A stretch of 29,386 bases of DNA from positions 1 to 29,386 of the IMG/VR virus record IMGVR_UViG_3300006749_000072, one strand, 5' to 3'. The notes below the pieces were generated by a model that did not search any database, was not told the DNA's origin, and worked only from the letters and a program-made list of their open reading frames with translations. The stretch is from a virus. The first letter of the stretch is position 1, and the number at the start of each line of letters is the position of its first letter. Position numbers and translations under genes: made by a program. Of the stretch, positions 1-29,386 are shown one piece after another.

Positions 1-176
1 GTATTAATTGCCACAGGGCTTTAGAACATAGGATCGCGCGTCAAGTTGGGCGATTTTCAGCCGGTTGCACTGTAATACAACACCCCGCAGATTTTGCCCG
101 CCTGATGGTTCTTTGTCGTATGCAAATTGCAGCGGGATTGGGTGAAAAGTTTACCTATACGCTCATTGAGGATTAA
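1..176 (+). CDS. L,D-transpeptidase-like phage protein, C-terminal part (continues from 28956)
   Basis: This is the end of the gene that starts at 28956. Its codons run in frame across the circular junction, and base 14 here completes the His codon left open at 29386. The joined protein is 197 residues. The part here holds a His followed 15 residues later by Ser-x-Gly-Cys (H144, S159, C162 of the joined protein). That spacing fits the YkuD (L,D-transpeptidase) signature. The same arrangement occurs in a widespread family of roughly 200-residue phage proteins located at the end of tail operons. A role in cell-wall cleavage or lysis is an inference, supported by the holin candidate that starts one base after this stop (TAA at 174-176). 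Confidence 0.8.
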   Translation, partial: INCHRALEHRIARQVGRFSAGCTVIQHPADFARLMVLCRMQIAAGLGEKFTYTLIED

Positions 177-177
177 A

Positions 178-546
178 ATGGATCCATCCACATATCATGA
201 TCTTTGGATCAACCTTGCCACCAACAGCCCGTTTTTAGGTTGGATGATTTACAGCTATGTACAAACGCAAAAGGATCTCAAAGAAACCCGCGAACAAAGC
301 CGCAATGAGGCCCGCGAAATTCGACAAGAGGCACGAACCGAAGAAACAGAGATCCGCAATAGATTTGAAAAAGTAATTGGTGAGTTGAACAAAGATCGCA
401 CCAAACTTGTTGAGTCCTTTTCAGGCCGCATTGATAGCCTTGAGCGCGGACAAAGAAAACTTTTTGCAATTCTTGAGCCTCTGAAAGAACAAATACATGA
501 GATTAGACTTAAAGAGCAAGTCAAAAAAGAGCTAGCAAAGCATTAA
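178..546 (+). CDS. BhlA/UviB-like holin candidate
   Basis: The protein is 122 residues. I start it at ATG 178, one base after the upstream stop, because GAGG at 168-171 is well placed; the frame is open further upstream but without a ribosome site. The first ~30 residues contain one hydrophobic stretch (around FLGWMIYSYV). The rest is a long charged helix rich in Arg, Glu and Lys, with strong coiled-coil character to the C terminus. One N-terminal membrane helix plus a charged coiled coil is the plan of BhlA/UviB-type holins. Its place directly after the L,D-transpeptidase-like gene suggests a lysis cassette. The membrane segment is short, so another membrane-anchored coiled-coil role, such as a spanin-like protein, is possible. 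Confidence 0.55.
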   Translation: MDPSTYHDLWINLATNSPFLGWMIYSYVQTQKDLKETREQSRNEAREIRQEARTEETEIRNRFEKVIGELNKDRTKLVESFSGRIDSLERGQRKLFAILEPLKEQIHEIRLKEQVKKELAKH

Positions 547-580
547 AAAGGCATGTTTGAAAAAAAGATTAAAATAATAC

Positions 581-608
581 TTGACCAATATAATATATTG
601 GTTAATAT
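581..608 (+). promoter_or_regulatory. Promoter with palindromic operator (operator copy 1)
   Basis: TTGACC (581-586), a 16-base spacer and TAATAT (603-608) form a sigma70-type promoter 33 bases ahead of the ATG at 641. The spacer is almost filled by the perfect palindrome CCAATATAATATATTGG (585-601, one-base centre). The same palindrome recurs at four other promoters in this genome. Confidence 0.75.
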
Positions 609-640
609 ATAAGGGAACCCAACAACAAAGGACAACAACA

Positions 641-1036
641 ATGACAATCATCAAGAAAATTAAAGCTAATCACGGAAATCAAGAAGCACTTTTAGAGCTT
701 GCAAACAAAGAAACACTTTACAAAGTTGCTAATCACTTTCAAGTATCACCCGCAAAAGCCGCCCCAAAGGTAGCGCAACGCCTTTTCAATGCTCAATCAA
801 TTACAATCAAGGGCAATTACATTGCATACGGTAAGAAATTCAGCAAACGTTTTGATCTTACAAAGCAAAATGATGCGTGTCAAGCGATTCGCATGTGGGA
901 AACTAGCGCACGAAGTTTTAAAACATGGAAAGAGTGCGGTGAGGATCAATATGCTTATGGTGATCTCTTAGACGCTGACAACACACTAAGTAAACATATT
1001 ACTATTGCTCTTGAGCTTGTACGTCATACTTCATAA
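641..1036 (+). CDS. Hypothetical protein, single-gene unit downstream of an operator promoter
   Basis: The protein is 131 residues and I do not recognise its family. The start at 641 is chosen because AAAGGA lies 8 bases upstream in the shared A/C-rich leader, and because the longer frame would run back into the -35 box. It is soluble-looking, with no membrane segment, a basic first half and an aromatic-rich second half around residues 75-105. It has its own promoter (581-608) and is closed by a strong terminator (1060-1086), so it is transcribed alone. The operator in its promoter ties it to the DpdA/QueC unit and the small minus-strand genes. Confidence 0.75.
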   Translation: MTIIKKIKANHGNQEALLELANKETLYKVANHFQVSPAKAAPKVAQRLFNAQSITIKGNYIAYGKKFSKRFDLTKQNDACQAIRMWETSARSFKTWKECGEDQYAYGDLLDADNTLSKHITIALELVRHTS

Positions 1037-1059
1037 AACTCAAGAAAATCACGATACAC

Positions 1060-1086
1060 AGGCCGCATAATGCGGCCTTTTTTTTT
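1060..1086 (+). terminator. Rho-independent terminator for plus-strand gene 641-1036
   Basis: A 7-bp stem GGCCGCA/TGCGGCC (1061-1067 with 1071-1077) closes a 3-base loop. It is extended by one A-T pair and followed by nine T residues. It lies 24 bases after the stop codon. Confidence 0.9.
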
Positions 1087-1090
1087 GCAC

Positions 1091-1114
1091 AAAAAAGCCC
1101 GCAAAGATGCGGGC
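1091..1114 (-). terminator. Rho-independent terminator for the minus-strand tail-fibre operon
   Basis: On the minus strand a 7-bp stem (1108-1114 with 1097-1103, GCCCGCA arms) is followed by six T (complement of 1091-1096). It sits 34 bases after the stop of 1148-2671. With the plus-strand terminator at 1060-1086 it forms a back-to-back pair isolating the two converging units. Confidence 0.9.
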
Positions 1115-1147
1115 ACAAAACTCAAGGAGCCGTTTTGTTTGTAGATA

Positions 1148-2671
1148 TTAGGTAAAGTACATTACAAGTACAGCGTCACCGTTTTCAAGGTTGCCGCCGA
1201 AGGTAATACGACCAACTGATCCCGCTCCCGTATTAGAAATTGCATACTCACTATTATTTGTTGCACTATCGCTTAATGCGGTCATGTTAAGCATATTCAA
1301 ACCGTTTTTGAATACCATAGCCGATGAAAAGAATCCTGTATCAAGAGCGCGCGCAAGATCAAAACTTGATGTTGATGAGCCTGATACTTGAAATACCTCT
1401 TGATAGAATGCCGCGCCAATCTTAGCCGCTGTTACAGAATCCGCAACGAGTTGGCTTGTATTAACTGAATTGCTACCCATTTTATCAGCATTGATCCCGC
1501 CATCCTTGAGGCGTAAAGAATCACCGTTAATTTCAATTGTAGTATCATCAACAGACACAGCAAGCGCAGTACCTGCACCGCCTGATAGACCATTTCCCGC
1601 AACGCTTGAGGCTAGTTTGCTTTCGTCCACAGCCGCATCTTGAATTTTTGCGGTTTGCACTGATGCCGATCCCAATTTGGCCGATGTTACTGCACCTGTC
1701 CCGATAGCGGCCGCATTAACAACACCGGATCCAAAAAGAGCAGAATCACCGATCGCACCGTCCGCAATGGCTGCGCCCGTTACTGAGTTTAAACCCATTT
1801 GACTGCTTGTGATGGTTCCAACGCTCAAGCCACTACCACTTAGGGCAAGAGTTGATCCGTTGAGTTTTACTTGCAAAGATCCGCTTTGAAGTTCAACACC
1901 GTTACCCGCTTTGACTTGCAATTCACCGCTGTTAAATTCAAGACCGGCATTTGATGACAGGTCAACGCTTAAAGTATTTGAATTTTTACTCAATCCATCG
2001 CCCGCAGTGATGGAAGAAAGGCCGGTAAACTGAGTGATTGATATATCAGTTGATCCAAGTGTGATGTTATCAGTTACGACAATATATCCACCGTCAGCCT
2101 GTGAGCTACCTTGACGTACAAATATAGCTGCGCCCTCCAATTTTTGGGCTGTATTAGCATCGTCTGATCGTGTCATCGCTGCGCCTGCGCTTGCAAAAAC
2201 ATAGATCCCGTTTTCGCTTGCATCGGTTTGATCCTTGATCAATACGCGGTCATTTGCTGAGAGTGTTACACCGTCGATCGCTGATGGTGCGCTTGAAAGG
2301 TCAACATTTGCGGTGGATGCTGAAATTGCTGATTCTTTCCAGTGTACGCCCTGCGCTGTGCTGTCAACATACGCCTTTGTTGCGGCGTGTGCGTCGGCTG
2401 TTGGCGTGGCTACACTTACGGTACCGGATGAAAAGTTAAATGTGCCTGTTAGGTCAATCTTTGCCGCTGTCACGACACTATTTGCAAGGTATGCCGCGCT
2501 ATCAATTGCGCCATCTGCGATTTTGGCCGATACGACCGAATCAGCTGCAAGAGCTGCGGATGCGATGACACCGGATCCCAAAAGATTTGCGTTGTCAATG
2601 ATTCCGGTAGCTAAGTTTGATGAGGTTATTGTTGAGCTCTTAATCTGCGAGCCTCTGATCGATATAGTCAT
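1148..2671 (-). CDS. Tail fibre / receptor-binding type protein with repeats
   Basis: The protein is 507 residues and rich in Ala, Ser, Gly, Asp and Asn, with very few Cys. Two blocks carry degenerate repeats of the form S-V-x-x-A-K-I-x-x-G-A-I (about residues 30-75 and 285-400), typical of triple-stranded beta fibres. The centre (about 90-210) contains ATKAYVD and a DRVLIKDQ..ENGIYVF segment, both common in phage tail fibres. The last ~80 residues form a separate domain (VFKNGLNM .. ITFGG..NGDAVLVMYF). Adsorption to the host surface is the likely role. It is the last gene of a minus-strand operon, opposite in direction to the tail genes. Confidence 0.8.
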   Translation of the reverse strand: MTISIRGSQIKSSTITSSNLATGIIDNANLLGSGVIASAALAADSVVSAKIADGAIDSAAYLANSVVTAAKIDLTGTFNFSSGTVSVATPTADAHAATKAYVDSTAQGVHWKESAISASTANVDLSSAPSAIDGVTLSANDRVLIKDQTDASENGIYVFASAGAAMTRSDDANTAQKLEGAAIFVRQGSSQADGGYIVVTDNITLGSTDISITQFTGLSSITAGDGLSKNSNTLSVDLSSNAGLEFNSGELQVKAGNGVELQSGSLQVKLNGSTLALSGSGLSVGTITSSQMGLNSVTGAAIADGAIGDSALFGSGVVNAAAIGTGAVTSAKLGSASVQTAKIQDAAVDESKLASSVAGNGLSGGAGTALAVSVDDTTIEINGDSLRLKDGGINADKMGSNSVNTSQLVADSVTAAKIGAAFYQEVFQVSGSSTSSFDLARALDTGFFSSAMVFKNGLNMLNMTALSDSATNNSEYAISNTGAGSVGRITFGGNLENGDAVLVMYFT

Positions 2672-2679
2672 GTTGGGTG

Positions 2680-2967
2680 TTACTCCGCTGTGGTGTTATA
2701 TACCGCCTCAAGCACATCGCCTGATAACGGTGGGGTTGAAAACTCAAAATTGCGATCATCTATTATGCTGATCTGTGTTGTTCTTTGTTTCAGCCCGTTG
2801 AGATACACCGATAAGGATCCCGTTGTGACATCTTTTGTTGTTGTAAATTGTGTGTTTGAACCATTGCAAAGGCTTGTAAAATCATCGATCTGTATATTTT
2901 GCCCTGTGACCGCGCCTATTTCTGTACCTGTACCGCCCTCATCATTGTACACGTTTGCAATTGCCAT
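2680..2967 (-). CDS. Small tail-fibre-associated structural protein
   Basis: The protein is 95 residues. After a ~30-residue N terminus it contains a beta-rich domain with F-T-T at residues ~41-43, VYLNGLKQ at about 55-62 and F-E-F..P-L-S-G-D-V-L-E-A-V-Y near the end. This pattern is common in short virion proteins and in tail-fibre domains. It resembles the C-terminal domain of the next gene downstream (1148-2671), so it may assemble with or cap the fibre. It lies 8 bases before that gene and 8 bases after 2976-3371 in one operon. The exact function is not established. Confidence 0.65.
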   Translation of the reverse strand: MAIANVYNDEGGTGTEIGAVTGQNIQIDDFTSLCNGSNTQFTTTKDVTTGSLSVYLNGLKQRTTQISIIDDRNFEFSTPPLSGDVLEAVYNTTAE

Positions 2968-2975
2968 AATAAACC

Positions 2976-3371
2976 TTAGTATTGATACGTCAAAGCGGCC
3001 ACGGCCACGTCAGTTGTGCCTGTGTTGGTTCTTAGGTGTAAGTATAACACTTTATCTTGTATGTCTCTTAGTATTATATCAAGTCGATACAATACAGTGC
3101 CTTTTGTATTGGTTGTTAGTCCGGTTTGTATGTCTGATCTTGTTTCAGTCATTACAAATTCATCACCTTGTGTATCTCTTGTGATTGATGCAAATATTTT
3201 TGTTGCACTTGATATGTTTGTAAGTTGTACCTCAAGCATTGAGGCAACAACATTGATTTGTGAGGATCCGTATTTGGTATACTCAAGGGGTATTTTTTTT
3301 GTTGTATCGTAGTTCGTATTTATGCCTGTCGTAGTGCATGCGCACCGCATTTGATCAAGATTTAGCCCCAT
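2976..3371 (-). CDS. Hypothetical protein, probably virion-associated
   Basis: The protein is 131 residues, Thr- and Ile-rich, with alternating hydrophobic and polar residues suggesting beta strands. It has no membrane segment, and the family is not recognised. The start at 3371 has a GAGGGG ribosome site about 11 bases upstream. That site lies inside the last codons of the exonuclease gene, with which it overlaps by 17 bases, suggesting translational coupling. Sitting between the exonuclease and the fibre genes, it is most likely a fibre-associated or connector protein; this is inferred from position only. Confidence 0.6.
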   Translation of the reverse strand: MGLNLDQMRCACTTTGINTNYDTTKKIPLEYTKYGSSQINVVASMLEVQLTNISSATKIFASITRDTQGDEFVMTETRSDIQTGLTTNTKGTVLYRLDIILRDIQDKVLYLHLRTNTGTTDVAVAALTYQY

Positions 3372-3963
3372 TGTTTTTGCCCCTCATTGGATTCATATAC
3401 ATGGCTATCTTAGCACGGTATAGCATCATACGCACCTTGATCATATTGCGGGCGTTGTAGGGGTATAGGAGGCGAAACAACTGCACACAATAAAGAGTAT
3501 CATCAAGTGCCTCATGTGTTTGCGTTGGCCAACCAAAGAGATCAGCGATTGCGTGCATTGATACGCTTTTGTATCCCAAAGGCAAAAGCACAGCACTTGC
3601 CAAAGATACAGTATCGATCCCGCGCCTCAAGATTTTGCGCCCGCTTGTATGCTTTTTGAGGTGCGACAAAATAAAGCCGCGATCAAACGGCCAATTGTGG
3701 GCAACGGGTATGCAATCACGCATAAAATCCGCTATCTGATTGCCTGCTTGCGTTGCATCAATGGCATCACGCCAACGATAATCAGAATAGCCATTTACGC
3801 GCAACGCCTCAGGATCTGCGTTTGTGATGTTTTGCGGTTTGATTTTGATGTGCAACCGGCCAATTTCCTCAAGCTGTGCATTGAGTTTGATACCACAATA
3901 TGCAATCATTTCGTGTTTATTGGGATATAGGCCCGTTGTTTCAGTGTCCAATACTACATACAT
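3355..3963 (-). CDS. DnaQ-like DEDDh 3'-5' exonuclease
   Basis: The protein is 202 residues. The N terminus has the ExoI motif VLDTETTG with acidic residues D6 and E8. Residues 88-94 (AHNWPFD) form the ExoII motif with D94, and H150..D155 (HEALDD) forms the ExoIII motif. All four acidic metal ligands and the His of the DEDDh subclass are present, so it should hydrolyse single-stranded DNA or RNA 3'-5'. No polymerase is encoded, so it would act alone, in nucleotide recycling, repair or host nucleic-acid degradation. The start at 3963 has GGAG about 10 bases upstream. It is unusual as the first gene of a tail-fibre operon. It is divergent from the replication initiator. Confidence 0.88.
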   Translation of the reverse strand: MYVVLDTETTGLYPNKHEMIAYCGIKLNAQLEEIGRLHIKIKPQNITNADPEALRVNGYSDYRWRDAIDATQAGNQIADFMRDCIPVAHNWPFDRGFILSHLKKHTSGRKILRRGIDTVSLASAVLLPLGYKSVSMHAIADLFGWPTQTHEALDDTLYCVQLFRLLYPYNARNMIKVRMMLYRAKIAMYMNPMRGKNNGAKS

Positions 3964-3981
3964 ATTTTCATTGCTCCTTTT

Positions 3982-4014
3982 TTGTTGTACAACATTGATA
4001 CATTATGCTATATT
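3982..4014 (+). promoter_or_regulatory. Divergent promoter region between exonuclease and replication initiator
   Basis: On the plus strand TTGTTG (3982-3987) with a 16-base spacer and TATGCT (4004-4009), or TTGTAC (3985-3990) with an 18-base spacer and TATATT (4009-4014), could drive the initiator gene. On the minus strand TTGTTG, 17 bases, TAATGT can be read toward the exonuclease across the same bases. A perfect 12-bp palindrome TGTTGTACAACA lies at 3983-3994. TATATTGAT (4010-4018) matches one half of the operator seen elsewhere. The exact start point is uncertain. Confidence 0.55.
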
Positions 4015-4053
4015 GATAGGCACAACAACAACAATCAAACAACAGGACATTAT

Positions 4054-5079
4054 ATGACTGATTTATTTATCAAGATAACCAAAGATGATGCGCGGGCCTT
4101 TCAAGATTTGAGTAAGGCCGCGATCCTCATACTCATCGAAATGCGATTTTTTGCGGGTGCTGATGGGCGTGCATTTCCATCCAAAGGCAAACTTGTTGAG
4201 AATACAGGGCTATCATTGGGAAGTATCAAGCGGGGCCTCAAAGAGTTACGCGAAAAGGGCGCGATCAATCTCAAAAGCGCAAAGCGCACATCATCAAATA
4301 TCTATGATGTAGGGGGGATCATTTCTAAGCCAAAGGGGATCATTTCTAACCCTTTGGGGGATCAAAAACGATCCTTAGGGGGATCATTTCTAAGCCATAG
4401 GGGGATCGAAAATGATCCCCTAAGTAGATCCAGTAAAGAGATAAAAGAAATAGATCCAATTAAAGAGAGTACTAAGCCATCGAAAGAAATTAAACCTATC
4501 ATCAATGATGAGGTTGATTTGCGTGATCTGTGGTTGGCTGAGTTATGGGCAAAGCATGCAACGGTTCAAGGTTGGGCAAGTGTAGACATACAATCAGATT
4601 TTGACAGCATAAAAGCCGGTGCAACCGTGTTGCAAGTCTCAAAGGCTGTACGCAAGATCGACACGTACATTATTGCAAACGATATCAACGGGATGTATAT
4701 GGGGCGCGGTTGGGCCTCAAAGTTTCGTGATCGGTGGGTTTGCAAAGAGAGCGACAAGCCGCCAACGAAATACGATAACAATAAAATGCGATTGAGTACG
4801 ATAAGCCTTGAGCCTGATGTTGTGGAGGAAATAAAAGAACAAGCATTGCAAGCCGTTGAGAGTAGCGAGAAGGCGCAAGCCGCATCAATGGAGGGCAATG
4901 GAGCCGCTCAAACTCTTTGGGCACGTTTTCGCGCAAATACGGGCGATTATGAGCAATGTGCAAATGAGGTGTTTGATTGGGTGCGCGGTGGCAACTTGAC
5001 ACAAGAGATCCGCAATGAGATACAGGCCGATCCAAACCTTGAGGATTTTGCCGCTCTCATACAATGTGCTGTGATATAA
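4054..5079 (+). CDS. Replication initiator (replisome organiser) with internal origin
   Basis: The protein is 341 residues. Residues ~5-65 read as a winged helix-turn-helix of the HTH_36/RepA-N type (AFPSKGKLVENTGLS..IKRGLKEL). Residues ~86-125 are a low-complexity linker whose DNA is an iteron array (4314-4424), and the rest is a mainly helical C-terminal domain. Lambda O-like and lactococcal phage initiators share this plan: N-terminal origin binding, linker carrying the origin, and a C-terminal part that recruits helicase or loader. No helicase or polymerase is encoded here, so host DnaB is the presumed partner. I start at 4054 (ACAGGACATTAT upstream); a longer frame would run into the promoter. 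Confidence 0.82.
   Translation: MTDLFIKITKDDARAFQDLSKAAILILIEMRFFAGADGRAFPSKGKLVENTGLSLGSIKRGLKELREKGAINLKSAKRTSSNIYDVGGIISKPKGIISNPLGDQKRSLGGSFLSHRGIENDPLSRSSKEIKEIDPIKESTKPSKEIKPIINDEVDLRDLWLAELWAKHATVQGWASVDIQSDFDSIKAGATVLQVSKAVRKIDTYIIANDINGMYMGRGWASKFRDRWVCKESDKPPTKYDNNKMRLSTISLEPDVVEEIKEQALQAVESSEKAQAASMEGNGAAQTLWARFRANTGDYEQCANEVFDWVRGGNLTQEIRNEIQADPNLEDFAALIQCAVI
4314..4424 (+). repeat. Iteron array, probable origin of replication
   Basis: The unit GGGGATCATTTCTAAGCC starts at 4314, 4335 (ending CTAACC) and 4379. Shorter copies sharing GGGGATC start at 4357 and 4401. Start-to-start distances are 21, 22, 22 and 22 bases, two helical turns. An inverted copy (AATGATCCCCTAAG, 4411-4424) and a shorter inverted piece (CGATCCTTAGGG, 4369-4380) lie between or after them. 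An A-rich stretch follows at about 4431-4500 and could be the unwinding element. Position inside the initiator gene matches lambdoid origins. Confidence 0.82.
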
Positions 5080-5091
5080 GGGGGGTGATGT

Positions 5092-5406
5092 ATGTACAGA
5101 ATAAGCGATAAAGTTATTTTTAGTGTTGCATGGATGCGCATGCCTGTTGTGGGCTACATTGAGCAAATAAACGGATCACAGGTGCATTGTCGTTTGTCCG
5201 TGCCTATGATGGGCCGTACACACGAAAATGTAAGGATCGACACGCTCAAGCCAACTGAGGAAATGATAAAGCAACGCGATGAGGAGCGGGCCGGTGTTAT
5301 TGTTGACATTCAGTCAACAAGCAAAGATAAAAAATCAATTGATGAGTTAGTGGAGGAATTAACCTATGCCAAAAAAATACGATTACAAAAAAAATACGGC
5401 AAGTGA
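5092..5406 (+). CDS. Hypothetical small protein, replication operon
   Basis: The protein is 104 residues. The first ~55 residues look like a small beta barrel (KVIF..VVGYIEQINGSQVHCRLSV, then VRIDTLKP), a pattern seen in SH3-like or KOW-like domains. The C-terminal half is charged and helical. The start at 5092 follows a strong GGGGGTGAT ribosome site; an ATG four bases earlier is in another frame that closes quickly. It is 12 bases downstream of the initiator and overlaps the next small gene by 41 bases, so all three are probably co-transcribed up to the terminator at 5557. A nucleic-acid-binding accessory role is only a guess. Confidence 0.7.
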   Translation: MYRISDKVIFSVAWMRMPVVGYIEQINGSQVHCRLSVPMMGRTHENVRIDTLKPTEEMIKQRDEERAGVIVDIQSTSKDKKSIDELVEELTYAKKIRLQKKYGK

Positions 5407-5545
5407 ACAAACGCGTGTGCGGATCATGCTTAGTGATGAGCAACTTGATCAGCTTGAAAAAATAGCAAAGCGGCACAAAATTAGCGTTGATAATTTACTT
5501 GATCGATATATCAAGCGATGTATTGCGGATCGCCAACATCCTTGA
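5366..5545 (+). CDS. Ribbon-helix-helix (CopG/Arc-type) DNA-binding protein
   Basis: The protein is 59 residues. A basic N-terminal tail (MPKKYDYKK) precedes a short strand (TRVRIML), then two helices (SDEQLDQLEKIAKRHK and SVDNLLDRYIKRCI) separated by a turn. This is the ribbon-helix-helix layout of CopG/Arc/MetJ repressors, which bind palindromic operators as dimers. GGAGG lies 9 bases before the ATG, inside the end of the preceding gene, which it overlaps by 41 bases. It is a candidate autoregulator of the initiator operon, or the protein that reads the palindromic operators found at several promoters. That assignment is inference. Confidence 0.75.
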   Translation: MPKKYDYKKNTASEQTRVRIMLSDEQLDQLEKIAKRHKISVDNLLDRYIKRCIADRQHP

Positions 5546-5556
5546 TATTATGATTC

Positions 5557-5615
5557 TGATTGCACGGGTTTTGTTGTTGTCATTTGTTCTTTGTACCCGT
5601 GCAATCATTTTTTTT
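5557..5615 (+). terminator. Terminator of the replication-initiator operon, long loop
   Basis: A 13-bp perfect stem pairs 5557-5569 with 5595-5607 (arms TGATTGCACGGGT and ACCCGTGCAATCA) around a 25-base T-rich loop. T runs follow (5608-5615, then more from 5619). It separates the initiator operon from the promoter at 5626. Confidence 0.85.
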
Positions 5616-5625
5616 GCCTTTTTTT

Positions 5626-5654
5626 TTGACAGTATCAATACATTATCATATAAT
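5626..5654 (+). promoter_or_regulatory. Consensus sigma70 promoter for the 5693-9502 gene block
   Basis: TTGACA (5626-5631), exactly 17 bases, then TATAAT (5649-5654): a perfect consensus match. CATTAT (5641-5646) and ATAATG (5650-5655) form an inverted repeat overlapping the -10 box, a possible operator distinct from the CAATATA palindrome. The first ATG is at 5693. Confidence 0.9.
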
Positions 5655-5692
5655 GATTAGGACAATAACAACAAACAACAAAGAGCAACAAC

Positions 5693-5818
5693 ATGACAAC
5701 AAACGAACAAAAAGAGCTAATCGAATTTCTTGATGATGTACTAGCACAAAAGCCCCTCAGTGATGATGAGCTTGATGCAATGTATGAGCAACACCTTAAC
5801 GAAAATAACAACCAATAA
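5693..5818 (+). CDS. Very small acidic hypothetical protein
   Basis: The protein is 41 residues, strongly acidic (FLDDVL..PLSDDELDAMYEQ) and predicted helical. It is the first gene after the consensus promoter at 5626, in an A/C-rich leader with AAGAG about 8 bases before the ATG. Coding is supported by this leader and by the next gene beginning 16 bases after its stop behind its own AAGGGG site. No family is recognised. Small acidic first-position phage proteins are often inhibitors or DNA mimics of host factors, but nothing here proves that. Confidence 0.6.
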   Translation: MTTNEQKELIEFLDDVLAQKPLSDDELDAMYEQHLNENNNQ

Positions 5819-5834
5819 ACAAGGGGCAATAACA

Positions 5835-6293
5835 ATGAGAATCATCAAAACAAACGAAAAAAAACCCTGTTGCAAGTGCAATGAGATTGCAACAAATACC
5901 GTGATACACGGGGGCAAGCACTTCTATACATGCGATTTGCACACGCCAACACAGATCGATCTATTGCGGGCCAATGATCAGATCGTAAACCTCAAGGGCA
6001 AAGAATATGTATTGTTTTCGGGACTGTTGGATCTTGCACATCGTAACGGCTTGCAAAGCATGACAAGCAAGCTGATCGATTATTCGATGCTTGAGCAATA
6101 CGCAGTGATTGAAGCAACCATAACAGGCTCAAGAGGTACTTTTGTTGCCTATGGTGACAGTACACCTGAGAACACCGGCAAAATGGTACAGAGCGCATTT
6201 ATACGCATGGCTGAAACCCGTGCATTTGCAAGAGCATTGCGATTGTATACCGGCATAGGAATGACAGCACGCGAAGAATTACCACCACAATAA
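5835..6293 (+). CDS. Zinc-finger protein with Rad52/annealing-type C-terminal domain
   Basis: The protein is 152 residues. Residues 12-36 hold C12-x2-C15 and C33-x2-H36, a short zinc finger. Residues ~60-150 (GKEYVLFSGLLDLAH, then AYGDSTPEN and IRMAETRAFARALR) match a group of phage proteins related to the Rad52/DdrA single-strand annealing fold, where a GDATPEN segment and an ET-x-A-x-x-RALR helix recur. A role in single-strand DNA binding or annealing during replication or recombination is likely; I infer this from motifs only. The start at 5835 follows AAGGGGCAATAACA. It sits between the promoter at 5626 and the terminase genes. Confidence 0.68.
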   Translation: MRIIKTNEKKPCCKCNEIATNTVIHGGKHFYTCDLHTPTQIDLLRANDQIVNLKGKEYVLFSGLLDLAHRNGLQSMTSKLIDYSMLEQYAVIEATITGSRGTFVAYGDSTPENTGKMVQSAFIRMAETRAFARALRLYTGIGMTAREELPPQ

Positions 6294-6310
6294 CCAAAGG
6301 ATAAACCAAA

Positions 6311-6499
6311 ATGAAAGACAATGATAACATACTCAACGCAGGCGGTAACGCATACAGCAGCCGCAAAAGATCACCAACTTTGAGCGTTGTATTTCCACCA
6401 AAAATGCTTAAAAAAATACAAAACAAAGCATCAAAAAACGGCATTAGTACAGGTGAGCAAGTGCGCAGATTATGCGCAAAAGCGATGGGGATCAAATAA
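6311..6499 (+). CDS. Second small ribbon-helix-helix-like protein
   Basis: The protein is 62 residues. A basic N terminus (YSSRKRSP) leads into a strand (TLSVVFP) and two helices (PKMLKKIQNKASKNG and STGEQVRRLCAKAMG), again the ribbon-helix-helix plan. AAAGGA lies 11 bases before the ATG. Its stop overlaps the start of the next gene (TAATG at 6497-6501). It could be a repressor or a partner of the terminase small subunit that follows directly. With 5366-5545 it is one of two small proteins of this fold here. Confidence 0.68.
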   Translation: MKDNDNILNAGGNAYSSRKRSPTLSVVFPPKMLKKIQNKASKNGISTGEQVRRLCAKAMGIK

Positions 6500-6924
6500 T
6501 GGGTCAACCGGCAAAGATTCTTAACGATCAAATCGTTGATCGATTACTTGAGGCCGCATCAAAAGGCCACACGCGCGATCAATGTGCGTATTATGCCGGC
6601 ATTGATCCCTCAACGCTGTACAGGTGGATCAACCTTGCAAAAGAGGGGCGTCAACCGTACCGATCGTTTTATCGCAAACTTGAGCAAGCACGCACCAAAG
6701 GATCACATCAGTTGCTTGAAAAGATACGTGAGGCATCATCTGATCAATGGCAAGCGGCCGCGTGGTTGCTTGAGCGTTGTCATGGATACGTCAAGGACGG
6801 GCCGCCCCCTGTGCAAATAACAATTGACGCTGAAAATGTTGACGTGCAAACATTAATCAATGAGTATAATACCGAAATAAAAACCTTGATCGATGGGCCA
6901 ACTATCGATCTTGATGAGGACTAA
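6499..6924 (+). CDS. terS: Terminase small subunit, putative
   Basis: The protein is 141 residues. The N-terminal half carries a helix-turn-helix (residues ~22-45: HTRDQCAYYAGIDPSTLYRWI). A helical middle with Q-A-R-T-K-G-S-H and W-Q-A-A-A-W-L-L-E-R follows, a pattern characteristic of small terminase subunits in which a long helix pair drives ring assembly. The acidic tail could contact the large subunit. It recognises phage DNA for packaging and stimulates TerL. The start at 6499 overlaps the preceding stop; an upstream in-frame start at 6472 lies within the previous gene and is less likely. It is separated from TerL by two genes, which is unusual. Confidence 0.72.
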   Translation: MGQPAKILNDQIVDRLLEAASKGHTRDQCAYYAGIDPSTLYRWINLAKEGRQPYRSFYRKLEQARTKGSHQLLEKIREASSDQWQAAAWLLERCHGYVKDGPPPVQITIDAENVDVQTLINEYNTEIKTLIDGPTIDLDED

Positions 6925-6949
6925 CCCACAACACCAAAGGACAAAAACA

Positions 6950-7726
6950 ATGAACATTAACCACAAAATACGAAAAGACTTAATCAAAAGATCGCAACCA
7001 TCGCCAAAACATGCCGCTCAAATACTTGCGTATGTACATCAAAACAGAGAAAAGCCAATATCATTATCTTTGATAGCTGAGCAAATGAGAAAGGCACAGG
7101 CGCATACATGGGGCGCAGCTTATGATCTTGCATCAATGGACAAAATAGGATTTGCCGATCGAAAGTATCACCTCTTTGATTCCAACCCAATACTCAAAAA
7201 ATTATCAAAGAAATTGCGGATCGTTGTATGGCACAAAAGCACTGATATCAAAGTTGCAATTCGTCCAAAATGGCAAAGCATAAGCAATGAGCCACAGATC
7301 AGCCGTGATCAAATAGTTGATACATCGATCCTGATGGAACCTGTACAACCTTCACTTTTTGACTTGATACCCGAAGACATGACCAACACCGATCTTGATG
7401 CTATGATACAACGCTTGCAAGCCCTCAAAATCACGCGTGAGATTGAAAAGCGATATGAGGGCGCACCAACTAAACACAAAGAGGCTCTATCAAGCGTTTT
7501 GGCCTCTTATGGTGTTGCGGATCCTGTTGCTCTTGTGCATGCTGATGAAAAGATTACATTTTTAACTTTGACCAACACAAAAGCAATGCCGTTGCAAGTT
7601 ACAATAAAACAAGCGGGCAAGCCTTGCGAAACAGTATATCTTGAGCATATAACTTTGTATCGTGCGCCCGTTATCTCAGCGATACAAGAGGCATACAAAG
7701 CAGCAACACAAAGAGCAAGTCAATGA
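6950..7726 (+). CDS. Hypothetical protein with winged-helix-like N terminus
   Basis: The protein is 258 residues. Residues ~18-75 (AAQILAYVHQNREKPISLSLIAEQM...YHLF) could form a winged helix. Residues ~145-180 are helical and charged (DLDAMIQRLQALKITREIEKRY), and the C-terminal ~80 residues look beta-rich. No known family is recognised. The start at 6950 has AAAGGA 8 bases upstream in the shared A/C-rich leader; the longer frame begins inside the preceding gene. It ends in an ATGA overlap with the next HTH gene and lies between the two terminase subunits, so a packaging-related or regulatory DNA-binding role is possible. Confidence 0.65.
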   Translation: MNINHKIRKDLIKRSQPSPKHAAQILAYVHQNREKPISLSLIAEQMRKAQAHTWGAAYDLASMDKIGFADRKYHLFDSNPILKKLSKKLRIVVWHKSTDIKVAIRPKWQSISNEPQISRDQIVDTSILMEPVQPSLFDLIPEDMTNTDLDAMIQRLQALKITREIEKRYEGAPTKHKEALSSVLASYGVADPVALVHADEKITFLTLTNTKAMPLQVTIKQAGKPCETVYLEHITLYRAPVISAIQEAYKAATQRASQ

Positions 7727-8049
7727 GGCGGGCTTTTCGTGTTGATCTGATTGTCGATACACCGCCACAAAAAATTATGAAACATCCCAAAAGACAATAT
7801 GTGTGTCGTAAAAATCAAGACTTTGAAAAGTTGATCAGCATGTGGATTGATGAGGCGGGGGATCTGTATTCAAATAAAGCATTGGCAAAGCGTGCGCATG
7901 TGCAAATACAAACCGTCAATAAGTGGGCAAAAGGTCATCAGGCCGGCAAATATAGCCTTTGGCCCATTGCCTCATATTTTGGCGTGTTACTTAATCGCCA
8001 ACGCAAAGAGCTATACAAGCAACTGATTGACGTTTGCAAAGAGTTTTAA
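7723..8049 (+). CDS. Helix-turn-helix protein upstream of TerL
   Basis: The protein is 108 residues. The middle (about 50-70: YSNKALAKRAHVQIQTVNKWAKG) reads as a helix-turn-helix of the Cro/MerR-like size class, followed by a helical C terminus. The start overlaps the stop of the previous gene by four bases (ATGA), and TerL starts one base after its stop. It could be a second DNA-recognition component for packaging, an alternative small terminase subunit, or a regulator. The terminase-like helices seen in 6499-6924 are absent here, so I prefer that gene as TerS. Confidence 0.65.
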   Translation: MRRAFRVDLIVDTPPQKIMKHPKRQYVCRKNQDFEKLISMWIDEAGDLYSNKALAKRAHVQIQTVNKWAKGHQAGKYSLWPIASYFGVLLNRQRKELYKQLIDVCKEF

Positions 8050-8050
8050 C

Positions 8051-9502
8051 ATGTCTTTACCGCGTGCCCGTAGGCAATTGCTTGAGATAAAAAAGGCATA
8101 TCCTTTGGCGTTATCGCGCCTTTGGGTGCCTTATTGTCATAGGTGGGACGGGCAAGGCAAAAAAAGCGATCGTGCCCGTGGTTGCGGGCGGCCAATGCAA
8201 ATGATTGGATTGGGATCGTATCGTTGTGTACATTGTGACATCGAAGAAAGGCGAACATCACAACGTGAGGCCGCGATCCGGTTTTCCAATACAGATGAGG
8301 CGTTTTTGTGTACAGGGGGCAATCGTGCGGGCAAGACTCAATTTGGCGCACAACTTGCCGTTGCAATAGCTGCGGGCCGTGATCAATGGTGGGTTAAGGA
8401 ATGGATGAGGATCAACAACCTACCTGAAAACTTGATACAACGTAAGCCTCAAACGGTTTGGTATGCGGCTTTGTCGTATGGTGATGCACTGGAATACGGG
8501 CGGCCAAAGCTTGAGCAATACGCACCACAAGGCACAAAATATACTCGTTGGCGTGCGCAAGATCGTGGATCAATGAAGTTGCCCAACGGGGGCCGGATCG
8601 TGTCTTTGTCCGTTGATGCGGGGCGTGAGAAGTTTCAAGGGGCAAGCGTCAAATTTGTGTGGATGGATGAGGAGCCAACCGTCGATGTTTTTGATGAATG
8701 TATGCTCAGAACAGTTGACACAAAAGGCAAGATACTGATCACAGCTACACCGTTAAAAGGCTTGTCATTTTTGTATGATTTTTTTGTAGATCAACAGCCA
8801 CAAGGTTTTGATCGATATGCGTTATCAGGTCTGGATAATCCGTACATATCAAGCAACAAGTTGAGGCGGGCCGTTGCACACTTGAGCGAGGCAAGCCAAA
8901 ACGCGCGATTGTTTGGCATGTTTACAAGTCAAAGCGGGTTAGTGTATCCTGAGTTTGATCGTGTTGTGCATGTGGTCAAACCTTTTGAGATTCCTGAGCA
9001 TTGGCCGCGTGATATGTGCATTGACTTTGGAGTAAGAAACCCGTTTGCATGCCTGTGGATCGCGCATGATATGGATGATGATGCGCTTTATGTTTACAGA
9101 GAGTACTACAAGACCGAAAAAACCACACTTGAAAACGGGCGTATGATTCTTGCATTAGGTGCAAAGGATCCGGATCTGCGGTGGGTTGTTGCGGATCCTG
9201 AATCAAAAGACGGGCGGCTATTGTTGGCCCGTGAATTGGGTTTGCATACAAAGCCCGCACCAAAACACATTGGAGTAATGGAAACAATCAATCAGGTTAA
9301 GGATAGGCTCAAGCTTGATGCAAATGGACGGCCTGCGCTCTATGTATTTTCGAATTGCAAAGAGTTGATCAAAGAATTTCGTAAGTACAAATGGAGTAAA
9401 ACCAAAGGCAAAGATCGCCCTGAGAAGATGCACGACCACGGTTTAGATGCTTTAAGGTACAATATTTCTTTTCTGTACAGATATCAGAAACATAGAAAGT
9501 GA
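8051..9502 (+). CDS. terL: Terminase large subunit
   Basis: The protein is 483 residues. Walker A is at ~88-96 (TGGNRAGKT), Walker B at ~201-208 (KFVWMDEE) and a coupling motif ITATP at 230-234. The C-terminal RNase H-like nuclease has acidic residues D325 (CIDFG), D382 (VVADPE) and D466 (HDHGLDALRY). It is the ATP-driven packaging motor and DNA-cutting enzyme. The N-terminal ~80 residues carry C29, C45, C59 and C62 in a probable zinc finger, an addition seen in some terminases of this type. The start at 8051 is preferred over 8027, which lies within the previous gene. It ends a co-directional block that starts at 5626. Confidence 0.95.
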   Translation: MSLPRARRQLLEIKKAYPLALSRLWVPYCHRWDGQGKKSDRARGCGRPMQMIGLGSYRCVHCDIEERRTSQREAAIRFSNTDEAFLCTGGNRAGKTQFGAQLAVAIAAGRDQWWVKEWMRINNLPENLIQRKPQTVWYAALSYGDALEYGRPKLEQYAPQGTKYTRWRAQDRGSMKLPNGGRIVSLSVDAGREKFQGASVKFVWMDEEPTVDVFDECMLRTVDTKGKILITATPLKGLSFLYDFFVDQQPQGFDRYALSGLDNPYISSNKLRRAVAHLSEASQNARLFGMFTSQSGLVYPEFDRVVHVVKPFEIPEHWPRDMCIDFGVRNPFACLWIAHDMDDDALYVYREYYKTEKTTLENGRMILALGAKDPDLRWVVADPESKDGRLLLARELGLHTKPAPKHIGVMETINQVKDRLKLDANGRPALYVFSNCKELIKEFRKYKWSKTKGKDRPEKMHDHGLDALRYNISFLYRYQKHRK

Positions 9503-9511
9503 AAAAAAAAC

Positions 9512-9545
9512 TTGCCTTTTGAAATAAACCAATATACTATATTGA
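9512..9545 (+). promoter_or_regulatory. Promoter with palindromic operator (operator copy 2)
   Basis: TTGCCT (9512-9517), 17 bases, TACTAT (9535-9540). The palindrome CAATATACTATATTG (9530-9544) overlaps the -10 box. It lies 45 bases before ATG 9590 and directly after terL, so it restarts transcription for the small genes and the methyltransferase. Confidence 0.75.
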
Positions 9546-9589
9546 GTGTGGGGGCAATGATGCAACCGCAACAACAAAGGATAATGACA

Positions 9590-9799
9590 ATGTACACAGA
9601 TGAAGTTTGGGAAAAATATGATGAGCTTATCAAAAAATATAAGCATGGTGAAATTAAAACACACATACTTGTAAAAAAAATTGCCAATTTGCTTGATTTG
9701 AGCATAGAAAAGGCAATTTGTGAAATTGTTGGATATGACAATAACGAATACGGCCGTGTAAACTCGGAGCGCAAAAGAAAAGTATATATCTACGAATAG
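9590..9799 (+). CDS. Hypothetical small protein
   Basis: The protein is 69 residues, largely helical and charged (VWEKYDELIKKYKHGEIKTHILVKK in the first half), with no recognised family. The ATG at 9590 is chosen because AAAGGA sits 8 bases upstream exactly as in the other leaders; in-frame ATGs at 9557, 9560 and 9584 are earlier but have poor spacing. It is the first gene of an operator-controlled unit leading to the methyltransferase. Confidence 0.65.
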   Translation: MYTDEVWEKYDELIKKYKHGEIKTHILVKKIANLLDLSIEKAICEIVGYDNNEYGRVNSERKRKVYIYE

Positions 9800-9817
9800 A
9801 ACAAACCAACAACACCC

Positions 9818-9831
9818 GCCCCGCAAGGGGC
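9818..9831 (+). other. Small GNRA-type hairpin in an intergenic leader
   Basis: GCCCC/GGGGC (9818-9822 with 9827-9831) closes a GCAA tetraloop, a very stable RNA fold. It lies 5 bases upstream of the AAAGGA of the gene at 9851. No T run follows, so it is not a terminator; it may stabilise the downstream mRNA or set apart the ribosome site. Confidence 0.6.
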
Positions 9832-9850
9832 ACAACAAAGGACAACAACA

Positions 9851-10009
9851 ATGAACAAAGAATTATACAAAGCACAGTACAAAAGCGAAATCTCACAATA
9901 CGATTACATTGACAAACTTGATGCGCTCAAACTATCAAAGGAGTACTACAAGAACAAGCTCACACTAAAAGAGCGTCTTGACATTTACAACACCGTTTTT
10001 GATTACTAG
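9851..10009 (+). CDS. Very small hypothetical protein
   Basis: The protein is 52 residues, Tyr- and Lys-rich and predicted fully helical (QYKSEISQYDYIDKLDALK). The leader AAAGGACAACAACA before ATG 9851 is identical to those of the methyltransferase (10028) and of 641-1036, which supports translation. No family is recognised. It sits 18 bases before the methyltransferase start. Confidence 0.62.
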   Translation: MNKELYKAQYKSEISQYDYIDKLDALKLSKEYYKNKLTLKERLDIYNTVFDY

Positions 10010-10027
10010 CAACAAAGGACAACAACA

Positions 10028-11353
10028 ATGATCGACAACTGGGATGATATACCAACAACAAAAATATTGCATGGCGATTGCATGCAACTCCTCAAGACAT
10101 TGCCTGATAACAGCATTGATGCAATTTGCACAGATCCACCGTACGGCATGTCAGCGGATGGCATCGCGCGCACATGGGCTGACATCGAAGAGGGCAAAAA
10201 CATTAAGGGCTTTATGGGTAAGGATTGGGATGCGGCTGTACCTTGTCACAACTTCTTTGCTGAGTGTTTACGTGTCTTGAAACACGGGGGGCACATGATA
10301 GCCTTTAGCTCAACGCGTACCGTTTGCGCGTTGGGTATGGCTGCACAAAAGGGCGGGTTTGTAATACGTGATATGATTCATTGGTGTTACTTCTCAGGAT
10401 TCCCAAAGTCGCACGATATAAGCAAAGCGATCGATCGTGAGGCGGGTGCGGTGCGTGAGGTTGTTGATCGTAAATCAACCCCTTACAAGGTTGATAATGC
10501 AGCAAAAAGAGGCGTGTCATTAGAGGGATCTATTAGAGGCGATTTTTCAAAAGAAATAGATGAAAAAGGATATAGAGTCAATGTGATCACAAAGCCCGCA
10601 ACACAAGAAGCCCAAAAATGGGAGGGGTTTGGCACGGCACTCAAGCCCGCAGTTGAACCCGCTTTGTTACTTCGTAAGCCGCTTGAAAAGGGTTTGACGA
10701 TTGCACAAAATGTCTTGAAACATGGTACGGGTGCGCTCAATATAGATGGGTGTCGTTTTGGTTATGGTGATCCGTGCTGGGTAGGATCTCAAGAGGATCA
10801 TACAAACCGATGGGATCGACCTGTAAAAAGCAACATGACCACAGGATCGGAATATGTGACGCACGGCATCAAGGGCACAAGCGAAGTTGCAGACCTTCAA
10901 GAGTACAAGCCAAAAGGCGGCCGATGGCCTGCAAACCTGTATCAATGCGCCAAAGCCTCACGATCTGAGCGTGAGGAGGGGCTTGATCATTTGGAAGCAC
11001 AAAAGGGCATTGCAAAACAAGTACATGGCGAAAATTCAAAGGGCTTGAATAGTCCAAGAGCGGGGGCCGGTCGTACCGCAAACGAGGTGCGCAACATACA
11101 CCCAACCGTTAAGCCGATCAAGCTCATGCGTTGGTGTTGTCGATTGATTGGCGGGCAAAAGGGATCGGTGATACTGGATCCTTTTACGGGTAGCGGTACA
11201 ACGGGCGCGGCTGCACTTCTTGAGGGCTTTGATTTTGTTGGTATGGAACTCACACCGGAATACTTGCCAATCATTGAGGGGCGCATTGATGCGGCCCGCA
11301 AACAGTACAAACTTGAAAATGCACAACTATCATTATTTGGGGATCAATCATGA
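10028..11353 (+). CDS. DNA methyltransferase, beta class (N6-adenine or N4-cytosine)
   Basis: The protein is 441 residues. The catalytic motif IV DPPYG is at 36-40. The S-adenosylmethionine motif I region LDPFTGSGTTG begins near residue 383, after a long central segment. Motif IV before motif I defines the beta class of amino-methyltransferases. The segment between them (W-C-Y-F-S-G-F-P-K-S..I-S-K-A-I-D) is common in phage orphan methylases. It transfers a methyl group to the exocyclic amine of A or C in a specific site. No restriction partner is nearby, so it probably protects phage DNA. The target site cannot be read from sequence. Confidence 0.92.
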   Translation: MIDNWDDIPTTKILHGDCMQLLKTLPDNSIDAICTDPPYGMSADGIARTWADIEEGKNIKGFMGKDWDAAVPCHNFFAECLRVLKHGGHMIAFSSTRTVCALGMAAQKGGFVIRDMIHWCYFSGFPKSHDISKAIDREAGAVREVVDRKSTPYKVDNAAKRGVSLEGSIRGDFSKEIDEKGYRVNVITKPATQEAQKWEGFGTALKPAVEPALLLRKPLEKGLTIAQNVLKHGTGALNIDGCRFGYGDPCWVGSQEDHTNRWDRPVKSNMTTGSEYVTHGIKGTSEVADLQEYKPKGGRWPANLYQCAKASRSEREEGLDHLEAQKGIAKQVHGENSKGLNSPRAGAGRTANEVRNIHPTVKPIKLMRWCCRLIGGQKGSVILDPFTGSGTTGAAALLEGFDFVGMELTPEYLPIIEGRIDAARKQYKLENAQLSLFGDQS

Positions 11354-11646
11354 GCAACGAACAAAAACTAGAAACAAGGATCTTGAGCCTTGTGCACAAA
11401 ATAGCTGAGGCCCGTAACAGGCTTTTACGGCTTCATATTCAAATGGTTGATTGTCAAACCACATTGAGCAGTATGATCGATGAATACCGCAAAGAATGCG
11501 GGGATCATGGTGTTGATATGCTCTTTGATGCGATCATTGATGATGCTGTACTTGAGCAACGTGACATTATGATCGCGTTTGAGTACAATGAAAAAATGTA
11601 TCGGGACTCACTCAAGCGATACTTTGATCGAAAGAATCAAAAATAA
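11350..11646 (+). CDS. Hypothetical helical protein
   Basis: The protein is 98 residues, almost entirely helical, with a likely coiled coil in the first 45 residues and another near the C terminus. The start ATG overlaps the methyltransferase stop (ATGA, 11350-11353), so the two are translationally coupled. It may assist the methyltransferase, but the family is unknown. No terminator is obvious before the next promoter at 11670. Confidence 0.68.
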   Translation: MSNEQKLETRILSLVHKIAEARNRLLRLHIQMVDCQTTLSSMIDEYRKECGDHGVDMLFDAIIDDAVLEQRDIMIAFEYNEKMYRDSLKRYFDRKNQK

Positions 11647-11669
11647 TCACTTTGATTGTTGCTTTTTAT

Positions 11670-11704
11670 TTGCCCTTTTCGTTTTATCAATATAATATAT
11701 TGAT
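11670..11704 (+). promoter_or_regulatory. Promoter with palindromic operator for the DpdA/QueC cassette (operator copy 3)
   Basis: TTGCCC (11670-11675), 17 bases, TAATAT (11693-11698). The 19-base perfect palindrome ATCAATATAATATATTGAT (11686-11704, one-base centre) covers the -10 box. It is 41 bases before ATG 11745 and is the longest perfect copy of the operator in the genome. Confidence 0.8.
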
Positions 11705-11744
11705 GTAGGGACAAACTACAACAACAAAACAAAGGACAATAACA

Positions 11745-12533
11745 ATGATCAACAAACTTCAATATGATTTGTTGCGTGAGGATTGGGGAGATTACATTAA
11801 TCAAAGATGTGTCATGTATTGCCCGCCTTTGCAATATCACCCCAACACAGAATCCATTTACATAAAATATACATATTTTGCAGCAACAAGCTTACGTTTT
11901 TTATGTAGTCCGCAAACAGTAAGAAATAATCAAAAATGTATTGATGGATTAAATATGCGAGGATACGCATTGGATAACGGGGCATATCTTTGCCACACAA
12001 AAAAACAACCATTTGATCATGATGCTTTTGAGCGATACCTTGATCAATATGCCGCTTTTGCTGATTGGGTTGTTTTGCCTGATGTGGTATGCGACAAAGA
12101 TCAAACGCTTGCACTTGCTGATCGATATATCGACAAGATACAAGCAAAACATCAAGGGATCAAAATGCTGATTGTGTGGCAAGATGGCATGAACAAAGTC
12201 GATCTTTTGCGTTTTGTGTGCAATGGTGTTGGCGTGTTTGTTGGTGGTAGTACTGAGGGCAAATTGCAAAATATGAAATGGATCGCCGATATGTGCAAAG
12301 AGTTTGACGTGTGGTGTCATGTGGGGCGCGTTAATACATTGCAACGATTAAATTATGTTTTGAAGTGTGGCGCAAACTCATTTGATGGATCTGGTATTGT
12401 TCGATTTTTGCCTACATTGCGTTTGTTGGCTTGTCGATTGATTCAAGAGCGGGATCAACTATCTTTGTTTCAAAAAGATACAATGACAAATGAGTTTTTA
12501 AATACATGGTTACAAAAAAAGAGGGCTTTATGA
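11745..12533 (+). CDS. dpdA: DpdA-like DNA 7-deazaguanine transglycosylase
   Basis: The protein is 262 residues. It has the features of phage DpdA proteins, DNA-acting relatives of tRNA-guanine transglycosylase: LDNGAY with D77 (the counterpart of the DSGGF general base in Tgt), WVVLPDVV at 108-115, WCHVGRVNT at 190-198, and SFDGSGIVRF with D214 (counterpart of the nucleophilic Asp). These enzymes exchange guanine in DNA for a 7-deazaguanine such as preQ0. It lacks the Tgt zinc site, as expected for many phage forms. The next gene (QueC, ATGA overlap) makes preQ0. The start at 11745 follows AAAGGACAATAACA. Confidence 0.85.
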   Translation: MINKLQYDLLREDWGDYINQRCVMYCPPLQYHPNTESIYIKYTYFAATSLRFLCSPQTVRNNQKCIDGLNMRGYALDNGAYLCHTKKQPFDHDAFERYLDQYAAFADWVVLPDVVCDKDQTLALADRYIDKIQAKHQGIKMLIVWQDGMNKVDLLRFVCNGVGVFVGGSTEGKLQNMKWIADMCKEFDVWCHVGRVNTLQRLNYVLKCGANSFDGSGIVRFLPTLRLLACRLIQERDQLSLFQKDTMTNEFLNTWLQKKRAL

Positions 12534-13105
12534 TTCTTTTATTTTCAGGCGGTTATGACAGCACGCTTTTAGCTTTGCAATACCTTGAGGATCTTGATGT
12601 ACTTTTACACATACAGTATATTCACCCATCAAAAGATCAAGAGTATAAAGCCACACAAAAAATATATAGGCATCTTAAAAAATTAAAACCATCATTACAA
12701 TTGCATGTAATGTTTTTAACCTCAATTAATGCCGATAATATGAAAATTGGCACAGGCAAAATAGGGGCAAGATATGTGCCTAACCGCAATGCAATATTTT
12801 TGTCGATGGCCTCAAACTTTGCAGGTGTGCACGGCATCAAAAAAATTATTTATGGGGCCGCACCCGCTGATCAAAATGATTACTTTGATTGTACGCCCGC
12901 ATTTATTGAAAGCATATCATGTGCTTTGCAAATCACAATACAAGCACCTCTATTGCAAAAAAGTTGGGATAGATTGCCCGCATGCATACCAAAAGCAAAC
13001 GCTAAAAGGATCTTGTGTATGGTATGGTCTTGTTACGAATCAAAAGGCGGTGATCCTTGTGGGGTGTGCAATTCATGCATGCAAGATCGCCCCGTGCTAT
13101 ATTAG
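12530..13105 (+). CDS. queC: QueC, 7-cyano-7-deazaguanine (preQ0) synthase
   Basis: The protein is 191 residues. The ATP-pyrophosphatase loop is at 6-12 (SGGYDST). PNRNAIFLSMA at 84-94 and a D-Y-F-D-C segment around 117-121 match QueC. C168, C177, C180 and C183 (C-x8-C-x2-C-x2-C) form the QueC zinc site. It converts 7-carboxy-7-deazaguanine to preQ0 with ATP and ammonia. QueD, QueE and GTP cyclohydrolase are absent here, so the host must supply carboxy-deazaguanine. The start at 12530 overlaps the dpdA stop (ATGA) with GAGGG upstream. It is somewhat shorter than typical bacterial QueC but has all motifs. Confidence 0.9.
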   Translation: MILLFSGGYDSTLLALQYLEDLDVLLHIQYIHPSKDQEYKATQKIYRHLKKLKPSLQLHVMFLTSINADNMKIGTGKIGARYVPNRNAIFLSMASNFAGVHGIKKIIYGAAPADQNDYFDCTPAFIESISCALQITIQAPLLQKSWDRLPACIPKANAKRILCMVWSCYESKGGDPCGVCNSCMQDRPVLY

Positions 13106-13123
13106 CAAATATGAGGTGATACC

Positions 13124-15952
13124 ATGAGCAAAGATTTACCATCAAAGCCCGTTTCTTTTTGGGCACGCTTGATCGAACCAATAACAAAGGCGTTTGCCAA
13201 ACCCGTTGATAAGCCTGAGCGGCCCGCACACGGTGCAGATTGGGATAGAGCACAGGGCGCGCGTAACCCATACCCCGCAGGCGTTTCGATGGCTGCATTT
13301 TCTCAACACGGTTATGTGTTTGCGGCTGTTTCAAGAGCTTCTCAAGATTTGGCGGCATTGCCGATCAAGCTCATACGCGGGCGCGGTGAAAATAGAGAGG
13401 TACTCACAGATCATCCATTTTTGGATTTGATGGATCAACCAAGTACATACGTTGACGGCTTCTCATTTCGTGAGCAATTGATCGTTGACTTGATGCTTAC
13501 AGGCGGGTGTTATGTATTGCTTGCGGGGCCTCAAGATGTGCCGGCCTCATTGTTTCGATTACATCCTGAGCAAACGCGAATCATTACGGATCCGGTGATG
13601 GGGATCAAGGGTTTTGAGTTTGAGGACAGCGGCAACATTGTAGCCTATCCGATCGATCGTGTTGTATACGCACAAAGTGCATCATGGGGCGCGGGCGTAA
13701 ATGCTTTGTATGGTGTAGGGGGGATCCAACCTTTACAGCGCGAAATAGGGGCCGATATAAGCGCGCAAAAGTTGGCAAGTGATGCAGCCAAAAAAGGACG
13801 GCCGGACATTTTGATCAGTCCCGCTGATGAGGCTGATATTTGGGATTACGAACAAAGGCGATCCATACTTGACGCATACAGGGGAATGAGTCAAGAGGGG
13901 GGCGCAATGGTGATGAGCGGGCAAGTAAAGATCGAACCATTGCAGATCAGCCCGCGCGATCTTGAGTTTCAAGCGGTGCGAGAATACACAAGACAGGCAA
14001 TTTCAGCCGTTTTTGGCACACCTCCGAGTATATTAGGCGATAATTCGGCTAATTTTGCAGTTTCTCGCCAACAGGCACAGAACTACTGGGAAGTTCAAAC
14101 AAAGCGGGGCAAGCGTTTGAGTTTCTTGCTCACACAGATCGCAAAGCGGTTTGATACCTCCTTTCGTGTTGAGATTGATTATTCAGGCGTTGAGGCTTTG
14201 CAAACGATACGTGATTCACAGCTTGATCGCGTAACAAAGAACATTCTTAACGGTATGGATCCCGCTGATGCGTATATGTATGAGGGCCTTGAGGATGCGC
14301 CAATAATACCACAGGATGAGCGAGAAACACCCGCTCAAGATATAGGCGATGAAGAGGGGCAAAACGTGCGCGCGCTTGAGTTGATCTTGCGTGCAATCAA
14401 TAAAGACCAAAAGCAAGAAACAAATTACGGTCTCAAGAGCAATGCAAAAGAGGCAATGGATGCGCTCAATGAATCTGCGCAAAAGGGATTAAAAAAAAAA
14501 GCCGCTGATCATAATGAGGAATATGGCGATAACCCAAAGAAAAAGCTAACCAATAGCAATTATTTAGCGGTGTCATATTGGCGCGGTTTGGCCGCATTTG
14601 AAACAAACCCCTCAAGCGTGCGCCCATCGGTATCAAGCGCGGCACAATGGGCAATGGGGCGCGTAAATGGCTTGTTGTATGCGTTACGTACGGGCAAGTA
14701 CAAGCGCAAACCATATGATACCGATTTACTACCAAAGGATCACCCGTTATCTAATGCTGAGGATGATGAAACCAAAAAGCAAGAAATTACCAACTTCCCT
14801 ACACAGGGCGACGATCGCACGGTATCACTTGAAAATACGCAATACAGGGTTTTTGATGCAGACTATGCACAAGACTTGAAAGATAATTGGCCTCAGATTT
14901 GGGACAAAGGCGGCAACATTGAAGGTAACAACCAATACAGGCGGCTCAAGCCTATTGTTGATCGCGCTGATAAAGAGCCGCAAACTGAAACCGAAGAAAT
15001 GGCAATACGCAAGCGTGAGGCATGGGCCGCACGTCACTTGCAAGATTTTCGCCTTGCCGGTACTGTTGCGCAAATCAAATGGTTTGTTGTTGGTGATCGT
15101 GGTCAAACGTACATGAAAGAGTTGATTGAGGATGAAAAGCAAAAGATCAACGCCCGCAAAGAGCGATCGGATATGTGGGAAGGTTGGATCACACGCGCAC
15201 AGCAACCGGCTGAAAAGAGCATTGAGCGTGCTGTATATACGTATCTAAGGCAAGCGTCAAAGCGGTATCAAGATCGCGTTAAGGATTATGTTGTAAGCCG
15301 TAAACATGCCGGATCCGCAAAGGTTACAAGAGCGGTGATTGATTGGGCCTCTTTGCTTTCGATGGCTGATGAAATGCAAATACTACAAAAGCAATTAGGC
15401 CGTCAATGGTTGAGCGTGTGGAGTTTGAGCGGCAACGATGCGCTTGATGATGTCTTTGCACGGGCGGGCAAAACAAAGCCTCTTGATCTGATCTTTGGAA
15501 GTCGTGAGGCGGCTGTCAATGCCAATGATCTTGCATCAATGCAAATAACTCAAGCCACAGCAAACAAGATCAAGCGTATTGTTGAAGTTGGATTATTGAA
15601 TGGTGATTCAGTCGATGAAATGTCAAGTGAATTAGAGCGTAATACTATATTTTCAGCAAAGCGGGCGCGCATCATTGCCCGCACCGAATCAACAAAGGCC
15701 GTGAATATGGCAACGGATCAAGCATACAGTACAGCTGCAAACAACGGGATCAACATCCGCAAAGAGTGGCTATCATCGCGTGATGATAAGGTGCGTGATA
15801 CACATGTTGAGCTTGATGGGCAAACGGTCGATGTAAATAATAAATTTGTTGTACCTTCGACGGGTGACAGCACAGAAAGCCCCGCAGCCTTTGGGATTGC
15901 AAGTGAGGATATAAATTGTAGGTGTACATTAATCCCCGTGATTGAGGATTAA
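13124..15952 (+). CDS. Portal protein fused to MuF-type head morphogenesis protein
   Basis: The protein is 942 residues, about twice a normal portal. Residues ~1-400 are the portal (FAAVSRASQDLAALP at 66-80, GTPPSILGD at 298-306, then the A-V-S-R-Q-Q-A helix). Residues ~460-550 form a domain with HNEEYGD, NTNPSSVRPSV-like and DTDLLPKDHPLS segments. Residues ~570-680 carry another conserved block (YAQDLKDNWPQIWDKGGN; KWFVVGDRG). Residues ~690-936 are a MuF/SPP1 gp7-like domain (RARIIARTEST; SSRDDKVRDTHVELDGQ; INCRC). The portal is the DNA gate of the capsid, and MuF proteins sit inside the head. The start at 13124 has GAGGTGATACC upstream. Confidence 0.9.
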   Translation: MSKDLPSKPVSFWARLIEPITKAFAKPVDKPERPAHGADWDRAQGARNPYPAGVSMAAFSQHGYVFAAVSRASQDLAALPIKLIRGRGENREVLTDHPFLDLMDQPSTYVDGFSFREQLIVDLMLTGGCYVLLAGPQDVPASLFRLHPEQTRIITDPVMGIKGFEFEDSGNIVAYPIDRVVYAQSASWGAGVNALYGVGGIQPLQREIGADISAQKLASDAAKKGRPDILISPADEADIWDYEQRRSILDAYRGMSQEGGAMVMSGQVKIEPLQISPRDLEFQAVREYTRQAISAVFGTPPSILGDNSANFAVSRQQAQNYWEVQTKRGKRLSFLLTQIAKRFDTSFRVEIDYSGVEALQTIRDSQLDRVTKNILNGMDPADAYMYEGLEDAPIIPQDERETPAQDIGDEEGQNVRALELILRAINKDQKQETNYGLKSNAKEAMDALNESAQKGLKKKAADHNEEYGDNPKKKLTNSNYLAVSYWRGLAAFETNPSSVRPSVSSAAQWAMGRVNGLLYALRTGKYKRKPYDTDLLPKDHPLSNAEDDETKKQEITNFPTQGDDRTVSLENTQYRVFDADYAQDLKDNWPQIWDKGGNIEGNNQYRRLKPIVDRADKEPQTETEEMAIRKREAWAARHLQDFRLAGTVAQIKWFVVGDRGQTYMKELIEDEKQKINARKERSDMWEGWITRAQQPAEKSIERAVYTYLRQASKRYQDRVKDYVVSRKHAGSAKVTRAVIDWASLLSMADEMQILQKQLGRQWLSVWSLSGNDALDDVFARAGKTKPLDLIFGSREAAVNANDLASMQITQATANKIKRIVEVGLLNGDSVDEMSSELERNTIFSAKRARIIARTESTKAVNMATDQAYSTAANNGINIRKEWLSSRDDKVRDTHVELDGQTVDVNNKFVVPSTGDSTESPAAFGIASEDINCRCTLIPVIED

Positions 15953-15953
15953 T

Positions 15954-16058
15954 ATGGTTATTTATGGGCTACATGCTGATTTTTGGATCATTGGGATACT
16001 GATCGGTATCTTGCTTGCTGAGTGGTTAATATGGAAATACAATGATTGGAGGAAATAA
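15954..16058 (+). CDS. Single-pass membrane mini-protein
   Basis: The protein is 34 residues, dominated by one hydrophobic helix (FWIIGILIGILLAEWLIW, residues 10-27) followed by a basic tail (KYNDWRK). The start is one base after the portal stop, with GAGG at 15944-15947 as ribosome site. Its last codons contain the GGAGG used by the next gene, so the two are coupled. It may be a holin-type or injection-related membrane peptide. No family is recognised. Confidence 0.6.
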   Translation: MVIYGLHADFWIIGILIGILLAEWLIWKYNDWRK

Positions 16059-16062
16059 AACC

Positions 16063-16464
16063 ATGTTAGAGTTAGTTATTGCGGGCGTTGTGGGCCTCGT
16101 GTTAGGCGTTGGCGGTGTCGTTGTGGTACAGAACACTACAAAGAAAAATGAGCCTGTTGTTGTGGCCGTTGGTGGCGATCAAGTTGCTAAGGGACAAACC
16201 GAAGTACAAAAGCAATTGACCGATCTTGATTTGGTGAAAGATATATGCGGCCCTGATTTCATCGTGACACAAGCACAAGGCGATCTTTTATGCCGTGAAA
16301 TGTTTTGTCGTATGCAACAACGCGGGATCGATGCGCAAACCTCGCAAGGTGATTGTAGTGAGATTGCAAACATAAGCAACACCAAAAGCATACAGGCCGC
16401 ATGTGATGGGCTTGAGGGTGATACGCTTGAGAAGTGCACAGATCTGTTTTTTAAGCGCAAATAA
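16063..16464 (+). CDS. Membrane-anchored or secreted cysteine-rich protein
   Basis: The protein is 133 residues. A glycine/valine-rich hydrophobic segment at ~4-22 (VIAGVVGLVLGVGGVVVV) is followed by a soluble domain with six Cys in the region of residues ~60-128. The Cys could pair in an oxidising compartment such as the periplasm, or bind metal. The start at 16063 is used because GGAGG is 10 bases upstream; ATG 16042 lies inside the previous gene. The family is unknown. It ends the portal operon and converges with the minus-strand gene 16507-16722. It might act in lysis, in genome entry or in superinfection control. Confidence 0.65.
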   Translation: MLELVIAGVVGLVLGVGGVVVVQNTTKKNEPVVVAVGGDQVAKGQTEVQKQLTDLDLVKDICGPDFIVTQAQGDLLCREMFCRMQQRGIDAQTSQGDCSEIANISNTKSIQAACDGLEGDTLEKCTDLFFKRK

Positions 16465-16485
16465 AAAGGCCGCATCAAGCGGCCT
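16463..16485 (-). terminator. Terminator for minus-strand gene 16507-16722
   Basis: The stem GGCCGC/GCGGCC (16468-16473 with 16479-16484, loop ATCAA) is followed on the minus strand by five T. On the plus strand no T run follows, so read-through from the portal operon is less strongly stopped. Confidence 0.82.
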
Positions 16486-16506
16486 GTGTATCGTGGTTTG
16501 TTGTGA

Positions 16507-16722
16507 CTATGCAATCTTTCTGTTGTAGTATGATGTCATGATTTCATCAAGTTTGGCACGCTCTTTATCGGTAAGTACTACACCGCAAGCAGCATCTTGC
16601 AAGAATACACATGAATCAACAAACTTCATGAATCCTTTAAGCGTTGCAAAGTCGTTTTGTGTTACATCTGCGTTTTTGTATTGACGAATTGTGTAGTTTG
16701 CGATTTTTTTGATTGTTTTCAT
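16507..16722 (-). CDS. Hypothetical small protein, minus-strand island
   Basis: The protein is 71 residues with a basic N terminus (MKTIKKIANYTIRQYK), a helical middle and two Cys (C38, C46). GGACAAACAAA precedes the ATG at 16722, a version of the leader used by other accessory genes. It has its own operator promoter (16755-16783) and its own terminator (16463-16485), so it is a monocistronic unit. No family is recognised. Confidence 0.68.
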   Translation of the reverse strand: MKTIKKIANYTIRQYKNADVTQNDFATLKGFMKFVDSCVFLQDAACGVVLTDKERAKLDEIMTSYYNRKIA

Positions 16723-16754
16723 TTTGTTTGTCCGTTGTTGTTGGGTTCTCTTTT

Positions 16755-16783
16755 ATATTATCCAATATAGTATATTGATGCAA
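16755..16783 (-). promoter_or_regulatory. Minus-strand promoter with palindromic operator (operator copy 4)
   Basis: Read on the minus strand: TTGCAT (16778-16783), 17 bases, TAATAT (16755-16760). The spacer is filled by the palindrome CAATATACTATATTG (16763-16777). The geometry is the same as at 581-608. It drives 16507-16722. Confidence 0.78.
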
Positions 16784-16810
16784 GTATTATTTTGATCTTT
16801 TTTCAGAAAT

Positions 16811-16836
16811 AAAAAAAACCGCCCCGTAAGAGGCGG
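16811..16836 (-). terminator. Terminator for the minus-strand trio 17520-16884
   Basis: The stem CCGCC/GGCGG (16819-16823 with 16832-16836) closes an 8-base loop and is followed on the minus strand by eight T (complement of 16811-16818). It lies 47 bases past the stop of 16884-17120 and just upstream of the next promoter. Confidence 0.82.
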
Positions 16837-16883
16837 CCAAAACAACATAGATTCGTGTATCAGAAAATTACAAGGATCACATT

Positions 16884-17120
16884 TTACATAATGTCAAAAT
16901 CTTTGAGGCGCAAACCTTTTGATTGAAGCAATGCAATTGTTTTGGTTTTGCCAACTGCTTTGATGAGCTTGCGTACGCTGCGCGTTGTGTGTTGTGTGTT
17001 CATGGGCTTTTTTCCTTTGGTTGTGGTGATTATATAGGCGGCAACAATGCAACTGATGATTGTGATGATGATAAGGGCGGGCTTGACGATATGAGCCGCA
17101 ATATATACAAGGGCGTGCAT
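16884..17120 (-). CDS. Hypothetical membrane protein with basic cytoplasmic tail
   Basis: The protein is 78 residues. Residues ~4-33 are hydrophobic (VYIAAHIV..ALIIITIISCIVAAYII), and the rest is basic (RSVRKLIKAVGKTKTIALL). The start codon shares its A with the preceding stop (TAATG at 17120-17122) and AGGGGG lies 8 bases upstream, supporting coupling. A second in-frame ATG at residue 40 has a strong AAAGGA site, so a 39-residue soluble form may also be made. No family is recognised. Confidence 0.65.
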   Translation of the reverse strand: MHALVYIAAHIVKPALIIITIISCIVAAYIITTTKGKKPMNTQHTTRSVRKLIKAVGKTKTIALLQSKGLRLKDFDIM

Positions 17121-17284
17121 TACTTGCCCCCTTTTGATTCGATTAGTTTTGGTTGTACAAAATCGGCCTCATGTAGCTCAAGGATCCATTCATTGGAGTG
17201 TAGGATTTCATCAAGCAAGGCGGGATCGCTTTTGAGGTATACGGCTGTTTTTCCTGATTGATATGTGATAATTACGCATTTCAT
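17120..17284 (-). CDS. Hypothetical small acidic protein
   Basis: The protein is 54 residues. The N-terminal half is beta-like (CVIITYQSGKTAVYL) and the C-terminal half is acidic and helical (LLDEILHSNEWILELHEADF). The ATG at 17284 is preceded by CCAAAGGACAAAAACC. Its stop overlaps the start of 16884-17120. It is the middle gene of the minus-strand trio. No family is recognised. Confidence 0.65.
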   Translation of the reverse strand: MKCVIITYQSGKTAVYLKSDPALLDEILHSNEWILELHEADFVQPKLIESKGGK

Positions 17285-17309
17285 GGTTTTTGTCCTTTGG
17301 TTTGAAGTT

Positions 17310-17326
17310 GCCCGCTCAAGGCGGGC
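17310..17326 (-). other. Intergenic hairpin in the minus-strand trio
   Basis: The stem GCCCGC/GCGGGC (17310-17315 with 17321-17326) has a 5-base loop and lies between the first and second genes of the trio, about 26 bases before ATG 17284. No T run follows in the direction of transcription, so it is more likely an mRNA stabiliser or processing site than a terminator. Confidence 0.55.
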
Positions 17327-17343
17327 GGGTTGTTGTTGGTTTA

Positions 17344-17520
17344 TTAATTGCTAAATAGCTTTTCTTTTGGTTCTATTGATAGACTTGAGTTGTTTAATCG
17401 GTCTTTGACTTCAAATGTGTATGCTATTTTATGAAATTGAAGATTGTACATTCTATGTATAAATTCAAATTCATTGTCGTATTGTTCGTGTGAATGTTCA
17501 GTTTTGATAATATATGTCAT
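17344..17520 (-). CDS. Hypothetical small protein, first gene of the minus-strand trio
   Basis: The protein is 58 residues, with a beta-like start (TYIIKTEHSHEQYDNEFEF) and a polar C terminus. The ATG at 17520 is chosen because AAAGGACAAACAAA precedes it; the longer frame to 17571 runs into the operator. It is the first gene after the promoter at 17564-17596. No family is recognised. It is AT-richer than the neighbouring capsid genes, as are the other small accessory genes. Confidence 0.62.
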   Translation of the reverse strand: MTYIIKTEHSHEQYDNEFEFIHRMYNLQFHKIAYTFEVKDRLNNSSLSIEPKEKLFSN

Positions 17521-17563
17521 TTTGTTTGTCCTTTGTTTTTGTCGGTGCATCATTGCCCCACAC

Positions 17564-17596
17564 CAATACAATATAGTGTATTGTTATTAGAGTCAA
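17564..17596 (-). promoter_or_regulatory. Minus-strand promoter with palindromic operator (operator copy 5)
   Basis: Minus strand: TTGACT (17591-17596), 17 bases, TATTGT (17568-17573). The near-perfect 20-base palindrome 17564-17583 (CAATACA..TGTATTG) has one mismatched pair and contains the operator form CAATATAGTGTATTG (17569-17583). It drives the trio 17520-16884, divergent from the capsid operon. Confidence 0.7.
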
Positions 17597-17642
17597 ACAT
17601 TATTTTTATCTTTTTTCGATTATTTGCAAATACTTGTAATTC

Positions 17643-17670
17643 TTGTATATATTGCAATTAGGTGTACAAT
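17643..17670 (+). promoter_or_regulatory. Possible promoter of the capsid/tail operon
   Basis: TTGTAT (17643-17648), 16 bases, TACAAT (17665-17670), 28 bases before ATG 17698. It lacks the CAATATA palindrome of the accessory promoters, consistent with separate late control. The -35 match is weak. Confidence 0.5.
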
Positions 17671-17697
17671 GATGTATATACACATATAGAGGCATTT

Positions 17698-18474
17698 ATG
17701 TATATAAGAAACCTACAATGTGAAATACTGCGTGAAGGTACATCAAAAGGCGATCTAGTGTCTTTTGTGGCAAGTACAGCAAACGCGGATCGATATGGTG
17801 ACGTGATCAATCAAGGCGGTTGGGATCTCTCAAAGTTTCGTCAAAACCCCGTGATCCTTCTCAATCACAACGCTAACAGCTTGCCAATAGGTAAGGGCGT
17901 TGTTGATGTTGTTGATGGTCAATTAATGGTTGATGTTGAATTTGATATGGATGATCCACAGGCCAAAGAGGTTGCGCGCAAAACAAAGGCGGGCTTTCTG
18001 AATGCGGTTAGTGTTGGCTTTAATCCGATCGATAGTACACCGCGATCAACGCTTGAAAAGTCACACCCCGCACACGGGCAAAGCGGGCAATACTTTGATA
18101 AGGCTGAGCTTCTTGAAATCTCAATCGTAACAATACCCGCCAATGGTGATGCAGTTGCCGCCAAAGGATATAATATGCAAAATCGTACGTTTAAAATCTC
18201 AAACCTCAAACATATACTTGACGTTGAAATGACTGATGAAACCGTAATCGTAACATATGCGCGGCATGAAATGTCTGAAGATATGCAAGAATCAAAACTT
18301 GATCCCGATGATGATACCTTTGATGAGGATATGATCGATCCTGATGATGAGGATATGGATTCTGATGATGAGGAAAAGGATCATTATGATGATGATGAGG
18401 ACAAAGAAAAGGACAAAGAAAAGCAATTTTTAACCCCACAAGAGCGCGCTTTTTTGGCTGCGCTTCTTTCCTAA
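17698..18474 (+). CDS. Prohead protease (HK97-type, S78) with acidic C-terminal extension
   Basis: The protein is 258 residues. The N-terminal ~160 residues match the HK97 prohead protease: FVASTANADRYGDVI near the start, H57 in LLNHN, S105 in NAVSVGF and E140 in ELLEISIV. H57 and S105 are the expected catalytic pair. It should cut the capsid protein or scaffold during head maturation. Residues ~205-245 are an extremely acidic Asp/Glu tail, followed by a short helix; this could serve as a fused scaffold or be removed during maturation. The start at 17698 has AGAGG upstream. The capsid gene follows after 14 bases. Confidence 0.9.
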   Translation: MYIRNLQCEILREGTSKGDLVSFVASTANADRYGDVINQGGWDLSKFRQNPVILLNHNANSLPIGKGVVDVVDGQLMVDVEFDMDDPQAKEVARKTKAGFLNAVSVGFNPIDSTPRSTLEKSHPAHGQSGQYFDKAELLEISIVTIPANGDAVAAKGYNMQNRTFKISNLKHILDVEMTDETVIVTYARHEMSEDMQESKLDPDDDTFDEDMIDPDDEDMDSDDEEKDHYDDDEDKEKDKEKQFLTPQERAFLAALLS

Positions 18475-18488
18475 TAAGGAGTAATAAC

Positions 18489-19964
18489 ATGAGTGATAAG
18501 ACACTTGTAAATGAGGCCAAATCGATCCTTGAGGGGATCAAGACTCATCAAAAAACATCGACTGAAAAACTATCTCAGTTTGAAAAGCAACTTGGAGATC
18601 TCAAGCGTGCACAACGTTTAATTCAAGAAGCAAACGCGCAACCAGTGGCAACCGAAGAACACCTTAACGCACCTGATTACGCTCTCAAGGGCTTTGTTGG
18701 TGAAAAAGGGATCCGTTGGCAAACACAGAACAAAGATGTGCAAATTGCCGGCCGTGGTACTGTACGCATTGAGGAAAAAGGATTGCTTGATAGCGATACA
18801 CCTGTAAATCAATGGCATGCTGATTTAATCAAGATCAACAAAGAGCGTTCACTTGCTCGTATGATCATGACATCACCCCACACACCAAAGAGCGATCTTA
18901 AGCTGTGGAAACACATGCAAAAGGCTCCACGATTTATGCAACCATTGATCCAAAAGGCTTTCAATGATTCAGCCTCACAGGGCGCAGAATGGATCCCTGA
19001 TCAATTTGCCGCAAACCTTTATTTTAACATCGAAGAACAAAGCCAATTACCCCGTGTAGTTGCTGACAATCTTCAAAAGCAAGCAGTTGAGAGAAACACA
19101 ATCCTCATACCTCGCTTGAATCGCGGCGGGCGGCCTTATTTGAAGGGTTCTGTCAACACTGACAACCCCGCACAATACACCGCGTCATCAGTTTCCACCT
19201 CACAAAAGAGCATCACAATCAAGGGCCTTGCGTCTCGTTTCATCATTGATGATTCAGCCGCTGAGGATAGCGCGATCGCTGTAATTCCATCATTGCAACG
19301 TCAAATTGTTGCGGATCTTAATGATGCAATGGAAGACGCTCTAATCAATGGTGATGATACCGCAACACATCAAGACGCAATTGCTGACTGGAATATACGC
19401 GGCCGATGGGGAACGACACCCGCATTAGGCGGATCATCCGATCACCGTAGATTATTCAAGGGTATGCGTAAGCAAGCATTTGACCGCTCATCAACTGCGG
19501 ATCTGTCAGCGTTGGATTTTGCTAAGTTGCTTGGTCTTAAGGCGCAAATGGGTGAGTTGGCAATGCAAGACGTTGTTATTTTCGCATCGCCTGAGGCTGT
19601 ACTTGCAAACATTCTTGCACTTAGTGAAGTAAAGACAATTGATGTCTTTGGGCCACAAGCAACCGTTAGAACTGGACAAATTGCCGCAATTATGGGCATG
19701 CCGATCATTATGTCTCGTTTCCTCAGTGCTGATCTCAATACTGCGGGTAAGTATGACAATGTGACCAAAACAAAAACAGGCTTGCTTATGGCACACGCGC
19801 CATCATGGACAATCTTTGAGCGTCGCGGTATCCTTGTAGAAACCGATCGAAAGATTGATGTAGGGGCTACTGAAATCGTCGCTACAATGCGCGCAAGTTT
19901 CGATACACTTGACCTTGATGCAACCAAAAACGTTGCATTTGGTTTTAATATGGCAATCAGCTAA
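18489..19964 (+). CDS. Major capsid protein, HK97 fold
   Basis: The protein is 491 residues. An N-terminal helical, charged segment (~1-60) resembles a short delta/scaffolding region. Then come the features of HK97-type capsid proteins: P-x-x-F-A-A-N-L-Y-F around 170-180, SQKSITIKGLASRFIIDDS near 240-258, and L-N-D-A-M-E-D-A-L-I-N-G-D (about 275-290), the conserved dimer helix. GGAGTAATAAC precedes the ATG at 18489. Its place right after the protease and before the connector genes fixes the assignment. Length is above the common ~400, leaving room for an inserted domain. Confidence 0.88.
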   Translation: MSDKTLVNEAKSILEGIKTHQKTSTEKLSQFEKQLGDLKRAQRLIQEANAQPVATEEHLNAPDYALKGFVGEKGIRWQTQNKDVQIAGRGTVRIEEKGLLDSDTPVNQWHADLIKINKERSLARMIMTSPHTPKSDLKLWKHMQKAPRFMQPLIQKAFNDSASQGAEWIPDQFAANLYFNIEEQSQLPRVVADNLQKQAVERNTILIPRLNRGGRPYLKGSVNTDNPAQYTASSVSTSQKSITIKGLASRFIIDDSAAEDSAIAVIPSLQRQIVADLNDAMEDALINGDDTATHQDAIADWNIRGRWGTTPALGGSSDHRRLFKGMRKQAFDRSSTADLSALDFAKLLGLKAQMGELAMQDVVIFASPEAVLANILALSEVKTIDVFGPQATVRTGQIAAIMGMPIIMSRFLSADLNTAGKYDNVTKTKTGLLMAHAPSWTIFERRGILVETDRKIDVGATEIVATMRASFDTLDLDATKNVAFGFNMAIS

Positions 19965-19974
19965 GGAGTAAATC

Positions 19975-20337
19975 ATGGAATATAGAATACATGTACCCGC
20001 AAAGCACAGCACAAACTTAACCACAACCACAGTATTGCACTCAATCCCTTGTGATCGTAATGCAACACTCAAAAAGGTTATGATTTCAAGTCGTGCGGGC
20101 ATTACACACGATGGCACAAATTACAGCCAAATAGCGGTCAAAAAAGGAAGCACAACGCTTGCAGTACGATTGTTTAATGCTGTATCACTTGCCGCGTTGA
20201 CTAACGAAGAATTAGCCGTGACAAATGGTGATGTAACATCATCAACATGCCTTAATGTTGAATATGATTTTAGTGCATCAGGTTTGGCCGTTGATTGTGA
20301 TCTTGTGCTTGTCTTTGACACTGCGAGACAATACTAA
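19975..20337 (+). CDS. Probable head decoration/accessory protein
   Basis: The protein is 120 residues, Thr- and Val-rich and predicted all-beta, with no membrane segment. GGAG lies 9 bases before ATG 19975, which follows the capsid stop by 10 bases. Small beta proteins immediately after the capsid gene are often head-stabilising decoration proteins, and the likely high expression (strong ribosome site) fits. There is no sequence match I can name, so the role rests on position. Confidence 0.62.
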   Translation: MEYRIHVPAKHSTNLTTTTVLHSIPCDRNATLKKVMISSRAGITHDGTNYSQIAVKKGSTTLAVRLFNAVSLAALTNEELAVTNGDVTSSTCLNVEYDFSASGLAVDCDLVLVFDTARQY

Positions 20338-20339
20338 TC

Positions 20340-20954
20340 ATGGCAATGGTTACGGTCACCACACTCAAACAATACCTACCTGAGATCACGGGCAACAATG
20401 CCAATACTGATCTTGAGGCGTTGCTTGATCGTGTGGAGGCCGCGACTTGTCGCTATATGGGTTGGCGCAAGCCCAAAAACCTTGCGTCACCTCGTATGTT
20501 GGCGGCTACCTATGATTTTTTTTTAGATGGCCCGACATACGAAGATCCTCAAGTTTTACAATTGCCTATGCGCCCCGTACAATCGATCACATCAATACAC
20601 ATTGACATTGATCGACAATATGGATCTGATACGCTTATGGATGCGGGTGATTACGAGCTTGATCAATATGAGGGCCGTGTAATCCTTAAGCCTGTTGTTG
20701 CAACTGATATTTTTGAAAGGGGATACAGGGCGATCAAAGTCGTTTGTGAGGCGGGTTTTGCAAATTCAAACCTACCATCAGATCTTGAGCACGGGATCTG
20801 TGTATGGGCCTCACAGCTACACCGAAACAAAGCAACACAAGGCAAAGACAGCATCACACAAAGAGCGGCAACAATCTCAATAAGTCCAAAGAGCATGCCA
20901 CAAGAGATCAAAGAAATCCTTGCGCCTTTTCGTGAATCACGCCAACTTTTATAA
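20340..20954 (+). CDS. Head-tail connector protein, gp6-like
   Basis: The protein is 204 residues. The helical N terminus (LEALLDRVEAATCRYMGW) and the segment L-P-M-R-P-V-Q-S-I-T-S-I-H-I-D, followed by the strand pair around DAGDYELDQYEGRVIL, are typical of the HK97 gp6/SPP1 gp15 connector family. It forms the ring under the portal. The start is 2 bases after the preceding stop without a clear ribosome site, suggesting coupled translation. Confidence 0.82.
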   Translation: MAMVTVTTLKQYLPEITGNNANTDLEALLDRVEAATCRYMGWRKPKNLASPRMLAATYDFFLDGPTYEDPQVLQLPMRPVQSITSIHIDIDRQYGSDTLMDAGDYELDQYEGRVILKPVVATDIFERGYRAIKVVCEAGFANSNLPSDLEHGICVWASQLHRNKATQGKDSITQRAATISISPKSMPQEIKEILAPFRESRQLL

Positions 20955-20962
20955 GGTGATCC

Positions 20963-21358
20963 ATGAAACAATTAACGCTTGATGAGTTTCAAAATAGAAT
21001 ACAAAAAGGCGAAAAAAAGCTTTTAAAAAACTTGCAAAAGCAACTCAAGATCCTTTCTCTCAAGGCTGAGCGACAAGCCAAACTAAATGCAACGGATTAC
21101 CCGCGTGTACGCACAGGGCGGCTGAGATCATCGATCACGGGCCTTGTTGATGCAAAGGATGGGCGGCCCCGTGTGCTTTTGCGTGCGGGTGGAAATACAT
21201 CAGGCGCGCCCGTAAACTATGCGCACTTTGTTGAGTTTGGTACAAAGCGCATGCGCCCGCGTTTGTTCATGGGGCGTGCTGTCAAAAACGTACTCAAGGA
21301 CGAAACACCAAAAGAATTGCGTAACCTGTTAAAAGTATCACTCAATGAGGGGCGGTAA
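20963..21358 (+). CDS. Neck/tail-completion protein, HK97 gp10-like
   Basis: The protein is 131 residues. The pattern T-G-R-L-R-S-S-I followed by Y-A-H-F-V-E-F-G-T-K and M-R-P-R-L-F-M-G-R-A is the signature of HK97 gp10-like proteins, which join heads to tails. AGGTGATCC precedes ATG 20963. The stop overlaps the start of the next gene (TAATG). Confidence 0.9.
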   Translation: MKQLTLDEFQNRIQKGEKKLLKNLQKQLKILSLKAERQAKLNATDYPRVRTGRLRSSITGLVDAKDGRPRVLLRAGGNTSGAPVNYAHFVEFGTKRMRPRLFMGRAVKNVLKDETPKELRNLLKVSLNEGR

Positions 21359-21807
21359 TGGCATCAAGGACACGACAAATAACGGAAAAAATACGGGATC
21401 TCATTGCGGTTGATTTTGCATCAGGTGAAAGCGGGATCAATATGAGTAATGCCGTGCAAATTGGGGCAACGATTGAGCCGCCATATTTGCCGTTTGCGTG
21501 CGTTTCATTTTCTCAGGCGGCTAGTGAGTACGGGCAATCACTAGGACGATATAGAATCACCAACACGTTTGAAATATACGCATTTGTTGGCGGGGCTGAT
21601 GTCGAAGAACGTACAGTTAACGCAATGGATTTGGTTGAGGATATGGTTGAGGCTCTTTGTGCAGATCGTCAAATTGGCCTTTCTTCAATCGTCGATGACA
21701 TAAAATGTGCTTTTCTTGCTGAGGATGGTGATCGGTATGGTATCGAAGGAATAGGGATCGGTTATATTGAGGTGCAAGTGTACAGCCAAAGCGATACGGG
21801 GATCTAA
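21358..21807 (+). CDS. Tail terminator/completion protein, putative
   Basis: The protein is 149 residues with an alpha/beta pattern: N-terminal helix, strands around PYLPFACVSF and YRITNTFEIYAFV, a helix around NAMDLVEDMVEAL, and C-terminal strands. This order, and the location between the gp10-like gene and the tail tube, are those of tail terminator proteins (lambda gpU, HK97 gp11 class), which cap the tail at its head end. No diagnostic residue motif exists, so the call is mainly contextual. Confidence 0.7.
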   Translation: MASRTRQITEKIRDLIAVDFASGESGINMSNAVQIGATIEPPYLPFACVSFSQAASEYGQSLGRYRITNTFEIYAFVGGADVEERTVNAMDLVEDMVEALCADRQIGLSSIVDDIKCAFLAEDGDRYGIEGIGIGYIEVQVYSQSDTGI

Positions 21808-21809
21808 TC

Positions 21810-22574
21810 ATGACGTGGTTCAACAGTAGTTATAAGCAACGCAAGCCGATCGCAGTTGATGCAAGTGCAACGGGTGACGGTTCGGAGGAAAACAAAGACA
21901 TTGAGATCGTGATTCCTAACGATTGGGATCTATTTTGGGATAATATACGATCTGATATGTTTGATGTAGTTGTGACCAACAACGCGGGTGATGTATTAAC
22001 ATTCAAGCGCAAAACAGGTGCGGACTATTCGACAAGATCGCTAACTTTGCAAGTCGATGAGGTCAACACAAAAACGCAAGCTGTAAACCGTATTTTTGTG
22101 TACTATCAAAACCCAAATCAAACCACAGATCTATCGGCCGATGTGACAATTACAACGCCTTTAAGCGGATTTATTGACTTATCTCGCCCATCGGCTTTGC
22201 TTGTATCGCAACCGCTACAAAGACCACCATCAAGTGAGCCACAAACGGCATTTGTAAAAGCCTCAACCGATGAGATTGATGTATATTTTGCAACCGGTGG
22301 ATTGTTTAATATTAGAGCAAACCCATTTAATGATCGGCTAGGATTAGAGGGCGTGAAATACGTTAATGTTTTGTCTCTTGATTCAAGCGGATCAAATGAT
22401 GCCGGCCGGTATGATGAGACAAAAACACGGTTTATTGATGGCTTTGTTAGGATACGCACAATAGCCGGCAATAATAATAATGATTACGCTCTTGTATGTA
22501 GGATCGTAACTACCAACTTACAACAGATCGATATTAGGTGCTTGATACAGGTACGCGATCAATTACCATCATAG
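21810..22574 (+). CDS. Virion protein with DUF2341-like N terminus
   Basis: The protein is 254 residues. The N-terminal ~130 residues (W-F-N-S-S-Y-K-Q-R-K-P-I, then strands with W-D-L-F-W-D and F-D-V-V-V-T-N-N-A-G-D) resemble DUF2341, a beta-sandwich often found in surface and structural proteins. The C-terminal half also looks beta-rich. The start is 2 bases after the preceding stop. An extra beta-sandwich protein between tail terminator and tail tube is unusual; it could decorate the tube or neck. The similarity is by eye only. Confidence 0.55.
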   Translation: MTWFNSSYKQRKPIAVDASATGDGSEENKDIEIVIPNDWDLFWDNIRSDMFDVVVTNNAGDVLTFKRKTGADYSTRSLTLQVDEVNTKTQAVNRIFVYYQNPNQTTDLSADVTITTPLSGFIDLSRPSALLVSQPLQRPPSSEPQTAFVKASTDEIDVYFATGGLFNIRANPFNDRLGLEGVKYVNVLSLDSSGSNDAGRYDETKTRFIDGFVRIRTIAGNNNNDYALVCRIVTTNLQQIDIRCLIQVRDQLPS

Positions 22575-22585
22575 AGGGGGATACA

Positions 22586-23527
22586 ATGCCTTTACAATTT
22601 GGCCGATCGGCTTTTATAAAATACGAGCAAGAATCAACATACGGCACAGCGGTAACAACAGCCATATCAAACCGTGTGACATCAGTAACCTTGAGTAGAT
22701 CACAAGAGCGTGAGCGTACTACACATTTATCTCAAAGTGATGCGGCCTTTGCCGGATCAACATTTGATGCGTTTGAGCAAGCGGGTGGGACAATCGAAAT
22801 GCCGCTATTCTATAAGGGTATGGGGCAACTCTTAAAGTGTGCGATAGGTGGAACACCCGCAACAACAGGCGCGGGGCCTTACACACATGCTTTTGAGCCT
22901 ACAACTGTATTGCCTTCATTGACTTTGGAATTCCAAAGAGGTACGGGATCGGTTGAAAAGTTTGAGGGCGTAATGGTTACATCAATGACGATCTCATGTG
23001 AGGCCGGTGCTGAGGCAAGCGCATCATTTGAGGTTATTGCAGAGACAGCAAGCACAAGAACAACAGCGATCACGCCTACTTTTGGCAATGGTGCGCAAGT
23101 ATTCCATCATCAAGCGGGTACATTGTCATACAATAGTAATTCATACACGGTAAGATCCTTTGAGTTTACCGTTGATAACAAACTTGAGCGTGTAAATAAT
23201 CTAGGATCAAAACTTACAGGACAACCACAAATAAGCGATGTGCGCGAGGTTACGATCACATGTACGCTTGATCTTGAGGATAACAACCTTTACAATTCGC
23301 AACTTGCGGGCGATCAAAGTGATGTTGAGCTTGCCTTTACAGCGGGCGCAGATTCGCTGACATTCCTTTTGCGCAATGCAAAGATCACAGAATACAGCGA
23401 TGATGTAACATCATTTGGACGGATCGAAAGGACAGTAACATTTTTTGGATTGGCTGATCTCAGTGCACCTGAAACCGCTTTTAAGCTTACAATGATTAAT
23501 GATGCGGCAAATGCTACATCAAACTAA
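22586..23527 (+). CDS. Major tail tube protein
   Basis: The protein is 313 residues. F-I-K-Y-E-Q-E-S-T-Y-G-T-A at the N terminus, the G-G-T-I-E-M-P-L-F segment near residues 70-80, and Y-T-H-A-F near 110 are typical of siphovirus tail tube proteins of the phage_TTP family. The protein is beta-rich without Cys clusters. GAGGGGGATACA precedes ATG 22586; a longer frame begins inside the previous gene. It lies before the chaperone and tape-measure genes, the canonical order. Confidence 0.85.
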   Translation: MPLQFGRSAFIKYEQESTYGTAVTTAISNRVTSVTLSRSQERERTTHLSQSDAAFAGSTFDAFEQAGGTIEMPLFYKGMGQLLKCAIGGTPATTGAGPYTHAFEPTTVLPSLTLEFQRGTGSVEKFEGVMVTSMTISCEAGAEASASFEVIAETASTRTTAITPTFGNGAQVFHHQAGTLSYNSNSYTVRSFEFTVDNKLERVNNLGSKLTGQPQISDVREVTITCTLDLEDNNLYNSQLAGDQSDVELAFTAGADSLTFLLRNAKITEYSDDVTSFGRIERTVTFFGLADLSAPETAFKLTMINDAANATSN

Positions 23528-23564
23528 TCAATAAACTACAAACCCACACAATAGAGGTGTAATG

Positions 23565-24077
23565 ATGGATAAAAATATCCTTGAGGAGATCATTACATCC
23601 GCATCTTTTGAGGTTGATGCCTTTGACGGCTTGATCAAAATAGAGGGGCGGATCTTGTCTCCCAGTGAAGTTGAGGCCGCAGGGCTTGCAAGTGCATTGC
23701 TTGCAAGTGCTATTTTTAAGGGCCAATCGAAAGAGCAAATACAAAAAACGCAAGAGATGGCGCAAAAGGTTGAGCGAGGTGAGATTGATGACATTGATGA
23801 TCTTTTGTCAATGGTCAATCAAATGTCGCCTGATCAACTTGAGCGCATGAGTGAACGTGAGGATCGATTATTGATTCGTTGCGTGCGTAGATGTTCAAAG
23901 GATAACGGCGCAACGTGGGAAAACTTGCAACTTGTTAGCGGCATTGATCAGCAAAATGCAAAACAAAATAAGTTGTGGGTTGGTATGCTCAAAACCGAAG
24001 ATCGAAAATCTATCCTAGATCGTGCCATGAAAGGGCATGAGGAGGCGGCCGCACGGCTTGCGGGGTTTCGTAAGTGA
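23565..24077 (+). CDS. Tail assembly chaperone, first frame (gpG-like)
   Basis: The protein is 170 residues (171 if the ATG at 23562 is used; 23565 is better spaced from AGAGGT). It is acidic and helical: E-V-E-A-A-G-L-A-S-A-L-L-A-S-A-I-F, then S-K-E-Q-I-Q-K-T-Q-E-M-A-Q-K-V. Position between tail tube and tape measure, and a second overlapping frame behind it, are diagnostic of the lambda G/GT pair. The protein binds the tape measure during tail assembly. The end of the frame contains a TTT-C at 24066-24069 that could allow a +1 shift. Confidence 0.8.
   Translation: MDKNILEEIITSASFEVDAFDGLIKIEGRILSPSEVEAAGLASALLASAIFKGQSKEQIQKTQEMAQKVERGEIDDIDDLLSMVNQMSPDQLERMSEREDRLLIRCVRRCSKDNGATWENLQLVSGIDQQNAKQNKLWVGMLKTEDRKSILDRAMKGHEEAAARLAGFRK
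24066..24069 (+). other. Candidate +1 frameshift site in the tail chaperone
   Basis: TTT followed by C, three codons before the stop of the first frame. Slipping forward one base re-pairs Phe-tRNA with TTC and enters the frame that reads VSDEEIVHMYDIIGR, joining the two chaperone frames into about 241 residues. The frame relation (+1, equivalent to -2) excludes the usual lambda -1 slip. Confidence 0.45.
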
Positions 24078-24093
24078 TGAGGAGATTGTGCAC

Positions 24094-24291
24094 ATGTATG
24101 ATATAATCGGCCGTACATATGGCGTACTACCTTCGCAGGTTGCGCAATTATCATGGTCAGATCTTTTGATCAATGTGCAATGTGTACGGGCAAGAGGCGA
24201 CCGGATCAAGCGTATCCTCAAGCAGCGCAAGCGAAAAAAGGATACTATATTCCCTAATATATCAATCATTGATCTTGCGGATATACTATGA
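24094..24291 (+). CDS. Tail assembly chaperone, second frame (gpT-like)
   Basis: From ATG 24094 the protein has 65 residues; the frame itself is open from 24031. YGVLPSQVAQLSWSDL is typical of the T part of G/GT chaperones. It could be made as a frameshift extension of 23565-24077 (see 24066) or from ATG 24094, which has GAGGAG about 9 bases upstream. The acidic sequence before the ATG (SDEEIVH) reads like protein, favouring fusion. Its stop overlaps the tape-measure start (ATGA). Confidence 0.7.
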   Translation: MYDIIGRTYGVLPSQVAQLSWSDLLINVQCVRARGDRIKRILKQRKRKKDTIFPNISIIDLADIL

Positions 24292-26558
24292 GCACAACTG
24301 TTGAATACATCTTAGACATTGACAGCAAAGGCGCACAGGCGGGCCTTAAGAAAACTGAGCAAGCCACAAAGCGCACAACAAGGCAAGTCAAAAATTTACG
24401 GCAACAAGCAAGAGGCATGAGCGGATCATTTCAAGCAGTTGGAGAAGCCGCAAACTTTATGGCTCCCGAGTTAACGGGGTTGGCTGATGTGGCTGTTATG
24501 GGTGCGCGATCATTTCGTGGTTTTGGGCGTGCGCTTGCTAGTGGCAATCCTTTGATTATTGGCTTAACGGTTGCGATCACAGGTGCAATTGCTGCATATG
24601 CCTTATTTACAAAAGCAACAAAAGCGGAGGAAGAAAGCCAAAAAGCCTTAAGCAAAGCCATAGACGAAAACACCAAAAAGATCAAGGCAAATCAAGCGGC
24701 ATACAATACCGCAGAAAATGCGATTTTATCAAGTGCGGGCAAACTCAATGAGTTGCGCATGCAATACGCTGTTTTATCAGGTGACATATCAAAGGCTGAG
24801 GCCGCAGAGACAAAGCGGGCCTTTTCAGCTGAGCAAGCCGCTTCAAAACTTGAGACACAATTAGCAAAGCAAATTGAAGCAAAACAACAATCATTAAAAG
24901 TTGAACAAGACAATCTCAAGGCAATTGCCAAAAGAATTGCTCATTTGAACACAACAAAAAACTTGATTGATCGCGAAGGAAAAGCAACAAAAAAAGGGGC
25001 TGAGGAATACGCAAAACAAGAGAAAACACAAAAAAATATACGTGTTCTTTTGCGTGATATTTCAAATTTGCAAACCGATGGATCAAAGCGAATACAGGCG
25101 CAAGCCGATGAGTTTATTAAGCTACAAGATAAGATCTCAAAAGAATCAGAACGACAAAAGCGAATCAATGAGGCGATCGCCCGTGCAAAAGAGCGTCAAA
25201 CGCAATTACAGGGTATTCTTAACGGCTTGCAATCACAGGCGGCGGGCCTTGCCGATCGGTTGCTTACTGCACAAATGGCACGCATGCAACCCGCTGAGCG
25301 AATAAATGCAGAGTACACCAAAGAGTTAGCCAACCTCAATGCAGTTGAACAAAGCATAATCAAGCAATTCAATGAGGCTGAAAAGGTTGCACGCACCAAA
25401 AAAGATGCTGTACAATTGGCACAGATTCAGGCCCAAAAAGAGCAAGCACTTGCAAGCGTGCAATCTTTAAGAGTTGAGGCGCAAACATCGAAAGAAAAAA
25501 AATTGGCTGACTTAAAAAACAAAAACGCCGCCAAAGAAAAAAAAGATCAAGATCAAATTGATAACAAAGCCAAAAAAGCACTTGCATCACGTTTGGCCGC
25601 ACTAAAAAAGATTGAATCGATCACAAGTTTAGCAAGTGATGATCAACTTTCTGCACTTGACAAAATCAACAACCTTGAAAAAGAGCGGCTTGCAACGCTC
25701 AAGGACATTGCAAAACAGCAAGGAATCAACACACAGGCCGCACAAGATGCCGTCAAAGCCCGTGCAGAGCGTGAGCGGGCCGCATTGAAGCAACAACAGA
25801 TCGCGGGCGGTGTTGGTGTTGCAACTACTGTGATACAAGCCGCCACAGATCCAAATGCAATGATCAACGCAGTTGGTGCGGCTTTTGGCCCCATTGGATC
25901 AGCGGTTGCGGGTGTTGTTGGTGCTTTGTCCGATTTGGGGCAACGGGATCCGGAGGAAATAAAAGCACAATTCAAGGCAACATTTGAGGGCATTGCAATG
26001 GGGATCAAGGTGCTTGTACCTTTGCTCATTGAGGCTTTGCCATCAATACTTTTTGAAGCCGCAAAAATGATAGTTGACGCTTTGATACAGTTGCCTTTTG
26101 CAATCGTTGCAAGCATTGGGAAATTGATCATGTCTGTTGTCGATGGAATCAAAAACTTCTTTTCAGGTAAGGGATTTTTTCAGGCAATAGGTGAGGCGAT
26201 CGGCTCAATGTTTGAGCGGCTTGTTGAGCTTATTACCGCACCGTTTGAGGGGCTTTTTGGCGGTTCAAAAATGGGCGGGGGGCGTATGCTATCCGGTCAA
26301 GGTGGGCTTAGGTTTACGGGCGCAAATCGTGGCCTTGCAATGTTGCATGAGGGTGAAATGGTTGTACCTAGATCCGGGCAAATGTCTTCAAACGTTGCGC
26401 GTGATGTATCGGCACAAATGCGCGGGGGCGGTGGCGTAAACATTACGATCAATAGTGCAATCACAGAACGATCCGCGATTGATTCATTAGTGCGCAAGAT
26501 TGAGCAAAGATTCGGATCATTTGGCCAAAGTACAAGCACGCTATTTGGGGGCACATAA
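24288..26558 (+). CDS. Tail tape measure protein
   Basis: The protein is 756 residues. Residues ~1-90 include a hydrophobic segment (PLIIGLTVAITGAIAAYALF near 84-104). Residues ~110-500 are long Lys/Glu/Gln-rich coiled coil. Residues ~515-680 contain hydrophobic, Gly/Ala-rich stretches (AGVVGAL; VLVPLLIEALPSILF; LPFAIVASIGKLI) that can cross a membrane. The tail ends with LHEGEMVVPRSG, a motif common near tape-measure C termini. It sets tail length, by family rule about 110 nm or less for this size, and helps DNA cross the inner membrane. It overlaps both neighbours (ATGA, TAATG). Confidence 0.92.
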   Translation: MSTTVEYILDIDSKGAQAGLKKTEQATKRTTRQVKNLRQQARGMSGSFQAVGEAANFMAPELTGLADVAVMGARSFRGFGRALASGNPLIIGLTVAITGAIAAYALFTKATKAEEESQKALSKAIDENTKKIKANQAAYNTAENAILSSAGKLNELRMQYAVLSGDISKAEAAETKRAFSAEQAASKLETQLAKQIEAKQQSLKVEQDNLKAIAKRIAHLNTTKNLIDREGKATKKGAEEYAKQEKTQKNIRVLLRDISNLQTDGSKRIQAQADEFIKLQDKISKESERQKRINEAIARAKERQTQLQGILNGLQSQAAGLADRLLTAQMARMQPAERINAEYTKELANLNAVEQSIIKQFNEAEKVARTKKDAVQLAQIQAQKEQALASVQSLRVEAQTSKEKKLADLKNKNAAKEKKDQDQIDNKAKKALASRLAALKKIESITSLASDDQLSALDKINNLEKERLATLKDIAKQQGINTQAAQDAVKARAERERAALKQQQIAGGVGVATTVIQAATDPNAMINAVGAAFGPIGSAVAGVVGALSDLGQRDPEEIKAQFKATFEGIAMGIKVLVPLLIEALPSILFEAAKMIVDALIQLPFAIVASIGKLIMSVVDGIKNFFSGKGFFQAIGEAIGSMFERLVELITAPFEGLFGGSKMGGGRMLSGQGGLRFTGANRGLAMLHEGEMVVPRSGQMSSNVARDVSAQMRGGGGVNITINSAITERSAIDSLVRKIEQRFGSFGQSTSTLFGGT

Positions 26559-27418
26559 TGGGCAACGCAAAGTTTTTTTATTACCCGCAACCCGATGGGC
26601 GGCATTTGGTTGAGATTGATATGCAAGAGTTGATCGCTGAGTTGCAAAGCGATATTTCTCATGATGCGGTTGATGGTATCACGCAAGGCGGGGGCATATT
26701 TCGATCCGTTGGGCGCGGTGGTGAGGCTATCACGATACAGCGGGATCGCATGCAGTTAGGGCAAGATTTGTCTGTGCAGTTTGACGCTTTACTCAATCAC
26801 CTTGACCGTGGCTTTGCATGCTCTTTTGTTACTGATCATGAAAAAGCATGGGCTGCGGCTTTTGCCAATCCTCCACAAGCGGGCGGGTTTACCTTTCAAG
26901 TCAAAGATAATCCATTTGTAGATTTTACAGGCTCAAGTACTGTACCCGTTGCCGGTGATTATGTTGTTGTAGAAACGGATAGCCCGCCATATATTCGTGA
27001 GGTTCAAAAGATTGAATCAATCAGTGTAACAGCCGCAAGCGGGGGATCTGTTACCTTCACAAAAAGATTAAACTTTGATTACACCGATCGCGTTGTATTC
27101 ATGCGTTTCTATCGCTTTTGGTACGGCCTCAAGAGGCCACAAGGCGACATAGGAACGCCAATCATAACCAACGAAAACGGGCGGCTTTTCACACTCAATA
27201 TGCGGCTTGTTGTGGACTATCAAACATACTTTGCAAAACATAATGGTGAGGGTTTTAGCACACCTTTGATCGGTGCATCACCATCAAGCGGGCCGTTGCC
27301 TAATACTGACGGCCGTGGTAGTATTGACGGGGTTTCATCGGTATCAAATAATCTTAGTCGCATTGAGGCCGGTGCATTAGGTAGCAAACGCGCTGGATAC
27401 AGCATTTTGAGCAGTTAA
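26558..27418 (+). CDS. Distal tail protein-like
   Basis: The protein is 286 residues and beta-rich. It begins with a short N-terminal strand region and a helix (DMQELIAELQSDISHDAVDG), then E-A-I-T-I-Q-R-D-R, and contains Y-R-F-W-Y-G-L near 190. The last ~50 residues are Gly/Ser-rich. Directly after the tape measure this is the position of the distal tail (Dit) or lambda gpM/gpL-type proteins that close the tube tip. The start shares its A with the tape-measure stop. The exact family is not certain. Confidence 0.65.
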   Translation: MGNAKFFYYPQPDGRHLVEIDMQELIAELQSDISHDAVDGITQGGGIFRSVGRGGEAITIQRDRMQLGQDLSVQFDALLNHLDRGFACSFVTDHEKAWAAAFANPPQAGGFTFQVKDNPFVDFTGSSTVPVAGDYVVVETDSPPYIREVQKIESISVTAASGGSVTFTKRLNFDYTDRVVFMRFYRFWYGLKRPQGDIGTPIITNENGRLFTLNMRLVVDYQTYFAKHNGEGFSTPLIGASPSSGPLPNTDGRGSIDGVSSVSNNLSRIEAGALGSKRAGYSILSS

Positions 27419-28948
27419 ATGGGTTGGAATAGCAATTTTATTGATGCACTATCACAGCCATCGATCACACCGATCTATGAGCTTGAGATCGTACGTAGTA
27501 CGCGGGGCGTTGGTTCACCGGCTACACTGTTTACTCATCGCGGATCATTACGTGTGACTAGTGCAAGCGTACAGGGTACACAGGTGATCCCGCATCGTTG
27601 GTCGGTGTCTTTTGGTGGCTTTGAGGTTGAGCTAGTCGGTGACATTCTTAAGTATTCTCAAAGCCTTATGAGGGGCTGTATTGCGTTTTTATCGGTTGAG
27701 TTGCGAGGGGTTACGGGCAAAGAGTTGATCGCAATTGGGCAACTTGATCAAATACGCGGGCAACGTGGTGTTTTTAGGGCAACATTTAAAGACATATTAT
27801 CAGCATTTCAAAGCCGTATTGATACACGTATTTTGAGCGGTAAAGATTTCTCAAAACTATTTTTTGATACCGATGTTGAAACAACAGTATCAAGCACATG
27901 GACAAATGATGCAACCTTACATGTTGCCGATGGATCAGGCTTCACAAAATCATCATCACACAGGGGTTTGTTGTATTGTATACCCACATCAGGCAATCCT
28001 TTTTATCTAGGTTGGGATTCATACGATAACAGTACAAAAAGATTTACTTTAAGCAGTACAACGGGCGTACATCCTACATCAGGATCAAGTAGTACTTTAC
28101 AAGTAGGTGATAAAATAAAAAATGCTGTACGTATCGCGGCCGCACCTCATGCCATATTTGCGCAGATCGTAACCTCAACAGGGGCGGGCACAAATGGATC
28201 AAATGATGTCTTACCAAATAGTTACGGCACGGGCGTACCATTGCCACACAGCTTTTTTGATGCGGCCGATGCACAATCAACAAATACATACATCACAAAT
28301 GCAAGCGGCGGCCCGTATGGATTGGATTTTTCAGCTATTGCCCCCCTTGATACTGGATTGAGATCGATCGCTGATATCTTTTCCACGGTTGGACAGTGGC
28401 CCGTAATGCGTCAAAACTCTTTTTCGTGGCGCGGGTGCTTTGATCCAACGGGGCGATTTGGAAGACAGCCTGCAACCGCTGCACACATCACAGATCTTGA
28501 CATTATCGATCTTGATGATGTTGACTTTTTCGATCCAAATCTCAAAGCAACGTATATGAGATCATCAATGATCTACAATACAAGCGGCTTGAGTACAGTA
28601 AGAAGCAACTCATTTACAAAATCATTGCCTACCAACGGATCGATCAATCGTGATTTTGGATTTTATTACAACCCATCATTTGATGAGCAATCAATGGGCC
28701 AAGCTGATCGCGATAGGATGGCAATTTGGGATTTCTTTAATTGGTCAAGGATCTCAATGCGTGTACCTCTAAAATTTGCCACATTGTGCGCGGGTGATAA
28801 AGTAGAGGTATCAAGCCGCTTTATTGTTGATCCATATACGCAACCGGATCGAACCTATACCCGACGGCCCGCAATGGTTTTGGAAATCGGCTATAATATA
28901 AACAATCGTACATGTGATCTTGTGATCGGTGTGCCCCCGCTTTTTTGA
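27419..28948 (+). CDS. Tail tip / baseplate hub-like protein
   Basis: The protein is 509 residues. The first ~130 residues (P-I-Y-E-L-E-I-V, then E-V-E-L-V-G-D-I-L) fit an N-terminal hub-like beta domain. The centre has an inserted beta-rich region (D-A-T-L-H-V-A-D-G-S-G-F; N-A-V-R-I-A-A) and the C-terminal third ends with strands. This size and place, after the Dit-like gene and before the cell-wall-active protein, suit a tail hub or tip protein (Tal/gp27-like). It starts immediately after the previous stop with no strong ribosome site. Confidence 0.62.
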   Translation: MGWNSNFIDALSQPSITPIYELEIVRSTRGVGSPATLFTHRGSLRVTSASVQGTQVIPHRWSVSFGGFEVELVGDILKYSQSLMRGCIAFLSVELRGVTGKELIAIGQLDQIRGQRGVFRATFKDILSAFQSRIDTRILSGKDFSKLFFDTDVETTVSSTWTNDATLHVADGSGFTKSSSHRGLLYCIPTSGNPFYLGWDSYDNSTKRFTLSSTTGVHPTSGSSSTLQVGDKIKNAVRIAAAPHAIFAQIVTSTGAGTNGSNDVLPNSYGTGVPLPHSFFDAADAQSTNTYITNASGGPYGLDFSAIAPLDTGLRSIADIFSTVGQWPVMRQNSFSWRGCFDPTGRFGRQPATAAHITDLDIIDLDDVDFFDPNLKATYMRSSMIYNTSGLSTVRSNSFTKSLPTNGSINRDFGFYYNPSFDEQSMGQADRDRMAIWDFFNWSRISMRVPLKFATLCAGDKVEVSSRFIVDPYTQPDRTYTRRPAMVLEIGYNINNRTCDLVIGVPPLF

Positions 28949-28955
28949 GGTATCA

Positions 28956-29386
28956 ATGCGCTATATACCACATGTCAACACACCGCCAAGAATCAATCAA
29001 TTGCGTACAATGGATTACAAAACATTTGAGGATAAGGACTATGATCTTAACATTGTAGGCATACGATCAAGAAACAGGCGCGCTGATGCATTTGATGATC
29101 ATTTGTGTGTATACTACAAAGAGGGCGGTTTGTGGGTTGAGGAACGATATAATTGCACCGTCGATGCGGGCGCATACTGGATGCAAAACCCATACAAAGA
29201 AGACGGCTGTGCAATCCTCAAAGCGGGCCAATATAGAGGCGTATGGTCTATTGACCTGCACAGGGGTTTATACTCAGGCTTATGCCAAAAAGATAACGCG
29301 CCTGTAACTGTGTGGCGTGACTCAAACAAAGACTTGATACAAGACCAAAGAACAAGTGAAACGGGGTATTTTGGTATTAATTGCCA
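28956..29386 (+). CDS. L,D-transpeptidase-like phage protein, N-terminal part (continues at 1-176)
   Basis: The first 143 codons of a 197-residue protein whose frame continues at base 14 of the window. The start at 28956 has GAGG 5 bases upstream. The sequence follows a phage family recognisable by P-P-R-I-N-Q-L-R-T-M-D-Y, a D-A-F-D-D..V-Y-Y segment, Y-W-M-Q-N-P and A-I-L-K-A-G-Q-Y near residues 80-100. The putative catalytic His, Ser and Cys lie in the C-terminal part. Probably it acts on peptidoglycan, at entry or at lysis; no direct proof in the sequence. Confidence 0.8.
   Translation, partial: MRYIPHVNTPPRINQLRTMDYKTFEDKDYDLNIVGIRSRNRRADAFDDHLCVYYKEGGLWVEERYNCTVDAGAYWMQNPYKEDGCAILKAGQYRGVWSIDLHRGLYSGLCQKDNAPVTVWRDSNKDLIQDQRTSETGYFGINC
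29374..29386. repeat. 13-base terminal overlap identical to bases 1-13
   Basis: GTATTAATTGCCA occurs at both ends of the window. Removing one copy restores a continuous gene, so the overlap reflects a circular or circularly permuted genome rather than a functional repeat. Confidence 0.9.

Follow-up and report, generated by a model that had tools for sequence, protein, structure and literature searches.

The window analyzed here is the entire IMG/VR record IMGVR_UViG_3300006749_000072 (29,386 bp), which is classed as linear and has no end repeats. It stems from a phage group that is probably marine, judging from the IMG sample numbers. At the locus under study a gene for a compact protein of the DpdA/TGT superfamily (262 aa, positions 11745 to 12533, plus strand) is followed by a gene for a QueC-family protein (191 aa, 12530 to 13105, plus strand). 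The immediate neighbors of this pair are orf98 (11350 to 11646, plus strand), which has no Pfam match, and a gene for a portal/Mu F-like head fusion protein (13124 to 15952, plus strand; PF04860, 1.3e-38, and PF04233, 6.6e-18). An N6/N4 DNA methyltransferase gene (10028 to 11353, plus strand; PF01555, 3.4e-27) is adjacent to the cassette but located outside of it, and is conserved in most of the genus, including most relatives that lack the cassette.

Related contigs were recovered via terminase and capsid searches, and the longest close relatives pile up at 30.0 to 30.7 kb. Because of this clustering a genome of about 30 kb is likely, which supports the small size proposed in the earlier, sequence-only reading of this DNA. 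The same relatives make it unlikely that the small size is an artefact of a fragment, although the record may still be one. The additional statement that deazaguanine phages usually have larger genomes is no rule for carriers of DpdA, as DpdA homologues are also found in phages of Vibrio and Salmonella with genomes of 31.7 and 29.7 kb, respectively.

The pair occupies a cargo slot on the plus strand between orf98 and the portal gene (approximately 11640 to 13092), whose flanks are kept and whose content is swapped in relatives. Phages with 91 to 98% identical terminases retain the methyltransferase, orf98 and the portal gene, but the dpdA-like gene and queC are missing. In the loci L157, L158 and L160 the slot is filled by an ORF of 134 to 137 aa, L181 has a gene resembling those of DNA methyltransferases there (phrog_757, 1.2e-51), and in L167 and L187 the slot is empty. 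The final codons of queC fall within the conserved right flank, CGTGCTATATT. The pair is also found, with 62% and 53% identity, on a 33-kb contig whose remaining similarity to the window is limited to two weakly matching ORFs of the tail region. Since the content of the slot varies in close relatives and an otherwise unlike contig carries the pair, the dpdA-like/queC pair is a transferable unit in an exchange slot.

Upstream of the pair a perfect palindrome of 19 bp, ATCAATATAATATATTGAT, at positions 11686 to 11704 covers the sequence TATAAT (11691 to 11696) and may serve as operator and promoter of the slot. It had been described as the pair's own promoter with the longest operator of the genome. 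The palindrome itself was found, but neither attribute held. The block with the promoter/operator also precedes the unrelated cargo in L157 and L158, so that the argument concerns the slot and not the pair, and a promoter belonging to the pair was rejected on this comparison. Arms of equal length are present at 584 to 602 (ACCAATATAATATATTGGT, 19 bp) and at 1060 to 1078. Because these sites tie with it and shuffled sequence sometimes yields palindrome arms of 9 to 10 bp, the length alone is no evidence. The recurrence of CAATATARTATATTG is above chance, with 16 matches compared with 2.1 expected when up to 3 mismatches are allowed. Copies at 586, 4001, 5641, 9530, 11688, 16763 and 17564 include several located upstream of genes, and the recurrent element is probably the operator of a phage-wide regulon. 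A consensus scan for sigma-70 promoters listed none at the palindrome, where a -35 element TTGCCC with a spacer of 15 bp falls outside the limits of the scan.

The 262-aa protein has no match in Pfam or NCBIfam, and a sequence search of the PDB returned chance matches only. It is covered by PHROG 15826 (phrog_15826, 5.8e-26), a family listed with function unknown. The motifs HVGRVNT and FDGSGIVRF and the residues D77 and D214, to which the sequence-only reading had pointed, were confirmed. A search opened with a four-member alignment uncovered relatives of this compact enzyme in at least 546 stretches of IMG/VR. The best 80 of these 546 loci were fetched, and 75 distinct members were used to analyze conservation. 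N78, P112, D113, Q146, G148, G167, G168 and K173 are invariant in all 75, and H192, R195, N197, S212, D214 and G215 in all 74 members that reach these positions; D77 is kept in 73 of 75 and replaced by E in the other two. Among annotated phages, tblastn identified only Erythrobacter R6L (gp10) and ZS04 and Arthrobacter Sonali (gp81) and Aoka (gp40), which belong to the same compact clade at 31 to 35% identity. Sonali gp81 and Aoka gp40 are already annotated as DpdA-like or as queuine tRNA-ribosyltransferase. The records of R6L and Aoka contain no QueC, QueD, QueE or FolE, and no DNA-modification test of the compact enzymes of Aoka, Sonali, R6L or ZS04 was found in the literature. In the sources consulted, the compact DpdA-like clade, paired with fragments of the preQ0 pathway, is not named as such.

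Four lines of evidence place the 262-aa protein in the TGT/DpdA superfamily, as had been claimed, and link it to phage DpdA through reciprocal profile searches and a predicted TIM-barrel fold. A BLAST comparison with Sonali gp87 revealed no similarity, so that profiles were needed. Of 37 members of the compact clade, 14 are detected by the profile phrog_887 (queuine tRNA-ribosyltransferase), the best with 1.7e-6. An hhalign comparison of the compact-clade profile with one built from nine phage DpdA proteins gave an E-value of 1.3e-6 and a probability of 90.5; D77 is paired with the Asp of the DpdA motif DSGAF and Q146 with a DpdA His, and D214, which is outside the aligned span, corresponds to DpdA by motif order. 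When whole phage records were searched with the compact-clade profile, its only matches other than clade members were DpdA genes, namely those of Sonali, Sour, RHph_X3_2 and Vibrio D272. In the opposite direction, a search of 50 clade-carrying records with the DpdA profile gave matches at compact genes and otherwise only at the standard DpdA of Sonali, and it finds the genes identical to that of the window in two other records with 27.3 bits. No standard DpdA was found beside the compact gene in 49 of these 50 records, Sonali being the exception. The structure predicted with AF2 (pLDDT 84) is a TIM barrel, whose viral fold neighbors include many phage queuine tRNA-ribosyltransferases or DpdA proteins, several of them among the best matches; the top 50 of a PDB fold search contain generic TIM barrels only.

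Compared with phage DpdA of the 9g/Seurat/Sonali gp87 type, which is homologous by profile and is likewise found with preQ0 genes, the compact clade has the DxGA motif, a second Asp, the GG pair, a conserved His and a distal Asp in identical order. It differs by a core of about 200 instead of about 300 aa, by Q146DG at the position of the DpdA His, by the signatures HxGRVN and SxDG, and by partners that usually comprise one or two pathway genes instead of four. The enzymes of Vibrio phage nt-1 (DpdA2), Campylobacter phage CP220 and Halovirus HVTV-1, the latter two of which we take to be DpdA3 and DpdA4, belong to the same superfamily, and the nt-1 protein R9TGF0 is among the fold matches of the compact protein (1.5e-3). 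The compact-clade profile found no match at E<=10 in the records of nt-1, CP220 and HVTV-1, which argues that the clade is not simply one of those enzymes. As the 9g record was missed as well, the reach of this profile is limited and a distant homology to them may still exist. PHROG 15826 gains a likely function as a base-exchanging DpdA-like enzyme.

The superfamily also includes the tRNA TGT, and it has been proposed that phages with pathway genes but without DpdA raise the level of queuosine in tRNA (PMC6884629). The pair could alter the wobble position G34 of host tRNAs or boost queuosine during infection. The zinc motif CxCxxC of bacterial TGT is absent from all 37 compact-clade members analyzed, which makes classical tRNA binding unlikely. 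Together with the small core and with a Pfam TGT model that matches only 1 of 37 members, at 0.018, and so places the clade nearer to the phage DpdA/TGT family, this renders a role in tRNA modification highly improbable.

The start codon of queC at 12530 overlaps the stop codon of the dpdA-like gene by 4 bp (ATGA), which bears out the translational coupling proposed from the sequence, and such a start/stop overlap is present in 10 of 11 loci examined. Assignment to the QueC family with PP-loop and four-Cys zinc site was likewise borne out by PF06508 (1.5e-28) and by the presence of SGGxDS and C(x)8CxxCxxC. With canonical QueC from B. subtilis (3BL5) and E. coli the protein shares the fold, the PP-loop, the zinc site and the elements VPxRN, YxDC and CY. 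The canonical sequence YxQxHxxE of these cluster 1 enzymes (PMC13329287) is replaced by YxH(x)5E (YIHPSKDQE), and the score of 85.9 bits against the NCBI equivalog TIGR00364 is below the cut-off of 150.3, whereas QueC proteins of full-pathway phages reach 160 to 185 bits. Stop codons that seemed to interrupt two QueC matches were set aside, as the QueC ORFs themselves are intact. Residues Y30, R86, Y118 and Y169 are the equivalents of Y35, R99, Y131 and Y189 in E. coli QueC, where each exchange to Ala abolished queuosine formation (PMC13329287). Because these essential residues, the PP-loop and the four Cys are kept despite the divergence, it is likely, from the residues conserved, that the protein uses 7-carboxy-7-deazaguanine (CDG), and preQ0 would be its probable end product. 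The reaction of QueC passes through 7-amido-7-deazaguanine (ADG; PMC13329287), and dADG is known from phage DNA (PMC6884629). An enzyme with an altered YxQxHxxE motif might halt at the amide and supply ADG or another 7-deazaguanine to the DNA, and relatives with QueD or QueE only, whose partner gene sets vary, may differ in their product. As all four residues needed for the formation of preQ0 are kept, we regard a base other than preQ0 as unlikely.

The most serious rival to a function in DNA modification is the deazaguanylation of a protein. A QueC-like/TGT-like pair with such chemistry exists in type IV CBASS (PMC11996544), where the QueC-like protein Cap9 is similarly small. By analogy with Cap9/Cap10, the QueC-like protein would conjugate ADG to a protein N-terminus, the TGT-like protein would bind or edit the product, and in a phage the reaction could serve counter-defense. 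The sequence YxH(x)5E has the spacing of Y/FxQ(x)5E in Cap9, and the 191 aa of the window protein are near the about 185 aa of Cap9 (PMC13329287). In a fold search with the window protein, 3BL5 was found with 1.6e-8 and Cap9 (9NTO) was listed directly after QueC. Against this, a profile built from the window protein and 15 partner QueC proteins (16 in total) matched solved QueC proteins at 129 and 126 bits, Cap9 at 81 and QatC at 31, and the single sequence fails to detect Cap9. The window protein contains CY(x)7CxxCxxC as in QueC; the Cap9 motifs CE(x)6CxxCxxCxD and H(x)4YxDC are absent, and no His is found at the corresponding position. The catalytic-type Asp residues are kept across the compact clade, Cap10 was neither recognized by sequence nor present among the 50 best fold matches, and many relatives have QueD or QueE as a partner and lack QueC altogether. 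The window pair also differs from Cap9/Cap10 in being phage cargo. Considering both sides, protein deazaguanylation is quite improbable here.

To characterize the genetic context of the clade we inspected the neighbors in the fetched loci, whose counts favor close relatives because the best 80 of 546 loci were used. QueC is a neighbor in 18 loci and follows the compact gene immediately in 11 of them; for QueD the corresponding numbers are 12 and 9, and a radical SAM protein resembling QueE is a neighbor in 5. Of 50 records examined over their entire length, 17 contain QueC, 13 QueD, 7 QueE and 2 FolE, and in five records of 33 to 78 kb (G005, G014, G018, G020 and G035) QueC is the only one of these four pathway genes. 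The pathway genes that accompany the clade are QueC, QueD or QueE, and almost never the full set. Within the window, local profiles for QueD and QueE found none, in agreement with the earlier claim that only a fragment of the pathway is kept, and 90 loci from window-related phages without the compact gene contain no QueC, QueD or QueE. The sequence-only reading had missed that the compact clade is large and that it includes members with QueD or QueE as the sole partner; stretches read as such are L022:2680-3650, L033:6634-7074 and L065:835-2077, and they raise the question of which pathway step each host limits. In 17 paired loci the similarities of the DpdA-like and QueC proteins correlate with r=0.75 (Mantel p=0.0005), and without a close group with 0.62, so that the two proteins diverge in step.

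From these comparisons we consider it likely that the pair would replace guanine in DNA by a preQ0-like base derived from host CDG and would act as anti-restriction cargo. The host makes CDG for queuosine, and we assume that it is supplied to the phage, which is plausible because, of 30 bacterial genomes in which the compact clade occurs, 23 themselves encode a full-strength QueC. Phage QueC would convert CDG to preQ0, possibly halting at ADG, and the compact enzyme, translated from the same message, would exchange guanine in replicated phage DNA for the deazaguanine base by the double displacement known from TGT. By analogy D214 would be the nucleophile and D77 the acid/base, and the inserted base would mask restriction sites. 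This reading rests on the TGT/DpdA homology, the kept residues D77, Q146, H192 and D214, the neighboring pathway genes, the gene overlap and the co-divergence; the retained essential residues of QueC, the missing TGT zinc motif and the methyltransferase-like gene in the same slot of L181 are additional arguments. There is also a precedent, as dpdA of phage 9g was by itself sufficient in E. coli for preQ0 made by the host to be inserted into plasmid DNA, and the authors suggested that the product of Gat-QueC is channeled to DpdA (PMC6884629). Gat-QueC of 9g did not restore tRNA queuosine in an E. coli delta-queC strain (PMC6884629). Against DNA exchange stand the QueC score below the equivalog cut-off, the replaced YxQxHxxE motif and the generic TIM barrels that make up the top 50 PDB folds. 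As the genes are two and small, a direct test by co-expression is possible, with a mass-spectrometry readout that separates modification of DNA from that of protein. Many phages may carry one insertion enzyme with only one or two pathway steps and apparently rely on the host, and such phages would escape a search that requires the complete folE-queD-queE-queC cluster.

Arthrobacter phage Sonali contains two TGT/DpdA homologues (L005:8875-9492 and L005:11862-12752), one compact and one standard. Since it has a standard DpdA and the full preQ0 pathway in addition to the compact enzyme, the latter may do something else. PHROG 15826 could be a separate transglycosylase branch that phages use together with single complementing steps of the deazaguanine pathway, and the divergent QueC could make another DNA base or deazaguanylate protein as a phage counterpart of Cap9/Cap10; we give this combination a small chance.

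In Burkholderiaceae (L102 to L152) a DndC-like/PAPS-reductase gene (PADLOC DndC, 1e-44) follows the compact TGT-like gene in about 24 of 51 loci, and an SbcC-like ATPase gene often precedes it (examples are L123:6082-7847 and L112:2670-4913). This TGT-like/DndC-like/SbcC-like set may be a separate modification or defense unit. In phages, too, PAPS-reductase-like genes are repeatedly found close to the compact TGT gene (L006:7352-8392, L009:3-563 and L004:5553-6587). In L009 this gene is located upstream of the pair, at the position that the DNA methyltransferase gene has in the window.
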